Under the pieces are notes generated by a model. The model ran no database searches and had not been told where the DNA came from. It was given only the letters and a program-made list of their open reading frames with translations. Both the position numbers and the translations under genes were made by a program. A stretch of DNA of 64,000 nucleotides from Methanosarcinales archaeon Met12 (lineage in GTDB: Archaea > Halobacteriota > UBA148 > JAJOKI01). Shown piece after piece: positions 1-64,000 of the stretch (positions are counted from its first letter, which is position 1; every line of letters starts with the position of its first letter). The DNA lies in assembly GCA_002813105.2 (NCBI GenBank), contig CP017966.2:978745-1042744 (forward strand). Direction: 5' to 3'.

Positions 1-1379
1 TGGAGCTGATGGAGAATGCTGGCAAGGCTGTTGCAGATGCAGTTCGAAAACGACACGCCAGTGGCAAGATCACACTCATAGCAGGGCGCGGCAATAACGG
101 AGGGGATGCGTTCGTAGCCGCCCGTTATCTAAAGGGATTCGATATCCACGTCATGTTGCTATGCACTCCTGAAAATATACGGACAAAAGAGGCAAAGGTT
201 AATTGGGATAGGTTAAAAGATACTGATGCGACCTTAACAGAAGTGCATGATACGGAAGATATCGACCGTGATGGGGTCATAAATTCGGACATCATCATCG
301 ATGCGATATTTGGAACGGGCATTCGTGGCCCGATCAGGGAACCAGAAGCAAGCGCAATCGACCTGATTAATGAGTCAAACGCGTTCGTGATATCTGTGGA
401 CGTCCCAAGTGGGATGGACCCGGATACAGGCAAGGGCATAAAAATGGTTCACCCAGATTTGACCATTACCTTTCATAAAATGAAAAAGGGATTGGCGACC
501 ATGCCAAACGTTGAAGTTATGGGCATAGGCGTGCCAGAAGAAGCGGAATTATTTGTAGGGCCTGGAGACGTTCACTCATTAGTATATAGAGATTCGGATA
601 GCCATAAAGGAGATAATGGGCGCATACTGATTATTGGAGGAGGTGCGTACGTCGGCGCACCCGCACTTGCTGCATTGGCGGCACTTAGGACTGGCGCAGA
701 TATAGCAACCATCGCTGCACCAGCCAGCGTCTCGGACATCATCGCATCGTTCTCACCGAACTTGATCGTGTCCTCGTTAACGTCTGATATACTCACGCTC
801 GACGACCTGCCGATCATAACAGAACTGGTGCAGGAGCACGATGTCGTGGTTATCGGCATGGGGCTGGGCAGGGACGAATTGACGCTGAGGGCGGTTAAAG
901 CAATCATCCCCATCTGTAAGAAGGTCGTGATCGATGCCGACGCATTATCTGCACTGGACCTGCCGCTGGATGGCAATGCCATAATAACTCCACATGCAGG
1001 CGAATTTAAACGATTGACTGGGCGTGACATCCCGAAAAACTGGAAGAAGAGAATGGAGGTGCTCAAGGAATTTGCAAGAGAGAATGGATGTGTTGTATTA
1101 TTAAAAGGCAAAATAGATATAATATCTAATGGCCATACGGCAAAGGCAAATCAGACCGGGAATGCTGGCATGACCGTTGGAGGAACTGGAGATGTGCTTG
1201 CTGGTGTTGTCGGAGCATTCTATGCAAAGAACGATGCTTTTGAGTCGGCTGCTGCTGGAGCTTTTATAAATGGGCTTGCCGGGGATATCGCATTTGGGGA
1301 ATATGGATTTGGACTGCTGGCGACAGATGTGATAGATGCCATTCCAAAAGCCATCAAAAAGACAAAAGATGAAGTTTAG
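1..1379 (+). CDS. nnr: Bifunctional NAD(P)H-hydrate epimerase/dehydratase, 5' end outside window
   Basis: Repairs hydrated NAD(P)H: an N-terminal YjeF-type epimerase domain followed by an ADP/ATP-dependent NAD(P)HX dehydratase domain. The reading frame is open to base 3 and encodes E-L before the first in-window ATG at 9. LMENAG is a conserved internal stretch of this family, so the true start lies upstream. Counting from base 9, the epimerase glycine-rich loop GRGNNGGD is at residues 26-33. The dehydratase domain (from about residue 200) carries ITPHAGEF near residue 330 and the nucleotide-binding NQTGNAGMTVGGTGD near 383-397. No regulatory sequence is visible because the 5' end is missing. 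The fusion order is the usual archaeal one. Confidence 0.93.
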   Translation, partial: ELMENAGKAVADAVRKRHASGKITLIAGRGNNGGDAFVAARYLKGFDIHVMLLCTPENIRTKEAKVNWDRLKDTDATLTEVHDTEDIDRDGVINSDIIIDAIFGTGIRGPIREPEASAIDLINESNAFVISVDVPSGMDPDTGKGIKMVHPDLTITFHKMKKGLATMPNVEVMGIGVPEEAELFVGPGDVHSLVYRDSDSHKGDNGRILIIGGGAYVGAPALAALAALRTGADIATIAAPASVSDIIASFSPNLIVSSLTSDILTLDDLPIITELVQEHDVVVIGMGLGRDELTLRAVKAIIPICKKVVIDADALSALDLPLDGNAIITPHAGEFKRLTGRDIPKNWKKRMEVLKEFARENGCVVLLKGKIDIISNGHTAKANQTGNAGMTVGGTGDVLAGVVGAFYAKNDAFESAAAGAFINGLAGDIAFGEYGFGLLATDVIDAIPKAIKKTKDEV

Positions 1380-1570
1380 GATTTGTTCATAAGAATCTGC
1401 CAACTTAAGGAAAAGATTGAGAAGCAAATTTATACACTTCTCTATCAATATGAAGGTTAACAAGTTCGTATATCCTTCTAGATTGGGGCAAAATGCGAAT
1501 TTCGTATATATTAAGTTATACGCCATGCCTGTGAATAATCTTAATATCCATAAGGGAAATTTAATAGAAT

Positions 1571-1882
1571 ATGGACATAGTAAGGTCTAAAAACGGTGTC
1601 CCAATAAGATTGACAGAGGAGAGATGGATTCATATTACAGAAGAGCATCCAGAGATGGCAGGCTATTATTTTGAAGTTCTCGAAGTGGTGGAGGGGGCAG
1701 AAGCAATTTATGAAGGTAAGACTGGGGAGCGTATAGCAGTAAGGCAAATAGAGAAGGATAAATATATTGTAGCAATATATAGGGAATTGAGTAAAGAAGA
1801 TGGATTTGTGATTACCGCCTTTTTAACGAGGTGGAGAAAAAAGCTTGAAAGGAGGCGAAAGATATGGCAGTGGGAGAAGTAA
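1571..1882 (+). CDS. Small toxin-like protein of a two-gene TA-like pair
   Basis: 103 residues. I do not recognise it by name with certainty. It resembles small proteins of phage-derived nuclease-like families: a basic N-terminus, then an R-L-T-x-E-R-W-x-H-I motif, a central beta-rich part and a C-terminal V-I-T-A-F-L-T followed by a very basic tail (RWRKKLERRRK). The final 19 bases overlap the next gene, a DUF2283 protein with a strong ribosome-binding site, which is the organisation expected of toxin-antitoxin pairs. The ATG at 1571 lacks a well-placed Shine-Dalgarno sequence. The toxin role is an inference from size, charge and context only. Confidence 0.6.
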   Translation: MDIVRSKNGVPIRLTEERWIHITEEHPEMAGYYFEVLEVVEGAEAIYEGKTGERIAVRQIEKDKYIVAIYRELSKEDGFVITAFLTRWRKKLERRRKIWQWEK

Positions 1883-2115
1883 AGAGGATAATGAATCTCG
1901 TACCTGACTTGTTGGAGGTGCCGTATTCAAGGATTTGGACATCTTACGATAAAGAAGCCGATGTTTTATACATTAACTTCAAGAGGCCAAGCCACGCGGA
2001 TGATTCTGAACTCACAGATGATGACCTTATAATCAGATATGAAAAAGGAGAAATTGTGGGGATTACCATACTCAACGCAAGTAGGAGAAAGATAGGATAT
2101 GAACACGGCATATAA
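1864..2115 (+). CDS. DUF2283 family protein, possible antitoxin partner
   Basis: 83 residues with the DUF2283 pattern: Y-D-K-E-A-D-V-L-Y-I-N-F at about residues 31-42, an acidic D-D-L-I-I-R-Y and a C-terminal G-E-I-V-G-I-T-I-L-N-A-S. It begins at ATG 1864 behind a clear GGAGG (about 1851-1855) that lies inside the upstream gene, so the two are translationally coupled. DUF2283 genes are commonly found beside small toxin-like genes. The molecular function is not established, and an antitoxin role is inferred from the overlap and the basic, nuclease-like neighbour. Confidence 0.75.
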   Translation: MAVGEVKRIMNLVPDLLEVPYSRIWTSYDKEADVLYINFKRPSHADDSELTDDDLIIRYEKGEIVGITILNASRRKIGYEHGI

Positions 2116-2270
2116 CAGAGCGTATCTGGCTACGGTGCTACGCACCTCCGCCCAAATTCCCTTTTAGGGAACTTCAGATACACTCGATACGTTATACACA
2201 ATTGCTTCATCTCTATTTATAGGTGTTAAGTTGACATTCCTCTGTTCACAGAACTGAAATAGGGGAAAGG
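2116..2270. repeat. Hairpin cluster downstream of the TA-like pair
   Basis: Non-coding. An outer inverted repeat GTATCTG (2122-2128) / CAGATAC (2175-2181) encloses two smaller perfect hairpins: GTGC-tac-GCAC (2135-2145) and TTCCC-tttta-GGGAA (2157-2171). It shares the words GCTACGC and CCCAAATT with the cluster at 20.7 kb. The convergent gene ends at 2271, so a terminator role for both genes is possible; a small mobile palindromic element is the alternative. Confidence 0.5.
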
Positions 2271-3863
2271 TTATCTTGCCTCGAAGACCTTCAAAACCCT
2301 TCCAATTCCCTTGCTCTTGCCCTCTCTGAAGATGAACTTCTCTCCTTCATAGATATGATATGGCCTGAACTTGAAGCGCATGGTGACACGCCCCGTCTGC
2401 CCTGCCATCATATATTCCTGCTCCAATTTCTCAAATGTGGCAGTTTCCGCTATGGTTTCAATATGGACAACTGGTTCATATCCCTTTGCAATGCGTGTCG
2501 GATGATTTAATATTATGACCTCTGCTTCAAACTCCCGAATTGATTTAATTTCCTTTTCACACAATAACATGCCCCTCCAGATGTCGGAGGGCTTGGCGCC
2601 TTTGAGCGCTATCCCAACGATGTCGCCGGCGCTTGCTTTATCCACCCTGTAATAGTGTGTCTCGATGGTCTGCACCTTGACCGGGATGGAGCCTCCATCG
2701 TCGGTCGGGCCAAGTTGCAGATGGTCTCCAACTTTCACCTCGCCTTGCTTGATCGAACCACTCACTACAGTTCCAACTCCTGTCACTTGATACACCTTAT
2801 CGACATACATCTGGAACGGCTTTTGAGCTCCCAGATTTCGTTTCGGCAGCTGGAACAATAACTGATCGAGCAGGTCAAATCCCGCCTTCGTAACGGATGA
2901 AACTCTGAGAATAGGGACTATCACTCCATCATTCAATCTATTGGAAATGGCGTGGAGGTCTGATTTTGATTTTATGCGCAATGGAATCTTTCCAACCACT
3001 TTAAGTATATGCATAATCTGTTTTTCCGTCTCTGCTGTATGTCCCTCTTCCACTCTATCGATTTTTGTGATGGCGATTATTGTCGGCAGCTCCATTGCGA
3101 GTAAAATTCCCAGATGCTCTTTTGTGACATGAGTCGCCCCATCGTCCGCCGCCACCACGAGCAACCCATAATCCAGTTTCTGACCGACGATGCCCCTTAT
3201 AGTGGTCCTCAACCATGGCTCGTGACCGACGGTGTCCACGAAAGATATCAGTTTGTCCACCGATTCGACCACTCCTGCCTTTTCTTTCTTGCTCAGGGGA
3301 TTCTTCAGACGAATTGCCTTTCCATTTTTAAATCCATATACACTATAAGACAAATCAGCGGACAGCCCCCTTTCGATTTCATGGGGCTGTACGTCCAAAA
3401 ATATGCGGGTCTTGCCAGCTCCATCGTCCATTATTCCAGTAACCAGAGAGCCTACCAATGTACTCTTCCCGTGATCCACGTGTCCTGCCGTACCAATCAG
3501 TATATGCTCTTTGGCAGGGAGGTGACTCTTAATGGTAAGGAGCCCAACATATCCCTTGTTTACCTTATATTCTTTACAGTCCGTGACCTTGGCACCAGCC
3601 TCAAGTGCGATACAGTTCAAAACAGATAACGTCTCTTTATACTTAGAGGATGATATGCCGCGCAACATACCTCCATCGGTCACTCCAACTACATAGAGCG
3701 CGGTACCATTCCCCATACTCAACCTGTGCTTCATCTGGCAGACTAACCCCTGCCTCCGTTCATCCTTCAGGTGCAACTCTTCTGTTAGATATTCTTTGAA
3801 CTCGATGTTTTCCTGTTCTCCATTGTCAAGTATGGTCTCCAATTGGTCCATCGTATCATACAT
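2271..3863 (-). CDS. GTPBP1-like translational GTPase (EF1A superfamily)
   Basis: 530-residue GTPase of the archaeal GTPBP1/GTPBP2-type branch of the EF-Tu/EF1A superfamily. About 120 residues precede the G domain. G1 GHVDHGKST is at about residues 126-134, G3 DTVGHE near 208-213 and G4 TKID near 265-268, followed by two beta-barrel domains typical of EF-Tu-like factors. The bacterial/eukaryal relatives act in ribosome rescue or mRNA decay; the archaeal role is unknown. It is the last gene of a minus-strand run with NMD3 and Taw2, 11 bases after the latter, which supports a translation or ribosome-maturation role. Two in-frame ATGs (residues 1 and 5) are both possible starts. Confidence 0.88.
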   Translation of the reverse strand: MYDTMDQLETILDNGEQENIEFKEYLTEELHLKDERRQGLVCQMKHRLSMGNGTALYVVGVTDGGMLRGISSSKYKETLSVLNCIALEAGAKVTDCKEYKVNKGYVGLLTIKSHLPAKEHILIGTAGHVDHGKSTLVGSLVTGIMDDGAGKTRIFLDVQPHEIERGLSADLSYSVYGFKNGKAIRLKNPLSKKEKAGVVESVDKLISFVDTVGHEPWLRTTIRGIVGQKLDYGLLVVAADDGATHVTKEHLGILLAMELPTIIAITKIDRVEEGHTAETEKQIMHILKVVGKIPLRIKSKSDLHAISNRLNDGVIVPILRVSSVTKAGFDLLDQLLFQLPKRNLGAQKPFQMYVDKVYQVTGVGTVVSGSIKQGEVKVGDHLQLGPTDDGGSIPVKVQTIETHYYRVDKASAGDIVGIALKGAKPSDIWRGMLLCEKEIKSIREFEAEVIILNHPTRIAKGYEPVVHIETIAETATFEKLEQEYMMAGQTGRVTMRFKFRPYHIYEGEKFIFREGKSKGIGRVLKVFEAR

Positions 3864-3874
3864 CGGGTTAAAGC

Positions 3875-4702
3875 CTAAAATACTTGCGCATCAATTACGA
3901 TGTGCCAGACGCCTGGAGAGTATTTCTTGACCTTATGCGATTTCTGTATTTTAACGGATTTGCCCAGCATTTCGGCCGTAGCTATGATTCGGTTGATTGG
4001 ACGGCCAAAACACAGTTTCTCAGGTGTCGTTTCGTGATAGTGAAGAATTCCCCCAGGCTTAAGCGCATTTATCCCATGGGCTAAATGATGAAATGCCTCA
4101 AAACTGCCCATAATCGCTCTATCAGCGATGCCAACTGGCGTTTTTATGGCGCAATCTCCGTGCACTGGCTGGACGATGTCCCCCACTTTATTGAGTTGAA
4201 CGTTCTCGCACAAATAGCGATATGCAAGAGGATTAACCTCAATTGCGACTATCTTCTTTGGTTTTGAATGTACTGCCATCGGGATCGAAAAGTATCCTAT
4301 TCCTGCGAACATGTCCACGACGATTTCGTCTTTACCGAGCTTGGACATCCTTTTTCTTTCGTCCAGATTTCCAGGCGAGAACATGATTTTAGTTGCATCC
4401 AGCTTAAATCTGCACCCATTCTCCTTGTGGATTGTTTCTGTGTCATTGCCTGCAATTACCTCGACGTTTGGCTCCCTGTACGGACCCGAAATCCTTCTCA
4501 TCCTCAACACGGTCTTGCATCTTGGATAAAATTTGAGGAGGGCTTCGCCAATCACATATTTCCTGGCTCTCAATTGAGGCGGGATGCTAACGATTATAAT
4601 ATCGCCGAGAATCTGCCACCCGCCCGGCAACAATTCCAACTCATCTTTACTCAATGCACCAGTTAGTAGCTTTGGGAGGGTGGCGTTCGATTCTCTGGAC
4701 AT
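3875..4702 (-). CDS. taw2: tRNA(Phe) wyosine aminocarboxypropyltransferase Taw2 (TYW2 family)
   Basis: 275-residue class I SAM-binding enzyme of the Trm5/TYW2 family. Taw2 transfers the 3-amino-3-carboxypropyl group of SAM to the wyosine precursor at G37 of tRNA-Phe. The SAM-binding motif DMFAGIGYFSIP lies near residues 129-140. The HYHE motif near 221 and the absence of the NLP catalytic motif of Trm5 favour TYW2 over the m1G37 methyltransferase. The N-terminal part (LPGGWQILGDIIIVSIP) is the usual family domain. It sits between NMD3 and the GTPBP1-like gene on the same strand. A Trm5b assignment is the main alternative. Confidence 0.85.
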   Translation of the reverse strand: MSRESNATLPKLLTGALSKDELELLPGGWQILGDIIIVSIPPQLRARKYVIGEALLKFYPRCKTVLRMRRISGPYREPNVEVIAGNDTETIHKENGCRFKLDATKIMFSPGNLDERKRMSKLGKDEIVVDMFAGIGYFSIPMAVHSKPKKIVAIEVNPLAYRYLCENVQLNKVGDIVQPVHGDCAIKTPVGIADRAIMGSFEAFHHLAHGINALKPGGILHYHETTPEKLCFGRPINRIIATAEMLGKSVKIQKSHKVKKYSPGVWHIVIDAQVF

Positions 4703-4805
4703 AGCTCTTATTGGTAGTTAACCTTGATGACTTATATCGTTTTATGCGAAGAAAGGAGTTTGCGATAGGTAATTTGGGCGATGATTGTATCAGGTATATG
4801 AGTGA

Positions 4806-5846
4806 TCAACTCTCTTTCGGCAAAATAAACATGCCCTTCTCGGTCTTGACGACCAAAACATCATCTCCGCTCTCCGCAGTTAAAAAAGGCGGCCTTGGCA
4901 AAGTCATTGGCTTGTATGAATCAGGGTCGAGAATTTGGATTTCGTCATCCTGCACCATCGTCAGAATGGTCGCTTCAGCATCAGATTCATGGCACAGTAA
5001 TTTCACTCCTTTCAGTTTCTTGGCATCTGAAATAAAACGTGCGCCAGTCATTAAATCAATCCCGATTACCTTTTTTCTAGAGTCCGTTATCTGGATTACG
5101 CTGTCTCTCAGTGAGATGATATCTCCTGGCATGAGGTTAGGGATGCGCACCGCAAAGGAAATTCTGTAGATGTTCTTTCCGTCCCGTTGTCCGACCAATT
5201 TTGACGCCTCTGAAAAATTCCCTCCAAATTTATCTATGATGGCTTTGGATATCTGCCTGCCAATCTTAATCGCCCCTACATATATATCCATGCCCTCTTT
5301 CAGGTGTTTAATATCCGAAATAAAGGCATTTTTACTGAGCTCCTGGATTTGTTTGATGACCGTATGCGCAATCTTCTCTGAGATGTGCCTTTCCATCTCC
5401 GTCAGAGTGCGCCCGCTTGCCCTGACCTGTACGATGCCCTCATAGTAACCCCCGGCAATTAGACTACATCTATCACATGCCCTCTTTTTGATCCGAACCT
5501 CGACATCAAACTCTTTGAAGACGTCCATCCTCTGCACCACGGCATCCACACGAACGTGTACCTTGCTGGCGCATCCATCAGATACTTGAGGTTTGAGTGC
5601 AATGCGCAGCTCATTGGCATCGGGATGGATATTCAATTGAGACATGGCGATTGGAGTTACGGCATCTGCATAATCATGGTATTTGGTCCATCTGCCACCG
5701 ACAAAACAAGCCCTACACGTTGGACATATCTCAAGTTCCAACATAGATGGATGCTCAATTAGATTGAAGTGTTTTAGAAAACAGGGTGTGCAAAGCCCTT
5801 CTTTGGATTCTCGCCCACAACCTGGACAAAATAGTGATGGAGTCAT
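4806..5846 (-). CDS. nmd3: NMD3-family 60S/50S ribosome export/assembly protein
   Basis: 346 residues. The N-terminal zinc-binding region has CPGCG (residues 7-11), CTPC (17-20) and CPTC (41-44), followed by the conserved GGRW. The rest is the beta-rich NMD3 body. In eukaryotes NMD3 is the nuclear export adaptor of the large subunit; archaeal members have no nucleus and are presumed to act in late large-subunit assembly near the peptidyl-tRNA sites. It is the first gene of a minus-strand run with Taw2 and a translational GTPase. The length is normal for archaeal members. Confidence 0.9.
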   Translation of the reverse strand: MTPSLFCPGCGRESKEGLCTPCFLKHFNLIEHPSMLELEICPTCRACFVGGRWTKYHDYADAVTPIAMSQLNIHPDANELRIALKPQVSDGCASKVHVRVDAVVQRMDVFKEFDVEVRIKKRACDRCSLIAGGYYEGIVQVRASGRTLTEMERHISEKIAHTVIKQIQELSKNAFISDIKHLKEGMDIYVGAIKIGRQISKAIIDKFGGNFSEASKLVGQRDGKNIYRISFAVRIPNLMPGDIISLRDSVIQITDSRKKVIGIDLMTGARFISDAKKLKGVKLLCHESDAEATILTMVQDDEIQILDPDSYKPMTLPRPPFLTAESGDDVLVVKTEKGMFILPKES

Positions 5847-5885
5847 TATGTACTAACCTGTCTTATTCATTCTGAACAATCTTAT

Positions 5886-6107
5886 TTAAATCACCCTGAT
5901 CGTATCACTGCCTTCAAATCGTAATCCTTCAATCTCTCCAGTTATTGTCAAAGTTACGTTTCCTATGGTGACCATGTTTTGCACCTCTGATCTGTCGAAT
6001 TTGACCATAAGCTCTGGATAACCATCTCTATCTTTTATCTCTGGATTTCTTACGAATCCATATTTTGGATTTCTTTGTCTCCTCATGTTCATGTTCTGGT
6101 GGTTCAT
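5886..6107 (-). pseudogene. Relic of a surface-protein beta domain (copy B)
   Basis: A 73-residue open frame whose second half (KDRDGYPELMVKFDRSEVQ, then a stretch ending FEGSDTIRVI) matches the terminal unit of long exported archaeal and bacterial repeat proteins (dockerin/cohesin-bearing or PKD-type). Nothing of the large upstream protein is present, and the frame overlaps the preceding ORF in another frame. A second, similar fragment lies at 6349-6466, on the other side of that ORF. I read it as a gene remnant; expression as a small protein from the ATG at 6107 cannot be excluded. Confidence 0.55.
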
Positions 6108-6369
6108 ATTTCGGTTCTGGCGTAGGGCCGAGCCATAAGGTATGTCCTATAATTAAAAGTATAACCGCAAACACCACCATAACTATGACATTTATTAATC
6201 CAGATATACTGAAATTTCTTACTAATGTGTGTATACCTGTGCCAGTCATGATTAGCCCCAAACCTCCCAAAGCAATTGTGATGAATGTTACGACAGATCT
6301 CAAAAAGCTTCGGATGCTAATATTACTACTCCCTTTATCCTTTAACTCTGATTGTATCGCTACCCGCAA
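6028..6369 (-). CDS. Small two-helix membrane protein, unknown
   Basis: 113 residues from a TTG at 6369; no ATG exists near the start and no ribosome-binding site is visible. Two hydrophobic segments (about residues 24-47 and 57-78) are followed by a very charged tail rich in E, H, K and R. The first codons overlap the relic domain upstream (6349-6466) in another frame, and the last 80 bases overlap the second relic. I do not recognise a family. It may be a genuine small membrane protein or part of the decayed exported protein. Confidence 0.45.
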   Translation of the reverse strand: MRVAIQSELKDKGSSNISIRSFLRSVVTFITIALGGLGLIMTGTGIHTLVRNFSISGLINVIVMVVFAVILLIIGHTLWLGPTPEPKYEPPEHEHEETKKSKIWIRKKSRDKR

Positions 6370-6466
6370 AAGCTATTCCTGCAATCTCTCCTGAAACCGT
6401 TAGTCGGAATGCAACTCCTGGAGTAACTATGCTCTGTACATCCGATTTGATATATCTTAAGATACA
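6349..6466 (-). pseudogene. Relic of a surface-protein beta domain (copy A)
   Basis: Read on the minus strand directly after, and in frame with, the MCM stop codon. About 39 codons encode a stretch beginning IKSDVQSIVTPG and ending FAGSDTIRVKG before a stop. This is clearly paralogous to the fragment at 5886-6107: both have a S-(D/E)-V-Q core, GEI(A/E)G and GSDTIRV. There is no start codon. It looks like the end of a lost exported protein pushed against the end of mcm. Confidence 0.5.
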
Positions 6467-8560
6467 TTATCCTGCCACTGCCAATTTGATAAATCCTGCA
6501 GTAGGTTCGTAGATGTCCCCCTGCTGTTTTAGTTTGGATATAAGTTCCTCTGCAGTGTCCCTCGATATGCCGTTTTCTTCGCCTTTGTTATAGATATACT
6601 CTATTGGCGCCTTACCCCCATGCTCGCGCTCGAGCTCTCGTATGATGTCGCGCAACACCTTGATCTTGTCACGCTGGCTTTTGCTGGTGCCCACTGCTAT
6701 GACATCGACGTCGAACATCCCGGTCTCAGGGTCTATTCCAACCTGTTTGAGGCATGCCTCTACTATGTTGATGGCCCGATTTGCATCATTTTCCGTAACC
6801 GAGTCGCTCAGTCTAATCCTGGCACTTGCCTCTGATAGCCGTACCAGCGCCTCTAGTTGACGCGCTGTCACCGGTACCGGGGAATTGGCACCTATCCCTT
6901 GCTTTCGCAACCCGAGATAGAACTCGACCAACTTCTGGCGTGATTCATCGATGAGTATGGGATATATCCTCTTAGCATAGGCGATATATTTTCTCAGCAG
7001 GTCTGGGTCGATTTCAGGCTGGACTACCTCCATTGCGGATTTCACATCTTCTTCGGTTACCCTGCCACCTGGGAAGTTTTTAGCATGTTCAGCGAGCTCT
7101 CCTGCGTAATGCGTCCGTAGAATATGCTCGGCGATGTTTTTATCCAGCTCTATATCCGGTTCATCAGCGAGAGGGAATATCAGGTCAAATCGAGATAGTA
7201 GTGCTGGCGGTAGGTTGATCTGTTCTGCTATTGAGGTATATCTATCGAACCTTCCATATTTTGGGTTAGCAGCGCCCAGCAGAGAGCATCTGCATCTGAG
7301 CGTGGCTATGATGCCTGCTTTGGCCACGCTGATGGTCTGCTGTTCCATCGCCTCGTGCAGTGCACTTCGATCCTCTGACTTCATTTTATCCATCTCATCC
7401 ACAGCAGCTATTCCCTTGTCGGCGAGCACAAGTGCGCCTGCTTCAAGCGTCCAGCGTCCATCTCCAAATTCGTCTTTAACAGCGGTGGCGGTCAATCCAG
7501 CTGATGTCGTGCTCTTTCCACTTGTGTAGATTCCCCGCGGCGCAAGCTTTGTTATATAGCGAAGCATTTGAGATTTTGCTGTGCCAGGGTCTCCAACTAA
7601 CAGCATGTGAACATCGCCCCTGATTCGCGTGCCGTCTGGCAGGAGCTTTGCCACTCCCGAGAACAATTGAAGTGCCATCGCTTCCTTTACATTTTCATAG
7701 CCAAAAATAGATGGAGCAATCGAGTTGACCACGGTTTTATAAATGTCTGGATTTTCAGATAACTTAAGAATCGCTTCCTCGTCTTCTTTGGAGATGGCCA
7801 GTTCCTCGAATTCCTGTTCCTCCATTTCGATCGAAATGCATTCAAGATATATGTCAAAAAACGCACTCTTTCCACTGGGAGTGGTACGCTGATATGAACA
7901 CAGAATCCCCGTAACGATCACCCTGTCGCCAGGCGCAACTATTCCTGTTAGATCGTCCTCTATATTCACATCTAATGTCTGCGGCTGTTCTCCCCCTCTC
8001 AGCTCTTCTGGAGATTCTTGTATCTGCAGTTTTTGCGCATCCACGAAAGTCGATTCGCTGAGATTCAGTTTGAATGGACCATTTCTGCCGCATGACACGT
8101 TTTCACAGACGTATGGCTCGTTGAACTTTGTCCCGGTTTGCAGTACATAGGTGAGCTGCTCACACCGCAAGCACTCGAATGCGGCATTGATTATCTTAGG
8201 GCGCACTGCAGTAGCTTTTCGCACCAGCCCTTCTATCGCGATTAACCTGGAAATATGTTGACTTCTTAGCTCTCTAATCTGCGTCTTCTTAGGGAGTTTG
8301 GTCACTCTGACGTGCACATCATCTAGGCGAACGTCAATTGGAATATCGATGAGCTTGAGAGCCTCTTCCATATCTGGCACAACTACCTGAGGCCTCTCCA
8401 ACAGTGCATCCGCTAAACTCAAATCATATTTCTCGATATCATGGTACTCGACGATCAGAGTGCGCCCCTCTGGATATTCATTCGCTAGCTGGAGAATGTG
8501 CGCTTCATAGTACTGCTTGAGAAATTCCTCCCATTTAGAAACTGATGAATATTCTGGCAT
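6467..8560 (-). CDS. mcm: Replicative DNA helicase MCM
   Basis: Homohexameric replicative helicase, about 697 residues from the chosen ATG at 8560. An N-terminal DNA-binding part has a zinc site (CLRC near residue 129, CENVSC about 25 residues later). The AAA+ core has Walker A GDPGTAKS near 322, Walker B DEMDKM near 387 and the arginine finger in LLSRFD near 453. A C-terminal winged helix completes the protein. The longer frame to 8590 overlaps the upstream gene; the ATG at 8560 lies 4 bases after that gene's stop, with GGAG upstream. Orc1/Cdc6 is divergently encoded 0.6 kb away, so this is a compact replication-initiation locus. Length and motifs are normal. Confidence 0.97.
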   Translation of the reverse strand: MPEYSSVSKWEEFLKQYYEAHILQLANEYPEGRTLIVEYHDIEKYDLSLADALLERPQVVVPDMEEALKLIDIPIDVRLDDVHVRVTKLPKKTQIRELRSQHISRLIAIEGLVRKATAVRPKIINAAFECLRCEQLTYVLQTGTKFNEPYVCENVSCGRNGPFKLNLSESTFVDAQKLQIQESPEELRGGEQPQTLDVNIEDDLTGIVAPGDRVIVTGILCSYQRTTPSGKSAFFDIYLECISIEMEEQEFEELAISKEDEEAILKLSENPDIYKTVVNSIAPSIFGYENVKEAMALQLFSGVAKLLPDGTRIRGDVHMLLVGDPGTAKSQMLRYITKLAPRGIYTSGKSTTSAGLTATAVKDEFGDGRWTLEAGALVLADKGIAAVDEMDKMKSEDRSALHEAMEQQTISVAKAGIIATLRCRCSLLGAANPKYGRFDRYTSIAEQINLPPALLSRFDLIFPLADEPDIELDKNIAEHILRTHYAGELAEHAKNFPGGRVTEEDVKSAMEVVQPEIDPDLLRKYIAYAKRIYPILIDESRQKLVEFYLGLRKQGIGANSPVPVTARQLEALVRLSEASARIRLSDSVTENDANRAINIVEACLKQVGIDPETGMFDVDVIAVGTSKSQRDKIKVLRDIIRELEREHGGKAPIEYIYNKGEENGISRDTAEELISKLKQQGDIYEPTAGFIKLAVAG

Positions 8561-8564
8561 TTTT

Positions 8565-9056
8565 TCAACGTCTCCATAGTTGCGGGTCAATTACGTAATC
8601 GGTGCCATCCCGACCGATCTGCGGGAGTTCCATGAGTTCGTCCACCGTGAATCCAACGGAATCGTCGTCATAGCGCTTCTTCAATTTCGACCATTTGAGG
8701 ATATATGCTTCCCTCGGTTTCCCAGTGCCCCTTCTAAGTTCAATGGCCAGAAATCCTGTTCTGCCTGATTTTTTGAGGAACTCATCGATGCGCTCGAGCT
8801 GGTGTGTGCCATTTTTGTCGGTGCTAAAGTGCTGGGTGAAGTAGAGTGCGTTCGCTCCCTTTTTTGTCGATATGCTCTTGCACTCGATGCCCAGATAGTA
8901 ATCCGGATTTAGCGAATCGACCAGTACGTCCAACGGCTGTGAGGAAAATCTGTGCTGTTTAATCCTGTATGCTATGCCATCGATCTGGTTGCGCTCAAAG
9001 GATATATTGAAGGACCTGACCAACTCGCGTTCAAATTCGGTCATTTTATCGCACAT
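8565..9056 (-). CDS. PD-(D/E)XK nuclease-like protein upstream of MCM
   Basis: 163 residues. The core shows an acidic QPLDVLVDS (about residues 40-48) followed by YYLGIECKS (about 52-60), where D, E and K fit the D...ExK active site of resolvase/RecB-like nucleases. I recognise it as an archaeal Holliday-junction-resolvase-like small nuclease, although substrate specificity cannot be read from the sequence. Its stop lies 4 bases before the mcm start, so the two are probably co-transcribed, linking it to replication or fork repair. Start choice is ATG 9056 or 9044; neither has a strong Shine-Dalgarno, so a leaderless transcript is possible. Confidence 0.75.
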   Translation of the reverse strand: MCDKMTEFERELVRSFNISFERNQIDGIAYRIKQHRFSSQPLDVLVDSLNPDYYLGIECKSISTKKGANALYFTQHFSTDKNGTHQLERIDEFLKKSGRTGFLAIELRRGTGKPREAYILKWSKLKKRYDDDSVGFTVDELMELPQIGRDGTDYVIDPQLWRR

Positions 9057-9171
9057 TTATTGACGTTGATGCCATAATAAGATTATCATCATTCAATACA
9101 AGTTCTTATAAATTATATACTATAAAAAAGCTAATCTAAGAGTAGAGTGAAAGTGATAGGGAGGAGTGAAA

Positions 9172-10290
9172 ATGCCAAAGGATATGCTGTCGTGGGACCA
9201 AACGATTTTCAAAAACGGCGAGATGTTCGAATTAGACCATGTACCAGAACATTTTCTTCACCGAAGCGGCCAGATAGAGGCACTGACGTTTAACATGCGC
9301 CCGGCTGTTAGAGCGATGCATCCCATCAATACGCTCTGTCTCGGTCCACCTGGAACCGGTAAGACGACCGCAGTTCACAAGGTGTTTGAAGAAATCGAGA
9401 AACACACGTCATCAGTCATTCCAGTCCACGTCAACTGCCAGGTGGATAATACCAGATATGTCATCTTTTCCCAAATATTCCAGAAGATATATGGCTATAT
9501 GCCTCCAACATCTGGGGTTTCCTTCAAAAAGCTCTTTGGTGAGATAGCAAAATACCTCATTGAAAAAAAGCGCGTCCTTGTGGTTGCGCTGGACGACGTC
9601 AATTACCTTTTCCACGAAAACGAAGTAAATGGAGTCTTGTATCCACTTTTACGGGCGCATGAGGTATATCCCGGAGCGAAAATCGGAGTTATAGGTGTGT
9701 TGAGTGAGACGGGGATGCACTATGTTCTGGACCAAAGAGTCAACTCGGTATTTTTGCCGCAAGAAATTCGCTTCCCACCATATGCGCGCGCTGAAATTCA
9801 CGACATCCTGAGAAACAGGATAAAATATGGATTTTTCCCGGATGTGGTTCCCGCAGATGTCTTGGATAAGATCGTCGATTGTGTCGAAACTTCCAGGGAC
9901 CTGCGGGTTGGCATCGACCTGCTCAAGCGAGCTGGCTTTAATGCAGAACGCAGAGCAAGTAAGCAAATATCGATAGAAGACGTAGACGGCGCGTATGAGG
10001 GCTCAAAACTCGTGCATCTTGCACACTTGATTCGCCTCCTGCGAAATGACGAACAGACCCTCCTAAAATTGATCGCTGAAAGTGGAGAGATTAAGGCAGG
10101 AGAGCTCTATAAAAAATTCCAAGAAGGCACGGGATTGGGCTACACTCGATACCATGACATGCTGAACAAACTGGAATCAATTAAACTGATCGATACAAAT
10201 TATATCAATGATGGCAGGAGAGGACGTAGCAGAACCATCTCGTCACGATACACCGCCGATGAAATTTTGAACGGACTGGAGAGCATATAG
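9172..10290 (+). CDS. cdc6: Orc1/Cdc6-family replication initiator
   Basis: About 372 residues. AAA+ ATPase with Walker A GPPGTGKT (about residues 60-67) and Walker B VVALDDVN (about 136-143), followed by sensor regions and a C-terminal winged-helix DNA-binding domain (from about residue 285, ending in the basic GRRGRSRT). Archaeal Orc1/Cdc6 binds origin repeats and loads MCM. I chose ATG 9172 over GTG 9166 because GGGAGGA (9159-9165) is then spaced 6 bases from the start. The 115-base divergent gap to the nuclease-mcm pair is AT-rich with TATA-like runs; no clear origin-recognition-box repeat is seen. The next gene starts one base after its stop. Confidence 0.94.
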   Translation: MPKDMLSWDQTIFKNGEMFELDHVPEHFLHRSGQIEALTFNMRPAVRAMHPINTLCLGPPGTGKTTAVHKVFEEIEKHTSSVIPVHVNCQVDNTRYVIFSQIFQKIYGYMPPTSGVSFKKLFGEIAKYLIEKKRVLVVALDDVNYLFHENEVNGVLYPLLRAHEVYPGAKIGVIGVLSETGMHYVLDQRVNSVFLPQEIRFPPYARAEIHDILRNRIKYGFFPDVVPADVLDKIVDCVETSRDLRVGIDLLKRAGFNAERRASKQISIEDVDGAYEGSKLVHLAHLIRLLRNDEQTLLKLIAESGEIKAGELYKKFQEGTGLGYTRYHDMLNKLESIKLIDTNYINDGRRGRSRTISSRYTADEILNGLESI

Positions 10291-10291
10291 G

Positions 10292-11098
10292 TTGACGATA
10301 AGAGTTTCTGATTTGAGATTATACCTGTCATGTCCGCGCCAGGTTTATTTTACGTCTCGCGGACACGAACTCAATGAGGCCATCACCCCGGAACATATAG
10401 AACATCTGCTGCTCAAAGAGCTCGCATTCCGTTTTCCATCGCTGTTTCAAACCGAAAGTCTTCCGAAGGAGTCTGGACTTGTCGGAGTCTCTTGTTCGGG
10501 TGCGTTGACTGCCCAATTGGATGAAGTGGCAGATAGGATTCGAACCATATACCGAAATGAACTGAAGAATCTATCCGAGGTGCAACTCGAGGAATCCAAA
10601 TCAAACATCGATGTTGACCTGATAGCCACGGGTCTCGAAAAAGGCGTTGGTAACTCCAGGGAAAAGTTAATACAGCAGATTACGCCGTGGAAAGTGCAAC
10701 ATCAATTATATTCTAAACGCTTCGACATGATAGGATGTCCAGATAAGATAGTACAAATCGATGGTGAACTTTTCCCATCTATTATCAAAACTGGTAACAA
10801 ACCTGAATACGGAGTCTGGAAGAACGACAAACTACAGCTGACCGCCTATGCAATCCTCATCGAAGAGGAATTTGATACGATAGTAAGGCGCGGTCTCGTC
10901 GAATATTGCCGTTATGGTGAATTCCGCGAGGCAAATATCAGACATGCCGATCGCAGAAAAGTCCTGCAAATCTTAGACAAAGTGAAGAAGATAAAAGGCG
11001 GTGCGCTTCCAGACAGAACTGAAAAAGTACAGTGCAGTTCTTGTGGATTCATAGAGTTATGCAGGGCAGAGAGCTCACTGCTTTCGAAATTCTTTTAA
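10292..11098 (+). CDS. Cas4/RecB-like PD-(D/E)XK protein with altered active site
   Basis: 268 residues from TTG 10292. It has the Cas4/Dna2-like arrangement: one cysteine near the N-terminus (SCPRQ, residue 14) and three near the C-terminus (CSSCGF...LC, about residues 247-257), which would bind a 4Fe-4S cluster. The nuclease core keeps the aspartate of GCPDKIV and QxxxY (QLTAY). The expected (P-x-E-x-K-x-G) motif reads P-S-I-I-K-T-G, so the metal-binding glutamate appears to be isoleucine while lysine is kept. It follows orc1/cdc6 by one base, suggesting a role in replication or repair rather than CRISPR; no cas genes or arrays are in the window. It may be catalytically inactive. Confidence 0.72.
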   Translation: MTIRVSDLRLYLSCPRQVYFTSRGHELNEAITPEHIEHLLLKELAFRFPSLFQTESLPKESGLVGVSCSGALTAQLDEVADRIRTIYRNELKNLSEVQLEESKSNIDVDLIATGLEKGVGNSREKLIQQITPWKVQHQLYSKRFDMIGCPDKIVQIDGELFPSIIKTGNKPEYGVWKNDKLQLTAYAILIEEEFDTIVRRGLVEYCRYGEFREANIRHADRRKVLQILDKVKKIKGGALPDRTEKVQCSSCGFIELCRAESSLLSKFF

Positions 11099-11754
11099 AA
11101 TCGTCGCTTCGTCAACTTATTGATATCAAATACCGCTGTCTTTGCCACATGCATCACTGCAAACGTCCCAGCCTGTATTGGGTCACTCACGACCAGATCT
11201 GCAGCGTCGGGCACGCTGCCCGCCATATTCAACGCAACGACAGGGATTCCGCTTTCACGCAGTTTCTTGACCTCCTCTGTAATTCGTCCGCCCATGAGCG
11301 CCCCTGCCAGAACCAGAATGGCAGCTCGGGGAAGACGTGCTATGGCATTTATGGCATCTGCAACCGCATCCTCTCCGACCAGCGGAATCGTATCGACGCT
11401 GATTTTTTCGCCCCTGATATTATGCCGGTCCGCCTCATTGACCGCACCCATCGCGACCTGTGCTACTTGTGCGCCCCCTCCGATGATGATAACTCTTGAC
11501 CCAAATACCTCCTTAAAGGACGGATAGGTCATAACATCGAACATGGCTTCCAGTGAATTCAAATCCGCTACGAGTGCATCCATATCCTCGATATTGTCAA
11601 CTTCCATACAGACGGATACCTTTTCTCGGTGGACGCCCCGCTCGATAATGAACTGCTGGGTGTATTGGATGTTGCCACCGTGTCTCGCCACCACTCCTGT
11701 GATGTCTCTCAACACACCTGGCTCATCCTTGCAGATTAAATTTATCGCTGCCAT
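11095..11754 (-). CDS. ACT domain protein with C-terminal DUF5612-type domain
   Basis: 219 residues. An N-terminal ACT domain (INLICKDEPGVLRDITGVV, residues 4-22) is followed by a Rossmann-like C-terminal part with a glycine-rich VIIIGGGAQVAQ (about 89-100). This is the archaeal ACT + DUF5612 family, presumed to sense an amino acid or another small metabolite; the ligand and target are unknown. It converges on the Cas4-like gene, overlapping by 4 bases, so the two are not co-transcribed. Confidence 0.8.
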   Translation of the reverse strand: MAAINLICKDEPGVLRDITGVVARHGGNIQYTQQFIIERGVHREKVSVCMEVDNIEDMDALVADLNSLEAMFDVMTYPSFKEVFGSRVIIIGGGAQVAQVAMGAVNEADRHNIRGEKISVDTIPLVGEDAVADAINAIARLPRAAILVLAGALMGGRITEEVKKLRESGIPVVALNMAGSVPDAADLVVSDPIQAGTFAVMHVAKTAVFDINKLTKRRF

Positions 11755-11801
11755 TATATATGCCCTCCAATCTACTCTATCAAATGTATTCTTATTTTAG
11801 T

Positions 11802-12827
11802 TTAACTCTCTTTTCCTCTTATGTCTTTAAATGAGAACGGGGGATGGAACACGCCATTTTCCGTGATTATCGCAGTTATGTTCTCCATCGGCGTGGCATC
11901 AAATGCCGGATTATACACCTCCACCTCAAGCGGAGCGATTTGTTCGTCTCCGAAATATTTCAGTTCTTGGGGAGACCGCTCTTCGATTTCTATATCCGCT
12001 GCGCGCTTTTCAAAATCAAACGTGGACATCGGTGCTGCTACATAAAATGGGATTTTATGCTCCTTTGCTATTATTGAAAGAGTATACGTTCCTATTTTAT
12101 TGAACACCGCATCTTCGACTATGCGGTCGGCACCGACTATTATCTTGTCCGCCATTCCCGATTTTACCACATGCCCCACCATGTTATCTGTTATTAGGAT
12201 AACCTGAACGTCATCCTGCAGGAGTTCCCAGGCCGTGATCCTGCTGCCCTGGTTCAATGGACGCGTTTCGCATGCGATCACCTTTATTCTCTTCCCCTGT
12301 CCGATAGCCGATCTGATTACGCCGATGGCAGTGCCCCAGTCCACACAAGCCATTCTGCCGGCGTTACAATATGTCATAATGACATCGCCATCTTCCAGCA
12401 GTTTTGCCCCATGTTCGCCGATTCGCTTGCATATCTCCACATCCTCGTCCGCCATCTTCCTGGCTTCCTCTAATGCGAGTTCCTTCATTTGATGGACCGA
12501 ACGCCCCGTCTTCGTTTTCTTTAGAACGCGCTCGATGCCCCAGAACAGGTTGACTGCAGTCGGTCGAGTATTTCGCAGTACTTCTGCCGCATGTTCAATG
12601 TCCCGTATCAAGTCTCTCTGGCTCCTTGCTCTGCTGGTCTGCGCAGCCAGGGCGATCCCAAAACCGCCAGCTACACCCAGAGCTGGGGCGCCCCTGACCC
12701 TAAGGGATCGTATCGCCTCTGCCAAAGTATCGACATCATTGCATTCAATCGTGGCGCATTCCTTCGGCAGTTTCGTCTGGTCTGTCAATATAATATGGCC
12801 ATTGTCGCTCCAGTTGATTGTCCGCAT
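11802..12827 (-). CDS. mtnA: S-methyl-5-thioribose-1-phosphate isomerase
   Basis: 341 residues from ATG 12827, preceded by a GGTGA ribosome-binding site. The longer frame adds 23 residues of non-family sequence and is rejected. It belongs to the eIF2B-alpha-related aldose-ketose isomerases. The signature VRGAPALGVAGGFG is near residues 46-59, the catalytic cysteine lies in TYCNAG (about 150-155) and the catalytic aspartate in GADRI (about 230). It isomerises methylthioribose-1-phosphate in methionine salvage; a ribose-1,5-bisphosphate isomerase role is the main alternative for archaeal members. The rhomboid gene is divergent. Confidence 0.88.
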   Translation of the reverse strand: MRTINWSDNGHIILTDQTKLPKECATIECNDVDTLAEAIRSLRVRGAPALGVAGGFGIALAAQTSRARSQRDLIRDIEHAAEVLRNTRPTAVNLFWGIERVLKKTKTGRSVHQMKELALEEARKMADEDVEICKRIGEHGAKLLEDGDVIMTYCNAGRMACVDWGTAIGVIRSAIGQGKRIKVIACETRPLNQGSRITAWELLQDDVQVILITDNMVGHVVKSGMADKIIVGADRIVEDAVFNKIGTYTLSIIAKEHKIPFYVAAPMSTFDFEKRAADIEIEERSPQELKYFGDEQIAPLEVEVYNPAFDATPMENITAIITENGVFHPPFSFKDIRGKES

Positions 12828-12910
12828 GATTTCACCACGATACCTACTGCATTGATTGGTGTTGGTTTTATAGATAAACCTTATCTGTGAGTGCATAATA
12901 GTAATGATTT

Positions 12911-13486
12911 GTGCTTGAAAAATATCAACGGAATTACTCGACCATCATCTTAGTGGCATGCATCGTATCATTTATCTTGCAGTCTATCATTCCATTATAT
13001 CCAGGTATACTTATTCTGCATCCTGATTATGTCCTCTCAATGCCGTGGACTCTTGTGACGTATTTGTTCCTGCACGGTAGCTTTGGGCATCTATTTTTCA
13101 ATATGCTCTTCATGTTTTTCTTCGCACCTGAACTGGAAAGACGGGTTGGAAGCAAAACGTTCTTGACGATTTACCTATTATCAGGAATCGTCGCAGGCAT
13201 TGGCCACCTCATAACGTCGGAAAATCCAGTGGTAGGTGCAAGTGGTGCCCTGTTCGGCGTTTTTGCATGCCTCGCGATAATCGCGCCCGATATAAGGGCT
13301 TATATATACTTCATCCCGATGAAAATCACACATGCAGTCATCCTCTTTGCGGTAATGGACATCCTCTTCATTGGCGCAGGAGATATGGTGGCACGCACTG
13401 CCCATTTGAGTGGGCTCTTTGTGGGCATCGTCTATGGCATGAGATTAAAAAAGCTCCAACTCGAACGCTACAATCGGATGATCTAA
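12911..13486 (+). CDS. Rhomboid family intramembrane serine protease
   Basis: 191 residues from GTG 12911, with six predicted hydrophobic segments. The catalytic serine lies in VVGASGALFG (near residue 108) and the histidine in TAHLSG (near 165). The N-terminal HGSFGHLFFNM loop matches the family's conserved HxxxxHxxxN. Rhomboids cut single-pass membrane proteins within the bilayer; the substrate here is unknown. The C-terminus (residues 178-191) overlaps the end of pheT on the opposite strand by 42 bases. Confidence 0.92.
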   Translation: MLEKYQRNYSTIILVACIVSFILQSIIPLYPGILILHPDYVLSMPWTLVTYLFLHGSFGHLFFNMLFMFFFAPELERRVGSKTFLTIYLLSGIVAGIGHLITSENPVVGASGALFGVFACLAIIAPDIRAYIYFIPMKITHAVILFAVMDILFIGAGDMVARTAHLSGLFVGIVYGMRLKKLQLERYNRMI

Positions 13487-15052
13487 TCCGAAATTAGTTA
13501 TCACATCCGGATGTATTTCGCCAAATACTCCAATGGTCTTTCCATTGACCCTCACTGATGCCCTTCTTCCTTCTAAAAATGCCAAGTCATCTGATTCGAC
13601 GATATCGTATTCAAGGCCGAGCTCCTTCGCTACCGATTCGAGTATGGATTTCATCTCGGCAAAATTCGCGGCAGCATGCGTGGATGCGCTGGCAAGTCGC
13701 TGTGCGTTCTTGGAATTGATGACCACATCTCCCACATTGAATATTCGCTGGGGGAGTTCTCGATGTTTGTTCAGCGACAGGATTTCCAGTAAATTTGGCA
13801 GAATGGACGACCTGACCATGGTATGGGCCTCACTGATCGGATGCTTGACTTTGGTGACCTTTTCTATTTTGCGCCGCATCATATCGAAATGCACCTGTTC
13901 GCTGGACAGGGTAAACGTCATGACCTCTAAAAATCCGAGCCCTGTCATTATTTCTCTGACAACTGCCATTTTGTTCTCGATGGGATGTGTCTTTCCAATT
14001 CCCGGCGTTTCTGGAAATGCCAGCTCGAATCGATCGTATCCATATCCAATTGCAACGTCTTCGATTATATCCCAGGTGTGCAGTATGTCTGCCCTGTAGG
14101 GTGGCACTGCAACTTTGATTTCCCCATCATTAATGGTGGCGCCAAATCTCATTTTTACGAGCTCATCAGATATTTGTTCCGCTGTCAGATTTAGTCCGAG
14201 GAGCGAGTTGACCTCGCTGACCTGAATCTTCCTGGTCGTCGGAGACATGTCAGGCATTGCAACTCCCTTACCGTCCGAAATAACCTCAACAGACTCGATT
14301 TTGCCACCTCTTTCCGCCAGCGCCGTGACCACGATGTTCAATGCCATGGAAATGGAATGGTCGGTGCCCGTCGCCTCGACAAACACATCGGCGGTGTCTT
14401 CGGTAACGCTCGTCAGCGAGGAGTTGATGATCGGCGGGAACGATAGCACATTATCTGCAGAGTCGATTATCAGCGGATAGCGGTCTGCCCCTGCCAGAAT
14501 ATGGGCGAATTTCGCTCCTTTCGGGTGAGTTTCAAGTATCTGGCGCATTGACATTTTCCGATTGCACTCAAGTGGGACGAATTTAAAATCGGGACCGACA
14601 GCGAGATATCTGAATGGCGGCTTCACATTCGAGATGTCGTGCACGCCGATGGACATCTTCTTTCGATTGCGCCCCAATCCCCAGTGTAAATCCTCCTGCA
14701 ATGTCATCAGGGATTTAATGCTGTTGGAGTTTAGGCGCAAGCCACGGACAACTGCACACGCAAGATGCGACCTTATCGGCTTGACCGATTTTTCTATCGT
14801 GACCGCGATGTCCGATTTTTCAACATCATATTCGGGCAGTCCTGTCTCGATTCCCAAAAAACCACGCATCGCCCTCGCCAAACCCTCGACGCTGAATAAG
14901 TCTGGTCTGTCTGGAAAGAACTCGATGTCGACATGCTCATCTTCAATGCGCTCGATGTCAGCGCCTATCATGGGTATTCTCTTGAGAATTGTATCCCTGT
15001 CTGCGCCGATTAGTTTTTCAAGGTCGTCGTATTGTAAGGTTATGATTGGCAT
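13445..15052 (-). CDS. pheT: Phenylalanyl-tRNA synthetase beta subunit
   Basis: 535 residues, the compact archaeal/eukaryal type of PheRS beta. It has the B3/B4 domain, which carries editing, in the middle, the B5 DNA-binding-like domain (starting around KIQVSEVNSLLGL) and the catalytic-core-like C-terminal domain. It forms the alpha2-beta2 enzyme with PheS. A good ribosome-binding site (AGGTGT) precedes the ATG at 15052. Its usual neighbour pheS lies about 3 kb upstream; two foreign-looking genes are inserted between them and the last one (DUF3800) overlaps this start by 13 bases. The 3' end overlaps the convergent rhomboid gene. Confidence 0.97.
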   Translation of the reverse strand: MPIITLQYDDLEKLIGADRDTILKRIPMIGADIERIEDEHVDIEFFPDRPDLFSVEGLARAMRGFLGIETGLPEYDVEKSDIAVTIEKSVKPIRSHLACAVVRGLRLNSNSIKSLMTLQEDLHWGLGRNRKKMSIGVHDISNVKPPFRYLAVGPDFKFVPLECNRKMSMRQILETHPKGAKFAHILAGADRYPLIIDSADNVLSFPPIINSSLTSVTEDTADVFVEATGTDHSISMALNIVVTALAERGGKIESVEVISDGKGVAMPDMSPTTRKIQVSEVNSLLGLNLTAEQISDELVKMRFGATINDGEIKVAVPPYRADILHTWDIIEDVAIGYGYDRFELAFPETPGIGKTHPIENKMAVVREIMTGLGFLEVMTFTLSSEQVHFDMMRRKIEKVTKVKHPISEAHTMVRSSILPNLLEILSLNKHRELPQRIFNVGDVVINSKNAQRLASASTHAAANFAEMKSILESVAKELGLEYDIVESDDLAFLEGRRASVRVNGKTIGVFGEIHPDVITNFGLDHPIVAFELELF

Positions 15053-15837
15053 GTTAACACCTTTTGAAGTCCAACGAAAGTCTTAAGTCTTACTAATTGT
15101 ATTGATGTTATTGGTGAGTAAGTCCTTTTCGAAAAGGATGAGGCCGCCCTGAGGCGGGTGGGACGAAGTAGGGAAGGGTTCACTACATAATTTTTGCTTT
15201 TCCCCTCAAAAAAGTCGAGTGCTATAGAGACTCTGGACTTAATTTTTTGGTAATAAACATCTTTTTTATCACGATATTTGCAATGTATCGCACCAGCAAC
15301 AAAGTCCGCTGCTTGAATACATGGATCCTGCTGGGAATCTGCATGAACAATTTTTGGCGGCTTTATATCTAACTCTCTAGTATGGTCACTCATCAGTGCC
15401 CTCCATGTTAAATACTGGTCAAAACTTTCCCTTTGAAGTCCATAAAGGGATTTGTCGACAAACACATTCACGGTTCCCTTAAGCCGATACTCGGTGACGA
15501 TTTTAGAAAGCAGCGACCCGCTCACATAATTATAAATAATGGGTTGTTTATCTCGAAGACTCTTATGCACTTGATGCTTGCGCAACACGGCATATACAAT
15601 GTCGGTATCTGTGTCTGCTATACGCTCAAGAAGGCGTCTTTTGATAGTGGGGCTGGAATTGTGAAATTTCAATTCTGGCGTCTTTTTGTATTTTTTGGGG
15701 AGTTTTTGCCTTCTGACTTTTGTGAAGCACTTCTTAATTTGGGGCGGGCTTCTAACGAGGAGCGCTGCTAATACGAAGTATTTTGATGCTCTGGAACCGA
15801 ATCCCAAATCACCCGATTCATCGAGATAAATTTTCAT
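15040..15837 (-). CDS. DUF3800 family protein, partner of the OLD nuclease
   Basis: 265 residues from ATG 15837, which has GGGTGA upstream. DUF3800 signature: IYLDESGDLGF at the N-terminus, IVHADSQQD near residue 185 and IQAADFVAGAI near 195. These acidic positions suggest a metal-dependent RNase H-like fold; the function is unknown. The C-terminal 40-45 residues are not family-like. They are encoded by two palindromes (15123-15157) and the pheT leader, as if the original stop was lost. It follows the OLD gene by about 30 bases on the same strand and is probably its functional partner. Confidence 0.82.
   Translation of the reverse strand: MKIYLDESGDLGFGSRASKYFVLAALLVRSPPQIKKCFTKVRRQKLPKKYKKTPELKFHNSSPTIKRRLLERIADTDTDIVYAVLRKHQVHKSLRDKQPIIYNYVSGSLLSKIVTEYRLKGTVNVFVDKSLYGLQRESFDQYLTWRALMSDHTRELDIKPPKIVHADSQQDPCIQAADFVAGAIHCKYRDKKDVYYQKIKSRVSIALDFFEGKSKNYVVNPSLLRPTRLRAASSFSKRTYSPITSIQLVRLKTFVGLQKVLTCQS
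15123..15157. repeat. Tandem palindromes inside the DUF3800 3' end
   Basis: TCCTTTTCGAAAAGGA (15123-15138) is a perfect 16-base palindrome. CCGCC-ctga-GGCGG (15144-15157) is a second inverted repeat 5 bases further. Both lie within the coding region of the DUF3800 tail and upstream of pheT. They could be a processing or attenuation signal between the inserted genes and pheT, or the edge of the inserted element. Confidence 0.6.
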
Positions 15838-15866
15838 TAGTTCACCCAACGCTTTCTTCTACGATT

Positions 15867-17903
15867 TTAAATCTTCAATTTATCGTTAACTATTTCAAAA
15901 AGCTTATCAAAGTTTTCTATTGTACTTGTTCCTAGAACGTCATCAGTACAAGATATATCGCTAGTCATATTGTACACTTGCTTTGCCACTAAGGTTTTGT
16001 CAAATCGACCCAACCTGTTTTTACTAAAGAATTTCTCGTACTTTTTCGTTTGCATGATAACTGAGGTATCAAGTTCATCCAATTTTATTTCCTCTTCTCC
16101 TCTTTTTTTTCTGAAGCAAACCTTATAGGCTTCATTAACAGCCTTGTTATAAAAAGAAGGATCAATGAGATCCTCAATTGTGATGTCTCTTCCCTGCATT
16201 TTATCGGGTGCTATTTCATCTAACTTGAAAACTAAACTTGCATCTATTGGATATTTTTCTTTTAACTCTCTTGCAACCTCTCTTCCCTCATTGTCATTAT
16301 CTAGTATTATAACAAACTTATAGCCTTTTCTCCACACAAAAAGCGTGAAATAGGGCACCTTTTGTGCTCCACCCACAGAAATAATTGCTACTTTAGAAAA
16401 GTCAAGGAATCCCTTTTTATTTCTTTGAAAGTAATGTGACACTCCTTCTAAAATAAGATAATCTGAATATCCCTCCACAATTGCATTTTTCTTTAAGCCA
16501 AAAAGAGAGTCGCCAATAGTGGCTCCAATAGCGGCCCTTATTGGCTCTAGTGCATCAAAATCTGAATCATGAAATTTTTCTTTGATGATTGTCCCCACTT
16601 TTCTCTCTTTCTTTTGAAAAATTCTAATTGTGTTAAGATGCTCTCTGTCAATTAAAAAGGGAGAGTGAGTTGTATATACGATTTGATTACTTTCTGCGAT
16701 TTGCTCTATAGTTTTTAAGAGGTCTTTTTGTCCCGAGGGGTGAATAAGCACCCCAGGGTTGTCAAGTAATATTACTGCATTTTTGAACTCGCCTTTAGTG
16801 CCTGCCATAAAGTTTATATAGAATGACAAAAACCATTGAAAACCATCGCTTCTCCGACTTGGTGGATCACGCGCTTCTGTTTTGTCCTCTATATAGACAA
16901 AAAGAGTGCCCCCATCGTATCCAATTTTGACATTTACAGTACCCTGTCGCCATAACTCATTTACCCTACCAGTTATTCTCGCTGAAGCTTCTTCTTTAGA
17001 AGAACGGCGTCGATGTGTGGGTTTTTCCGTTAATTTTTCTACATCTAACCCTGCCAAATTTATTAAATTGTCAAAAGTTTTGTATTGAGGTCTATTTTTT
17101 AGAAACTCATTTATTTCAATACTATCCTTTAGAAGATCTACGGCATCAAAATAAATTGAATTAGGAATTAGTTCTAAAATTTTTCCTATGATATCGTCTT
17201 CTTGGAGTTCGGTTATTAGTTCACCTTTAATTTGCTCAAGAATCTTGATAGTATTTTCAATATCTGTTTGAATAGTGGCATCTATGTTAGGTAATCCACG
17301 CAAGTTAGCGTATAAGGTGGTGAAAGCTTGTTCAACGTTTGATATGTTAGTAAAATCTGTCGAGAGGAAATTTTCTGCAAATTGGTCATATTGAGGCTTA
17401 CTAGAAGCGAAAGGAGGATATCTTTGTGTATGTTGTTGGAGTTTTGTTGACACATCATCAATTTGAAGTTTTATATTCTCAACTATTTCTTCTGTATTCT
17501 TAGGTTCCACCTCTAAATCTTCGATTCCACACTCCGGACTTTCAACTTCGTATTGATTGCTATAATATTTTGTAATCTTTAAATGCTTTATTTTGGCAAG
17601 TTCTTTGTTGATATCTTTTAACTTTTTTCTATCTTCATTTTCAATTTCAAACCAAGCTGTAATGATATCTATGTCTTCGGGCTCTATGTCTCCCCTTTCT
17701 AACTTTTCCTTCACTTCGGAATAAGAACAAATATCCTCCTCTATATATTCGTAATCCAAATTAAAAGATTCTAAAGCTTTTAAAAAATTAGTCTTGCCAC
17801 TTTCATTTTTGCCCATTAGGCAAGTCACTTTGCTATCGATTTTTATTTCACTGGGATCCTTAATAGACCTGAAGTTTCGTATCTGGACTTTCTCTATCTT
17901 CAT
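15867..17903 (-). CDS. OLD-family ATPase/TOPRIM nuclease
   Basis: 678 residues. An N-terminal SMC/RecF-like ATPase begins with MKIEKVQIRNFRSI and Walker A GKNESGKT (31-38). Coiled-coil-rich inserts follow, then a Walker B region near 381 that reads LLDNPG, then YTTHSPF. A TOPRIM domain has its glutamate in AIVEGYSDYLI near 472 and the D-x-D in ILDNDNEG near 534-540. OLD proteins are ATP-dependent nucleases; family members act in anti-phage defence (P2 Old, GajA of Gabija). No UvrD-like GajB is present; the adjacent same-strand gene is DUF3800. The stretch is visibly more AT-rich than the flanking pheS and pheT, indicating transfer. The defence role is an inference. Confidence 0.88.
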   Translation of the reverse strand: MKIEKVQIRNFRSIKDPSEIKIDSKVTCLMGKNESGKTNFLKALESFNLDYEYIEEDICSYSEVKEKLERGDIEPEDIDIITAWFEIENEDRKKLKDINKELAKIKHLKITKYYSNQYEVESPECGIEDLEVEPKNTEEIVENIKLQIDDVSTKLQQHTQRYPPFASSKPQYDQFAENFLSTDFTNISNVEQAFTTLYANLRGLPNIDATIQTDIENTIKILEQIKGELITELQEDDIIGKILELIPNSIYFDAVDLLKDSIEINEFLKNRPQYKTFDNLINLAGLDVEKLTEKPTHRRRSSKEEASARITGRVNELWRQGTVNVKIGYDGGTLFVYIEDKTEARDPPSRRSDGFQWFLSFYINFMAGTKGEFKNAVILLDNPGVLIHPSGQKDLLKTIEQIAESNQIVYTTHSPFLIDREHLNTIRIFQKKERKVGTIIKEKFHDSDFDALEPIRAAIGATIGDSLFGLKKNAIVEGYSDYLILEGVSHYFQRNKKGFLDFSKVAIISVGGAQKVPYFTLFVWRKGYKFVIILDNDNEGREVARELKEKYPIDASLVFKLDEIAPDKMQGRDITIEDLIDPSFYNKAVNEAYKVCFRKKRGEEEIKLDELDTSVIMQTKKYEKFFSKNRLGRFDKTLVAKQVYNMTSDISCTDDVLGTSTIENFDKLFEIVNDKLKI

Positions 17904-17973
17904 TATTATACGCCTCTAATTCGGCTTAGTACAGAGATATTACTTCCTAACTCTTTTAAACATTCGCCCTTTT

Positions 17974-18043
17974 ATCATTCGTATCTTCTTTTTACTTCCT
18001 CGACACTGGTTTCTTCAACTATTGCGATTTCCTCATCACTCAT
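17974..18043 (-). CDS. Possible 22-codon ORF overlapping the pheS stop
   Basis: ATG at 18041-18043 overlaps the last codons of pheS and opens a very acidic frame of about 22 codons (starting MSDEEIAIVEETSVEEV, ending RRYE) before a stop near 17975. It is the only coding-like content in the 130 bases between pheS and the OLD gene. It may be the cut-off start of a gene that once linked pheS to pheT, a leader peptide of the inserted unit, or chance. Low confidence. Confidence 0.25.
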
Positions 18044-19547
18044 TTTTACCCTCGCGCAATTGAGAGATAGGATACCTCCTCAACCAATCGATATCAGGCC
18101 GATATAAGTCCCTCAAATCCTTTAGGCCCAGGCGCAACATCGCGAGCCTGCCAACACCGAGCCCCCATGCGAGAACGGGGCAATCGATACCTAACGGAGC
18201 CGTAACCTCGCGCCTGAATATGCCTGCTCCGCCCAATTCAATCCAGCCTAGTTCTGGCACATAGACTTCTGGCTCGACCGATGGCTCCGTGTATGGAAAA
18301 TACCCAGGACGGAAGCGCACATTTTCAAAATCCATGCGATGATAGAATTCGGACAGATAGCCCAGCAAATCTCTGAACGAGACATTCTCATCCATCACCA
18401 CGCCCTCCAATTGCTCAAACTCGGGGAGATGCGTGGCATCGATGGCTTCGCGCCGATATACTCGACCGATGCAGAACGCCTTAACAGGCGGCTTTGGATG
18501 TTCTGCCAGATGTTTTATCGTTATCGCAGTAGTATGCGTTCTGAGAACGTTCATCCGTGCCATGTCAAGACTCCATTTAGTCCCCCATCCTGCAGAATCG
18601 ATATTGCCGCCATGCTCGTGTGTCGCTTTTACACCTTTCACGTATTTATCTGGCAGCTTCCCCTTGGAATCGAGATAGAACGTATCCTGCATCTCCCTGG
18701 CAGGATGGTCCTGTGGTTGGAACAGCGCATCGAAATTCCAAAACGACGTCTGTATAAAGTCTCCCCTTATCTCCTCAAAGCCCATCTCGAGGAATATTTG
18801 GCGCATCATATCGAGCAGTCGTTGATATGGATGTTTTTTAGCAACAAAGGTTTCCTGTGCTGGCGCGTGTATGTCATATGGCCGCAATCCCTTCTCTCGC
18901 CATTTGCCTGACCTGATCAAGTCAGGGGTCAGTTGTCCGATTTCGTCCGTAAGCACAATGCCTTTCTGCACTAATTTGCGCCCAGCATCTGTAATGGTGA
19001 TGGTGCGAGATGTTTTTTCGATAGCGCTGATCAGATTTCTGTTGAGCAATTCCTGGATAGTCATGGATGAAAAATTCGTGAGACCATCAGAAGGGCGTGA
19101 GCGCAAAAAGTCCAGGATTTCCTTCTGAGCGTCTTTTTTGCCCGTATTGATTGGTCTGATTGTCGTCTCTTCGCCTTTTTTCTCGATAGTCGCCAGTCCC
19201 TTTCGCTTCAACCAGCCAAGCGCAATGCTGATATCTCTCCATGGGAACGTCCTCTTTAACTCGGACAGTGTGCATTCTTTTCCTTCCATAAAATCGATAA
19301 TTCGCCCCTCTGGGAGACCTTGCTGTGCATATAATATCCCTTCATCTGTAAGCGAGTAAAATTTAGTCGTTTCCTCCTCTACCGCCGCCAGCCCTCTCTC
19401 GGCAAGTGAAAACGCAGCCTGCATGGCAGTATCGACTTTGAGGTTGGAAATCTCTGCAAGTCTCTGTGGGCTTGCGGACCCGACCTTGTCAAGCGCCAAT
19501 AGTATGCGCTTTTCATTAAGCCTGTTGATGCGGTCTATTTCGACCAT
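18036..19547 (-). CDS. pheS: Phenylalanyl-tRNA synthetase alpha subunit
   Basis: 503 residues. N-terminal winged-helix repeats (about residues 1-190, several HTH-like units typical of archaeal/eukaryal PheRS alpha) precede the class II catalytic core. Core motifs include the motif 2 region (FCIGRVYRREAIDATHLPEF) and motif 3 (GLGVGRLAMLRLGL) near the C-terminus. Charges tRNA-Phe together with PheT. It is the first gene of the minus-strand unit pheS, OLD, DUF3800, pheT. The divergent gap of about 106 bases carries TATA-like sequences for both directions. Confidence 0.97.
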   Translation of the reverse strand: MVEIDRINRLNEKRILLALDKVGSASPQRLAEISNLKVDTAMQAAFSLAERGLAAVEEETTKFYSLTDEGILYAQQGLPEGRIIDFMEGKECTLSELKRTFPWRDISIALGWLKRKGLATIEKKGEETTIRPINTGKKDAQKEILDFLRSRPSDGLTNFSSMTIQELLNRNLISAIEKTSRTITITDAGRKLVQKGIVLTDEIGQLTPDLIRSGKWREKGLRPYDIHAPAQETFVAKKHPYQRLLDMMRQIFLEMGFEEIRGDFIQTSFWNFDALFQPQDHPAREMQDTFYLDSKGKLPDKYVKGVKATHEHGGNIDSAGWGTKWSLDMARMNVLRTHTTAITIKHLAEHPKPPVKAFCIGRVYRREAIDATHLPEFEQLEGVVMDENVSFRDLLGYLSEFYHRMDFENVRFRPGYFPYTEPSVEPEVYVPELGWIELGGAGIFRREVTAPLGIDCPVLAWGLGVGRLAMLRLGLKDLRDLYRPDIDWLRRYPISQLREGKNE

Positions 19548-19653
19548 AATGACACTCCTGATTTAGAATGCAGTATCTATTATTTGTAACTACTTACATT
19601 GAAAACATTTATCCCAGATAAAATATATGCTCCTATCAAACGGAGGGCATAAT

Positions 19654-19950
19654 TTGAACACATTATATTTTTACGATTACGAGACCAAGAAAGAGGCCGA
19701 GAGAATTTTAAGTGGGGACATGCTCAAGCGAGTAGGATATACCGTCCGGGAGTGCAAGTTCGTGGATTCAGAGCGCGAAGGATATTATCTATTTATAAGG
19801 TCTGCGCCTGAGATGATTAAAAAGGTCGATGAGCTGTTGGAAGGCATAAAAATCGAGAAGGTAGTGGGAAAAGAGGCAGAAGAGGTAATCGAAAAGATAG
19901 AGGCAGAGGACGAGTCGGCTGCAACAGGGATGGGAATGATATTCAGGTGA
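19654..19950 (+). CDS. Small conserved archaeal protein, unknown function
   Basis: 98 residues from TTG 19654, chosen because GGAGG (19642-19646) is 7 bases upstream; an in-frame ATG at 19627 has no ribosome-binding site and would place the GGAGG inside the gene. Alternating beta/alpha pattern: NTLYFYDYETKKEAERIL, a central C-K-F-V-D-S-E-R-E-G-Y-Y-L-F-I and an acidic helix, then a glycine/methionine tail. I do not recognise a named family. It overlaps the isochorismatase-like gene by one base and is presumably co-transcribed with it. Confidence 0.75.
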   Translation: MNTLYFYDYETKKEAERILSGDMLKRVGYTVRECKFVDSEREGYYLFIRSAPEMIKKVDELLEGIKIEKVVGKEAEEVIEKIEAEDESAATGMGMIFR

Positions 19951-20564
19951 TGGTAAATATGGTTGATAGATTAAAATATAAATCACATATAGCTATGGCA
20001 GGAAAAGAAGATAGCATATTATTAATTATAGACATGCAGGACAGGCTGGTAAATAGTCCTGTGTTTCCCATTTACGAGAGAGGCAAAATTGTCGAGAATA
20101 TTAAAGCGTTGATTAAAACTGCAAACGTTTTTAAACTGCCTGTTATGGTGGTGGAGCAAAAAAAGTTGGGTGAGACCATCCCCGAGATAAAGGAATTGCT
20201 TCATCAATATAATATGTATCATCCTATTGAAAAATTATGTTTTAGCTCTTATGGGAATGAAGAGTTTAGAAGAAGGTTGGAAGAAATCAATCGAACGAGA
20301 GTGTTAATTTGCGGTGTTGAGACGCATATTTGCGTGATTCAAACGGCACTTGACCTCGTGGAAAATGGCTATTCAACACAGATTATCAAGGATGCCACCT
20401 CTTCTCATCTAAAAACAGATTTTGAAACGGCGATTGGCAGGGTGAGAGGGGATGGAGTGGTAATTACAACCACAGAGATGTTGATATATGAACTATTAAA
20501 AGAGGCGGGAGCGGACGAGTTTAAAAAGGTATTGGAGATAGTGAAAGATAAGAGAGGGCGTTAG
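19950..20564 (+). CDS. Isochorismatase-like cysteine hydrolase
   Basis: About 204 residues. The isochorismatase/nicotinamidase fold has the catalytic triad: D in LLIIDMQDRL (near residue 28), K in HPIEKLCFSSY (near 93) and the nucleophile C in CGVETHICVIQT (near 128). Closest in style to YcaC/isochorismatase-like hydrolases rather than true nicotinamidases, so the substrate is unknown. ATG 19950 overlaps the upstream stop by one base; ATG 19959 is an alternative. Confidence 0.87.
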   Translation: MVNMVDRLKYKSHIAMAGKEDSILLIIDMQDRLVNSPVFPIYERGKIVENIKALIKTANVFKLPVMVVEQKKLGETIPEIKELLHQYNMYHPIEKLCFSSYGNEEFRRRLEEINRTRVLICGVETHICVIQTALDLVENGYSTQIIKDATSSHLKTDFETAIGRVRGDGVVITTTEMLIYELLKEAGADEFKKVLEIVKDKRGR

Positions 20565-20892
20565 CTGAAATGCATGCCCTTGACAAAAACATGGGCAGAA
20601 CAAAACGAAGCAGCGGATTTAGATGATAATTTTGCTTGGATTTTTGATCCTGGGACTCGTAATATCAGCAAAAACGTTTCGCTGGGAATAATATGGGAGA
20701 TATAAAACCGCAACTCTTCGCCAACTTCGTTGGCTCGGGGCTAACGTCCCCGTCTAACAGCCGTTAAAAGACTTCACAACCTTGCAGGTTGCTACGCCCA
20801 AATTTTTCTAACAAAAACTTCTTTTAATGGCATATGTTATCTGAACTGTCAGGGTCCTTATCACTGACTTTTTCGCGTTATTCCTCTCTAAA
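20565..20892. other. 328-base gap with a hairpin cluster
   Basis: No normal gene. Three short perfect hairpins lie in tandem: GCCAAC-ttc-GTTGGC (20720-20734), GGGG-ctaacgt-CCCC (20737-20751) and AACC-ttgca-GGTT (20778-20790). They are followed by GCTACGCCCAAATT, words also present in the 2.1-kb cluster. The hairpins lie between two convergent genes, so they may act in 3'-end formation. A 22-residue hydrophobic micro-ORF at 20623-20691 (MIILLGFLILG at its start, one membrane span) is possible but has no clear ribosome-binding site. Confidence 0.5.
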
Positions 20893-22176
20893 TCAGATTT
20901 TTAAGCCAAACTCATCCAATCGCTCTTTTGCGAGCTCGCGCTTCTCTTGATGCTCCTTCAGGAAATTGGACATCAGCTCCACTGCAAGCGCCTTGCATTT
21001 GCCGCAGGTGCGCCCGCCGTCTCGGCATTCTTTGAATATCCCTGCGAGTTGCTCGTCATCTTCGAGCAGGTGGAACATCAAAAGTTCGTAAACGGTGCAT
21101 TTTTGAGGTTCGCCACCCGACCGGCGCTGCTCTGCAAGAGTGATACTCCCTCCTGTTTTTGCCTTTTTAATCTTTGCGGCTGCAACGTCGGGAGATTCGG
21201 TCAGCGCAATGACGCTGTTTGGAGCACTGCTCGACATTTTGCCGCCTGCCAATCCACTCATAAACCGATGGTAGGTCGATGCTGGCTGGTAAAACCCACA
21301 GCCTCCATGCTCGACCTCCACTTCGCGCACGATGGATTCGACCGCTTTCATATCATCATTATCATAGATGTCCAGGTGTTCTGCATAGGGTTTTGTTTTT
21401 CCGTCCACGCGGTCTGCAATGGTGCGCATGGCTAACTTATTTGCAACTCTCGCTCTCACGCTGATGTAACCGTCACGAGGCTCTACTTTGAACATCCTCA
21501 TCCGGTTCGCGATATCCCTTGTGAGCCTTATGTGTGGGTCCTGATCCGCACCGACTGGTATTATCACTGGCTTCGGTCCACCATATTCGGATAGCTGTGG
21601 CTGAAGGATGTCCGCACTTTGAATGAGCGTGCTGAGCATGTGTGAAACGTGAGTTTCGCCGGGAAATCCATAAATGGCATTCATCTCGGACAGGTTCGTC
21701 TTCATCCCGAGCTCAAACGCAAGGTCTTTTACCAGCGGATTTTTGGACTGGAAGTAAATGTGGCCGTCGGACTTGAAACCGAGTGCGATTAAACTGAGCA
21801 CATATTCGTTGATTCCAATTTCAATGCATTTATCCCACGAGATGTTACGGACAGAATGCGCCTCCATATCAGCCACGGCGAAAAATGCATGCGCTCCCAT
21901 CTGCTGATGCCATATCATCTCATCCATCACCATCTTGTGTCCCAGATGCACGGGACCAGATGGCATGAATCCGCTCATGACCGCAAATGGAGAGTCATTT
22001 TTCATCGCTTCCAGAATCGTTTGATAATCGCGGTGACCAAAGATGATTCGTCTTCGCATGTATAAATGTGGATTCGGTATCTCCGGGATAATTGTCTCAA
22101 AAGGAGCTATTCCAAATTCGTCGAACAATTTTGAATAATCCGTGATATCCACGGCTCCCCATGGGTCGAGCTTCAT
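20893..22176 (-). CDS. trpS: Tryptophanyl-tRNA synthetase
   Basis: 427 residues, archaeal/eukaryal-type class I synthetase. The HIGH-like motif is [10 protein letters not shown] (near residue 72-81), and the KMSKS motif is GGKMSSSAP (near 310-318). A C-terminal [13 protein letters not shown] cysteine group is a usual feature of archaeal TrpRS. It follows endA on the same strand, separated by 18 bases, and the operon starts with tRNA-Arg. Confidence 0.96.
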
Positions 22177-22194
22177 ACTCCCTCTGCCTCCTTA

Positions 22195-23253
22195 TCACAA
22201 TTTAGTTCTTCCAATATCGACATATTGTACTTTTTTATCGGTTGTATATGCAAATATCATTCGCTTTCTAACGCTCTGGGCGAGTCTGATGGCACGTGAC
22301 AACTCCTGTAATGCAAATATATGGTCACCTGGAATCGCGTGTACGAGATATTTAGAATGCGTCAGTTTTTCAATGGAATCAATCTGTTCATAGGTACGAA
22401 AGTGGCTGCCGAACTTAAAACCTGTCTTGACCACCTGTCCTTTATCCCGCAGCCCTTCATAGGTCCTGTATTTTCCGTCAAATATCGGCTCGATTCTCGT
22501 TGCTTTTTCTGCAAACTTCTTGAAACTTAGGACTTTACCTGATTTTCCATCGACGATCTTTATGACCTTCTTTTTTAGCAGATATGCAGACTCCACGAGC
22601 GACAATTGCAGCATTTTTTCATGCAACAATGTCCCAAAAAAGCTGCCATGATGGAGCGCATGTGCCAGCTCTGGATCCCAGATTATCACCCTGTCCCCCA
22701 GCAGCGCCGCCTCTTCTTTAATGCCGTTCGTCTTTACCTCCCTCATCTTTCCTTCCATGTCCGTCTTTTTAGCATCATAGAACGTTATATCCCCTTCCTC
22801 GTCCACGATGGCGAGTATGATTTGTTTTCGCACGTTTTTCGCAGTCTCCAGATGCCGCATTATATCTGTCAGGGGGAGTGGTTCTCTCTCGGATACCACG
22901 CGCACGAAATACTCTGCTGGCGTTTTGCCAGGATGCCCCCCTCTGGGGTACAGCCTGAAATCGGTTACACTTGGTTGTACATAATATCCCCTCTCCCGCA
23001 AATCTTTGTAGACGATGTATTTTAGTTCGAATTTTTCCATCAGGTTGGAAGCAGTCTTGACAAATTCTTTAAAATTTAGGGGTTTTTTATCCAGAGATAT
23101 CGAGATTCTCTCTCGCCCAAGTAGGTATGCCGCCTCGGTCAGGGTTAATTCTAGTTTGCCATCCCTGGGGCGCCCGTAATAGCTGGTACTGTATAACTCA
23201 GCGATGGCAGCCTCTTCCAATATGACCCTATCTCTAACTAATTTGCCGTTCAT
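22195..23253 (-). CDS. endA: tRNA-splicing endonuclease (two-repeat homodimer type)
   Basis: 352 residues from ATG 23253; the longer frame runs into tRNA-Arg and is rejected. The protein contains two tandem endonuclease units, the homodimeric arrangement known from Archaeoglobus. The second unit carries the catalytic residues: tyrosine in YEGLRDKGQVVKTG, histidine in KFGSHFRTY (near 282) and lysine in SVRKRM (near 328). The first unit is the degenerate structural half. It cuts bulge-helix-bulge motifs at tRNA exon-intron junctions. A fitting substrate, tRNA-Lys with a 295-nt intron, is in this window at 47.5 kb. tRNA-Arg ends 16 bases upstream. Confidence 0.95.
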   Translation of the reverse strand: MNGKLVRDRVILEEAAIAELYSTSYYGRPRDGKLELTLTEAAYLLGRERISISLDKKPLNFKEFVKTASNLMEKFELKYIVYKDLRERGYYVQPSVTDFRLYPRGGHPGKTPAEYFVRVVSEREPLPLTDIMRHLETAKNVRKQIILAIVDEEGDITFYDAKKTDMEGKMREVKTNGIKEEAALLGDRVIIWDPELAHALHHGSFFGTLLHEKMLQLSLVESAYLLKKKVIKIVDGKSGKVLSFKKFAEKATRIEPIFDGKYRTYEGLRDKGQVVKTGFKFGSHFRTYEQIDSIEKLTHSKYLVHAIPGDHIFALQELSRAIRLAQSVRKRMIFAYTTDKKVQYVDIGRTKL

Positions 23254-23269
23254 AACATTCCTCGATATA

Positions 23270-23341
23270 CGGATCTGCTGGGATTTGAACCCAGGTCGTC
23301 GGGTCCGAAGCCCGAAAGGATGTCCACTACCCCACAGACCC
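23270..23341 (-). tRNA. tRNA-Arg(TCG)
   Basis: 72 nt, no encoded CCA. Acceptor stem GGGTCTG pairs with CAGATCC (one G-T), discriminator G. The anticodon stem TCGGG/CCCGA encloses loop CTTCGGA, anticodon TCG (reads CGA). The T arm is TGGG-TTCAAAT-CCCA. No intron. It lies head-to-tail in front of the tRNA-splicing endonuclease gene, so both may share a transcript. Confidence 0.95.
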
Positions 23342-23417
23342 ATCACACTATATTATGCCATTCTATTATAGCTTATCGCAGAAAAGTATTAAATCCTGCT
23401 CAGGTATAGTGGATGGC

Positions 23418-23843
23418 ATGATGTTGTCGGATAGGGATATCAGAAGGAAAATGTCAGAAGGACTACTTATCAAACCGTTCAACGAAGATTCGCTTCAACC
23501 CGCATCATATGACCTTAGAGCAGGGGAATCTACTGTCATCCAACCAAAGGCGTTTGCACTGGTTGGTTCGCTCGAGCGCGTGGAAATGCCATTGGACGTG
23601 GCGAGTATTCTAAAGGTTCGGTCATCATATGCGCGAAAGGGACTTATCCTGGGCGGCGGTTTTATCGACCCTGGGTTTAGAGGCAACCTGACGCTGTGCC
23701 TGAGCAATATGAGCGATAAAGAAATAGAGATAAGTTACGGCGAGCGAATAGTCCAGATGCTATTGTTCCGTGTAACATCGCCGAATAGTATGTACAAAGG
23801 AAAATATCAGGATTCCAATGGTGTTGTGAAGGCAAAATTATGA
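23418..23843 (+). CDS. dcd: dCTP deaminase/dUTPase-family protein
   Basis: About 141 residues from ATG 23418. Family motifs: LQPASYDLR (near residue 27-35), VRSSYARKGL (near 72-81), the catalytic glycine-rich GGFIDPGFRGNLTL (near 86-99) and the C-terminal YKGKYQDSNG. It removes ammonia from dCTP and/or hydrolyses dUTP to supply dUMP and limit uracil in DNA. It is shorter than typical bacterial Dcd, close to compact archaeal DCD-like proteins; mono- versus bifunctional activity cannot be told. Divergent from tRNA-Arg. Confidence 0.85.
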   Translation: MMLSDRDIRRKMSEGLLIKPFNEDSLQPASYDLRAGESTVIQPKAFALVGSLERVEMPLDVASILKVRSSYARKGLILGGGFIDPGFRGNLTLCLSNMSDKEIEISYGERIVQMLLFRVTSPNSMYKGKYQDSNGVVKAKL

Positions 23844-23891
23844 TGCATTGAAATATAAAGAGAACGAGATTATATAAAATATGGAGGCGAC

Positions 23892-24185
23892 ATGAAGACG
23901 CTAAAAGAGATAAAAAAGATTTTGTCTACAAATAGAAGAGAACTGAGAGATAAATACGGTGTTAAAGAACTATATATATTTGGTTCTCTGGTCACAGACG
24001 AGCAAACAGAAGGGAGTGATGTGGATATACTTGTGGAGTTTTACGATGCCCCCGATCTTCTTAAATTCATAGAGATTGAGAGATATATTGAAGAGATCAT
24101 AGGCGTTAAGGTTGACCTTGTCAGAAAAACCGTAATACGACCTGAGATAAAGGATGCGGTGCTTGAAGAAGCAATTCCAATATGA
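23892..24185 (+). CDS. mntA: MntA-type nucleotidyltransferase antitoxin
   Basis: 97 residues. Minimal nucleotidyltransferase: FGSLVTDEQTEGSDVDILVEF carries the GSx10DxD active-site motif (near residues 36-54), and a later V-D-L-V contributes the third acidic position. In the MntA/HepT system this protein AMPylates the HEPN toxin near its active site. A GGAGG ribosome-binding site precedes the ATG at 23892. It overlaps hepT by 4 bases (ATGA), the usual antitoxin-toxin coupling. All key residues look intact. Confidence 0.9.
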   Translation: MKTLKEIKKILSTNRRELRDKYGVKELYIFGSLVTDEQTEGSDVDILVEFYDAPDLLKFIEIERYIEEIIGVKVDLVRKTVIRPEIKDAVLEEAIPI

Positions 24186-24535
24186 AACGAGATTACAATT
24201 TATATCTAAAGGACATTTTAAGCGCCATAGATAAGATCGATGAGTTCATCGGAGATATGAACTTTGATGAATTTGTAGCAGATGATAAAACAAACAGCGC
24301 GGTTGCAAGGAAACTTGAGATCATAGGAGAGGCAGGCAAGAGCGTACCTCAGCATTTAAGAGAAAGATATAAAGAGATCCCATGGAGTGATGTGGCAAGG
24401 ATAAGAGATAAGATCATTCATTTTTATTTTGGCATCGATTATGAGATCGTATGGAAGGTAGCAAAAGAAAGATTGCCCGAGATTAAACCAAGTATAGAAA
24501 AGATGCTAAATGAACTTGAGAGTAGAAAGAAATGA
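24182..24535 (+). CDS. hepT: HepT-type HEPN ribonuclease toxin (DUF86)
   Basis: 117 residues, mostly helical. The HEPN catalytic motif R-x4-H is present as RDKIIH, followed by FYFGIDYEIVW (near residues 82-98) including the tyrosine that MntA modifies in known systems. The preceding R-K-L-E-I-I-G-E-A and V-P-Q-H-L-R are conserved HepT positions. The start overlaps mntA. Intact, in contrast to the broken HepT at 54.1 kb. Confidence 0.9.
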   Translation: MKRDYNLYLKDILSAIDKIDEFIGDMNFDEFVADDKTNSAVARKLEIIGEAGKSVPQHLRERYKEIPWSDVARIRDKIIHFYFGIDYEIVWKVAKERLPEIKPSIEKMLNELESRKK

Positions 24536-24593
24536 GAGACATTTGCCGCAGTCACACCAACTACGTCCATAATACTCTTACAATACCTTCAGG

Positions 24594-25064
24594 CTAAATT
24601 ATCACTCCGTGTTCCTCTTTCAAGATATTTAGAACTATCATCGTATAGGTTCTCCTCACGTTATCCATGGCAAGAAGGTTCTTTATGAAATCATTTAAAT
24701 CTGAACGGTTTTTGAACTTCGCTACTATGATGGCATCGTATTCGCCTGTGACATCATATACTGCTGAAACGTTCGGCTCTCTGGCGATTGCCTCTTCTAT
24801 CTCAGGCAAATGCCCGCCTTCGACCACGAGACCTATCAATGCGGTTAAGTCGTAGCCCAGCTTTGAGTAGTCTATGTTCAGTATGAACCCAGTGATTGCT
24901 CCAATTTCACGAAGCTTGCTTACCCTGTTATAAACCGTCCCCTCGGCGACCTTAACTTTGCTGGCTATATCCCTATAACTTTTACGCGCATCCTTTTGCA
25001 ACTCACGAATTATTTTAAGGTCGAGTTCGTCGACTTTGTCCATGTTATCAATTATATCTTTCAA
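24594..25064 (-). CDS. Lrp/AsnC family transcriptional regulator
   Basis: 156 residues. N-terminal helix-turn-helix (LDLKIIRELQKDARKSYRDI, residues 14-33, then V-A-E-G-T-V-Y-N-R-V recognition helix) and a C-terminal RAM/ACT-like ligand domain. Start ATG 25064 or ATG 25043. It is divergent from glutamine synthetase across a 149-base gap containing a promoter and an AT-rich palindrome, so it is a good candidate regulator of glnA and of itself. Confidence 0.92.
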   Translation of the reverse strand: MKDIIDNMDKVDELDLKIIRELQKDARKSYRDIASKVKVAEGTVYNRVSKLREIGAITGFILNIDYSKLGYDLTALIGLVVEGGHLPEIEEAIAREPNVSAVYDVTGEYDAIIVAKFKNRSDLNDFIKNLLAMDNVRRTYTMIVLNILKEEHGVII

Positions 25065-25140
25065 CCTTTAAAAAATTAACTGATTTAAAACAAAGAGGTC
25101 TCAAAAAATATGTAAAAATCTATACAAATCACGTATAAAC

Positions 25141-25180
25141 CGAAAGATATTTATAGAAATATTCATTTCTTATAAAATAG
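25141..25180 (+). promoter_or_regulatory. glnA promoter with overlapping palindrome
   Basis: CGAAAG (25141-25146) followed by a TTTATA box (25150-25155) looks like a BRE-TATA archaeal promoter firing towards glnA; transcription would start near 25180. A 23-base imperfect palindrome (25152-25174), with core GAAAT-attc-ATTTC, overlaps the TATA box. This is the position expected for an Lrp-type operator, and the divergent neighbour encodes an Lrp protein. Confidence 0.5.
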
Positions 25181-25213
25181 GTTGGACGCTAATTAATTTG
25201 AAGGTGGTTTAAG

Positions 25214-26542
25214 ATGAGGTCGAAGGATGAGGGGCAGGTGCTCGAGGCAATAAAAAAACAGGACATAAGATTCATAAGACTCTGGTTCACAGATATCCTG
25301 GGACAACTGAAGAGTTTCGCTATTTCAAGTGATATAATGGAAGAGGCTTTTTCAGAAGGCATGGGCTTTGACGGCTCGTCGATAAAGGGATTTGCCAGAA
25401 TCGATGAAAGTGACATGCTCGCAAAACCTGACCCAAGTACGCTTAGGATTCTCCCATGGAGGCCAAAGGAGAAGGCGGTAGCGAGTATGTTTTGTGATAT
25501 CCTTCAGCCAGACGGCACTCCTTACGAAGGCGACCCCCGATATATATTGAAGAGAAATCTGGCACAGTTGGAAAAGACGAACTATACTTTTTACGTGGGC
25601 CCAGAGCTGGAATACTTCTATTTTGAGGACGAGAAACAGCCCAAAATATTGGATATAGGCGGGTATTTCGATCTCACCACCCTAGATGCGGCAAGCGATC
25701 TGCGGCGCGACACGATACTCGCCCTGGAGTCAATGGAGATAAAGGTGGAATATAGCCATCATGAGGTGGGGCCATCTCAACACGAGATAGATTTGTGCTA
25801 TAGCGATGCACTCACCATGGCAGATACTGTAATGACTTATAGACTGGTGGTTAAAGAGATAGCGCAAAACCACGGCGTATATGCCACATTTATGCCAAAG
25901 CCCATATCAGGGGTAAATGGGAGTGGCATGCATACACACCAATCTTTATTCAAGGGGGATAAAAACATATTTTTTGACTCGGGTGACGAATATTATCTAT
26001 CCGATGTTGCTAAAAGATATATCGCAGGATTGTTAAAGCATGCACCGGAGATTACGTCCATCACCAACCAATATGTCAATTCATATAAACGCCTGGTTCC
26101 AGGCTATGAGGCGCCTGTGTATATATCATGGGCCCGAAGAAACCGGTCTACATTGGTCAGAGTGCCCATGTATAAGCCAGGGAAGGAAAAAGCAACGAGA
26201 ATCGAGTACCGCAGTCCAGATCCTGCATGCAATCCGTATCTGGCCTTCTCGGTAATGCTGGCGGCAGGTATGGAAGGGATTAAAAACAAATATGAATTGC
26301 CAGAACCAACTGAGAAAGATGTTTTTCATATGAGTGAGCAGGAAAGAGAGAAGGATGGGATAGAGTCGCTTCCAGGCAGTCTGATTGACGCTGTCAAACT
26401 GACTGAGAAAAGTGAACTGGTACGAAAAGCGCTGGGCGATCATACCTTCAACAACTTTATCGAGAATAAAAAGATAGAGTGGGATGGATACAAAGTATGC
26501 GTCCATCCTTATGAGATAGAAAAGTATCTGCCAATATTATGA
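25214..26542 (+). CDS. glnA: Glutamine synthetase type I
   Basis: 442 residues. N-terminal beta-grasp (VLEAIKKQDIRFIRLWFTDI) and a catalytic domain with the signature FDGSSIKGF (near residue 53-61), the metal/glutamate motif GPELEY (near 127), KPISGVNGSGMHTHQS (ATP region near 230-246) and the C-terminal R-(I)-E-Y-R. It joins ammonia to glutamate using ATP. The product feeds the glutamate synthase encoded 1.4 kb downstream. Ribosome-binding site GGTGGT precedes the ATG. Regulation by the divergent Lrp protein is likely. Confidence 0.97.
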   Translation: MRSKDEGQVLEAIKKQDIRFIRLWFTDILGQLKSFAISSDIMEEAFSEGMGFDGSSIKGFARIDESDMLAKPDPSTLRILPWRPKEKAVASMFCDILQPDGTPYEGDPRYILKRNLAQLEKTNYTFYVGPELEYFYFEDEKQPKILDIGGYFDLTTLDAASDLRRDTILALESMEIKVEYSHHEVGPSQHEIDLCYSDALTMADTVMTYRLVVKEIAQNHGVYATFMPKPISGVNGSGMHTHQSLFKGDKNIFFDSGDEYYLSDVAKRYIAGLLKHAPEITSITNQYVNSYKRLVPGYEAPVYISWARRNRSTLVRVPMYKPGKEKATRIEYRSPDPACNPYLAFSVMLAAGMEGIKNKYELPEPTEKDVFHMSEQEREKDGIESLPGSLIDAVKLTEKSELVRKALGDHTFNNFIENKKIEWDGYKVCVHPYEIEKYLPIL

Positions 26543-27014
26543 CAATTTCTTCCCTTTTTAACCACCCGATGCATCTCGAACAATGCTTTTTTGATATCTG
26601 CCACATTCCTGATTCCGAAAGCCGCAATGGTGCCATTGAAAGTTTCATCATTAAAAGAAAGGTTTTCAGCATCGTTCTGGATGTAGTAGATATTCTCTAT
26701 ATTCCTTTTTTTAATTTTCCTGGCACACAACTTCAGCATTTCTTCACAGAAATCCGAGGCGATTACATTGCTTTTTTTGAACCCTCTATTGCCACATCAC
26801 CTGTTCCTGAACAGACATCAAGTATATACCTGGATGGCAGTTTTGATACTGCAAACCGCCGCCAGCATCTATCCCGCCCCATGCTCAACAGGTGATTGAG
26901 AAGGCCATATCTATGGGAAATTCCTGCAAACATTTTCCGGATACTATTCTTTTTTATGCAATTGATTCCTCTTTGTTGTGATTTTCTCCTTTGAAAAACC
27001 AGGATGAAAATCAA
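26509..27014 (-). pseudogene. Broken UbiE/MenG-type quinone methyltransferase
   Basis: Two adjacent minus-strand frames together spell the first two thirds of a UbiE-type C-methyltransferase. The first (27014-26763) has KMFAGISHRYGLLNHLLSMG and the SAM motif LDVCSGTGDVAIE. The second (26739-26509) has D-A-E-N-L-S-F-N-D-E-T-F-N-G and AAFGIRNVADIKKAL. They are separated by a frameshift in an A-run near 26780, and the protein ends abruptly after the HRVVKKG region, about 80 residues short. The 3' end abuts and overlaps glnA. This suggests loss of a menaquinone- or methanophenazine-type methylation step, or a second copy elsewhere. Confidence 0.8.
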
Positions 27015-27056
27015 TTTACCAAAACTTATAACTTATCTCGATTATAAGAAGAAGGT

Positions 27057-27695
27057 ATGAACAAAATAGATAGCAAGGATATTAAATCAGAGGTAATGCG
27101 TGTCATCCTTAATATCTCAAAAAGTCTTGCCAGAGAGAATCAGGGCGCTTTATTCATAATAGCGGACAGGGATAAAATCGAGGGCAACTACCACCTCCAC
27201 TACCCCCAAATCCAGTTTGCAGGAAATCTCCTGAGTAATGGAATGGATTCCGTAGTTGAAAAGCTTGCTACACTCGACGGGGCCGTAATTCTAACGCCTG
27301 ACGGCGAGCTTGTGGCATATGGTTCAAGGATATTAAAATCAGAAACCTTACTCGGTTTCGGCACAAAACATGCGGCTGCACGCGGCATTACATTATACGA
27401 TGACTCTTTCACTGCAGTCCTTGTATCAGAAGAGAGCAGCTGGATAAAGGTCTTCCAGAAAGGAGATGCGGTTCTCGAGACCGATTCCATAGCTATTGAA
27501 CCTCCCACGCTTGACAAGGTTTCCCGCTTTCTCATAAACCATGACATGGCACTGCTTGCAGGCGCTGGAATAACGGTAGCTGCAGGAATAGTATCAGCCC
27601 CTGCGGTATTGATTGTGGGAGGGGCTTATATGGTGGTAAAAACAGCAGGTCAGGTAATCTCCTCGGCTATAAAGAAAGAAAAGAAGCGATATTAA
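27057..27695 (+). CDS. DisA_N-like (diadenylate cyclase fold) membrane protein
   Basis: 212 residues. The central part matches the DisA_N/DAC fold: LDGAVILTPDGELVAYGSRI (near residues 76-95), the G-F-G-T-K-H-A-A-A-R-G-I-T segment (near 103-115) and VLVSEESSWIKVF (near 121-133). Active c-di-AMP synthases carry DGA and RHR; here DGA is kept but RHR reads K-H-A. Two hydrophobic segments (about 167-205) form a C-terminal membrane anchor before a basic tail. It may be a divergent cyclase or an inactive nucleotide sensor. No obvious operon partner. Confidence 0.7.
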   Translation: MNKIDSKDIKSEVMRVILNISKSLARENQGALFIIADRDKIEGNYHLHYPQIQFAGNLLSNGMDSVVEKLATLDGAVILTPDGELVAYGSRILKSETLLGFGTKHAAARGITLYDDSFTAVLVSEESSWIKVFQKGDAVLETDSIAIEPPTLDKVSRFLINHDMALLAGAGITVAAGIVSAPAVLIVGGAYMVVKTAGQVISSAIKKEKKRY

Positions 27696-27699
27696 AGGG

Positions 27700-27784
27700 G
27701 AAATAGTGCCTGAAAAATCCTCTTTCATCTTCTCAAGGCAGTTTCTTCGTCAAGGGCGATGGTGATTCTTATGGGATTTTTCAT
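27700..27784 (-). pseudogene. Relic of a ribbon-helix-helix antitoxin
   Basis: From ATG 27784 (minus) the frame encodes MKNPIRITIALDEETA, the start of a typical MetJ/Arc-type RHH antitoxin. It is then disrupted; LEKMKEDFSG continues in another frame before the sequence becomes unrecognisable. No toxin gene is beside it. Interpreted as a decayed toxin-antitoxin locus. Confidence 0.5.
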
Positions 27785-27871
27785 GGTTTTAGTTTTGTAA
27801 TATTACATTATAACCTTTCGTGGCAATTGTTGTTTTTATGAAAATTTCTCAAATAGGCTTTTATTCTAACT

Positions 27872-27884
27872 AAACGTTACGTTT
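27872..27884. promoter_or_regulatory. Perfect inverted repeat upstream of glutamate synthase
   Basis: AAACGT-t-ACGTTT, a perfect 6+6 inverted repeat ending 33 bases before the ATG of the glutamate synthase gene. Position and symmetry suit an operator for a dimeric regulator near the transcription start. No regulator can be assigned. Confidence 0.4.
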
Positions 27885-27916
27885 CATGTAGAATATAGGA
27901 TATAGGAGTTCTATAA

Positions 27917-29506
27917 ATGGCTGACATATATGCAAACGCAAGGTCTACAACCGGTACCGCTACGCGATTTAAGGATATAAGCCCCACAAGCGGCATGTGC
28001 CCTATTTGCGTAAAGAACTGTACAGTTTTATGTGAGATTGGCAAATCTGCCTTCAGAGGCAGAGAGGTGTTATATCCAGCGCCTGAAGAATTTGGACATA
28101 GCACCGCAGCATCAAATAAAGATTATGGACTGGATTGGTCGCATTTTCAGATATTGACCGATGTGTTGGGGGCAGAGGGAATAGAGCCAGACCCAGACAG
28201 GGCAATTTTCCCAGCTGCGGATGTCAAAACATCTGCTGGAGGAGTTCCGCTTAAGGTACCAGCATTCACGGCAGGATTGGGTTCCACTGCAGTGGCGCAG
28301 AATTACTGGAACGGATTGGCTGTGGGCGCAGCCATCTCGGGCACCATCCAGGTTATTGGGGAAAATATCTGCGGAATGGATATGAATTTGAAAATCACGA
28401 ATGGAGAGGTAGCGCACTCGGATAGTCTAAAGTATAGGGTTGACAAATACAGGGAATTCTGGGATGGTGTGCATGGCGACATAGTCGTCCAGACCAACGT
28501 GGAAGACCAGCGATTGGGCGTTGACAAGTATGCACTCTCTAAGTTAGAGGTCAACATCATCGAAAGGAAGTGGGGGCAGGGTGCCAAAGCTATCGGCGGC
28601 GAGGTAAGAATCGATGATATCGCCAAGGCGATAGAACTAAAAAGAAGGGGCTATGTTGTACTCCCAGACCCAGAAGACTCAAGCGTGCAGAGGGCTTTTA
28701 AAGAGGGCGCGTTCAAGACATTTGAGAGGCACAGCAGAGTTGGGTTTCCGACGCATGAGGGTTTCGTAGAGGACGTGGAGAATCTAAGAGCACAAGGGGC
28801 TAAGCGCGTATTCCTTAAGACTGGGGCGTACAGGCCAGTAATAACTGCGTTCACGCTCAAGGCGGCTTCGGAAGCAAAGATTGACCTGCTTACATTTGAT
28901 GGTGCAGGCGGAGGGACGGGTATGAGTCCAGTACCTATGATGAACGAGTGCGCCACGCCAACCGTATATCTACAAGCACAGGTTATGAAATGTATAGAAT
29001 TGCTGAAGAAGAAGGGCAGATATGTGCCAGATATTGCATTCGCTGGCGGGTTCGTCAACGAAACGCAGATGTTCAAGTCGATAGCAATGAGCGATATGGG
29101 CAGCGGTCCGCATGTGAAGGCCATTGCAATGGCAAGGGCTCCGATAACCGCAGTGATGAAGGCAGAACACTTTGTTGAACTGGCGAATGAGGGCAAATTG
29201 CCAAGGTCATTTGAACAAAATTATGGCGCAGCTCCAGAGCAGTTCTTTATTGCAATGTCCGACCTGGTGGATGAGTATGGTGCACGCGCCAGGGAGCTCC
29301 CAGCTGGTGCGGTTGGATTGTATACCTACTATGTTGACCGGCTTGGAACAGGTCTGAAGCAATTGATGGCAGGCTCAAGAAAGTTCAAGCTGAATCTGAT
29401 AAGCAGAAACGATATTGCGTCCATATCAGAGATTGCAGAGAGAGTTACAGGCATTCCAATGATAGACAAGATCGAGAGCGACTTGATGGAGAGCATTCTT
29501 TCTTAA
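27917..29506 (+). CDS. gltB: FMN-binding glutamate synthase-family protein (archaeal large subunit type)
   Basis: 529 residues. The N-terminus has a cysteine group CPICVKNCTVLC (near residues 28-39) for an iron-sulfur site. The rest is the FMN-binding TIM-barrel of the glutamate synthase central domain, including FDGAGGGTGMSP near 330-341 and FAGGFVN near 373. Archaeal glutamate synthases are split into separate polypeptides; the amidotransferase and NADPH subunits are not in this window. Lying 1.4 kb downstream of glnA, it fits ammonia assimilation. A related role (methylamine-glutamate methyltransferase-like) cannot be fully ruled out. It converges with nadC. Confidence 0.85.
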   Translation: MADIYANARSTTGTATRFKDISPTSGMCPICVKNCTVLCEIGKSAFRGREVLYPAPEEFGHSTAASNKDYGLDWSHFQILTDVLGAEGIEPDPDRAIFPAADVKTSAGGVPLKVPAFTAGLGSTAVAQNYWNGLAVGAAISGTIQVIGENICGMDMNLKITNGEVAHSDSLKYRVDKYREFWDGVHGDIVVQTNVEDQRLGVDKYALSKLEVNIIERKWGQGAKAIGGEVRIDDIAKAIELKRRGYVVLPDPEDSSVQRAFKEGAFKTFERHSRVGFPTHEGFVEDVENLRAQGAKRVFLKTGAYRPVITAFTLKAASEAKIDLLTFDGAGGGTGMSPVPMMNECATPTVYLQAQVMKCIELLKKKGRYVPDIAFAGGFVNETQMFKSIAMSDMGSGPHVKAIAMARAPITAVMKAEHFVELANEGKLPRSFEQNYGAAPEQFFIAMSDLVDEYGARARELPAGAVGLYTYYVDRLGTGLKQLMAGSRKFKLNLISRNDIASISEIAERVTGIPMIDKIESDLMESILS

Positions 29507-29510
29507 CTGT

Positions 29511-30323
29511 TTATTCAACCAAATTCAGGTTGAAGTTCAGCCATCCTGCCGAATGTGTGAGTGCCCCCATTGAGATTATGTCAACTCCAGTATCAGCGTA
29601 ATCGTTTAGATTATCGAGTGTGATTCCACCAGATGCCTCAAGCTTCACTCGAGTTCGCAGACTCGCTTTCTTCAATTTTTCCACCGCATCCATGATATCC
29701 TCTGGAGCCATATTATCGAACATTATGGTATCGATGCCGAGCTGTGCTGCCTTGATGGCATCATTTGTATCCTCCACTTCGACCTCTATATTCTTTTCAG
29801 GATGGAGTTCTCGTGCTTTATCAATAACTGCCTTTAAACCTGCTATTTTGATATGGTTGTCCTTGATCAGGACGGCTTCAGCCAGATTGAACCTGTGCGG
29901 ATGACCGCCGCCTATTTTGATGGCCTTTTTCTCAAATTTCCTGAATCCTGGAGTGGTCTTTCTGGTGCCAGCAATCGTCACGCCCTTACTGCACTTCACA
30001 CATGACCGAGTGAGCGTGGCGATGCCGCTCATTCGTCCCAAAAAGTTCAGCGCCAATCGTTCTCCAACGAGAATTGATCTGGCATTTCCACTCACCTCTA
30101 AAATCACGTCACCCTTCTTGAACTCGGCACCATCTCTGAATTTAGATTGAACATCAAGTCCGAAATGCTCGAATATTTGTTTCGCCTCCTCGAGACCGGC
30201 TAAAATACCGTCTTCGCCTGCCTTGATGTGCGCTTTAACATGGACATCTGGAACTGCCGCTCCAGTGATGTCCCCTGAACCAACATCCTCTTCGAGGAAG
30301 CGCTTGAGTTCGACAGTTCTCAT
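29511..30323 (-). CDS. nadC: Nicotinate-nucleotide pyrophosphorylase (carboxylating)
   Basis: 270 residues. Quinolinate phosphoribosyltransferase with EDVGSGDIT at the N-terminus (near residues 12-20), the conserved AGTRKTTPGFR (near 113-123) and HRFNLAEAVLIKDNHI (near 137-152), and LEASGGI near the C-terminus. It turns quinolinate and PRPP into nicotinate mononucleotide. It is divergent from nadX-nadA over 115 bases, so all three genes of the aspartate-to-NaMN route sit together. Confidence 0.96.
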   Translation of the reverse strand: MRTVELKRFLEEDVGSGDITGAAVPDVHVKAHIKAGEDGILAGLEEAKQIFEHFGLDVQSKFRDGAEFKKGDVILEVSGNARSILVGERLALNFLGRMSGIATLTRSCVKCSKGVTIAGTRKTTPGFRKFEKKAIKIGGGHPHRFNLAEAVLIKDNHIKIAGLKAVIDKARELHPEKNIEVEVEDTNDAIKAAQLGIDTIMFDNMAPEDIMDAVEKLKKASLRTRVKLEASGGITLDNLNDYADTGVDIISMGALTHSAGWLNFNLNLVE

Positions 30324-30392
30324 GATTCTCTCTAATACTTTTCACTACCACCATAAATCCTTTTATGCTTGTGGCATATTAGTTTCTTCGAT

Positions 30393-30436
30393 GTTGAAAT
30401 TTCGTAGAAATTACAACTTGGAATTCCGAAGGAATT
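30393..30436 (+). promoter_or_regulatory. Two hairpins in the nadX leader covering the ribosome-binding site
   Basis: Hairpin 1: an 11-pair stem with one mismatch, 30393-30403 with 30407-30417, loop GTA. Hairpin 2: AATTCC-gaa-GGAATT (30422-30436), ending 2 bases before the nadX ATG at 30439. The only Shine-Dalgarno-like sequence, AAGGA (30429-30433), is in the loop and 3' arm of hairpin 2. The pair could control translation of nadX-nadA, or be an insertion of a hairpin repeat also seen in the tRNA-Lys intron. Confidence 0.5.
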
Positions 30437-30438
30437 GC

Positions 30439-31251
30439 ATGAAGATAGGGATAGTTGGTTGCGGCGCGATAGGCAAGACGATCTGCAGGGCTTTCGACCA
30501 GGGCATCATCAATGCCCATCTCACGGCGTTATCGGATAGAGACCCCGTATCAGCACAAGAACTTGCCGATTCTCTTGTAAATATACGGCCAAGGGTCATG
30601 GATACATCTGCGCTAATAGATGCGGTTGATCTGGTTGTGGAATGTGCTGCCCAGTCCGCAGTTCCAGATATAGTAATACCTGCGCTGGAAAAGGGCAGGG
30701 ATGTGATGATTATGAGCATTGGGGCACTTACGGATGAAAGACTATGGAGACGAATCAAGAGCCTTGCCAGCGAGCATGACTGCAGGGTGTACCTGCCCTC
30801 TGGTGCGATCGTTGGCTTGGACGGGCTGAAATCCGCCTCGATGGCAAAAATGTCATCCGTCATGCTCATCACCAGGAAGCATCCATCTGGCTTTCAAGGG
30901 GCGCCATATATCGAGCAGCACAAAATAGATTTGAATGCGCTGAAAAAGGCAACCATCATATTCGAGGGATGCGCTGAAGACGCTGTCAGAGCCTTTCCCG
31001 CCAACGTGAACGTAGCCGCTACGTTGAGCCTGGCAGGCATCGGGACTAAAAATACCAGAGTCAGGATTATCGCAGACCCAGCCCTGAGCAGAAACGTCCA
31101 TGAAATTTATGTGGAAGGAGAGTTCGGTAAATTCGAGACGCGAGTTGAAAATGTACCGTCTCCAGACAACCCAAGGACGAGTTATCTGGCAGCACTGTCC
31201 ACAATTGCCACCCTGAAAAAAATAGTTGATGAAATTCAGATTGGGACATAG
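30439..31251 (+). CDS. nadX: L-aspartate dehydrogenase
   Basis: 270 residues from ATG 30439; the longer frame to 30223 crosses the nadC start region and hairpins and is rejected. Rossmann motif KIGIVGCGAIGKTI at the N-terminus, ECAAQSAV near residue 71, YLPSGAIVGLDGL near 119 and the C-terminal NVNVAATLSLAGIG (catalytic asparagine/histidine region) near 190. Oxidises aspartate to iminoaspartate, replacing the flavoenzyme NadB. The stop is 2 bases before the nadA start. Confidence 0.93.
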   Translation: MKIGIVGCGAIGKTICRAFDQGIINAHLTALSDRDPVSAQELADSLVNIRPRVMDTSALIDAVDLVVECAAQSAVPDIVIPALEKGRDVMIMSIGALTDERLWRRIKSLASEHDCRVYLPSGAIVGLDGLKSASMAKMSSVMLITRKHPSGFQGAPYIEQHKIDLNALKKATIIFEGCAEDAVRAFPANVNVAATLSLAGIGTKNTRVRIIADPALSRNVHEIYVEGEFGKFETRVENVPSPDNPRTSYLAALSTIATLKKIVDEIQIGT

Positions 31252-31253
31252 TT

Positions 31254-32159
31254 ATGCTACAAGATAAAATACGCCAGTTGAAGGAGGAAAGAAATGCAAT
31301 CATACTCGCCCACAACTATCAGATAGGCGAGATACAAGACATCGCGGATTATGTCGGGGATTCACTTGGACTGAGCCAGAAGGCGACGGAAAGCAATGCG
31401 GACGTCATCGTGTTCTGCGGTGTAGATTTCATGGCAGAAAGTGCCGCCATACTAAACCCGGATAAGACCGTCTTGATGCCTGATGTCGGAGCGACTTGTC
31501 CGATGGCTATGATGATCACTCCTGAAGCTTTGCGCGCCGAGAAGAAAAAACATCCAGATGCGGCAGTGGTATGTTACGTGAATACGAGCGCCGCTGTCAA
31601 AGCCGAGAGTGACATATGTTGCACGTCCTCAAACGCTGTCAAAATCGTAAATTCGATGAACGAAAAGGAAATCATCTTCGTTCCTGACAAGAACCTGTCG
31701 TTATACGTGGCAGCAAAAACGAACAAAAAAATAATACCATGGGATGGATACTGCCCGTCCCACCACATCATCTTAAAAGGAGATGTGCTACTGGCAAAGG
31801 CGAAACATCCGGCAGGGAAGATACTCGTGCACCCGGAATGCCGTCCAGAGGTGATAGAATTAGCAGATGAGGTTTTAAGCACAGGCGGGATGGTTCGATA
31901 TGTTAAAGGGTCGTCTGCGATGGGATTCATCATCGGCACCGAGATAGGAATACTATATCGATTGCGCAAGGAGAATCCAGACAAGACATTCTATCCTTCA
32001 TCTAACCAGGCCGTTTGTCCAAATATGAAGAAGAACACGCTGGATAAGGTGGCAAAGGCACTGAAAAATATGGAGCATCAGATCACCGTGCCAGAGGATA
32101 TACGCATTAAAGCAAAACAAGCACTGGATAAAATGTTAAAGGTTGGAAGAGATGATTAA
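31254..32159 (+). CDS. nadA: Quinolinate synthase
   Basis: 301 residues. Three repeated Rossmann-like lobes and conserved cysteines for the 4Fe-4S cluster: VFCGVDFMAE (near residue 59), the P-D-V-G-A-T-C-P-M-A segment (near 83) and HPECRPEV (near 198). LAHNYQIGEIQDIADYVGDS at 19-38 is the family signature. Condenses iminoaspartate with dihydroxyacetone phosphate. Translated right after nadX and overlapping the next gene by 8 bases. Confidence 0.97.
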   Translation: MLQDKIRQLKEERNAIILAHNYQIGEIQDIADYVGDSLGLSQKATESNADVIVFCGVDFMAESAAILNPDKTVLMPDVGATCPMAMMITPEALRAEKKKHPDAAVVCYVNTSAAVKAESDICCTSSNAVKIVNSMNEKEIIFVPDKNLSLYVAAKTNKKIIPWDGYCPSHHIILKGDVLLAKAKHPAGKILVHPECRPEVIELADEVLSTGGMVRYVKGSSAMGFIIGTEIGILYRLRKENPDKTFYPSSNQAVCPNMKKNTLDKVAKALKNMEHQITVPEDIRIKAKQALDKMLKVGRDD

Positions 32160-32979
32160 ATATCTCGAACTGACCAGGCCGTTGAATTGTCTGATGGCTG
32201 GACTGGCAATCTTGATAGGCAGCATCGTCGGAGCAGGTGGTGCTGTATCTCCATACATGTCCCAGATGGCACTTGCATTCATCGCTGGATGTGTCATCAC
32301 GGCAGGTGGCAACGCCATCAATGATTTTTATGATGCGAAAATTGATGCGACCAACAAACCTTTTAGGCCAATACCGAGCGGGCGCGTCAGCGCTAAGGGT
32401 GCCCTCCGTTTCTCTATCGGACTGTTAACAGTCGGCGTTGCTCTATCTTACTTCATAAATTTCATATGCTTTTTGATAGCAATGGCAAATTCGCTAATTT
32501 TAATTTATTATGCCTACCGACTCAAGAGGACGGTGTTATGGGGTAATATTTGCATCGGCTATCTCACCGGTTCGGCGTTCTTGTTCGGTGGAGCAGCCGT
32601 GAACGGCATTGCAGTCACATCAACGCTCTTTATGCTCGCGATGCTAACTACGATCGGGAGGGAAATAGTAAAGGACATGGAAGATTTAGAGGGAGATAAA
32701 AAAGAGGGCGCGGTCACATTACCAATTCGCATAGGAAAACGTAAATCCACAATGGTAGCGTTAATGTTTATCATACTGGCAGTCTTGTTGAGTCCCATTC
32801 CAGTAATATTCGGAATCCTCGGCACCTCATATCTTTTAGTGGTGGCTCTGGCATGCGTCATCTTGTTAGTGGGCGGCGCAGTGATAAAAAAATCTCCATC
32901 TATGGCATCATTGCTCATCAAGAGTGCGATGGTGGTGGCGCTGTTTGCGTTCATCGTTGGGGCTATGTTAGTCAAATAA
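32152..32979 (+). CDS. Digeranylgeranylglyceryl phosphate synthase (UbiA family)
   Basis: About 275 residues from ATG 32152; TTG 32143 is an alternative. Integral membrane prenyltransferase with about eight hydrophobic segments. The first Asp-rich motif NAINDFYDAKIDATNKPFRP (near residues 58-77) is followed by IPSGR. The second Asp-rich motif is KDMEDLEGDKKEGAVTLP (near 173-190). It adds the second geranylgeranyl chain to GGGP, making the archaeal diether lipid core. It follows nadA with overlap. DGGGP synthase is favoured over a quinone prenyltransferase by similarity to the archaeal family. Confidence 0.88.
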   Translation: MIKYLELTRPLNCLMAGLAILIGSIVGAGGAVSPYMSQMALAFIAGCVITAGGNAINDFYDAKIDATNKPFRPIPSGRVSAKGALRFSIGLLTVGVALSYFINFICFLIAMANSLILIYYAYRLKRTVLWGNICIGYLTGSAFLFGGAAVNGIAVTSTLFMLAMLTTIGREIVKDMEDLEGDKKEGAVTLPIRIGKRKSTMVALMFIILAVLLSPIPVIFGILGTSYLLVVALACVILLVGGAVIKKSPSMASLLIKSAMVVALFAFIVGAMLVK

Positions 32980-33041
32980 CACAATTACGAATCCATTATA
33001 TGGTAGAACAACTAAATAGAAAGTGAAGGAGAGGATTAAAA

Positions 33042-34133
33042 ATGGGTGCAAAAACAACCATAAGTATAATCAAGGCAGATATCGGCAGTGCGCCTGGACA
33101 TAGGAAGGTGCCCCAGGAATTGTTAGACATATGCAGTACTAATCTGACTGAGGGTGAGAAAAGTGGACTGCTGATAGATTCTTACGTCACGCGGTGCGGA
33201 GATGACATATCATTAATAATGACCCACGACATGGGCGTGAATGCGGAGCCAATACATGCCCTCGCATGGGATACATTTAAAGAAGCGGCAGACGCTGCCA
33301 AGAAGAAGAGATATTACGGCGCAGGCCAGGATTTACTGTCAGATTCGTTTTCTGGAAACGTCAAAGGAATGGGGCCTGGAAGCGCCGAATTTGAGATTGA
33401 AGAGCGCGAAAGCGAACCCATCGTCATCTTTATGATGGACAAGACCGAGCCAGCTTCGTTCAATCTTCCATTTTATAAAATATTTGCGGATCCATTCGGG
33501 ACAGCTGGGTTGGTGATCGATACCAAGATGCATGACGGTTTCGTGTTCAGGGTACTGGACGTATACGCTAACAAGACGATCAAACTGAAAGCGCCAGAGG
33601 AACTGTATGACCTGCTCGCTGTCATCGGCATCAAAAGCAAATTCTGCGTCGAGTCCGTTGCCAAGAAATCTGGAGAACCTGCAGGAGTGGTGTCAACAAG
33701 CAAACTAAGTTTGATCGCCGGGAAATACGTGGGCAAGGACGATCCCGTGGCGATGGTCAGATGTCAGAGTGGATTTCCAGCAGTAGGAGAGGTGCTTGAT
33801 GCATTTGCATTCCCTTACTTAGTGGCAGGATGGATGAGAGGCAGCCACAATGGACCCCTCATGCCTGTGTCACTCAAAGATGCAAACCCGACGCGATTCG
33901 ACGGCCCGCCACGCGTTGCATCACTTGGGTTTCAACTGAACGATGGAATGCTCGAAGAGCCATGCGATATGTTCGAAGACCCAGCATTCGACCACGCTAG
34001 AGCAAAAGCAAATGAGATAGCAGATTATATGCGGCGCCATGGACCCTTCCAGCCTCATCTGCTGGATGAAAAAGAACTGGAATACACGACGCTCCCTCAG
34101 ATATTGGAACGATTAGAGAGTAGATTCGAGTGA
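33042..34133 (+). CDS. fbp: Fructose-1,6-bisphosphate aldolase/phosphatase
   Basis: 363 residues, the archaeal type V bifunctional enzyme that both condenses triose phosphates and dephosphorylates FBP, committing carbon to gluconeogenesis. The N-terminus TTISIIKADIGSAPGHRKVP (with metal-binding D and H) and GAGQDLLSDSFSGNVKGMGPG (near residues 91-111) are signature stretches. SHNGPLMPV and the Y/K catalytic region of GTAGLVIDTKMHDGF are also conserved. Ribosome-binding site GGAGAGG. Its presence implies gluconeogenic growth. Confidence 0.96.
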   Translation: MGAKTTISIIKADIGSAPGHRKVPQELLDICSTNLTEGEKSGLLIDSYVTRCGDDISLIMTHDMGVNAEPIHALAWDTFKEAADAAKKKRYYGAGQDLLSDSFSGNVKGMGPGSAEFEIEERESEPIVIFMMDKTEPASFNLPFYKIFADPFGTAGLVIDTKMHDGFVFRVLDVYANKTIKLKAPEELYDLLAVIGIKSKFCVESVAKKSGEPAGVVSTSKLSLIAGKYVGKDDPVAMVRCQSGFPAVGEVLDAFAFPYLVAGWMRGSHNGPLMPVSLKDANPTRFDGPPRVASLGFQLNDGMLEEPCDMFEDPAFDHARAKANEIADYMRRHGPFQPHLLDEKELEYTTLPQILERLESRFE

Positions 34134-34207
34134 GAAGACGAACCCAGGTCTGATGAGTTCCAAAGCTTTATCGGATTTGAGGGCTAAGTATATGTTGAGG
34201 GTGAAAT

Positions 34208-34714
34208 ATGCCCAAACGAACTCGAATCATCAATGACCCCGCAGACCTCGTCCCATTATTCCAGGTTTTTGGAAATGATATCCATAAAAGGGTGTTCAAC
34301 GAGCTTTCCGTCAACTGGAGGACCAAGGAGGAACTTGCAGGACTGATAGGGGGAGATACCAGAAAAAGCCTTGAGATACTTCAAAAAGGCGGATTAATCG
34401 AGAGTAAATGGAGGATGCCAGAACTGGGAAAGACCCCTGACGAAGAGTTCCACACATCTTATTCCAGCGTGCAAGTCAATTTTCAGTGTGGATTGGACGA
34501 TTTAAGCGATTTGATCGTAATAGCTTTTTCCAATGAAGAAGAATTTCGCGATATAATCGAAAAAATACAGAAGGAAATAAAAAAGGAAAACGCCTCGATG
34601 ATGGGTTTGTGCAAAGCGCTGAACCAAAGCCCATCTTTCATCAGAGGATTGGCAAAAATGTCATCTAAGCTGACAGTCAAGGGCCAGAGGCTGGAGTTGG
34701 CTGGAGAAAGGTGA
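34208..34714 (+). CDS. ArsR-like winged-helix regulator
   Basis: 168 residues. N-terminal winged-helix domain (VFGNDIHKRVFNELSVNWRT, then ELAGLIGGDTRKSLEILQKGGLIES, residues 20-64). A C-terminal part of unknown function is rich in helix-forming and charged residues. I recognise it as an archaeal ArsR-type HTH protein; the effector is unknown and no metal-binding cysteine pair is apparent. Start supported by GGGTGA 6 bases upstream. Its stop codon overlaps the left copy of the 26-bp direct repeat. Confidence 0.75.
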   Translation: MPKRTRIINDPADLVPLFQVFGNDIHKRVFNELSVNWRTKEELAGLIGGDTRKSLEILQKGGLIESKWRMPELGKTPDEEFHTSYSSVQVNFQCGLDDLSDLIVIAFSNEEEFRDIIEKIQKEIKKENASMMGLCKALNQSPSFIRGLAKMSSKLTVKGQRLELAGER

Positions 34715-34738
34715 ACATCTTTTTTATCTGTTCATCTG
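34713..34738. repeat. Left 26-bp direct repeat (attachment-site copy)
   Basis: Begins GAACATCTTTTTTATC and is identical to 35600-35625 over 26 bases, diverging immediately on both sides. It overlaps the stop codon of the HTH gene. On the minus strand it encodes the same residues as the fumarase C-terminus (D-E-Q-I-K-K-M-F), showing it is a copied gene end. Confidence 0.85.
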
Positions 34739-34890
34739 TTTTACCTATAAGAGATCTTCAAAAACCCAGCGGAATTGAAAGAAAAATTCAAGATCGTTGA
34801 TGTGTGGAAAGGTTAAGTAGAGTCTAACAAAAAATAGAGATTAAGCAATTAGCCCAAAGATCCATTAGACTATGCCTATTATTTTCGCTG

Positions 34891-35253
34891 TTAGCATATA
34901 GGCAATCCTTTTGGGGTTTGACTATCTACTAGCAAATGGCTTCCATATCCTACCGAAGCCAGTATAAGTGCCAATTTTTCATTATCAGAGAGGTTAGAGA
35001 AGACATCGTTCTGTAGTATCTTGTGGTTACTAAGAATTAATATTGCGAGAGCACCCCAGCTGTGAAAAGCACCTCTATGATTTGGGTGACTTGAGGGCTC
35101 CAAGATATCTGGTAATAATGCCGTAATTGCTCCCAGTCCACCAGATATGAGGACTCCTTCAAGAGTCCAAGGCTCCTTATTATGGGACTTATACAACGCA
35201 TACACACCTAAACTAATTCCTGCACCTATCAAAAGGTGCTCTTTTGAATTCAT
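34891..35253 (-). CDS. YdjM/DUF457-type putative membrane metal-dependent hydrolase
   Basis: 120 residues. Family pattern: an H in K-E-H-L-L-I-G (residue 5), LLPDILEP (near 47-54), H-x2-H-R-G-A-F-H-S (near 57-66) and YGSHLLVDSQTPKGLP (near 103-118); several histidines and aspartates could bind metal. Hydrophobic segments suggest membrane association. It is shorter than the typical family (about 150-200 residues) and ends at the P-K-G-L-P motif, so it may be slightly truncated. It lies inside the element between the 26-bp repeats. Confidence 0.72.
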   Translation of the reverse strand: MNSKEHLLIGAGISLGVYALYKSHNKEPWTLEGVLISGGLGAITALLPDILEPSSHPNHRGAFHSWGALAILILSNHKILQNDVFSNLSDNEKLALILASVGYGSHLLVDSQTPKGLPIC

Positions 35254-35402
35254 GTAATTATATTATTACTTCATAATTTAAATACTTAACGGGTCTGTTG
35301 CATCATAGGGTGTTGACCAAGAACCAGAACTCTACACCACTCGATAATACAACATTACTAAAATTTAAAAAGTTATTGAATTGATAGGATAAAACAAACA
35401 CG
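35254..35402. other. AT-rich stretch inside the decayed element
   Basis: About 150 AT-rich bases between the DUF457 gene and the recombinase relic. I see no gene, RNA or convincing repeat in it. Confidence 0.4.
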
Positions 35403-35590
35403 TTAGATCCCAAGCTGTGGAGTGTAGGCTAGATATGTCTTTCTCATCTCCTCCTTATCTATATGATCATAGATGTCGATGGCGTCCCTTCTCTTGTCTC
35501 CTCTGAGCTCTTTGATGAACTCTCTGGGCATTCCTGCTCTTCTCAGGTGAGTGATGAATCAATGCCTATAGCAATGTTGGGGGAGAAAAG
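35403..35590 (-). pseudogene. C-terminal fragment of a tyrosine recombinase (integrase)
   Basis: Read on the minus strand. HCYRH, then a TGA stop where a tryptophan codon is expected, then FITHLRRAGMPREFIKELRG and, further on, DAIDIYDHIDKEEMRK and PQLGI before the true stop near 35403. This is the catalytic C-terminus of an archaeal integrase: HxxR in HCYR and the nucleophilic tyrosine in I-Y-D-H. The rest of the gene is missing. It sits 10 bases from the right 26-bp repeat, as expected for an integrase next to its attachment site. Confidence 0.8.
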
Positions 35591-35596
35591 TGACTA

Positions 35597-36163
35597 TTAG
35601 AACATCTTTTTTATCTGTTCATCTGCCTTTTTCATGACTTCTGCATATAAATCGTTTCCATGGGCGTCGATTCCCACTATAAGGGGCCCGAACTGCTCGA
35701 CCTCCAAAACCCAAACGGCTTCCGTCATCCCTAGGTCGAGCCAATGTACATCGATAACATGCTTGACCTGTGCAGAAGTAATCGCTGCACATCCGCCAGT
35801 GGATGCCAAATAAATGCATTTTTCGTATATACGACCTGCGATACTTTCCATTCCACCTTTGCCGATTATCCCCCTAATATCAAACCTTTTCAGCATCTCC
35901 AGCGTCATTTTAGTCATTCTGGCGCTGGTCGTTGGACCTATCGCGATCGGCCGCCACTCTGCATCTTTTCTCATCAGCGGTCCGCAGTGGAATATGGTCG
36001 CACCGTCCAGTCCAAATGGCATATTCATCCCATCCGATGATAATAATCGCTTGTGCGCTTCATCCCTGAGAGTTAAGATTGTGCCATCCAGATATACGAT
36101 GTCTCCTGCCCGCAACTTCATCACGTTTTCTTTGCTTAACGGCGCCACTAGTCTGTGCTCCAT
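35597..36163 (-). CDS. Fumarate hydratase class I, beta (C-terminal) subunit
   Basis: 188 residues. It matches the C-terminal domain of the iron-sulfur class I fumarases: LRAGDIVYLDGTILTLRDEAH (near residues 17-37), G-P-T-T-S-A-R-M (near 81) and GKGGM followed by C-A-A-I-T. It forms the two-subunit enzyme with the alpha gene, 2 bases upstream, interconverting fumarate and malate. Its 3' end is the integration target of the decayed element; the stop codon lies directly beside the repeat. Confidence 0.94.
   Translation of the reverse strand: MEHRLVAPLSKENVMKLRAGDIVYLDGTILTLRDEAHKRLLSSDGMNMPFGLDGATIFHCGPLMRKDAEWRPIAIGPTTSARMTKMTLEMLKRFDIRGIIGKGGMESIAGRIYEKCIYLASTGGCAAITSAQVKHVIDVHWLDLGMTEAVWVLEVEQFGPLIVGIDAHGNDLYAEVMKKADEQIKKMF
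35600..35625. repeat. Right 26-bp direct repeat in the fumarase 3' end
   Basis: Identical to 34713-34738. It covers the last eight sense codons of the fumarase beta gene and stops exactly at its stop codon (35597-35599). It is the presumed chromosomal attachment site. Confidence 0.85.
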
Positions 36164-36165
36164 TT

Positions 36166-36996
36166 TTAACCCTCCAGAACGGCAGATGCACGCCTATCGG
36201 CCCAGCACTGAATATTGACTGCCACTGGCAATGAGGCGACATGACAATGTGCATACTCGATGTTAACCTTCAGCGCAGTGGTATCTCCTCCCAGGCCCAT
36301 TGGCCCTATGCCAAGTGAATTGATGGCATCCACCAATTCCTGCTCTAATTTATCTGGTACCGTGTCCAAGCCTCGCAACGCCGCTTTCTTTGCCAGTCTC
36401 GCTGCTTTGTCGAACGTGCCTCCAATGCCAACGCCCACGATGATTGGCGGACAGGGCTTGCCTCCGGCATTCTTGACTGTTTCTACGATGAAACGTTTTA
36501 CATCATCTGCTTCTGATGGTGAGAACATTTTGAGCGCACTCATATTTTCAGACCCGGCACCCTTCACTGCAACAGTAATTCTAATATCTTTTCCATCCAC
36601 AAAATCGTAGTTCACATCTGGGAAACCAGGACCGATATTCCCAGAATTCTGCCTCGTAATAGGATGAACAGCGCTCGGTCTAAGCGGAACCTCGTCTGTG
36701 GCTCTGACTACGCCATCTCTAATCGCTCCTTCCAGGTCAAAATCGATTTTTGCATCCCTCCCTATTTCGATGAAAAATATCGGCACGCCCGTATCCTGGC
36801 ACATGGGAATGCCTTTTTCTCTCGCAAAATCAGCGTTTTTATGAATCATATCCAGCTGTATGCGTGCAAGCGGATTGCTCTCTCTCTTCCTGGCAGATTT
36901 TAGCGCAGAAAGGACATCTTCTGGCAGTGTCGTTTCTGCCTGCTTGAGTAGTTGCACGACTATATTCACGACCTGATCTCGGTTTATTTTGCTCAC
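36166..36996 (-). CDS. Fumarate hydratase class I, alpha (N-terminal) subunit
   Basis: 276 residues. It carries the cluster cysteines: CQDTGVPIFF (near residue 62), the GGKPCPPIIVGVGIGG region (near 178) and a C-terminal CHVASLPVAVNIQCWADRR (near 250). It binds the catalytic 4Fe-4S cluster and substrate. The gene runs directly into the beta gene and the two are clearly one operon. Together they act in the partial TCA cycle. Confidence 0.95.
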   Translation of the reverse strand: MSKINRDQVVNIVVQLLKQAETTLPEDVLSALKSARKRESNPLARIQLDMIHKNADFAREKGIPMCQDTGVPIFFIEIGRDAKIDFDLEGAIRDGVVRATDEVPLRPSAVHPITRQNSGNIGPGFPDVNYDFVDGKDIRITVAVKGAGSENMSALKMFSPSEADDVKRFIVETVKNAGGKPCPPIIVGVGIGGTFDKAARLAKKAALRGLDTVPDKLEQELVDAINSLGIGPMGLGGDTTALKVNIEYAHCHVASLPVAVNIQCWADRRASAVLEG

Positions 36997-37095
36997 GATT
37001 CTTAATTGAGTTTGAAGTACTAAAAGATTTCAATTCGAAGTATCACTTTGTTGTCAAAAATTTAAAATAAGGAGCAGCATATATAGATTACAAAG

Positions 37096-37180
37096 GCGGG
37101 GGTTGCCAAGTCAGGTCAAAGGCGCAGGGCTTAGGACCCTGTCTCGTAGGAGTTCGTGAGTTCAAATCTCACTCCCCGCA
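37096..37180 (+). tRNA. tRNA-Leu(TAG)
   Basis: 85 nt, no encoded CCA. Acceptor GCGGGGG pairs with TCCCCGC (one G-T), discriminator A. The anticodon stem CAGGG/CCCTG encloses CTTAGGA, anticodon TAG (reads CTA). The long variable arm TCTCGTAGGAGTTC marks a class II tRNA; T arm GTGAG-TTCAAAT-CTCAC. No intron. AT-rich upstream region with TATATAG about 10-18 bases before. Confidence 0.96.
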
Positions 37181-37212
37181 TAATGTCCTGCACTTTTTCT
37201 ATCGGTTGTCGT

Positions 37213-38616
37213 CTACATCTCTGTCGGACGCCCTCGCACACATGCCTCGCCCCGAACCTCCAGAGGATATTTGCCCGTCACACATCCCAGACACAGGTTC
37301 TCGGCGGGAATTCCGATGGATTTGACCAGCCCGTCGATGCTTATATAGCCAATCGAATCGGCACCAAGCGCCAACCTGACATCTTCAATGCTCTTGTTGG
37401 AGGCTATCAACTCTTCACATGTTGACATATTGATTCCAAAATAGCAGGGCGAGATGATGGGGGGGCTACCCACCCTTATATGTACCTCATTCGCACCAGC
37501 GCTGCGTATCATGTCGACGATTCGCTTGGATGTCGTGCCCCTGACGATACTGTCGTCGATTAATGCCACCCGTTTACCTTTGAGGTTAGACCTGATGACA
37601 TTCAGCTTCAGTTTTACTGCGGTATCTCGCATTTCCTGACCTGGCATGATGAACGTTCGTCCTACATAACGGTTTTTTATCAGCCCTTCTATATAATTCA
37701 AACCCGATTTTATCGAGTATCCGATGGCGAACGTAGTGCCGGAATCCGGTACAGGACATATCACATCCACCTTCCCATCGTGTTCATCAACTAGTGTCTC
37801 CCCTATACGGCGTCTCACATCGTATACAAGCCGTCCATCGATGATGGACTCTGGCCTGGCAAAATACGCGTATTCAAAAAAGCAATGTGCGGAATTCTTG
37901 TGGCGACATATCTGGTGACTCTCGATTTCGCCATCTTTCAATATTACGAGCTCGCCTGGGTGCACATCTCTGATGAGAGTGCCGCCCAAAACGTCTACTG
38001 CGACGCTTTCAGATGCGACGATGTGCCCACCGTCTATCTTGCCGATGCATAATGGTTTAATGCCCAGCGGGTCTCTAACTGCCGCCACCGTATCATCGAC
38101 GAGAAGCGTTAGTGAATATGACCCCACCAGGCACTGCATTAAACGACGAATCGCCTCTACAAAGTTCGATTTAATCAGCTCCTTGACGAGTAGATGTGCT
38201 ATCACCTCTGTGTCGGAGTCTGTTATGAAAATTCGCCCTTCTGCCTCCAGCCCAGCTCGCAGCTCCCTGGAATTTATCAAGTTGCCGTTATGTGCGATGG
38301 CAATGGTGCCGCCCTTATAGTTGATGAGCAATGGTTGACTGTTCTCAATTCTGGAAGCGCCAGTGGTTGAATATCTGACATGTCCAATTCCAAGAGAGCC
38401 TTTTAATAGGTCCAATCGTTTTTTGTCAAAAATCTCCGATACCAGCCCCATTTCTTTGACGTCTCTGATACGCTCACCATCATGGGTTGCGATACCGGCG
38501 GACTCTTGACCGCGATGTTGAAGCGCATATAGTGCATAATAAATGAATAATGCAGCCGAATTAACTTCACTGGAAGGGGTAAGTGCAACACCAACCACGC
38601 CGCATTCTTCATGCAA
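37213..38616 (-). CDS. purF: Amidophosphoribosyltransferase
   Basis: 467 residues. N-terminal Ntn glutaminase: the nucleophile cysteine is at residue 5 in MHEECGVVGVAL, implying removal of a short four-residue propeptide. The PRTase part has the PRPP loop VALIDDSIVRGTTS (near 348-361). C-terminal cysteines in NLCLGCVTGKYP (near 441-452) plus an internal Cys fit the 4Fe-4S-binding B. subtilis type. Commits PRPP to purine synthesis. It follows the LSm-L37e pair on the same strand. Confidence 0.96.
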   Translation of the reverse strand: MHEECGVVGVALTPSSEVNSAALFIYYALYALQHRGQESAGIATHDGERIRDVKEMGLVSEIFDKKRLDLLKGSLGIGHVRYSTTGASRIENSQPLLINYKGGTIAIAHNGNLINSRELRAGLEAEGRIFITDSDTEVIAHLLVKELIKSNFVEAIRRLMQCLVGSYSLTLLVDDTVAAVRDPLGIKPLCIGKIDGGHIVASESVAVDVLGGTLIRDVHPGELVILKDGEIESHQICRHKNSAHCFFEYAYFARPESIIDGRLVYDVRRRIGETLVDEHDGKVDVICPVPDSGTTFAIGYSIKSGLNYIEGLIKNRYVGRTFIMPGQEMRDTAVKLKLNVIRSNLKGKRVALIDDSIVRGTTSKRIVDMIRSAGANEVHIRVGSPPIISPCYFGINMSTCEELIASNKSIEDVRLALGADSIGYISIDGLVKSIGIPAENLCLGCVTGKYPLEVRGEACVRGRPTEM

Positions 38617-38644
38617 TTATCAATCACCTAAAGCATTTATTATG

Positions 38645-38827
38645 TTATACTTTGATATACTTCACCGTTCTTTTAGTCCAGCTGTACCCGCGCATCTTGC
38701 TCGTTTTTCCAAATCCGCATGAAGCGCACTGCCTCTTATGGATGCTGTATGAAACACTGCCACATCGTCTGCATTTGCCGTGTGTCCTTTTTTGCCTTTT
38801 GCCCATCGAGGTCGTTCCCTTAGTCAT
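38645..38827 (-). CDS. rpl37e: Large-subunit ribosomal protein eL37 (L37e)
   Basis: 60 residues. Zinc-ribbon CRRCG (near residues 19-23) and CASCGFG (near 34-40), preceded by basic [10 protein letters not shown] and followed by KMRGYSWTK, all typical of eL37. The ATG overlaps the LSm stop (ATGA), the conserved archaeal LSm-L37e pair. Confidence 0.96.
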
Positions 38828-39066
38828 TGCTCACCCCCCTCTTTTGGTGGAGGGGATATATATACGACATTGTCACCCCTCATCACAACCACGCCCAATT
38901 TTTTTACAACTCCCGCGTCATTCAGTTCTTCGGTTTTGTCCAATACCAGATTCATATGGACATCATAACCTTGAAGATTTCCTCTAAATCCCCTTCCATC
39001 TTTGAGCCTCACTATGACTGGCGCATTTAGCGAACCATTTAAAATATCAAGCGGACGTTTCTCCAT
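38824..39066 (-). CDS. LSm (Sm-like) RNA-binding protein
   Basis: About 80 residues from ATG 39066; the 20-residue upstream extension is not family-like. Sm1 motif [27 protein letters not shown] (near residues 17-43) and Sm2 motif [10 protein letters not shown] (near 61-70). It forms heptameric rings that bind U-rich RNA. Coupled to L37e by a 4-base overlap. Confidence 0.96.
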
Positions 39067-39183
39067 GAAATACCTCCAAATAATTTTATTTTTAATCACA
39101 TTCAAGTTGCAATGTATTATATGCATCCTTCATGTGTACCTTTATATCATTTGCATTGAAGTTAAAAGTTTGGGTGTGAGACG

Positions 39184-39687
39184 TTGAAAATCAAAGCCAG
39201 ACACCATTTAAGGGATGACGTAAAGAAGAAAATAATAAACCAACTCAAATCTACCTTTGGAATGGATGTTGAACAACTCTCCACTGCCCAAAAATTCGAG
39301 AGTATAGAGACTGATGACGAATACCGTATTGTGCTCGTAAATGATGAACCAACCTTCTTCATGACTATGAGCCCAGAGCATGGCGAAAAGATATTCCCGA
39401 CGGTTAGGGGCGCACTCAAGTTCGGACCGAAACGGAATCTGGTCGTAGTTGATAGTGGCGCTGTTCGGGCAGTATCCAAGGGCGCAGATATAATGTGCCC
39501 CGGCATCGTGGAGGCAGATAGCCGAATACGAAAAGGAGACATAGTCATCGTTGTGGACGAGGTGCATGGTAAACCACTTGCCGTTGGGATAGCGTTGACG
39601 TCTGGTGAAGAGATGATTGGGAATAGTGGAAAGGTAATCAAATCGATTCACCATGTGGGCGATAAGATATGGAAACTCGAGATATGA
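39184..39687 (+). CDS. PUA-domain RNA-binding protein (MCT-1/Tma20-like)
   Basis: 167 residues. An N-terminal DUF1947-type region (MKIKARHHLRDDVKKKIINQ) is followed by a C-terminal PUA domain (about 78-155: VVVDSGAVRAVSKGADIMCPG, then KGDIVIVVD). The family is related to eukaryal MCT-1/Tma20, which acts in ribosome recycling and re-initiation. Divergent from LSm. Archaeal function is not established. Confidence 0.88.
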   Translation: MKIKARHHLRDDVKKKIINQLKSTFGMDVEQLSTAQKFESIETDDEYRIVLVNDEPTFFMTMSPEHGEKIFPTVRGALKFGPKRNLVVVDSGAVRAVSKGADIMCPGIVEADSRIRKGDIVIVVDEVHGKPLAVGIALTSGEEMIGNSGKVIKSIHHVGDKIWKLEI

Positions 39688-39745
39688 TTATAAAGGAAGC
39701 AAGTTTAAATATATGTCAATATAATATAGCCCCGAGGTGAAGTTA

Positions 39746-40123
39746 ATGTCAAAAGGGTTTTTGAGTAAACTAATTGGATCGAAACCAAAAGTAGGGGTTG
39801 ATGAATATACGGAACTGGATATGGGAATGTACGAAGAGGGTCTGGATGAGGAACCCGCAGAGATGTATGTACGGATTGCTCAATTGTCCAATCTCAACGA
39901 GCTTCCAGAGTTGAAAAAAGAAGTATACGAGGGCAATATCGTGATGATCGACATCTCGCTCATAAAAAATGATAAATTGATATCAGAGCGGGCAATCAGG
40001 GGCCTCAGACAGGTGGCTGCGGACGTTCGTGGTGACATCGCAGGCATTGGAGACAATCAAGTGATAGTCACTCCGAGGTCCGTGAAGATAAATCGAACCA
40101 AAATTATCAGTGGAAGATATTGA
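39746..40123 (+). CDS. sepF: Archaeal SepF-like cell-division protein
   Basis: 125 residues from ATG 39746, with GAGGTGA 5 bases upstream. It begins with an amphipathic, membrane-binding-like segment (GFLSKLIGSK), an acidic linker, then the SepF core (YVRIAQLSNLNELPELKKEVYEGNIVMIDI..., residues 48 onward). Archaeal SepF anchors FtsZ to the membrane. No ftsZ is nearby. A TATA-like TTTAAATATAT lies around 39704-39714. Confidence 0.88.
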   Translation: MSKGFLSKLIGSKPKVGVDEYTELDMGMYEEGLDEEPAEMYVRIAQLSNLNELPELKKEVYEGNIVMIDISLIKNDKLISERAIRGLRQVAADVRGDIAGIGDNQVIVTPRSVKINRTKIISGRY

Positions 40124-40543
40124 ATGATGGCGCTGTCGATGCGAAGTTCGAAATTTGGAGAACCTCGGCATGAGTTGCCAGTGCGGTTTTAAGCATGTTG
40201 ATACGCTCCACCTCCGGCACGATATGGATGCCATAGCTCGGCGTGGACATGGAACCTTTGGTTTATTGTCAGAATCGTTCGTGACAAACGTCGAAGGCAT
40301 CCTTGACCGCATCGAAAGTATCGTTCAAATGAGTAAAAAATGAGCGGAAGCCGAATCTCAACTAATTCGCATCGATGAGATTTTACGTACCATCAGGGAA
40401 GTAAAATCTGGCAGGATATAAATCACCGTTATCATAGAAGACCCAGCTGGTAACAGCGCCATCATCTCGAAGTGTGCAACACGGCGAAAGCTCACGAAGA
40501 AAGAGGCAGAAAAGTTGAAGACGGGATGATCGTTGTTTAAATT
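40124..40543 (+). pseudogene. Decayed ZPR1-type zinc-finger protein gene
   Basis: One plus-strand frame from about 40164 spells fragments of an archaeal ZPR1 protein: CQCGFKHVDTLHL, LSESFVTNVEGILDRIES, a TGA stop, AEAESQLIRIDEILRTIREV, a TAA stop, then ITVIIEDPAGNSAI and KLTKKEAEKLKTG. The middle beta-strand region between the zinc finger and SESFVTN is mostly deleted, and the N-terminal first cysteine pair is incomplete. ZPR1 binds eEF1A in eukaryotes. Two stops plus deletions mean a non-functional gene. Confidence 0.78.
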
Positions 40544-41542
40544 CTATTGGATTTTGATTTCACTCACCCTGATGCCGTTTTCAACGACCTCTCCGACGAT
40601 TTTTCCACCGGCGATCTTCTGCGCTTTTTTGCCCTCGCCCCATGGAATGACCGCAAGAAATCCCATGCCCATGTTAAAGGTTTGGTACATCTCCCTATCA
40701 CTTATGCCGCCCTCCTCTTGCAAGAACTTGAAAATGGGTTGAGCCTCTAAAGGTTTATCAAAATTGAAGCCATGGTCGGTTATGCGCCCCAGCTTCAGCA
40801 AGCCGCTTCCGGTGATATGGGCCAATCCGTGTACCTCGCACTTTTTTATCAGTTCCAACACTTCCATATAGATGCGTGTCGGGGTAAGTAGCACTTCTCC
40901 AATACTTTTTTTTGAATCCGATGAAAATGAATCCCGATACGAATAACCAGCGCCTTCAATGATCTTTCTCGCCAGCGTGAGACCATTGCTATGGATACCA
41001 GAACTGGGTAGACCGAGAATGACATCTCCTATCTGAATATCCTTGCCGGTGATTATTTTGTCCTTTTGGACCCACCCAATACATGTGCCTGCAAGGTCAA
41101 AACCACGGATAATATCGGGCAGTGTGGCAGTCTCACCCCCTATGATTGAGACGTTCGCGATTTCAGCGCCTTTTTGAAGCCCCATTCCGATTTGCTCCAT
41201 CACGTCCTCGTTTATTTTTTCCATAGCTAGATAGTCCACGAATGCCATGGGCTCCGCCCCAACTGCCAACAAGTCGTTTACGTTCATCGCTATGCAGTCG
41301 ATGCCGATGGTGTCCCACTTTCCAATGGCACTAGCGATGAGCACCTTAGAGCCAACGCCGTCAGTGGTCATGGCGAGTGCAAAGTCACCCAGATCGATCA
41401 GGCCTGCATAATGCCCTATGTCGATTAAAGGCGCTCCAAACCCCGTTCTTTTAAACATCAGATGCTTGGTCAAACGTTTGATGGCACTATTTTCTTTTGA
41501 GATATCCACGCCAGCCTCGGCGTATGTCATCCCCTTCCTCAT
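40544..41542 (-). CDS. purM: Phosphoribosylformylglycinamidine cyclo-ligase
   Basis: 332 residues. AIR synthetase of the PurM/PurL ATPase superfamily: MTYAEAGVDISKENSAI at the N-terminus, MTTDGVGSKVLIA (near residue 58-70), C-I-A-M-N-V-N-D and GAEPMAFVDY, then GETATLPDII and LGLPSSGIHSNGLTL. Fifth step of purine synthesis. Overlaps the upstream aspartate kinase by 4 bases. Confidence 0.96.
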   Translation of the reverse strand: MRKGMTYAEAGVDISKENSAIKRLTKHLMFKRTGFGAPLIDIGHYAGLIDLGDFALAMTTDGVGSKVLIASAIGKWDTIGIDCIAMNVNDLLAVGAEPMAFVDYLAMEKINEDVMEQIGMGLQKGAEIANVSIIGGETATLPDIIRGFDLAGTCIGWVQKDKIITGKDIQIGDVILGLPSSGIHSNGLTLARKIIEGAGYSYRDSFSSDSKKSIGEVLLTPTRIYMEVLELIKKCEVHGLAHITGSGLLKLGRITDHGFNFDKPLEAQPIFKFLQEEGGISDREMYQTFNMGMGFLAVIPWGEGKKAQKIAGGKIVGEVVENGIRVSEIKIQ

Positions 41543-42945
41543 CGCTCTTCACCCAATTTGAACTCATCATGCAGCGCCTTCACGGAAGTATTCGCATCCT
41601 TCTTGCTGACGACGAAGGAAATGTTCACTTCAGACGAACCCTGTGATATCATCCGTATGTTAGCGCCAACTTTACCTAATGCAGAAAAAACGCGTCCAGC
41701 CACTCCAGGCGTTCCTGCCATTCCTGCACCAACGACGGCGATGCTGCACACATCCTCGTCGTATGTGATGTTCCTGACCACGTTCTCGATGAATTCGGAT
41801 TTAAGGGCGCTAAGCGCTTTATTTAGATGTGAGCAATCGATGACCAAAGAGAGATTTGCCTCAGACGAACCTTGCGAAATCATTATAATATTTACTCCAG
41901 CATCGGCGAGTGTGGCGAATACCCGTGCGGCAACTCCGGGCGTCCCCACCATTCCCGCGCCGCTGACGTTTATCAATGTAACGTTTTTAATTATGGTAAC
42001 CGCCTTGACGATGTCCTTCAATTCTTCATGGTCTTTCACGATGATGGTGCCTGGGTGGTCTGGATTGGTCGTATTCTTAACCCGTACTGGGATGTCTCTT
42101 TGAATGGCTGGCTCTATCGTTTTTGGATGTATCACCTTGGCTCCGAAATAGGATAGTTCCATCGCCTCGAGATATGATATCACTGGCAACGTTCGTGCTT
42201 CTGGGATGATCCTTGGGTCTGCAGTCATGATGCCATCTACATCACTCCATATCCAAATCTCGTCGGCATATATTGCAGCGCCAATGATGGATGCACTATA
42301 GTCAGAACCGCCTCGTCCCAGGGTCGTAATCACTCCTTTTGTATCAATTGCTATAAAGCCAGTTATGACTGGAATCGTCTTTTTTTCGATTAATGGAAGA
42401 ATGCACTTCTTGACATTTTCGTTGGTAATCTCGAGCAGTGGTTTTGCATTCTTAAAATTACTATTAGTTACAATGCCAGCTTCCCCGCCAGTGAGTGAGG
42501 ATGAATCCAGTTTCATCGACAAAAGGGTGCCAGTTAGTATTGGGGTTGATAGCCTTTCCCCGAATGACAGTATATAGTCGTGTGATCTATCTGTCAACTC
42601 TCCCAGATGGCAAATGCTGATGAGAGCGTTTGACATGTCTCCTATTTTAGCATTCAATTCCTTGATTACAGAACTTACTATTTTCGCATCATCGATGGCA
42701 TTCTTGGCGGCATCATGGTGTTGCTCTGTCAGGCTCTTTACGAAACTGTTGATTTCGGTAACATCCCGATTTTTTGATGCCTTTTTCGCCATTTCCTCTA
42801 ATTGGTCTGTCACACCTGCCATTGCTGAGACGACTACGGCTATCTCGTTTCCTTTCTCATAGCTCTGTCGTATAATGGATGCAACGTCCCGTATTTTAAC
42901 TCCATCTGCGACCGATGTTCCGCCGAATTTCATGACGAGTCTCAT
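41539..42945 (-). CDS. Aspartate kinase
   Basis: 468 residues from ATG 42945 (ATG 42957 is an alternative). N-terminal kinase motif MKFGGTSVADG, GRGGSDYSA (near 226) and two C-terminal ACT domains (VSGAGMVGTPGVAARVF and VVGAGMAGTPGVAGRVF), the feedback-sensing part. Phosphorylates aspartate for lysine, threonine and methionine synthesis. Homoserine dehydrogenase is encoded separately at 57.5 kb. Operon with purM. Confidence 0.95.
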   Translation of the reverse strand: MRLVMKFGGTSVADGVKIRDVASIIRQSYEKGNEIAVVVSAMAGVTDQLEEMAKKASKNRDVTEINSFVKSLTEQHHDAAKNAIDDAKIVSSVIKELNAKIGDMSNALISICHLGELTDRSHDYILSFGERLSTPILTGTLLSMKLDSSSLTGGEAGIVTNSNFKNAKPLLEITNENVKKCILPLIEKKTIPVITGFIAIDTKGVITTLGRGGSDYSASIIGAAIYADEIWIWSDVDGIMTADPRIIPEARTLPVISYLEAMELSYFGAKVIHPKTIEPAIQRDIPVRVKNTTNPDHPGTIIVKDHEELKDIVKAVTIIKNVTLINVSGAGMVGTPGVAARVFATLADAGVNIIMISQGSSEANLSLVIDCSHLNKALSALKSEFIENVVRNITYDEDVCSIAVVGAGMAGTPGVAGRVFSALGKVGANIRMISQGSSEVNISFVVSKKDANTSVKALHDEFKLGEER

Positions 42946-42993
42946 ATGGTCAACCATCTTACACGTGATGCACATAATATAAATGGTGCGGAT

Positions 42994-43614
42994 TTATAAG
43001 GAAACGTATGGCATAACTTTGATAAATATCCATCCGAGCATTACAAATGCGACAAATACCGTGAAGAAGTATGCGCTTTTGCTCCACTTGATGACCTTGC
43101 GCCCGTCCAGAGGGCCAAACGGAAGCAGGTTGAATAGGGCGATTAAGATGTTGATGATTACTCCATATATCCCAATCTTGGCGATAAAACCGCCCAACCA
43201 TAGGAGGGGCAGGAACAGAAATACGAGTAATATGCTCGTCATCGGTCCTGCGATCGCTATCTTTCCATTCTGACTGCGCGTGATATATTGTCCAACTATC
43301 ATTACGGCGCCAGGTGCCGCAAATACGATGCCAACAAAGTATGCCAATAGAATTGCGAACATCAGCATGGTTGGACTCATCCTGAATTCTGCCCAATATC
43401 CATATTTCTGGGCGACGATTTTGTGCGCCATCTCATGTAGCAGAAATGCGATTCCTACGGTAAACAGGGCTAATATCATGGGTTGTATGAAGCCTGGCGA
43501 AAGTATCATACCTCCATCACGCGCGAATAGTATCGCAAATGCAAAGGATATCGCCAGCCACGCAATTATGAGGTGCTTGATCTCTGTTTTGCTAGTTCTT
43601 ATTCGAAATACCAT
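42994..43614 (-). CDS. M50-family membrane zinc metallopeptidase
   Basis: 206 residues, about six hydrophobic segments. HEMAH (near residues 57-61) is the HExxH zinc motif, and LLPFGPLDGRKV (near 168-179) supplies the third ligand (the D of the NPxxDG-like motif). A site-2-protease-type intramembrane protease without PDZ or CBS domains. It lies 12 bases after a TraB-family gene, which in turn abuts a second M50 protease. Confidence 0.9.
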   Translation of the reverse strand: MVFRIRTSKTEIKHLIIAWLAISFAFAILFARDGGMILSPGFIQPMILALFTVGIAFLLHEMAHKIVAQKYGYWAEFRMSPTMLMFAILLAYFVGIVFAAPGAVMIVGQYITRSQNGKIAIAGPMTSILLVFLFLPLLWLGGFIAKIGIYGVIINILIALFNLLPFGPLDGRKVIKWSKSAYFFTVFVAFVMLGWIFIKVMPYVSL

Positions 43615-43626
43615 TATCTATCTGCC

Positions 43627-44790
43627 TCAGAATTGTATTCCTGTTTGGGTAAATATAACCCATATTCCTATGAATGTACCGAGCATGCTTCCGATGTTAG
43701 CCATTGCTGCGACCAGTATTATCCGGAACAATCGATTTTTCATTAAGTCGCTAAACGTCTCAATATGGGTTATCGCGATTATATCCTCGCTTGTGGGATT
43801 TCTGACCCATGCCTCAACCAGCCCAGCAAACCATCCGGCGGCCAGGAACGGATTGAGCGATGTCATCCATGCAACCGAGAATGCAGTGAGTATTGATAAT
43901 GGATGTCCTCCTGCTATTGCCGCGCCAGCACCACTCAATACCCCATTTATGATGAACCAGTAACCGAAGGCGATAAGTATTACGTGTGACGGACTCCCTG
44001 TCAAGATAAGAAATGCAAAGATTCCAATGACAGCTGCGATGACCATAATTCCGATAATTTTTGCCAGGTCAACCCGTTTCTTTGGGAGCGCCGTCAACTC
44101 TTCTGGAGATGGAATCGATTCGGGAGCTGAGAGGAATTTTTGAACGCCGGCGCGATGACCAGCGCCCAGAACAGCGACGACCCTGCCATCTTGACATACA
44201 CTTAAAAGGTTTCTGGCAATATATGCATCTCTCTCGTCCACCAGAACCTTTGCCGCATTCGGCGCCAATTGCCTGAGTTCTGCTATGAGCTGTGTGACCG
44301 TATCCTCTTCCGTGACCTTTTCCAGGTCTATCTTACTGCTTCCATCGCTTCCGATTCCTAATAACGTGCCTATCAGTGCAAAGAACATTCGCATTTTCTC
44401 GAAAAACGTCATTTTACACCAGAATCGCTGCATGGTTATCTGGATATCCCGGTCTACAAGGACTATTCTGGCGCCAATCTCTTCTGCCTTGTCGATAGCC
44501 GATAACATCTCTGCACCAGGTTTTACGCCAACATCTGCACCGATTTTCTTTTGTGCAAATGCCAGCAACCACTGGACCAAAACGAAGTAGAGCTTTCCAC
44601 CCTTTAGGATATCCCTTATCGACAATTCTTCTGGGACGTCTCCCCTCAGTGCATGGTATCGTTTAGCACATAATTCAACTGCAACTATCTGGGGCCGTTC
44701 TCGTTCGATGACATATTTAACTTCTTCGACACTCTTGTTGGAGACGTGGGCAGTACCGATGATAATTATCTCATGAGCATTGTCTTTCAT
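43627..44790 (-). CDS. TraB/PrgY-family membrane protein
   Basis: 387 residues. N-terminal TraB domain: IIIIGTAHVSNKSVEEV (residues 7-23), ERERPQIVAVELCAKRY (near 29-45), the D-V-G-V-K-P-G-A-E-M region and VLVDERDAYIARNL (near 185-198), with AVLGAGHRAG. Four to five C-terminal membrane spans follow. In Enterococcus, PrgY/TraB blocks pheromone activity; the family resembles TIKI/erythromycin-esterase-like metalloproteases. The start overlaps the stop of the upstream M50-CBS gene by one base. Confidence 0.9.
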   Translation of the reverse strand: MKDNAHEIIIIGTAHVSNKSVEEVKYVIERERPQIVAVELCAKRYHALRGDVPEELSIRDILKGGKLYFVLVQWLLAFAQKKIGADVGVKPGAEMLSAIDKAEEIGARIVLVDRDIQITMQRFWCKMTFFEKMRMFFALIGTLLGIGSDGSSKIDLEKVTEEDTVTQLIAELRQLAPNAAKVLVDERDAYIARNLLSVCQDGRVVAVLGAGHRAGVQKFLSAPESIPSPEELTALPKKRVDLAKIIGIMVIAAVIGIFAFLILTGSPSHVILIAFGYWFIINGVLSGAGAAIAGGHPLSILTAFSVAWMTSLNPFLAAGWFAGLVEAWVRNPTSEDIIAITHIETFSDLMKNRLFRIILVAAMANIGSMLGTFIGIWVIFTQTGIQF

Positions 44791-45929
44791 TATATCCTCT
44801 TTTTATTCTCTCGCAGGAGTCGAATCGATTTTATTAAATCCGTTCTGGAAACGATTCCGACAATCGCTCCATTTTCCATGACCAGCAATCGCCCGACCTC
44901 TCTCTGGGACATCGTCTTTAATGCCGTAAACGCATCATCATCCGGAACAATTGATAGGACGTCGCGGGTCATTATCTCCTCTACAGAAGTAATGTCTCGC
45001 CGCTCGCGGGGAATTTTTTGCACATCAGAGAACGTCACGATGCCCTTGACGCTCTTCCAGGCTTCATCGACCACTGGATATCCCATGTGTTTCTCCTTGA
45101 ACATCAGGTCGACTAGCTTGCTGACGGTCATAGTTGGTGGTACGGATATCACGTTACGGGTCATGACATCGCTGACTTTGACGTCATCCAATGTCGTGGC
45201 AATTTCCGTAGCTTCCCCTTCCTCGGATGCACCGATATACACAAAAAATGCTATCAATATGAGAAATGGATGGAGCATCATCAAGCCGAATATGCCCATG
45301 GCAAACGCAAACATCTTTCCAACATATACTGCATTACGTGTCGCATTGATGTAGGACATTCGCGTCGCCAAATATGCCCTCAATAACCTGCCACCATCCA
45401 TTGGGAAGGCAGGGATTAGATTAAAAATACCTAAAACCACATTCAATGCTCCCAATAAATGTAATAAGATGGAGATGGGAGAATCGCCGCCAACTACTGG
45501 CCTGACCAACGAATACAACAATGTGAATATAACCGCGAGCATAAGGCTTACACCAGGACCAGCCATAGCCATTTTCAACTCGATTTTTGGATTCCGTGGA
45601 ATTTCTTCCATCGATGCCACTCCGCCAAATAACATTAACGTGATATTTTTAATTCTCACACCATTTTTTAGCGCCACATACGAATGTCCCAGTTCGTGTA
45701 ATATGACGCAACCGAATAGTGATACTGCGGCAAGTCCGCCAAAAACATACCGCAGTGTTATGGATTCAACCACAGAGAATCCAAATGGTGCTGGGCTATT
45801 GGCGAAGACCAGTACGAATATTGGCAGGATAATGAGAAATGTAATATGGAGTTTGATGGGTATGCCCATTACTTTTCCAATCTGAATTGACGTTTTTAGT
45901 GATATCATATATTTCATATTAGATATCAC
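44790..45929 (-). CDS. M50 metallopeptidase with two CBS domains
   Basis: 379 residues. Membrane part with HELGH (near residues 77-81) and the FPMDGGR zinc motif (near 173), then two C-terminal CBS domains (MTRNVISVPPTMTVSKLVDL and MTRDVLSIVPDDDAFTALKT) that likely bind an adenine nucleotide and gate activity. Site-2-protease family. Start at ATG 45929, 45914 or 45908. First of three membrane proteins in a row. Confidence 0.94.
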   Translation of the reverse strand: MISNMKYMISLKTSIQIGKVMGIPIKLHITFLIILPIFVLVFANSPAPFGFSVVESITLRYVFGGLAAVSLFGCVILHELGHSYVALKNGVRIKNITLMLFGGVASMEEIPRNPKIELKMAMAGPGVSLMLAVIFTLLYSLVRPVVGGDSPISILLHLLGALNVVLGIFNLIPAFPMDGGRLLRAYLATRMSYINATRNAVYVGKMFAFAMGIFGLMMLHPFLILIAFFVYIGASEEGEATEIATTLDDVKVSDVMTRNVISVPPTMTVSKLVDLMFKEKHMGYPVVDEAWKSVKGIVTFSDVQKIPRERRDITSVEEIMTRDVLSIVPDDDAFTALKTMSQREVGRLLVMENGAIVGIVSRTDLIKSIRLLRENKKRI

Positions 45930-45979
45930 GATAAACTATATATCTTCTTAGTTCACAATGGGTATCTGAGGAATCTAAT

Positions 45980-46270
45980 ATGAAGGCTGAGATAACATCA
46001 CTACTTGGTTTGAAGGTCTACACAGATAGAGGCAAATACGTTGGGAAAGTCGGCGACACCGTACTCGACGCAAATGAGAAAAAGATAACGGGTCTGGCGA
46101 TCTCCGACCTGAATCCCGACACCTTCGATATACAAAGTCGAGGTGTCATCATCCCATATCGCTGGGTGATGTCGGTAGGAGATGTCGTGGTGATAAAACA
46201 AACCGCCGATAGGTTTAGGCAAAAGGTCGTAGAAGAGCCCGAAGAATCCCTGAGTGATGAAGGAACGTGA
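45980..46270 (+). CDS. PRC-barrel domain protein (CdpB-like)
   Basis: 96 residues, a single PRC-barrel: EITSLLGLKVYTDRGKYVGKV, then VLDANEKKITGLAISDL, then G-V-I-I-P-Y-R-W-V. In haloarchaea, PRC-barrel proteins CdpB1/CdpB2 work with SepF and FtsZ in cell division; that role is possible here but not shown by context. Overlaps the thg1 start by 14 bases. Confidence 0.88.
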   Translation: MKAEITSLLGLKVYTDRGKYVGKVGDTVLDANEKKITGLAISDLNPDTFDIQSRGVIIPYRWVMSVGDVVVIKQTADRFRQKVVEEPEESLSDEGT

Positions 46271-46988
46271 AGTTTATTCGGATATCAAGGCAATACCTCC
46301 TATAGTAATCAGAATCGACGGCAGAAATTTTAAAAGGACGCTGGAGCGATTGAGTTCCCAGAAGCCGTATGACAAGACGTTTGCGGGGGCTATGGCGGAT
46401 TCGACCGAGAGTCTTATGAAAGAGAGCGGACTAAGTCCACAGTTCGCGTACACGTTCTCGGATGAGGTCAATGTATTCTTCTTGAAACTCCCATTTCATG
46501 GCCGAATTGAGAAATTGGACTCCATCGTCCCGAGTTTTTTATCAAGTGCATTGACGTTGGCACTGGATAGTAAAATGCCATTGTCTTTCGATGCGCGCGT
46601 CGTCCCCCTCTCCAGAGAGGATATATGTGGGTACTTAGAATGGCGCCAAGCAGAGGCATGGAAAAACCACGTACACTCGTATGGATATCATGCTCTGCGA
46701 GAAGATGGTTTATCTAAACGAACTGCAGCGTCGAGGATGATGGGCATGAACGCAAAAGAGGTTCATGATATGTTGTTTGAAAAAGGAATCAATCTGACCA
46801 AGACCCCACTGTGGCAGAGGCGTGGCATACTAATTTTAAAGAAGAAGTATAAAAAGTCCGGATATGACCCAAAAAACAGGGCAAAGGTGGTGACCGACAG
46901 GAGCAAGGTCATTCAGGACTGGGAATTGCCACTCTTCAACTCAAAGGAAGGACAAATGCTAATCAGTAAGCTACTGGCAGAAGAATGA
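46257..46988 (+). CDS. thg1: tRNA-His guanylyltransferase-family 3'-5' polymerase
   Basis: 243 residues from ATG 46257 (GTG 46254 alternative). Palm-like catalytic domain with metal-binding VIRIDGRNFKR (near residues 16-26) and TFSDEVNVFF (near 65-74), and HSYGYHALREDGLSKRTA later. Adds G-1 to tRNA-His or repairs tRNA 5' ends by 3'-5' synthesis. Another tRNA-maturation gene in a window that also holds the splicing endonuclease. Confidence 0.94.
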   Translation: MKEREVYSDIKAIPPIVIRIDGRNFKRTLERLSSQKPYDKTFAGAMADSTESLMKESGLSPQFAYTFSDEVNVFFLKLPFHGRIEKLDSIVPSFLSSALTLALDSKMPLSFDARVVPLSREDICGYLEWRQAEAWKNHVHSYGYHALREDGLSKRTAASRMMGMNAKEVHDMLFEKGINLTKTPLWQRRGILILKKKYKKSGYDPKNRAKVVTDRSKVIQDWELPLFNSKEGQMLISKLLAEE

Positions 46989-47473
46989 TTCGCGCCAAAA
47001 TCTTAGGTTGACTTCTACTTCTTTTGAACTCAAGCCAAGGTCACGTGCGATCTGTTTAGATGTGAACTACCCCCTACAACCTCCAGTTGCGAGGAAGGAG
47101 ATTCTTACATCTATCATACCAAAACTGTTTTTGGGACTATTCCGATCAACAGACCTGTTTTTCGCGGTTTACCAACGAATTGTTGAAAGCAAGCCCCGTC
47201 CACAGGGCAGCATGTTTTAAATATTTATTTTGAGTTCGGTTTTAATTTATGATTGGAATAAACATCTGCGTTTGAATGTACGCATATTTTTTATATCCCC
47301 TTTACGTGTGATGCTTTTGTTTTTAGGAGTGATATTAACCCCCTCTCTTAAGATAATGGTTTATCTCTTTTTAGCGAGCATATCAATTTTTTAATCTCTA
47401 TTTAAAACTATTGCTATTTTTAGCGTTGACCTAGAATGAACATCTGGGCATCCGCTTAACTCTTTGATTTAAG
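46989..47473. other. 485-base gap before the tRNA-Lys 3' end
   Basis: No convincing gene. On the minus strand, about 46985-47060 encodes SKQIARDLGLSSKEVEVNLR, a helix-turn-helix-like stretch without start codon and preceded by a stop, perhaps a relic. The rest (47220-47460) is AT-rich with no visible structure. No promoter can be assigned with confidence. Confidence 0.35.
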
Positions 47474-47842
47474 CGGGCCGGAAGGGATTTGAACCCTTGA
47501 CCTATGGGTGACTCTCCAACTTAATTCCTTTGGAATTTCAACATGCATCAGATGAGACATGTCGCAGTTCGGAGAACTGCGAGAGTTGTATTTCCTTCGG
47601 AAATTCGGAAATTCAACACCCCGACTAAATCAACAGATTTAGCGGACTCGCAGATGTTTCATCTGCGACCCCTCTGGTGGAGTTGTAATCCAGGTGGGAC
47701 TTCAGCAGTGCTCGATAGATTCATAATGCGAGCGCATGCAACGCTTTGGTTCAAACGTTCTAATAGAACGTTTTGGTTCAAGCGTTCTAATAGAACGCTT
47801 TGGTTAAGAGCCCATCGCTCCACCTAACTAAGCTACCGGCCC
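47474..47842 (-). tRNA. tRNA-Lys(CTT) with a 295-nt intron
   Basis: Exon 1 47842-47805, intron 47804-47510, exon 2 47509-47474; mature length 74 nt, no encoded CCA. Acceptor GGGCCGG/CCGGCCC, discriminator G. The anticodon stem ATGGG/CCCAT encloses CTCTTAA (anticodon CTT). T arm AAGGG-TTCAAAT-CCCTT. The junction folds as a canonical bulge-helix-bulge: 4-bp helix CTCT/AGAG, flanking bulges TAA and TCA (cuts TA^A and TC^A), outer helix CCAA/TTGG. The intron sits at the standard 37/38 position but is unusually long and full of hairpins and a 27-nt tandem repeat. The endonuclease that would remove it is encoded at 22.2-23.3 kb. Confidence 0.95.
47510..47804. repeat. Hairpins and 27-nt tandem repeat within the tRNA-Lys intron
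   Basis: Perfect stems in order: AATTCC-ttt-GGAATT (47523-47537), CGCAGTTC-gga-GAACTGCG (47563-47581), ATTTCC-ttc-GGAAAT (47590-47604), CGCAGATG-ttt-CATCTGCG (47649-47667), AACGTTC-taata-GAACGTT (47754-47772) and AGCGTTC-taata-GAACGCT (47781-47799). The word ACG(C/T)TTTGGTT recurs at 47741, 47768 and 47795, a 27-nt period. All loops are 3 or 5 bases. Several stems resemble those in front of nadX. Confidence 0.85.
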
Positions 47843-47869
47843 ATAGTGATAAAATACTTACAACGCAGT

Positions 47870-48160
47870 TCAGTCGGGGCGATTTAGGAATATTTCGATG
47901 GAGGAAACGTTGATACTATCTCCTTTCTCTCCTTCCAACTCTTCGGTTCCGATTTTGATGTCTTTGATATTTATGTCCTTCATAAATCGATTTCTTACCA
48001 CTTCCGTGGTGTCGACTGCCCTCGAGATCGCCCTACCTCTTGCCTTGATAGTAACGTCTTTTACGCCATCGTTAAACTGTGTTACCGCGGCAAGTACGTA
48101 GTTCATTACTGGTTTGTTTCCAACGTATATCACGTTATCTTCTGTGCTGTTTTTTGCCAT
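47870..48160 (-). CDS. albA: Alba chromatin/RNA-binding protein
   Basis: 96 residues from ATG 48160, with GAGGCGA about 8 bases upstream. Alba signature: [18 protein letters not shown] (near residues 8-25), [20 protein letters not shown] (near 35-54) with the basic K/R residues that contact DNA. Dimeric nucleic-acid binder that coats chromosome and RNA. Lies 27 bases upstream of the tRNA-Lys 5' end on the same strand. Confidence 0.96.
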
Positions 48161-48289
48161 CTGCAATCGCCTCGCTTTCTAATTGACGTTCGTCTTATTA
48201 ACTTTTCCCTTTTTATCGATAAACTTTAAACCAGAAAGAGCGATAAAATAATGGGCATCCTAAAAAGGTTCGAGTGATAGGAGGACGAT

Positions 48290-49294
48290 ATGGGCGCAAT
48301 GATCGTGACAGGTGGATTTTTCGGAGATGAAGGAAAGGGCAAAATCGTGGCATATCTGGCTCATCGAGATAAGCCAACCGTAATAGCAAGGGGAGGGGTT
48401 GGGCCGAATGCAGGGCATACTGTTGAGAGAGGAGACGAAAAGTATGGAGTTAGAATGGTTCCATCAGGCTTTATCTATGAGAAGGCGCGCTTGTTAATCG
48501 GCGCTGGCGTTTTGGTCGACCCGCGTGTTTTGGAGCACGAGGTAGCAGAGCTGGGAGTAAAGGGTCGCATCGGCGTCGACAAACGCTGTACGATTATCGA
48601 AGAAAGGCACATTCAAGAGGATAAAGGAACTGCGCGATTGGCAGATATAATCGGTACGACGGGTACCGGATGCGGTCCTGCAAATAAGGACCGGGTTATG
48701 CGATGTGCGCGTCAAGCGAAAGATGTGGAGGAGCTGAGAGAATATATTGCAGACGTGCCATTGGAGATCAACAGAGCCCTGGAGATGGGCGAACACGTAA
48801 TTATCGAAGGGACCCAGGGCTTTGGTATATCTTTATTCTATGGGACGTATCCTTACGTAACGTCAAAAGATACGTCGGCATCCCAGATCGCCGCTGACGT
48901 CGGCATCGGCCCAACTAAGGTCGATGAAGTGATGATAGTCTTCAAGGCATTTCCGACACGAGTCGGTGGAGGCCCCTTCCTTGATGAGATGCACCCAGAA
49001 GAAGCGCAGAAACTCGGCATCATCGAATATGGTACGGTTACGGGGCGCCCAAGGCGCATCGGCAGATGGGACGGAAAGATGGCGCGATATTCAGCGATGA
49101 TCAACGGGGCAACACAAGTGGCATTAACGTGTCTGGACAAGCTCGACCCTACATGCAGGGGCGTTACCGATTATGACGAACTCAGCGATATGGCAAAGAC
49201 GTTCGTGCGCAAAGCAGAGCAGGATATAGGGGTGCCAATCACGATAATATCTACTGGTTCACAGATGTCCGAAACCATAGACCTGCGGGGCTGA
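48290..49294 (+). CDS. purA: Adenylosuccinate synthetase
   Basis: 334 residues, the compact archaeal length. [17 protein letters not shown] at the N-terminus is the IMP/GTP P-loop signature; NAGHTV (near residue 42), [10 protein letters not shown] (near 124-133), [20 protein letters not shown] (near 181-200) and RVGGGPF (near 225). Joins IMP and aspartate in AMP synthesis. Ribosome-binding site GGAGGA precedes ATG. Confidence 0.95.
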
Positions 49295-49305
49295 GGTTGA
49301 TTTAG

Positions 49306-49725
49306 ATGAGCATAGATGCCAAATCTAAGATATTATGGATTCTCATTGTGTGCTTGATGCTTCTATTAAGCAGCGGCACAGCAGGGTGGCTATCTCGTAT
49401 CTCACTCTCTATTGACAAACCAGAATATCCTGTGGGGGAGACGGTTGGTGTTACGATTCAGAATACTGGTTTGTGGTACATACATGGAATTCCGTCGATC
49501 ACAGTGTACAGGAACGATGGCTCCAAAGTTTATGAGCACATACCATTCGAATTTTCCGGTGCTTTTCCTCTACAAGATATGGGCACGTTTTACTGGACTC
49601 CACGTGAGCCAGGCGAGTACAGGCTCGTTGGAAGAATATATGTAGCATGGAATGGTGCAGAGATTAGCGCGGGGCTTGGAGGATGGAACCGGCTGGAGTC
49701 CAAGACCAGTATTGTCGTGGTATAG
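49306..49725 (+). CDS. Exported/anchored Ig-like protein, unknown
   Basis: 139 residues. N-terminal signal or anchor segment (ILWILIVCLMLLLSSGTA, residues 9-26), then a single beta-sandwich-like domain (SLSIDKPEYPVGETVGVTI, ending with a P-G-E-Y-R-L-V-G-R-I-Y-V pattern). It resembles macroglobulin/intermediate Ig-like domains of surface proteins. It lies 11 bases after purA and may be co-transcribed. No family name is certain. Confidence 0.7.
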   Translation: MSIDAKSKILWILIVCLMLLLSSGTAGWLSRISLSIDKPEYPVGETVGVTIQNTGLWYIHGIPSITVYRNDGSKVYEHIPFEFSGAFPLQDMGTFYWTPREPGEYRLVGRIYVAWNGAEISAGLGGWNRLESKTSIVVV

Positions 49726-49819
49726 ATTATATGCATTGAAACATACATTCAATGCCATGAGAGAATTTATCGTAGTCGGTCACACTGCATTATCGTAGTG
49801 CACAACAGGATGGATAGAA

Positions 49820-51073
49820 ATGAGCATGATAGATATGGCGATTAAGATATTGGAGCAGGGGCCAATTTGCTACAATTGTTTGGGGCGACAATTCGCAAAA
49901 CTGGCGACCGGACTGACCAATAAGGAACGGGGGATTGCAATCAAGAGGGCTTTAATGATGTTTGCCGACCAGAAGTCAAAAGAAGGAGAGGATTCTCTGC
50001 AAAAAAGACTGGAATCGCATACAGGCAAAAGATGTTGGGTATGCAATGGACTATTCGAGAATCTGGGCGTCTGGGCCAGGCTAGCGACGGATAAGCTTTC
50101 AGACCATCAGTACGACACGTTTCTCGTCGGCACTAGGGTATCTGGACTGCTTGCGGAAAACGAGGAGATTCTGTGGGCGGAGTCCGGGGTGGTATACGCA
50201 GAGCCGCTCAAGTCAGAATTGAATCGAGAGGTGGGAAAACTGATCTACGCCGAAACTGCCAAAGAAGTGGATTTTGAACGACCAGATATAGTCGTCATGC
50301 TCGATATAGTTGAGAACAAGGTCGAATTGGATGTCAACTCGCTGTTTATCTACGGGCGGTATAAAAAACTGGTACGAGGCATACCACAAACCAAATGGCC
50401 GTGCAGAGAATGTGATGGAGAAGGTTGTGAACACTGTAATTATCTCGGAAAAATGTATAAGGAATCGGTAGAGGAATTGATAAAGGGCCCAGTTATCGAG
50501 CTCAGCGGGGGCATCGACATGGTATTTCATGGGGCAGGGCGCGAGGATATAGATGCTCTCATGCTTGGCAGAGGGAGGCCTTTCGTACTGGAGGTTAAGC
50601 GTCCGCTACGCCGACACTTCGATTTGGTGCATTTAAAGGACGATATCAACAACTGCGCCAAGGATAAGGTCGAGGTGAGTGACTTGATTTTTGTCACTAA
50701 AGATGTGGTAGAGGATATTAAGGCCAATACCACGGATAAAGTTTATAGGCTTAAAATTACATTTAAAGGTGTCATCTCACGAGAAAAACTTAAAGTTGCA
50801 TTGGACCAACTAAGTGGTTCTATCATCAAACAGAGAACGCCAACGAGAGTAGCACATCGACGAGCAGATAAGCTCAGAAAAAGAACCGTGCACTCTGTTG
50901 AGCTTGAAGATATGAGCGACAACTCAGCAACGATTCAGGTTCATTGTGTGGGCGGACTATATGTCAAAGAACTGATATCCGGCGATGCTGGAAAGACAAA
51001 ACCAAGCCTTTCTGAGTTGCTTGGGGTTGATGTCCATATGGTAGAACTGGACGTCATTGAAATTAAGGAATGA
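49820..51073 (+). CDS. pus10: tRNA pseudouridine synthase Pus10
   Basis: 417 residues. N-terminal zinc-binding THUMP-like part with CYNCLG (residues 17-22), CWVC (near 73-76) and [12 protein letters not shown] (near 195-206). The C-terminal synthase domain has the catalytic aspartate in [16 protein letters not shown] (near residue 241-256). Makes pseudouridine 54/55 in archaeal tRNAs. It heads the conserved Pus10-L21e-RpoF-DUF655-KsgA-HemK cluster and overlaps the L21e region. Confidence 0.95.
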
Positions 51074-51087
51074 GTCGGAGGATTTGC

Positions 51088-51378
51088 ATGCAGAAATCAC
51101 ATGGTGAAAGAAGAAAAACTAGACATAAACTCAAAAAATCGACAAGAGAGAAGGGCATTTCTCCCATAAGCAGAGCGATTCAGGAATTTGTAATAGGACA
51201 GAATGTCCATATTTCCATCGACCCAAGCATCCATAAGGGCATGCCGCATCCCAAGTTTCATGGCAGGACTGCTACAGTCATGGGTCAGCGTGGAAGGGCA
51301 TATTTACTTGAAGTAAGGGATGGAAATATGATGAAAGACATAATAGTATGCCCACAGCATCTTAAACCGCAGAAGTGA
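51088..51378 (+). CDS. rpl21e: Large-subunit ribosomal protein eL21 (L21e)
   Basis: 96 residues from ATG 51088, with GGAGGA 5 bases upstream. Basic N-terminus [20 protein letters not shown] followed by [23 protein letters not shown], the eL21 signature. In the conserved order before rpoF, with 4 bases between the genes. Confidence 0.96.
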
Positions 51379-51382
51379 TTCA

Positions 51383-51733
51383 ATGATCGTTAAAGAGATT
51401 ATAAATGAGGAATTACTGACCCTTGCGGAAGTGAAGAGCAGTCTCACCGACATTCAGAAAAAACGCACTACTGCTGGTAAGGAGTTGAGATATGAGCAAC
51501 GTCGAGCGATTGAACATGCGACGAAATTTGCCAAAACCAGTGAGAAGTCTGCTAAGACGCTGGTAGAGCAGCTCTTAAAGCTCGAAAAGATGAAGCCTGG
51601 AATCGCCATCAAAATTGCAGATATAATGCCAGAGACCAGGGACGAATTGCGGTCGATATATGCAAAGGAGCGATATACGCTTGATGCCGAAGAGCTGGAT
51701 AAGATATTGAACTTGGTTAGCAAGCATGCATAG
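51383..51733 (+). CDS. rpoF: DNA-directed RNA polymerase subunit F (Rpo4/Rpb4)
   Basis: 116 residues, helical Rpb4 family. N-terminal I-V-K-E-I-I-N-E-E-L-L-T-L-A-E-V and C-terminal HRDC-like helices including LPETRDEL-type sequence (here MPETRDELRSIYAKERY) near 84-100. Pairs with Rpo7 to form the polymerase stalk. Conserved neighbourhood supports the call. Confidence 0.95.
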   Translation: MIVKEIINEELLTLAEVKSSLTDIQKKRTTAGKELRYEQRRAIEHATKFAKTSEKSAKTLVEQLLKLEKMKPGIAIKIADIMPETRDELRSIYAKERYTLDAEELDKILNLVSKHA

Positions 51734-51768
51734 ATATTCGATTGGTATGTGTAAGTATATTGTTGAAT

Positions 51769-52347
51769 ATGGAGTTGGAATCGATGGCCCCGAACGAAGA
51801 GAAAGAAGAATATGCGCTGGTTTTGGATTATTTGCCATATGGTCATCCGGACGATTCCCGACCAGTATACCAAAAGAAACCAATAGTTCATAGTGTGGGC
51901 GAGGACCATTTTGTGCTGTTGGAATTGATTCCCAAAGAAGGCGTGGTGCCGCAGACTCAGGAGCGAGTTTATGTTGGCGAGGGTGACAGGAAAGAAATAG
52001 ACCATGTCAAGAGGAGACTTAAATACGACGAGCTCACGCATGGCGCTAGAATCGAGCTCCCTTATGTGCTTGAAAAGCGGGTGATTGACGACGAAGAGCG
52101 GTTTGTCGATTTCTTTAACGAAGCCCAACCTCTGACGACCCGATTACATCAGTTGGAGTTGCTCACCGGCATCGGTAAAAAGTTGATGTGGACACTCATC
52201 GATGAGCGGAAGAAGGGCAAATTTACGAGCTTTAAAGACCTCAGAGACAGGGTTAAAGGTTTGCACCATCCGGAGAAGCTTATCGTTCACAGGATAATAG
52301 AAGAGCTACGGGATGAGCATATAAAATATCGGATATTTGTGAGATAG
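51769..52347 (+). CDS. DUF655 protein (RNA-binding, helix-hairpin-helix)
   Basis: About 192 residues; starts at ATG 51769 or 51784. N-terminal EEYALVLDYLPYGHPDDSRP is the DUF655 signature; an OB-like middle and a C-terminal helix-hairpin-helix (LLTGIGKKLMWTLIDERKKG) follow. Always found between rpoF and ksgA in many archaea; the function is unknown, probably in RNA metabolism. KsgA starts immediately after the stop. Confidence 0.92.
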   Translation: MELESMAPNEEKEEYALVLDYLPYGHPDDSRPVYQKKPIVHSVGEDHFVLLELIPKEGVVPQTQERVYVGEGDRKEIDHVKRRLKYDELTHGARIELPYVLEKRVIDDEERFVDFFNEAQPLTTRLHQLELLTGIGKKLMWTLIDERKKGKFTSFKDLRDRVKGLHHPEKLIVHRIIEELRDEHIKYRIFVR

Positions 52348-53121
52348 ATGCATGACCAACATTTTTTGATAGACCCACGAGTCGTTGGGCGCATCATCGA
52401 TTATGCAGATATCGACGATGACGTAGTGCTTGAAATCGGCGCTGGTGCTGGCAATCTAACAAAAGCACTTGCGGCAAAAGCCGCTAAGGTGTTCGCCATC
52501 GAATCAAGTGGCCGTTTGGCAGAGATGATAAGTGACCTCAAACTTCCCAATGTCGATATCATCCACGGTGATGCGCTGAAAGTGGACTTCCCCGAATTTG
52601 ACAAGGTCGTTTCCAATCTGCCGTATTCTATTTCGTCCGATATTACATTCAAACTCTTAGAGCATGATTTCCAGCTGGGCATCTTAATGTACCAACACGA
52701 GTTTGCCAAACGAATGGTTGCAACTGCCAATACTAAAGACTACAGTAGGCTTTCAATATGCGTTCAGTATTTCGCAGATGTAGAGATACTGGAGAGCGTA
52801 CCCAAAACCGCATTCCGCCCACAACCAGAAGTAAAATCTGCCATAGTGAAGATTGTTCCACGACCGCCCACGTTGAACGTGTTGAATAAAGAATTCTTCT
52901 TCGATTTCGTGACCGCTGTGTTTACGCAACGAAGAAAACAGATGAAGAACGCTATCATCAATATGTTCCAGATAAAATCCAGATTTGTCCACGGGTCGCA
53001 CTGTGATGCCAATGAAATCGTCAATATGTTGCCAAGAAATATGATGCACAAGCGACCAGGAGAGTTATCTCCCGAAGAACTCGCAATTCTGTCCGATATG
53101 GTATATGAGGCAATCTCATGA
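52348..53121 (+). CDS. ksgA: 16S rRNA dimethyladenosine transferase
   Basis: 257 residues. Starts with HDQHFLIDPRVVGRII, SAM motif LEIGAGAGNLT (near residues 28-38), E in FAIESS, D in IIHGDALKVDF and the catalytic SNLPYSISS (near 87-95). Dimethylates the two adjacent adenosines of the 3' hairpin of 16S rRNA during small-subunit maturation. The ATG directly follows the DUF655 stop and the gene overlaps HemK by 4 bases. Confidence 0.97.
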   Translation: MHDQHFLIDPRVVGRIIDYADIDDDVVLEIGAGAGNLTKALAAKAAKVFAIESSGRLAEMISDLKLPNVDIIHGDALKVDFPEFDKVVSNLPYSISSDITFKLLEHDFQLGILMYQHEFAKRMVATANTKDYSRLSICVQYFADVEILESVPKTAFRPQPEVKSAIVKIVPRPPTLNVLNKEFFFDFVTAVFTQRRKQMKNAIINMFQIKSRFVHGSHCDANEIVNMLPRNMMHKRPGELSPEELAILSDMVYEAIS

Positions 53122-53684
53122 TTGTGCCAGAGGTGTCACTGCCCGATATATATGAACCCGCAGAGGACTCGTTTTTGATGATACAGGCAGCGCTTGCCGA
53201 AGTACGAGAGTCGGATTACGTTCTGGAAATCGGAACAGGTTCGGGCATCGTTTCAATGTGCCTGATGGACCGTGCAAAAGTGGTTGCCACCGACATCAAT
53301 CCATATGCTGTAACATCTGCAAGGCTAAATGGAGTGGAAGTCATCAGGACCGATATGTTTGGCGGGATTAGTGGAAAGTTCGACCTGATACTTTTTAATC
53401 CACCATATCTACCAACTTCTAAAGACGAAAAGGTCGATGGCTGGATTGAATGTGCATGGAATGGCGGAAGGGACGGACGGACAGTCATCAATAGATTTTT
53501 GGGGCAGGCGAATGAACATTTAGGAGAAGGGGGCCGAATTTTATTATTGATATCTTCGCTGACTGGAATTGAGCAGGTCAAAGAGAAGATGGAGTCACTT
53601 GGTTTTGCGGTAGATGAAGTTTTGAGCGAAAAGCACTTCTTTGAGAGATTGGTGGTCCTTCGCGGCAAGAGGATAGTTCTATGA
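53118..53684 (+). CDS. HemK2/PrmC-like protein methyltransferase
   Basis: 188 residues, single-domain type like eukaryal Mtq2/HemK2. Starts with YEPAEDSFLMI (residues 11-21), SAM motif LEIGTGSGIVS and the catalytic LFNPPYLPT (N-P-P-Y near 94-97). Predicted to methylate the GGQ glutamine of the class I release factor. Overlaps ksgA by 4 bases. Confidence 0.94.
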   Translation: MIVPEVSLPDIYEPAEDSFLMIQAALAEVRESDYVLEIGTGSGIVSMCLMDRAKVVATDINPYAVTSARLNGVEVIRTDMFGGISGKFDLILFNPPYLPTSKDEKVDGWIECAWNGGRDGRTVINRFLGQANEHLGEGGRILLLISSLTGIEQVKEKMESLGFAVDEVLSEKHFFERLVVLRGKRIVL

Positions 53685-53803
53685 TGGGAAGACGTATAAT
53701 GGTAGTTGTTATATGAAATGATGATATTAAATTAAGGCAGCAGATATGTCAAATAACAAAAAATATGTGGAACTGCTCTGGGCAGATGGATGGGGGAACA
53801 AAA

Positions 53804-54103
53804 ATGACTATTGAGGATATCAAAGCTAAAATCTTGCCCATACTTAAAAGATATGGTGTTCAAAGGGCGGCACTCTTTGGTTCATTTGTAAGAGGTGAAG
53901 AAAGAGGGAGTAGTGATATTGATATTCTCATAGAGTTCAAAGATAGAGAAAATAAAACTCTACTTGACCTTGTAGGACTTGAGTTGGAACTTGAAGATAT
54001 CCTGAATCGCGAAGTCGATCTTCTAACTTACAATTCAATACACCCTTTGCTTAGAGACTATATTCTCGATGAGCAGGAGGTTTTTTATGAAGAAAGATCA
54101 TGA
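53804..54103 (+). CDS. mntA: MntA-type nucleotidyltransferase, orphaned antitoxin
   Basis: 99 residues from ATG 53804, after GGGGGAAC. Active-site motif ALFGSFVRGEERGSSDIDILI (GSx10DxD, near residues 24-44) and later EVDLLT. All catalytic positions are present. Its toxin partner at 54087 overlaps it but is broken, so this antitoxin has lost its target. Distinct from the MntA at 23.9 kb. Confidence 0.88.
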   Translation: MTIEDIKAKILPILKRYGVQRAALFGSFVRGEERGSSDIDILIEFKDRENKTLLDLVGLELELEDILNREVDLLTYNSIHPLLRDYILDEQEVFYEERS

Positions 54104-54310
54104 GATATTCCTTAAACATATACTCAAAAGTATCGAACTTATTGAAGAATACACAAAAGGGAAAACGAAAGACGACTTGTGAAAAACTTACCACTGGAAC
54201 TACGGTAGAAATATAGCGAGGTTCCATGGAGACAAATTGCGAGTATGAGAGACAAACTTATTTATGGGTACTTTGGGGGTCGATATTGAATTTACATGGG
54301 GGGGTTGTTG
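54087..54310 (+). pseudogene. Decayed HepT (HEPN) toxin gene
   Basis: ATG 54087 opens MKKDHEIFLKHILKSIELIEEY, then a stop. In another frame the rest of HepT follows: KNLPLELR, a TAG stop, EVPWRQIASMRDKLIYGYFG, and after a further frameshift V-D-I-E. The helix containing R-L-E-I-I-G-E-A is deleted. The catalytic histidine of R-x4-H is replaced by tyrosine (RDKLIY). The toxin is therefore inactivated in several independent ways. From 54311 to 54405 I see only a possible leader of the next gene. Confidence 0.85.
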
Positions 54311-54405
54311 AAAGGGAATTACCTGTGCTGAAACAAAATATACTTACCATTATGGAGAAATGAGATATACAGATTCAAGAAGTTTCCGCCCAAGGGAGAT
54401 AAATT

Positions 54406-54825
54406 ATGACTGTGATAACAAAAACTGTCCACCTGCAGAGTAAAGGCAATGTCGACATCATCGACATCACTGACAAAGTTGCTGAATTGCTGAAAGAGTC
54501 TAATCTGAAGGATGGCATCGTTACAGTCTTCGTGCCTGGGTCCACCGGTGCCATAACAACGATAGAATATGAGCCCGGTCTTGTCGAAGATTTGGCCAAT
54601 GCACTGGAACGAATGGCACCACAGGAGATGGAATACAAGCACAATCTCAAATGGGGCGATGGCAATGGCCACTCCCATGTGCTCGCCTCGCTGTTGGGCC
54701 CAAGTGAGACGATACCCTTCTCGAATGCGAAATTGATGCTGGGCACATGGCAGCAGGTCGTATTCATCGATTTGGATAATCAGCCGCGATCACGCAGGCT
54801 GATACTTCAAATTATTGGAGTTTGA
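54406..54825 (+). CDS. YjbQ/UPF0047 family protein (secondary thiamine-phosphate synthase-like)
   Basis: 139 residues. Signature: D-G-I-V-T-V-F-V-P-G-S-T-G-A near residue 39, GDGNGHSHVLASLLG (near 85-99, metal-binding histidines) and GTWQQVVFIDLDNQPR near 113-128. Members have weak thiamine-phosphate synthase activity; the true role is uncertain. Ends 14 bases inside the convergent elp3 end. Confidence 0.9.
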   Translation: MTVITKTVHLQSKGNVDIIDITDKVAELLKESNLKDGIVTVFVPGSTGAITTIEYEPGLVEDLANALERMAPQEMEYKHNLKWGDGNGHSHVLASLLGPSETIPFSNAKLMLGTWQQVVFIDLDNQPRSRRLILQIIGV

Positions 54826-56401
54826 CCATATATGGGCCATCCCGTTCGTAACCAAGTTTTTTATAGTACTCTCGCACACCTATACCGCTGATGATAGCAA
54901 TCCTGCTAAATCCTGCGTCAAGTGCAAGCTCTTCAGCACATTTTAAAAGCTCTTCTCCATATCCCCTATGCTGCCATTCGCTTGCGGCTTTTTGTCCCAA
55001 TGGAACCATCGGACCATAAACGTGCAGCTCGCGAACCAGGGCGGCATCTTTTAATTCTGGTCTGTATGGATTATGCGGAAACCTGAGCCGCAGAAATCCA
55101 ATTAGAATATCGCTTTCTTCAAATGATATAAAATGTTCAAGACCATTGCACGCGTTGTATTCTTCTATCTTCAGTTCAATATGCTCTGGGTGAGGGACAA
55201 TGCCCTTCAGCAGTGCATGTCCCACTTCTCGACATCTGATACACTGGCATCTTTTATTCAATTCGTTAAGTCTGTTTTCAACAAGTTGTTGGATATTGCT
55301 CTTGGTCACGCCTGCCATAATCAAGTGTGCGGGAATCTCTCGCTGAATTCGCTGCAATCTGGTCCATTTGGAAAGCAGCATCTTTATTTGGCATATCAAT
55401 TTGATGGCATCTTCGTTCGTCAGCGGGTCGTATTCTCCGCTTTGCCACATTTCATACAACTGCGTCCCCTCTATCACCAGCGTTGGATATATCTTCAGAT
55501 AATCAGGGCAGAATTTTGGGTCGGTGAATATGCGCCTGAACATATTGAGGTCCATGTCAAAATCTGAACCAGGCAACCCAGGCATCATGTGAAATCCGAC
55601 CTTGAATCCGCTGTCTCTGAGGACGGCGTTGGCCTCGATAACGTCCTTAACGGTGTGCCCCCTCTGCATTCGCTTCAACACGAAATCATACGTGCTCTGA
55701 ACCCCCAGTTCGACCTTGGTTCCACCCATCTTCAACATCTGGTCGACATGCTCTTTTCGTGCCCAATCCGGACGCGTCTCAAACGTAATTCCTACGTTTC
55801 TGACCTTTGCCGTTTCATTAATCGCCTGTGCACTTTCAAGCGACAAAGTTGCGCACCCCGCAGAGCCAAAACAGTTCATCGCATCTATACAGCGTCGGAC
55901 GAACCATTCCTGGTAGCACAGGGAACGGGATGTAACTGTGCCACCCATGACGATCAATTCTGCTTTGTCGACGGAGTGCCCCATCTGTTTCAGTTGTTTA
56001 AGCCGCTCCGTCACCTGGCGGTAGGGGTCAAAATCCTGCTGAACCGCGCGCAATGCTGCAGGCTCATAGCCAGTATAACTTTGCGGCGATTGGAAATGGG
56101 ATTGGGGGCCTCCAGGACATGGAACACATAAACCATGTGGACATTTGTGAGGAGACGTCATCACCGCTATTACCGCGACTCCAGAAATAGTTCGAACGGG
56201 TTTTATCTGGACCAATCTCTTGATGATGTCCCGTTCACTCCCAGTGGCGGTGGAAAGTATAGCGGAATTCTTTGGAAAGCCGGATAGTCCGTACTGCATG
56301 CTAATCGATTTCTTGGCGGCATTTAATTCGTCGTGGGTGCGGACTTCTCCTTTTAATATCATCTCCACTACTTCTCGACATGCTGACTTGGAGTTGGACA
56401 C
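54812..56401 (-). CDS. elp3: Elp3 tRNA-modification radical-SAM acetyltransferase
   Basis: 529 residues. Radical-SAM domain with cluster cysteines CPHGLCVPCPGG (near residues 85-96), then VKLQ-like KVELGVQSTYD (near 231), and a C-terminal GNAT domain (QHRGYGEELLKCAEELALDAGF, near 478-499). Makes the carboxymethyl modification of U34 in tRNA. A normal-length archaeal Elp3, which works alone without other Elongator subunits. Confidence 0.96.
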   Translation of the reverse strand: MSNSKSACREVVEMILKGEVRTHDELNAAKKSISMQYGLSGFPKNSAILSTATGSERDIIKRLVQIKPVRTISGVAVIAVMTSPHKCPHGLCVPCPGGPQSHFQSPQSYTGYEPAALRAVQQDFDPYRQVTERLKQLKQMGHSVDKAELIVMGGTVTSRSLCYQEWFVRRCIDAMNCFGSAGCATLSLESAQAINETAKVRNVGITFETRPDWARKEHVDQMLKMGGTKVELGVQSTYDFVLKRMQRGHTVKDVIEANAVLRDSGFKVGFHMMPGLPGSDFDMDLNMFRRIFTDPKFCPDYLKIYPTLVIEGTQLYEMWQSGEYDPLTNEDAIKLICQIKMLLSKWTRLQRIQREIPAHLIMAGVTKSNIQQLVENRLNELNKRCQCIRCREVGHALLKGIVPHPEHIELKIEEYNACNGLEHFISFEESDILIGFLRLRFPHNPYRPELKDAALVRELHVYGPMVPLGQKAASEWQHRGYGEELLKCAEELALDAGFSRIAIISGIGVREYYKKLGYERDGPYMVKLQ

Positions 56402-56404
56402 CTT

Positions 56405-56923
56405 TTACCAGCCCTCCCAGTGCTCTATCCTCTCACCCAGCCTTGGTGGCGTATCTGGCATCTCATCTGGATGTCCAATCGCTACCAATGCAATTGGTCG
56501 CACGTGCGCTGGTATGCTCAAAACCGATGAAACTTCTCTCTCATCGAAGGCGCCTATCCAGCAGGTTCCAAGGCCCAGAGAATGGGCAGCAAGTAATATG
56601 TTCATCACCGATGCTGTCGCATCCTGAATGGCATAAAGGGCAGCTCTTGCCCCATAACGCCGTTCTGAGCGCAGCATATTGGCACATACGATGACCATGG
56701 CGGGCACTTCTGCAACGTGACGTTGACTGTATATGGCTTCCGACAATCCTCTGCGCCCGTCTTCATTTGTCACGATGATGAACTCCCGTGCCTGCAGATT
56801 TCCTGCGGATGGCGCCATATGCGCGGCACGTAGCAGCGTCTTTATGTCTGACAGGTTCACTTTTTTCTTTTTGAATCTGCGTATCGACCTTCGAGTTTCT
56901 ATGATGTTGAAACATTCATTCAT
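56405..56923 (-). CDS. Nitroreductase-family flavoprotein
   Basis: 172 residues. N-terminal ETRRSIRRFK (FMN phosphate-binding), AAHMAPSAGNLQ (near 33-44) and GLGTCWIGAF (near 117-126) are family motifs. FMN-dependent oxidoreductase; substrate unknown. Its stop lies 3 bases from the elp3 start, so the two are co-directional and possibly co-transcribed. Confidence 0.92.
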   Translation of the reverse strand: MNECFNIIETRRSIRRFKKKKVNLSDIKTLLRAAHMAPSAGNLQAREFIIVTNEDGRRGLSEAIYSQRHVAEVPAMVIVCANMLRSERRYGARAALYAIQDATASVMNILLAAHSLGLGTCWIGAFDEREVSSVLSIPAHVRPIALVAIGHPDEMPDTPPRLGERIEHWEGW

Positions 56924-57006
56924 GGTAAATCCATATTCTAACTATTATTCTTATAATTAGCCATAAATCTTTAAGGATTAAAGTACATATCGTGGCAGGG
57001 TCATAT

Positions 57007-57513
57007 ATGAGAGTGACAATGGATCTGGAGTTAAAAGACATACCCGGACAACTGGTATTGGCGCTTCGTCCTATCTCGGAATTGGGGGGCAATATAGTTT
57101 CTGTGGTTCATCACAGGGAGAGAAAAAATCCGAGAGGTTTGATTCCAGTACAAATTGCCTTTGAGATCGATGAAACGAGGGTTGATACCCTGGTCAACAG
57201 GTTGAAAAATGATGGGGTCGTGGTTGCACAGATTGGAAGGGAGCGATTACGCGAACGAGCGGTCGTGATACTTGTCGGACATATCGTTCATTCCGATATC
57301 AGTGATACCATAGCTCAGGTTGATGGTACTGGATATGCAGAGGTCAAGGACCTGGCGATGTCAATGCCTGGCATAGACCAGTATTCATCTGCACGACTGA
57401 TAATACGTGCTATGGGAAAAAAAGAACTGTCGGATGCGATAGAGTTATTGAGGAACATCGCACATGAAAAAGGTCTTTTATTGATCGAACGAGTCAAAAC
57501 AGAGGTTTTGTAA
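57007..57513 (+). CDS. ACT-domain amino-acid-binding regulator upstream of homoserine dehydrogenase
   Basis: 168 residues from ATG 57007 (GTG 56992 alternative). N-terminal ACT domain (MDLELKDIPGQLVLALRPI, then GGNIVSVVHHRE) and a second, longer ACT-like part. It overlaps hom by one base. The archaeal family commonly precedes hom and probably senses threonine or another end product. Confidence 0.85.
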   Translation: MRVTMDLELKDIPGQLVLALRPISELGGNIVSVVHHRERKNPRGLIPVQIAFEIDETRVDTLVNRLKNDGVVVAQIGRERLRERAVVILVGHIVHSDISDTIAQVDGTGYAEVKDLAMSMPGIDQYSSARLIIRAMGKKELSDAIELLRNIAHEKGLLLIERVKTEVL

Positions 57514-58508
57514 TGTTGAAGAAGGTGCGCATTTTAATAGTCGGATTTGGTGTAATAGGCAGCGGAGTTGCAAGGAGCATTTCTGAGAAAAGGGAGTACA
57601 TAAAAGGTAAATACGGAATTGACTTTGAGTTAGTGGGAATCGGTGAACGGGACGGGAGCATTGTGTGTGAAGGGGGCATCGATCTGATGAAGTCAAAATT
57701 GCTGAACGAGCATCCTCATTGGGAAAAGGGACTGAAAGCAATCGATATACTAAAAGAGGTTGATGCAGATATCGTAATAGAAGCTACTCCTACAAACATC
57801 GACACTGGCGAACCTGGCATGTCTCATATGATGGCTGCTTTTGAGACAAAAAAACATGTCGTTACCTCAAATAAAGGACCGTTGACAGTTGCCTATACTC
57901 GATTGAAAAAAGCGGCAGAGGAAAATGACGTTAAGTTCATGTTTGAAGCTTCGGTCGGTGGCGCCATGCCAGTATTAAACCTGGTGAGAGAGACATTGCA
58001 GGCGAATGAAATACTCGGAATCGAGGGCATCCTCAATGGCACCTGTAATTATATCCTTACCAGAATGACAATGGAAGCGTTGCCATATGAGCACGTGTTA
58101 TCCGAGGCGCAGGAGTTGGGTATAGCAGAATCTGACCCTACATATGACGTCGAAGGTATCGATACCGCCTGTAAATTGGTGATTCTCGCTAACTCCATCT
58201 TTGACATGGACATTGGTTATAAAGACGTGGACGTGGCCGGAATCACGAATATCACCCCGGAAGCACTGAAATTGGCGTATGATGATGGATACGTTATAAA
58301 GCTGGTCGGAGAGATACAAAATAATAACAAACCGACTGTCGCCCCGCATCTGGTCCCTAAAGATCACCCGCTTGCGGTAGGGGGCACATTGAATATAATA
58401 TCGATACAGACTGACCTGGCTGGGGAGATAACGGTGACTGGCAAGGGCGCAGGCGCAGTTGAAACTTCCAGCTCGATATTAAGCGATTTAATAAGTATTG
58501 CACGGTAG
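57513..58508 (+). CDS. hom: Homoserine dehydrogenase
   Basis: 331 residues. Rossmann motif VRILIVGFGVIGSGVARSI (residues 4-22), SNKGPLTVAYTRL (near 118-130), EASVGGAMPVLNLVRE (near 147-162), G-I-L-N-G-T-C-N-Y and ESDPTYDVEGIDTACKLVILA (near 207-227). No C-terminal ACT domain; regulation is supplied by the separate ACT protein in front. Converts aspartate semialdehyde to homoserine, downstream of the aspartate kinase at 41.5 kb. Confidence 0.96.
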   Translation: MLKKVRILIVGFGVIGSGVARSISEKREYIKGKYGIDFELVGIGERDGSIVCEGGIDLMKSKLLNEHPHWEKGLKAIDILKEVDADIVIEATPTNIDTGEPGMSHMMAAFETKKHVVTSNKGPLTVAYTRLKKAAEENDVKFMFEASVGGAMPVLNLVRETLQANEILGIEGILNGTCNYILTRMTMEALPYEHVLSEAQELGIAESDPTYDVEGIDTACKLVILANSIFDMDIGYKDVDVAGITNITPEALKLAYDDGYVIKLVGEIQNNNKPTVAPHLVPKDHPLAVGGTLNIISIQTDLAGEITVTGKGAGAVETSSSILSDLISIAR

Positions 58509-58514
58509 TGTTAT

Positions 58515-60179
58515 ATGAAGTTCATCGAATTTGCGGAGATATGTGAGAAACTGGAGAGTGTCACGAGCAACCTCGAGATGGCAAGAATTATTTCTAAATT
58601 TTTGAAGAGCGCAGACAATCTGGACATCGTTACACGTTTTATCGAGGGGTCCATCTTCCCTGCCTGGAGTTCGGAGGAACTCGGTATAGGTCCCAGTTTG
58701 CTATATGATGCGATAGCCATGGCGACCGGCGTCAAAAAGCGCCAGGTCAAAGCAGGGGTGAGGGAACTGGGAGATGCGGGGCTGGCTTGTGAGAAATTAT
58801 GTGAAAAAAAGATGCAGCGACCCCTCTTCGCTGGCGAGCTGACCGTAAGACATGTTTACAAGAGCTTCGAAGCCATCTCAAGGGCAGGTGGCAAAGCTTC
58901 GCAAAAGAAGAAGACCAGGATACTGGCGGACCTATTTGGCTCGGCACGACCAAAAGAGGCGCGATATATTGCTAGATTGGTACTGGAAGAGTTGCGTATA
59001 GGGGTTGGAGAGGGCACCGTCAGGGACGCCATTGCACAGGCGTTTGACGTATCAAAGGATGAGGTTGAACGGGCGTATATGTTGACCAACGATTTAGGAT
59101 TGGTCGCCGTAACTGCAAAAAAGGGCGCAAAGGAGCTGAGGCGATTGGACATCGAACTAGGGCGACCGGTCAAGATGATGTTGGCGCAAGTAGCCAAGGA
59201 TGTGGAGAGCACAATAGAAGAGATGGGTGAGGTCGCTTTAGAATATAAATACGATGGAGCGCGTGTACAAATCCACAAAACAAATAGTGATATCCTACTC
59301 TACTCCAGGCGATTGGAAAACATTACAAAATCCCTTCCAGATGTCGTAGATATGCTCAAAGATGGTGTGAGTTTTAAACAGGCAATCCTTGAGGGAGAAG
59401 TGATTGCGATAGGAGAAGACGGAAAGCCAAGGCCTTTTCAAGATATTCTGAGAAGATTCCGAAGAAAATACGAGGTCAAGCGAATTGCCAGGGAGATTCC
59501 CCTCCACCTATCTTTATTCGACGTTCTGTTTCTGGACGGAGAAGGTCTAATACATGAGCCCTTGGTTGAACGGCGTCGCATTCTTGAGAAGAGCTTAAAA
59601 AAAGACCATGCACCGATGATTGAGGTATCGCCCCAGACAATAACCAGCGATATCAGCGTCGCAGAGCGCATTTATAAAGGCGCGATATCTGCCGGTCACG
59701 AAGGGGTATTGGCAAAAAATCCAAAATCAATGTACACCCCCGGCAAGAGGGGGAAAAATTGGTTGAAGGTCAAGCCAGTGGCGGAAACACTTGACCTTGT
59801 AGTCGTTGGAGGCATGTGGGGCGAAGGCAGAAGGGCGAACCTTATCGGTTCATATTCATTGGCTTGCAGGAATCCAACAATGGACTCGCTCCTCGATATT
59901 GGGAGGGTTGGAACTGGAATAACAGATGAACAGTTGGTGGAACTGACCGAATTGTTTAAAGACCTAGTCCTCTCTGATGTGGAAATGGATATACAGATAA
60001 AGCCTGAAATCGTATTCGAGATAGGCTATGAGGAGATTCAAAGGAGTTCAAATTACAAATCTGGTTTTGCCCTTCGCTTCCCCCGGTTGGTGAGGGTTAG
60101 AGAGGATAAATCAGTGAAAGATGCCGATACCATTGAACGAGTGCGGGAATTATACAAAAAACAAAAAGGGCAGACCTAA
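58515..60179 (+). CDS. lig: ATP-dependent DNA ligase
   Basis: 554 residues. N-terminal helical DNA-binding domain, then the adenylation domain with motif I EYKYDGARVQIH (lysine near residue 245), motif III (the L-F-D-V-L-F-L-D-G-E region), motif IV EGVLAKNP (near 398-405) and motif V W-L-K-V-K-P (near 416-421), and an OB-fold. Seals Okazaki-fragment nicks. Six bases after hom. Confidence 0.97.
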   Translation: MKFIEFAEICEKLESVTSNLEMARIISKFLKSADNLDIVTRFIEGSIFPAWSSEELGIGPSLLYDAIAMATGVKKRQVKAGVRELGDAGLACEKLCEKKMQRPLFAGELTVRHVYKSFEAISRAGGKASQKKKTRILADLFGSARPKEARYIARLVLEELRIGVGEGTVRDAIAQAFDVSKDEVERAYMLTNDLGLVAVTAKKGAKELRRLDIELGRPVKMMLAQVAKDVESTIEEMGEVALEYKYDGARVQIHKTNSDILLYSRRLENITKSLPDVVDMLKDGVSFKQAILEGEVIAIGEDGKPRPFQDILRRFRRKYEVKRIAREIPLHLSLFDVLFLDGEGLIHEPLVERRRILEKSLKKDHAPMIEVSPQTITSDISVAERIYKGAISAGHEGVLAKNPKSMYTPGKRGKNWLKVKPVAETLDLVVVGGMWGEGRRANLIGSYSLACRNPTMDSLLDIGRVGTGITDEQLVELTELFKDLVLSDVEMDIQIKPEIVFEIGYEEIQRSSNYKSGFALRFPRLVRVREDKSVKDADTIERVRELYKKQKGQT

Positions 60180-60190
60180 AGGATTGATGC

Positions 60191-61273
60191 TCATCTGGAT
60201 GCCTTATTTTTTTCTGACTTCTTCATATATGTCGAGAGTCTTACTCCGATCAATGCCATAATTATGGCAAAGATGATGTAGATGACAAGATGTATGAGTG
60301 CCCCGGCCGTAAATCCATATTCCTTGAGCGTTAGTATATACCCCGACCCTGCCCAGAGGAGCAGTCCTGCTGATGATATAAAGAACGGTAAAACCAGATA
60401 GTGTCCTGCTCCCCCTTTGCCAAGGTATGCATCGACTATTTTTCCGATTACGCCAAACAATCCGCCGGCTACAATCCACCAGACCGATGCGTTGATAAAT
60501 GTTATAACTATCATCAATATGCCTTGCGGTTCAAGTTCCCAGATATTAGCTAATCCCTGAATAATGCCTATAAAACCTAAAATTACTGCAGATATATACG
60601 TCACGAATGACATTTTTCCACCATAGAATAATCGCTTCAAATTTTCGGTGAAGTCCCCCATGACGTCATCCAGTTCAAACCCCCTGATGAGCATATAAAT
60701 GCCCACAAAGGCTGTGATGGCGATGACGGCACCCTGTGGGTAACCCGCTAACAGCGAAATCGCATAGATGACAAACGCCAGTCCAATCGGTATGAAAAAT
60801 GTCTTGGATATTTTGGGGTTCTCGAACAATTGCTTGATAATATAATATGTGCTCTCTATGTTTTGGCTTTGCTTGACCACAACCCGTTTCACTGCGTCGA
60901 CCTTGATGCGCGACTCGATGATTGGCAAAACAGATTCATCCTCGGCTCCATCGGACACTACGATTGCTTTTTTTGCATTGATTCTTTCCAGAATTGCATC
61001 GAGTTGCTCTGCTATGATTAAATCTGATTGAATGCCGACGTTTTGGCTGCCACAAATCATTACAATCTCGACGTCCTGTCCCTGTGATTTGAGCTCATCG
61101 TAAATCTGTATTCCGCCGAAGATGGTATTGATGTCTGAGTCCTCCGGGTCCGAAAGTGCTAGCTGCATCGCAGCGTCCAGATTGCCACCTCTACCGATGA
61201 CAGGGCTTTTAATCCCCGCTTTGTATCCGAGATCATCATCTCGGTCGATACAAATTATAAGTATGTCTACCAT
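60191..61273 (-). CDS. DUF373 family membrane protein
   Basis: 360 residues from ATG 61273; the longer frame is rejected because the family begins at VDILIICIDRDDDLGYKAGI. A cytoplasmic Rossmann-like domain (to about 170) with IGRGGNLDAAMQLALSDPEDSD (near 25-46) and IVVSDGAEDESVLP, then at least six membrane spans. Archaeal DUF373, function unknown. It ends the glyA-serB-coiled-coil-DUF373 run. Confidence 0.9.
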   Translation of the reverse strand: MVDILIICIDRDDDLGYKAGIKSPVIGRGGNLDAAMQLALSDPEDSDINTIFGGIQIYDELKSQGQDVEIVMICGSQNVGIQSDLIIAEQLDAILERINAKKAIVVSDGAEDESVLPIIESRIKVDAVKRVVVKQSQNIESTYYIIKQLFENPKISKTFFIPIGLAFVIYAISLLAGYPQGAVIAITAFVGIYMLIRGFELDDVMGDFTENLKRLFYGGKMSFVTYISAVILGFIGIIQGLANIWELEPQGILMIVITFINASVWWIVAGGLFGVIGKIVDAYLGKGGAGHYLVLPFFISSAGLLLWAGSGYILTLKEYGFTAGALIHLVIYIIFAIIMALIGVRLSTYMKKSEKNKASR

Positions 61274-61328
61274 TACGTCTCGATTATAGTTGTGGAAAAT
61301 ATAAAAAGATTCCCCACCACTTCCCAAT

Positions 61329-62189
61329 TTAGAGCATGTCCGAGCGTTGCAATATAAACAGGTCTTCTGTGCTCAACTTTTCGCCTTTTTTAAATTTATC
61401 GTATAATTTTTCTGCCACTTTATTGGCTTCTGCCTTCATCTCAACTTCTTTGATATTTTGTTCATTTCTCTTCAAGCCAATTATCAGTTTACTAATATCC
61501 CGCATCTCCCTTCGCTGCCCGATATACATATGATGGGCATTGTCGGCGATTTCCTGTGCTTTTATGAATTCCATATGCATCGCATCTGCTTCAGCTCTAA
61601 TCTTGTCCACCTCTTTAAACGTAGAGAGCATCTTATCGTGCTGTTCTTGGGCCATGTTGGCATACTCGGTGAGCTTATCATGGCATTCTGAAGCGCCATC
61701 CCGTAACTTTTGTGCTGTTTTTAACTGCGCTTTGAACTCCTCATCCTGCTCCAATTGCTCTTTCCTTTTCAAAAACTCTTCTTGAAGTGCAGAAATCTTC
61801 TCAACGAGTTGGCGCTCCTTGTCTATGCTCAGCACTTCCGTCTGTTGTTTGAACTCCAGCGCGTCGATATCCTGTCTGAGTTTATTGAGCGACATCCCCC
61901 CTCCTGCATTGCTTTTTTTGCGCAACGAATCTAGGTTTGCATAGATGCTATTTGCCTGGTTATTGTATTCGTCTCTCTTTTTTTTAAGGTCACGCACATT
62001 CTGATTGTACCCATCTCTATTTTCTTTGAACTGTTGTGCCTGTTCCACTAATTTCTTTGTTTTATCGTTGAGTTCGTTTCTCCGCGTCGCCGATATGTTG
62101 GCATGGGCATTCCACCTGTTTCGCTCCTTTTTATGCTTATCTGCTTCTTCGAGCAGTTTGCCCATCTTGTTTTGTAAGTCTTCTAACAT
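61329..62189 (-). CDS. COG1340-type archaeal coiled-coil protein
   Basis: 286 residues from ATG 62189, which has GGGAG 5 bases upstream; the frame to 62204 overlaps serB. Almost entirely coiled coil from residue 3 to about 265, with hydrophilic heptads rich in K, E, Q and R and a short GGGMSLNKLRQDIDALEF break near 100-117. The family is widespread in archaea, typically next to serB, and has no known function. Confidence 0.88.
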   Translation of the reverse strand: MLEDLQNKMGKLLEEADKHKKERNRWNAHANISATRRNELNDKTKKLVEQAQQFKENRDGYNQNVRDLKKKRDEYNNQANSIYANLDSLRKKSNAGGGMSLNKLRQDIDALEFKQQTEVLSIDKERQLVEKISALQEEFLKRKEQLEQDEEFKAQLKTAQKLRDGASECHDKLTEYANMAQEQHDKMLSTFKEVDKIRAEADAMHMEFIKAQEIADNAHHMYIGQRREMRDISKLIIGLKRNEQNIKEVEMKAEANKVAEKLYDKFKKGEKLSTEDLFILQRSDML

Positions 62190-62200
62190 ATTCGCTCCCA

Positions 62201-62845
62201 TCAAGGTAATAAAGGTATGATCAATTCAAGGTTTTTTTGAGTTATTACTATATCTGCGACATCCCTTAATACCGAGTTGGCATTAAATGCTATTGAGAGC
62301 CCGGCGCTCTTAAACATATCTAAGTCATTCGCCCCATCTCCCACGACCACACAGTTTTTGAGGGGGATGCCTTCTGATGTCGCAATCTGCACCAGCGCTC
62401 GTTCTTTTGAACCCAGTGTCATAAGTGGGCCTTTCACCTCGCCGGTCAACACTCCGTCCTTGACCGCCAATTCGTTGGAGATTACGTAATCGAGGTCGAG
62501 TTTCTTTCCGATTATCTCGGCAGCAGTCATAAAACTTCCAGTAATCATCGCCGTTTTATATCCTCTGGATTTCGCCTCGCCTATCAAGCGTTTTGCCCCC
62601 CTCATAATCGGAGCTTTTTTTGCAATCCTTTTGATATCTGCCTCGGGCAGACCCTGTAAAAGTTGCACTCTAACTTTAAGAGCCTCTTCAAAGTCGATTT
62701 CGCCTCGTATTGCTTTTCTGGTTATCCTGGCAACTTCATCGCCAACGCCTGCGGCTTTAGCAAGCTCATCGATTATTTCCACATCGACCAGGGTGCTGTC
62801 CATGTCAAATACGATCAGCTTTGCACTTTTATTCGGGGAACTCAT
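62201..62845 (-). CDS. serB: Phosphoserine phosphatase
   Basis: About 214 residues from ATG 62845, with GGGAGGCG upstream inside glyA. HAD-family motif [11 protein letters not shown] (residues 11-20), TGSF motif II (near 103) and GDGANDLDM (near 165-173). Last step of serine synthesis, feeding GlyA, whose gene it overlaps. Confidence 0.95.
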
Positions 62846-64000
62846 ATGCGCCTCCCTCATCAAAACAATAATGGACAATTTGATATCTTCTTTTCAAATG
62901 CATCACGTCTTTTTTAACTTTTTCAGGACTCTCTGCATCTACTACGACGCGCTTGATGAAACTTGCGACCTCTTGCATCTCCGATTCCTTCATATTTAGG
63001 CGCGTTAATTCCTGAACGCCCAGACGAATACCAGATGGGTTGTCTGCATTGTTTACATCATCCCAGGGAAGCAGATTCTTATTTGCGATGATATTAGCCC
63101 TTTCTAGATTGGATGCCACTTTTGCCCCACCTTTATGCTTCGAAACATCGATGGCTATTTGATGCGACTCTGTAAATCCCTTTTTTTCACAAAGCACATC
63201 CAACCCTGTTTCATACAAAGCCTGCCCCAGCGCCTTTGCATTGGCTATCGTCTGCTTTGCATAATCTTCTCCAAAGGCGATCATTTCAGAGAGGGTCGCA
63301 GCCAGACCTGCTACGTGGTGCAGATGATGATTGCTGACGGTTCCAGGGAATACAGCATCATCTATCTCATTTGCGATATCGGATTTGCATAATATCAATG
63401 CACCCTGGGGACCTGGAAACGTCTTGTGAGTCGAACCAGTTACGACATCCGCCCCCTCTCTCAACGGGTCCTGGAACTGCTTTCCTGCGATTAGCCCCAA
63501 TACGTGGGCCGCATCGTACACGATTTTAGCGCCAACTTCCTCTGCGGCTTGCTGTGCCTCTTTTACAGGGTGAGGGAATAAAAATAAGCTTGCCCCAAAC
63601 ATAACGATTCTTGGTTTTATATTCAGAATTTTTTTAACCATCAGGTCTGTGTCAATATTCATTTCCTCGTTGTTGAAAGGATGGCACTCTATTTTCAACC
63701 CCCTGATCCCGGCGGCAGAGTATCTTGCGTGGCTGACATGTCCGCCGTGTGGCACATTTAGCGGCATGAGTAAATCTCCAGGGCGTGTCAGTGCAAAAAA
63801 GACCGCGATATTTGCATTAACTCCTGAAATCGGCTGGACGTTAACATGTTCCGCTTCAAATAGTCGTTTGGTCAGTTTAATTGCACTTTCTTCAATCTGA
63901 TCGATGTATTTGCAACCTTGATAATAGCGATGCCCCACTTTGCCCTCTGCATATCGATGTCCAAGGTCTGAGGCAACTAACCGCCTGACGATGGGGCTGG
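62829..64000 (-). CDS. glyA: Serine hydroxymethyltransferase, 5' end outside window
   Basis: The frame is open to the window end and continues past the first in-window ATG with [17 protein letters not shown], a family sequence, so the start lies beyond 64000. PLP-lysine motif [20 protein letters not shown]-region GHRYYQGC, and [10 protein letters not shown]. Archaeal GlyA transfers a one-carbon unit between serine and the pterin cofactor. The C-terminus overlaps serB by 17 bases. Confidence 0.95.

Follow-up and report, generated by a model that had tools for sequence, protein, structure and literature searches.

Are the two stem-loops in front of nadX a regulatory device of this gene, or did they come to it from elsewhere? 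The first-pass annotation of the window, that is, of the whole 64,000-nucleotide stretch of DNA that was analysed, had offered both answers: an RNA switch or thermometer-like control of NAD synthesis, or an inserted hairpin repeat that now influences translation. Its description of the locus is borne out. The two stem-loops are recovered by an inverted-repeat scan, the names nadX and nadA are right by profile matches, as is that of the divergent nadC, and the sequence agrees that hairpin 2 (AATTCC 30422-30427, loop gaa 30428-30430, GGAATT 30431-30436) is followed by GC and then by the ATG at 30439, with AAGGA in its loop and 3' arm. In hairpin A, 9 of the 10 stem pairs are formed and the A.A mismatch stands at the fourth position, the position 4/20 that is typically unpaired in the repeat family described below. 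The region of the second hairpin is 3 nt shorter than the usual hairpin B of that family and resembles hairpin A by eye. The features are collected in Table 1. On the other side of nadC, a 529-aa ORF (27917-29506, + strand) has no NCBIfam match; in our reading it resembles an archaeal glutamate synthase-type protein.

Table 1. Positions of the features discussed, numbered from the first base of the window
Feature	Position	Strand	Basis
nadC, divergent from nadX	29511-30323	-	profile match
TTTTATG, TATA-like	30361-30367	+	common to sister species; putative promoter role
ATG at ancestral start position relative to upstream sequence	30391-30393	+	putative start
Inserted two-hairpin element, 48-bp variant of 51-bp family, TG...CA ends	30392-30439	+	absent from sister; R1 match
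Hairpin A, TTGAAATTTC-gta-GAAATTACAA	30394-30416	+	inverted-repeat scan and family motif
Second hairpin	30420-30438	+	stem AATTCC/GGAATT, loop gaa
AAGGA, Shine-Dalgarno-like	30429-30433	+	within inserted element; spans loop and 3' arm of hairpin 2
ATG with ancestral downstream context, native NadX start	30439-30441	+	sister comparison
nadX, aspartate dehydrogenase	30439-31251 (30391-31251 with upstream ATG)	+	NF009830, 342 bits
nadA, quinolinate synthase	31254-32159	+	profile match
tRNA-Lys(CTT), 295-nt intron at position 38/39	47473-47842	-	ARAGORN, introns allowed

Is the hairpin pair an old part of the nadX leader? This genome (G000, 1,067,436 bases or 1.07 Mb) has a sister (G001, 76% complete), and the NadX encoded at the sister locus (L046, Methanocellales archaeon isolate MAG-838) is 90% identical. 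There the sequence reads TTCTTCG-ATGAAGATAGGG, without the 48-nt insert of the window and with otherwise near-identical flanks. The run from upstream to the start is TTAGTTTCTTCG-ATGAAGATAGGG, a net difference of 48 bp from the window, and the empty site can be written as TTCTTCGA/TGAAGATA. As 48 bp are missing between near-identical flanks, the most economical account is that the element was recently inserted between the A and the TG of the start codon. With TG as its first and CA as its last two bases, it makes both junctions read ATG; nadX has thereby come to possess two ATGs in the same frame, separated by 48 nt, and owing to this repeated ATG the element fits 30391-30438 as well as the positions in Table 1. 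At the level of sequence, then, comparison of the two species shows that the element entered the nadX start codon after their split. The pair is missing from all 29 other nadX loci compared (the sister, nine further genomes of the order and 19 outside it), the 30 loci being drawn from 76 genomes with a nadX match. The sister locus has one unrelated 6-bp inverted repeat farther upstream.

These comparisons bear directly on the proposed switch, in which hairpin 2 would hide AAGGA, open with NAD, aspartate or temperature, and so control nadX-nadA. The position of AAGGA suits such a device: it spans the loop and 3' arm of a stem that is predicted 2 nt 5' of the ATG. However, the 48 bp are absent from the sister and from the 28 other compared loci, the region 29000-32500 has no Rfam match up to E 1, and elements of the same family lie also within unrelated coding genes and a tRNA intron; we consider a switch in cis very improbable. 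The check for hairpins conserved upstream of nadX in relatives found none. Compensatory change was found between copies of the family at unrelated sites, while at nadX itself there is no hairpin conservation. What stands of the earlier reading is the insertion of a hairpin repeat, and an effect of the insert on translation is possible.

If the hairpins are not distinguished by conservation, are they distinguished by their folding? The segment 30380-30460 folded alone reaches -17.3 kcal/mol (z -1.65, with 13/200 shuffles at least as stable), 30389-30438 gives z -2.40 (5/200) and 30391-30480 only z -0.97 (31/200). With such values across the three cuts, the folding energy of the leader is just mildly unusual. 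The property of the nadX hairpins that goes beyond chance is their membership of a family.

How is this family distributed? The motif TTGNAATYYCNNNGRRATTNCAA, with up to three mismatches, occurs at 39 sites of the genome against 3 for a reversed control. Both nadX hairpins fit it, and the window holds four matches against a shuffle mean of 0.58, a number reached in one of 100 shuffles. With at most two mismatches there are 28 sites in this genome, 12 in the sister and 10 in G003, while the remaining 97 of the 100 genomes have between 0 and 5 each; the reversed control gives 0-3 in every genome, and the motif sites include some chance matches. A covariance model, R1, was built from 28 canonical copies without the nadX copy. 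It nevertheless matches 30392-30439 with 33.6 bits (E 5.1e-07 within the window, 8.5e-06 across the whole genome). At E up to 0.01 it finds 46 matches in this genome, which are not a clean copy number since some are partial or opposite-strand duplicates of one place, 20 in the sister, 14 in G008, 11 in G003, 6 in G007, 4 in G009, 3 in G005 and 1 in G004; there are none in G002, G006 and G010 under search filters that are strict and may miss weak copies. Outside the order, two of 49 genomes (G013 and G050) have one weak match each. The family is thus a dispersed multicopy palindromic repeat, and the tandem hairpins of nadX are, judging from sequence, almost certainly an inserted copy of it. A plain count of hairpin density was uninformative: it gave 5 vs 2-4 in shuffles for the window of this genome and 27 vs 5-8 in the sister, but also 6 vs 1-2 in G012, a genome outside the order.

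Two other sources were considered and rejected. For carriage by viruses, IMG/VR gave two exact pattern matches, where by a rough estimate chance alone would supply one or two; in one of the matches, L148, the stem is paired throughout, which sets it apart from the family. For an origin from CRISPR repeats, the scan covered L065, L185, L186, the window and 20 contigs of the sister, and one array was seen; its repeats, in L185, contain ATTTCAATCCCACTATGGTCTGATT and have only TTTCAATCCC in common with the family. This array begins at about 12314 of L185 and lies in the stretch beside cas1 and cas4 of L065.

What does a complete copy look like? The canonical unit is 51 bp long and reads TG-TTGAAATYYC-NNN-GRRATTACAAC-TC-hairpin B-CA. 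The loci retrieved hold 28 copies (27 distinct) of exactly this length with the order TG-hairpin A-C-TC-hairpin B-CA, and they align without gaps; they come from this genome, the sister and loci of G003, G005, G007, G008 and G009, which make up three families of one order. The nadX copy departs from the canon in its 48 bp and in a second hairpin unlike the usual hairpin B. Among the 28 copies, 12 of the 18 pairs have changed on both sides, and the double-sided changes fill 71 cells, compared with 20.7 (sd 3.7) for shuffles and 1-9 when the partners are slid. A copy was listed only if both its hairpins paired and it had the set length, so the percentage of paired positions in this alignment is inflated by selection. 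A check free of that selection used all 50 sites of the retrieved loci picked by hairpin A alone (at most two mismatches). Hairpin B stands at the expected place with 8-9 of 9 pairs in 28 of them; 21, both nadX rows included, are without such a hairpin B, and for the remaining one no orientation could be assigned. In 49 of these 50 sites position 4/20 is non-Watson-Crick even though the search left it free, the exception being the unoriented site of L062. Longer arrays (L009 1501-1623, L002 389-840 and L067 1380-1600) hold extra hairpin modules, such as CCGaCTAACTC..GAGTTAGaCGG and others; these may belong to a second family of elements or be nested copies that have decayed.

Could the palindrome be a DNA operator to which an archaeal regulator, of NAD genes or of others, binds? 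Near-perfect palindromes close to a promoter and 39 motif sites in the genome would look like a regulon. Yet the arms vary by paired substitution at 12 of 18 pairs, unlike the fixed letters of a protein site, many copies lie within coding sequence and a tRNA intron, and the sister does without the element at nadX; an operator is hardly credible.

Which genes have received copies? Family copies stand in frame within guaB, tiaS, asnB, leuS, tmk and polB, and within elp3 of the relative G009; essential enzymes are thus among the hosts. The guaB product has 27 extra residues at the hairpins as compared with relatives, all six of which have the empty site, and the residues flanking the insert correspond to the adjacent residues 130 and 131 of IMP dehydrogenase 2cu0. 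The tiaS product matches the TiaS-type chain 3amt as two pieces that meet at residue 346, and the insertion site is again empty in six of six relatives. Both asnB and leuS are 42 nt longer, in frame, than the sister genes; against the LeuRS structure 1wz2, just small local gaps appear at the leuS insert. In elp3 of G009, 22 residues are missing from 6ia8, and the tmk segment lies in gaps against thymidylate kinase 5x98. The polB segment is N-terminal of the aligned part, and the frame is open through it; calling it an insert leans also on what we take archaeal PolB N-termini to be. Further hosts named by Pfam are a ThiS-family and a T2SSE-family gene, two open-frame hosts (L010 and L071) have no Pfam match, and copies at gene ends lengthen the ORFs of the RFC small subunit, HisE and a Cas4-like protein. 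At 12 other sites, inspected in a non-exhaustive check, none was seen to break a long ORF. Insertion in frame into conserved protein genes, with the segment missing in orthologues, is accordingly what the sequences of guaB, tiaS, asnB and leuS indicate. The LeuRS of the sister (L087 2597-5455, - strand) has an extra segment of its own, LVASTRFQQ, near the C-terminus where this genome has LIT, perhaps what is left of a further copy of the family.

The frame of the host genes stays open through the inserts, and translation of the inserts is putative. Might the ribosome, or RNA processing, skip the hairpins instead? Hairpin inserts in many genes are what such bypassing or splicing would accommodate, and there is a precedent in the bypassed palindromic elements described for a yeast mitochondrion (PMC6649704). 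But bypass would need neither an open frame through the insert nor net lengths that are multiples of three, and both are found (81 bp in guaB, 102 in tiaS, 42 in asnB and 42 in leuS). Skipping of this kind is therefore most unlikely.

Copies are also found in an RNA gene. The tRNA-Lys(CTT) gene of Table 1 was missed by a default tRNA scan. Its intron has one strong family match by R1 (47560-47618, E 9e-16) and two weak ones (47658-47707, E 0.003; 47509-47543, E 0.025), and Rfam gave no match on this region. A 27-bp tandem repeat of 2.4 copies (47740-47805) lies in the same intron.

Is there a rule by which copies insert? At three places, L007, L057 (tiaS) and L190 (in the sister), exact excision of 51 bp rebuilds an outer 51-mer of the family, and the cut point falls after base 26 of the outer copy in all three; random nearby excisions gave a qualifying outer 51-mer in 5 of 2867 cases. 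By eye, the junctions of these three nested copies are ambiguous by no more than one base, which means that the target is not really duplicated. The tiaS insert consists of two nested 51-mers, and its net length against the sister, 102 bp, is 2 x 51. The other net lengths against the sister are 81 bp in guaB, 42 in asnB and leuS, 48 in nadX and 45 in the HisRS leader, the last of which is filled in the sister, by one canonical 51-mer, and empty in this genome. Since 51 does not divide all of these differences, the target or the element must also have changed in sequence. With a 51-bp unit and a duplication of at most 1 bp, a copy that lands in a gene adds 17 codons. The 28 canonical copies have on average 3.4 of six frames free of stops, compared with 2.4 for random 51-mers of the same composition, and 25 of them have three or four.

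What enzyme could move such an element? Single-strand transposition by a Y1 enzyme would fit hairpins with mismatches, two hairpins as ends and the lack of target duplication. The element may then be REP-like and mobilised in trans by a RAYT/IS200-type Y1 transposase, for which speak the duplication of at most 1 bp, the fixed stem mismatch, and Y1 matches in G007, G008 and, with stops, G002. Nevertheless, with the Y1 profile (PF01797) 3 of the 12 genomes searched have a match and the two genomes with most copies, this one and the 76% complete sister, have none. The Y1 loci examined in G002, G007 and G008 are without a family hairpin, and the insertion points have no obvious common target word by eye. 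Mobilisation by Y1 is thus unlikely. The transposase search covered the Y1 family only, the ORFs of L073 and L074 included.

Where does translation of nadX start after the insertion? The ATG at 30391 opens a 16-codon in-frame extension, MLKFRRNYNLEFRRNC, ahead of MKIGIV, and the copy is open in the gene frame. The TTTTATG at 30361-30367, a weak TATA match, stands 30 to 24 nt 5' of this first ATG, and by eye the ancestral nadX ATG is preceded in each of the ten further genomes of the order, at about 30-24 nt, by a T-rich stretch that resembles TTTTATG or TTTCAT; none of these ten has a Shine-Dalgarno-like word directly 5' of nadX, again by eye. The usual archaeal distance from TATA box to start would put the transcription start near 30391. 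Given a TATA-like stretch at that distance, a leaderless start at 30391 is the simplest reading. Caution is needed, since the TATA match is weak and no clear AT peak near -28, which would be the leaderless-gene profile of the lineage, was seen over 162 first genes; 52 of these 162 have a Shine-Dalgarno-like motif. We lean slightly towards use of the upstream ATG at 30391 as the nadX start. In an AlphaFold model of NadX with the 16 added residues (alignment of 27 sequences, model mean 85.4), residues 1-14 have pLDDT below 50. The tail is thus predicted to be disordered, and the model shows tolerance at most.

Then why would such an element persist? One explanation is that it is selfish DNA, which may be retained by virtue of frame-neutral insertion, while compensatory change would preserve its stems, since movement would require the strand, DNA or RNA, in folded form. 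The insertion at nadX would be tolerated, and no regulated switch is proposed. In the likeliest course, the transcript still begins near 30391 and is translated from the ATG at the ancestral position, giving NadX with a disordered tail of 16 residues; alternatively, initiation would take place at 30439, where the Shine-Dalgarno-like AAGGA would be partly closed by hairpin 2. As a whole we regard the reading as an insertion as very probable. A wider proposal, which we put forward tentatively and would not yet bet on, is that with this family an archaeal order may have mobile elements of a new class: a geneless 51-bp unit of two hairpins which makes no target duplication, adds 17 codons, inserts into itself after base 26 and moves as a folded single strand, its stems evolving by compensatory change for that reason. 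If this is true, every insertion of 51 bp lengthens a gene by exactly 17 codons, the element can spread through essential genes, and self-insertion after base 26 builds Russian-doll arrays of hairpins. On the insertion reading itself, what had looked like an NAD switch is a recent insertion whose empty site is known, and an archaeal order has a frame-neutral, probably selfish repeat that stands in the genes for DNA polymerase B, leucyl-tRNA synthetase, IMP dehydrogenase and TiaS. With the exact 51-bp unit, the nesting rule and a sister species that offers filled and empty sites, both movement and peptide production of coding palindromes become directly testable.

How does the family compare with known systems? 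REP sequences and BIMEs are short hairpins with stem mismatches, often paired and without target duplication; they lie outside genes and are accompanied by a Y1 RAYT gene. The nadX family resembles them in its short mismatched hairpins, in their pairing and in the lack of target duplication, but its copies also lie within coding genes, and no Y1 was found in this genome or the sister. REPs are treated as elements of intergenic regions of bacteria and archaea in the account cited here (PMC12306157). Like MITEs, the family is small, non-autonomous and dispersed. Most bacterial MITEs, as described in PMC2229807, have terminal inverted repeats and target duplications, whereas the family has just TG...CA ends and a duplication of at most 1 bp.

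Closer relatives in kind are palindromes fused into proteins. Palindromic elements of Rickettsia are reportedly the subject of Ogata et al. 2000 and 2002, protein-coding palindromic repeats of Wolbachia of Ogata et al. 2005, and coding palindromic repeats of Methanocaldococcus jannaschii of Suyama et al. 2005. M. jannaschii belongs to a different archaeal lineage from the hosts of the nadX family. The Rickettsia palindromic elements (RPE) are described as dispersed bacterial palindromes of about 105-150 bp, in frame in unrelated conserved protein genes and also between genes and in RNA genes (PMC10969869, PMC2229807). The nadX family likewise stands in frame in unrelated conserved genes, between genes and in RNA genes of a small genome, and by analogy the element is one that works like RPE. 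Compared by description, it is unlike them in its 51-bp unit, two triloop hairpins, fixed nesting point and archaeal hosts. The Wolbachia repeats are described as coding palindromic insertions in a bacterium (PMC2229807, PMC2996958); the nadX family shares the palindromic coding insertion and differs in its archaeal hosts. The M. jannaschii repeats are described as palindromes fused into protein genes (PMC2229807, PMC2996958), and the nadX family can be likened to them, again by description, as archaeal, palindromic, coding and fused into protein genes. No title on the present element was found among open-licence PMC papers, which is no proof of absence. In-frame palindromic repeats are thus already known from Rickettsia, Wolbachia and M. 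jannaschii as these sources describe them, and the nadX family adds a variant. It is set apart by its 51-bp unit, the lack of target duplication, the fixed nesting point and the spread over an order, the M. jannaschii element being known here by description.

What the first reader, a model, noticed from the sequence alone, without database searches (positions are those of the whole stretch)
47474..47842. tRNA-Lys(CTT) gene with a 295-nt intron built from stacked hairpins and a 27-nt tandem repeat
Seen directly: a complete tRNA-Lys split at the canonical 37/38 position, with a textbook bulge-helix-bulge (CTCT/AGAG central helix, 3-nt bulges TAA and TCA, outer CCAA/TTGG helix). Known: most archaeal tRNA introns are roughly 15-120 nt and little more than the splice helix; 295 nt is far outside the usual range. 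The intron holds six perfect stems with 3- or 5-nt loops and a word repeating every 27 bases. Inference: the intron has been invaded by, or has become a home for, a small palindromic repeat family, or it encodes a structured RNA released by splicing.
Basis: partly seen in the sequence, partly recalled or inferred. Interest (0 to 1): 0.82.

Follow-up and report, generated by a model that had tools for sequence, protein, structure and literature searches.

The report
Archaeal tRNA intron full of hairpins
A lysine tRNA gene of a tiny-genome archaeon carries a 295-base intron that grew by taking in copies of 51-base double-hairpin DNA elements, which are scattered through the genome and even sit in frame inside essential protein genes.

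Summary
On the minus strand, 47842..47474, there is a complete tRNA-Lys(CTT) split at 37/38 by a 295-nt intron with a textbook bulge-helix-bulge. The genome length (1,067,436 bp) matches Methanocellales archaeon Met12.

The intron is ancestral. Seven relatives have it at the same site beside purA, but only 27-235 nt long. In Met12 it grew in two ways. A 27-nt hairpin unit was duplicated in tandem, and this unit is local. About 190 nt consist of nested members of a dispersed family of 51-bp double-hairpin elements, here called E1 and E2.

About 36 E1 copies lie in Met12. They sit in intergenic DNA, in three tRNA introns, and in frame inside conserved genes (TiaS, IMPDH, LeuRS, thymidylate kinase, PolB, AsnB). 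Empty sites are exact: 51 bp in Elp3, and 102 bp (2x51) in TiaS and in carB. TiaS is filled in Met12 and empty in a congener; carB is the reverse. The family is confined to this order and patchy within it. No Y1/RAYT transposase occurs in Met12.

Twelve Met12 tRNA introns are at least 100 nt, the longest 366 nt; a 2014 review gives 11-129 nt for archaea. The 'invaded by a palindromic repeat family' reading is supported. The 'encodes a structured RNA' reading is not. How the elements move is unknown.

The parts
47805..47842 (-). 5' exon of tRNA-Lys(CTT), nucleotides 1-37
47510..47804 (-). 295-nt intron at the canonical 37/38 position
47474..47509 (-). 3' exon of tRNA-Lys(CTT)
47800..47810 (-). 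5' strand of the bulge-helix-bulge (CTCT-TAA-CCAA)
47504..47519 (-). 3' strand of the bulge-helix-bulge (TTGG-AGAG-TCA) and start of the anticodon stem's 3' side
47740..47805 (-). 27-nt tandem hairpin units (CCAAA-GCGTTCTATTAGAACGC-TTGAA); local, not dispersed; same architecture as the CCAAACTTTTTAATAAAAAGTTTGA hairpin that opens other tRNA introns of this genome and the Lys intron of relative L041
47682..47706 (-). E1 copy a, first hairpin (GCTGAAGTCCCACCTGGATTACAAC)
47673..47681 (-). E1 copy a, 5' arm of second hairpin (TCCACCAGA), split by the nested inserts
   Evidence: intact versions
47544..47552 (-). E1 copy a, 3' arm of second hairpin (TCTGATGCA)
47621..47670 (-). E2 double-hairpin element nested in the loop of E1 copy a
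47560..47618 (-). E1 copy b (both hairpins, with a short internal duplication in the first)
47517..47543 (-). E1 copy c, first hairpin only; it abuts the splice helix
30393..30439 (+). another E1-type copy in the window, just upstream of the start codon of a dehydrogenase-like gene (MKIGIVGCGAIG...)
22222..23031 (-). tRNA splicing endonuclease gene (two tRNA_int_endo domains in one 385-aa open frame), the enzyme expected to remove the intron
   Evidence: G000:C1:1000966-1001775
54812..56401 (-). Elp3-like gene without E1: empty site for the 17-aa (51-bp) insert in the ortholog of relative G009

Best explanation
This is an ordinary archaeal tRNA intron, spliced at a bulge-helix-bulge by the cell's EndA. 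In this lineage it has swollen about tenfold by two processes. (1) Tandem duplication of an intron-resident 27-nt hairpin. (2) Repeated, nested insertion of mobile 51-bp double-hairpin elements (E1: TGTTGAAnnnCCnnnGGnnnTACAAC followed by TCnCGCAGnnCnnnGnnCTGCGnCA; E2: a second type, also 51 bp). The elements are tolerated because they are neutral wherever they land. In a tRNA intron they fold into their own hairpins and leave the splice helix free. In a protein gene they add exactly 17 codons and have stop-free frames. Shown: dispersed copies, exact 51/102-bp filled and empty sites, reciprocal presence and absence between two congeneric species, nesting, in-frame insertion, splice-competent BHB, EndA gene present. 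Inferred: that splicing really occurs, that the elements are selfish, and that they move as hairpins, with new copies re-synthesised from one arm.
For: Intron DNA recurs across the genome. Covariance model R1 gives 52 rows in Met12 (about 36 copies once both-strand and partial rows are merged) and 21 in a congener, 3-11 in five other genomes of the order, none in four others of the order, and one marginal match among ten outgroups. Orthologous Lys introns next to purA are 27, 27, 49, 106, 106, 151 and 235 nt. Exact empty sites: Elp3 51 bp in G009 against G003/G005/G007 and the window; TiaS 102 bp in Met12 against congener G001; carB about 32 codons in G001 but not in Met12 or three relatives (flanks printed, from which I count 102 bp by hand). 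E2 51 bp is present in the tRNA-Gly intron and absent from the homologous tRNA-Arg intron. Left neighbour T in 34 of 35 copies. Stem pairs 97.9% intact, with 92 two-sided against 7 one-sided changes over 33 copies. In-frame copies in recognised genes. EndA present.
Against: No RNA-seq was available, so splicing is not shown. The unconstrained minimum-energy fold does not contain the BHB (it is 4.9 kcal/mol better than the BHB fold). No mobilising enzyme was identified. The covariance search scored only 150 candidates per genome, so counts are approximate. Contexts were read from open frames in fetched stretches, not from a curated annotation.
Confidence: 0.86

Rival explanations
1. The elements are MITE- or REP-like and are moved in trans by a protein transposase (Y1/RAYT or a DDE enzyme) now lost from Met12 or not recognised.
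For: Fixed 51-bp unit with TG...CA ends and T at the left border; patchy distribution across related genomes; Y1 transposases do exist in two genomes with copies, G007 and G008.
Against: No Y1_Tnp in Met12 or congener G001, which hold the most copies, nor in G003, G005 and G009. G002 has a partial, stop-containing Y1 match but no elements. No terminal inverted repeat longer than about 5 bp and no clear target duplication.
Confidence: 0.35
2. The elements spread and stay palindromic through replication or repair errors (template switching at hairpins, copying of one arm from the other) without any dedicated enzyme.
For: Arms change together: 92 two-sided against 7 one-sided pair changes, including many A-U/U-A and G-C/C-G flips that a G-U step cannot bridge. 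Three copies are nested exactly at the junction of the two hairpins of another copy (TiaS, carB, G000:C1:855897-855997; read). Template switching is the mechanism proposed for perfect coding palindromes in nematomorph mitochondria (PMC6649704).
Against: A constant 51-bp length with constant ends at unrelated sites is hard to get from random template switching alone.
Confidence: 0.35
3. The intron is kept because it encodes a structured RNA that splicing releases, for example a guide or sponge RNA, perhaps circular.
For: Very stable fold, z = -7.5. Archaeal tRNA-Trp introns do carry a C/D guide RNA (PMC4090602).
Against: No Rfam match, no RTGATGA box, no conserved sequence or length among seven orthologous introns. 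The stability comes from elements that also sit in unrelated places.
Confidence: 0.05
4. Assembly artefact or chimera.
For: Metagenome-assembled genome; repeats can mislead assembly.
Against: The circularised genome was refined with mate pairs, and near-identical MAGs came from five metagenomes of three springs in two years (PMC11176372). Related genomes from other studies show the same family and independently enlarged Lys introns.
Confidence: 0.02

Closest known systems
Archaeal BHB-spliced tRNA introns (review PMC4090602)
   Same: Position 37/38, 4-bp central helix, two 3-nt bulges, EndA gene present
   Different: 295 nt here and up to 366 nt in the same genome against a stated range of 11-129 nt; most of the length is repeat elements
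tRNA intron transposition in Thermoproteales (Fujishima et al. 2010, cited in PMC4090602)
   Same: Introns of different tRNAs in Met12 share long stretches of sequence, as described there
   Different: Different phylum; the shared intron cores are themselves invaded by E2/E1, and the Lys intron shares only E2 with the others
Rickettsia palindromic elements, RPE (PMC10969869)
   Same: Short palindromic elements inserted in frame in conserved protein genes without breaking the frame
   Different: About 150 bp in bacteria; here 51 bp, double hairpin, archaeal, in several reading frames on both strands, and also in tRNA introns; no sequence link was tested
Mitochondrial double-hairpin and repetitive hairpin-forming elements (e.g. 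PMC2800124)
   Same: Small one- or two-hairpin elements, mostly intergenic, also in RNA genes and occasionally protein genes
   Different: Organelle genomes; here a cellular archaeal chromosome, a fixed 51-bp length and frame neutrality
REP/RAYT palindromes (PMC3733652)
   Same: 20-40 bp palindromes in many copies
   Different: REPs are extragenic and tied to Y1 RAYT enzymes (the latter from my own knowledge); here copies lie inside genes and no Y1 enzyme is present

Membership tests
Archaeal BHB tRNA intron | BHB at the exon-intron borders, canonical position | tested here: met
Archaeal BHB tRNA intron | splicing endonuclease gene present | tested here: met
Archaeal BHB tRNA intron | spliced in vivo | not testable with these tools
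   needs RNA reads
Rickettsia palindromic elements (works like) | palindromic, multicopy, in frame in conserved genes, empty sites in relatives | tested here: met
Rickettsia palindromic elements (membership) | unit of about 150 bp | tested here: not met
   unit is 51 bp
Rickettsia palindromic elements (membership) | sequence homology to an RPE family | not tested
   no RPE sequences were compared
REP/RAYT | Y1 (RAYT) transposase in the same genome | tested here: not met
   none in Met12 or G001
MITE | terminal inverted repeats and target-site duplication | tested here: not met
   ends TGTTG/CGACA only (about 5 bp, imperfect); right neighbour varies, no fixed duplication
MITE | mobilised in trans by a transposase | not tested
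   only the Y1 family was searched
Double-hairpin element (mitochondrial type) | two short adjacent hairpins as a mobile unit | tested here: met
   relationship by descent not tested
C/D guide RNA intron | C and D boxes | tested here: not met
   no RTGATGA

The most novel reading that the evidence does not exclude
E1/E2 are a distinct class of mobile DNA in Archaea: a self-contained 51-bp (17-codon) double hairpin that inserts precisely, prefers hairpin junctions including its own, is re-synthesised from one arm at each move without a dedicated transposase, and is tolerated in coding frames and in tRNA introns alike. It would be a cause both of giant tRNA introns and of new 17-residue protein segments.
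Probability: 0.3. Interest if true: 0.87.

Novelty: new variant of a known kind. Interest (0 to 1): 0.72.

Why it matters
In-frame palindromic insertions are a rarity known mainly from Rickettsia and some mitochondria. Here is a cellular archaeon with about 36 copies, exact empty sites and reciprocal polymorphism between congeners, so insertion rules, protein tolerance and tRNA intron growth can be studied directly. The same family links two open questions: how archaeal tRNA introns gain length, and how short DNA hairpins move without a visible transposase. It also warns annotators: default tRNA searches miss these genes, and conserved enzymes such as TiaS, IMPDH and LeuRS carry element-derived segments.

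Tried and rejected
Rfam at gathering and at E<=10 over the locus: nothing. C/D box search: none. Exact E1 pattern in 2.9 million viral contigs: none, so no viral carrier was found. Y1 transposase as mobiliser: absent from Met12 and G001. L162 in G007 as a DNA-level empty site: the flanks diverge on one side, so it was not used. A 3-bp target duplication suggested by Elp3 (AAT/CAT) was not borne out at other sites. ARAGORN's anticodon calls for two long-intron genes (L009 'Tyr', L022 'Stop') look mis-spliced, and its tRNA-Gln(TTG) splice was not confirmed, so those borders are left open. Of ten literature searches, eight were used: no report of archaeal in-frame palindromes was found, and the main text of the Met12 paper does not mention tRNAs, introns or repeats; its supplements could not be read.

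Full report
WHAT WAS CHECKED. The sequence on the minus strand from 47842 to 47474 is a complete tRNA-Lys with anticodon CTT. ARAGORN and Rfam with default settings miss it because the intron is too long; with introns allowed ARAGORN calls it with a 295-nt intron at 37/38. The borders form CTCT-TAA-CCAA against TTGG-AGAG-TCA, a textbook bulge-helix-bulge. Enforcing cloverleaf plus BHB gives -138.3 kcal/mol, only 4.9 above the unconstrained minimum. The pre-tRNA folds far better than its shuffles (z -7.5). The 27-nt tandem unit is at 47740-47805, 2.4 copies.

ORGANISM. The genome has 1,067,436 bases in one contig. That is exactly the published length of the circularised genome of Met12, a non-methanogenic Methanocellales archaeon from serpentinised springs (PMC11176372). 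The nearest named relatives by the neighbouring purA (Met33H, Yes46-10, CSMAG_2511, UBA148 and others) agree with that. Identification by length is an inference, but a strong one.

THE INTRON IS OLD, ITS LENGTH IS NEW. In the seven nearest relatives tRNA-Lys(CTT) lies upstream of purA with an intron at the same position, of 27, 27, 49, 106, 106, 151 and 235 nt. The interiors share little. The 49-nt intron of L041 is essentially one hairpin of the CAAACTTTT...AAGTTTG type, which is also the opening hairpin of many other Met12 tRNA introns and has the same layout as the 27-nt unit of the Lys intron. The 235-nt intron of L047 holds different hairpins, so enlargement happened more than once in this order.

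THE INTRON'S CONTENT IS A DISPERSED FAMILY. BLAST of the locus against its own genome finds intron segments at more than 20 other places. Reading them shows a modular element, here called E1: two adjacent 25-nt hairpins. An alignment of 33 copies has 97.9% of stem cells paired and 92 two-sided against 7 one-sided changes (first set of 13 copies). The base to the left is T in 34 of 35 copies while the base to the right varies, so the unit is best written as 51 bp, TGTTGAA...GACA. A second double-hairpin element, E2, is also exactly 51 bp: it is present in the tRNA-Gly intron and absent from the homologous stretch of the tRNA-Arg(TCT) intron. In the Lys intron the order is: 27-nt units, E1a whose second hairpin's loop holds E2 and E1b, then half an E1 (E1c) that abuts the splice helix.

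DISTRIBUTION. A covariance model of E1 gives 52 rows in Met12 (about 36 distinct copies after merging both-strand and partial rows), 21 in the congener G001, 9, 3, 8 and 4 in family f3, 11 in G008, none in four other genomes of the order, and one marginal match among ten outgroups. The exact pattern is absent from the viral collection.

IN-FRAME COPIES IN PROTEIN GENES. Copies lie in open frames that Pfam recognises: TiaS, thymidylate kinase, IMPDH, asparagine synthase, Endo_dU, LeuRS, PilB-like ATPase, ThiS, DNA polymerase B; in relatives carB, CbiA-type ATPases, TRM and Elp3. The alignment of Met12 TiaS to the solved Archaeoglobus enzyme breaks exactly at the element (query 331 to 365), and IMPDH breaks likewise (136 to 163). 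DNA-level empty sites are exact. Elp3 of G009 has 51 extra bp against G003, G005 and G007 and 17 extra residues against the window's own Elp3. TiaS of Met12 has 102 extra bp against its congener G001. carB shows the reverse, filled in G001 and empty in Met12; from the flanks printed I count that insert by hand as 102 bp too. Reciprocal presence within a genus means insertion since the two species parted. About four of six reading frames of the element are free of stops in most copies. In TiaS, carB and at G000:C1:855897-855997 one copy is nested exactly between the two hairpins of another (read), which hints at a structural target.

OTHER tRNA INTRONS. Met12 has about twelve tRNA introns of 100 nt or more: Gly(TCC) 366, a gene that ARAGORN calls Tyr 310, Arg(TCT) 303, Lys 295, Met 290, Gln(CTG) 227, Ile 197, Gln(TTG) about 178, Tyr 141, Ala(TGC) 130, Met 128, Thr 120 (splice forms re-checked, where Gln(TTG) was not confirmed at the listed border). 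A review gives 11-129 nt for archaea (PMC4090602). In the complete relative G005 the tRNA genes found by the Rfam model span at most 132 bases (genes with very long introns would be missed by that model). Nine or more of the Met12 introns share sequence with each other, as in the intron transposition described for Thermoproteales. E1 sits in three of them (Lys, Tyr, Ala) and E2 in four (Lys, Gln(TTG), the L009 gene, Gly).

HOW IT MOST LIKELY WORKS. EndA, encoded in the same window, needs only the BHB, so whatever lies beyond it is free to grow. E1 and E2 fold on themselves and do not compete strongly with the splice helix; in proteins they add 17 residues. So both places tolerate them. Shown: structure, copies, empty sites, nesting, EndA gene. 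Inferred: splicing, neutrality, selfishness. How they move is open. No Y1/RAYT enzyme exists in Met12 or G001, the ends carry only about 5 bp of inverted repeat, and no target duplication is evident. The joint change of both arms suggests that one arm templates the other during copying, as proposed for coding palindromes elsewhere (PMC6649704), but a lost or unrecognised transposase is equally possible.

COMPARISON. It works like Rickettsia palindromic elements (PMC10969869) and like mitochondrial hairpin elements (PMC2800124), but it is a separate archaeal family with its own size. It is not a REP/RAYT system by the tests done. I therefore rate it a new variant of a known kind. Literature absence is limited to the library held here: no preprints, most subscription papers missing, supplements not readable.

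Noticed in passing
window 15112-15185 (+), with ORF 15040-15849 (-) and 15867-17903 (-): Rfam DUF3800-X RNA (78 bits) overlapping, on the opposite strand, the end of a DUF3800-like gene; beside it a 678-aa ATPase/TOPRIM-type ORF resembling OLD nucleases (by reading, not searched) in a low-GC (34.5%) patch, possibly a defence or mobile island.
   Followed up: no
window 22222-23031 (-) and 23269-23342 (-): The splicing endonuclease gene (two endonuclease domains in one chain) lies directly next to an intronless tRNA-Arg(TCG).
   Followed up: partly
L031:717-914, L026:1047-1213, L029:3108-3317: Repeats of the tRNA-intron type (GATCAACCTG...CAGGTTGG and relatives) also stand outside the called tRNA genes: in the spacer between tRNA-Val and tRNA-Ser, just downstream of tRNA-Thr, and at a place with no called tRNA, perhaps a missed gene.
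   Followed up: partly
L007:4180-4260 (IMPDH): The IMPDH insert combines the first E1 hairpin with the second E2 hairpin and a truncated E1, still in frame: elements decay or recombine while keeping the frame.
   Followed up: partly
L047:9174-9482: The Lys intron of Methanocellales archaeon Yes46-07 (235 nt) holds other hairpins (CCATTTCCGAAGGAAATGCGAG type), suggesting a second, independent hairpin family in that genus.
   Followed up: no
window 46254-46988 (+): A Thg1-like tRNA-His guanylyltransferase gene (by reading the sequence, not searched) near the tRNA-Lys gene.
   Followed up: no
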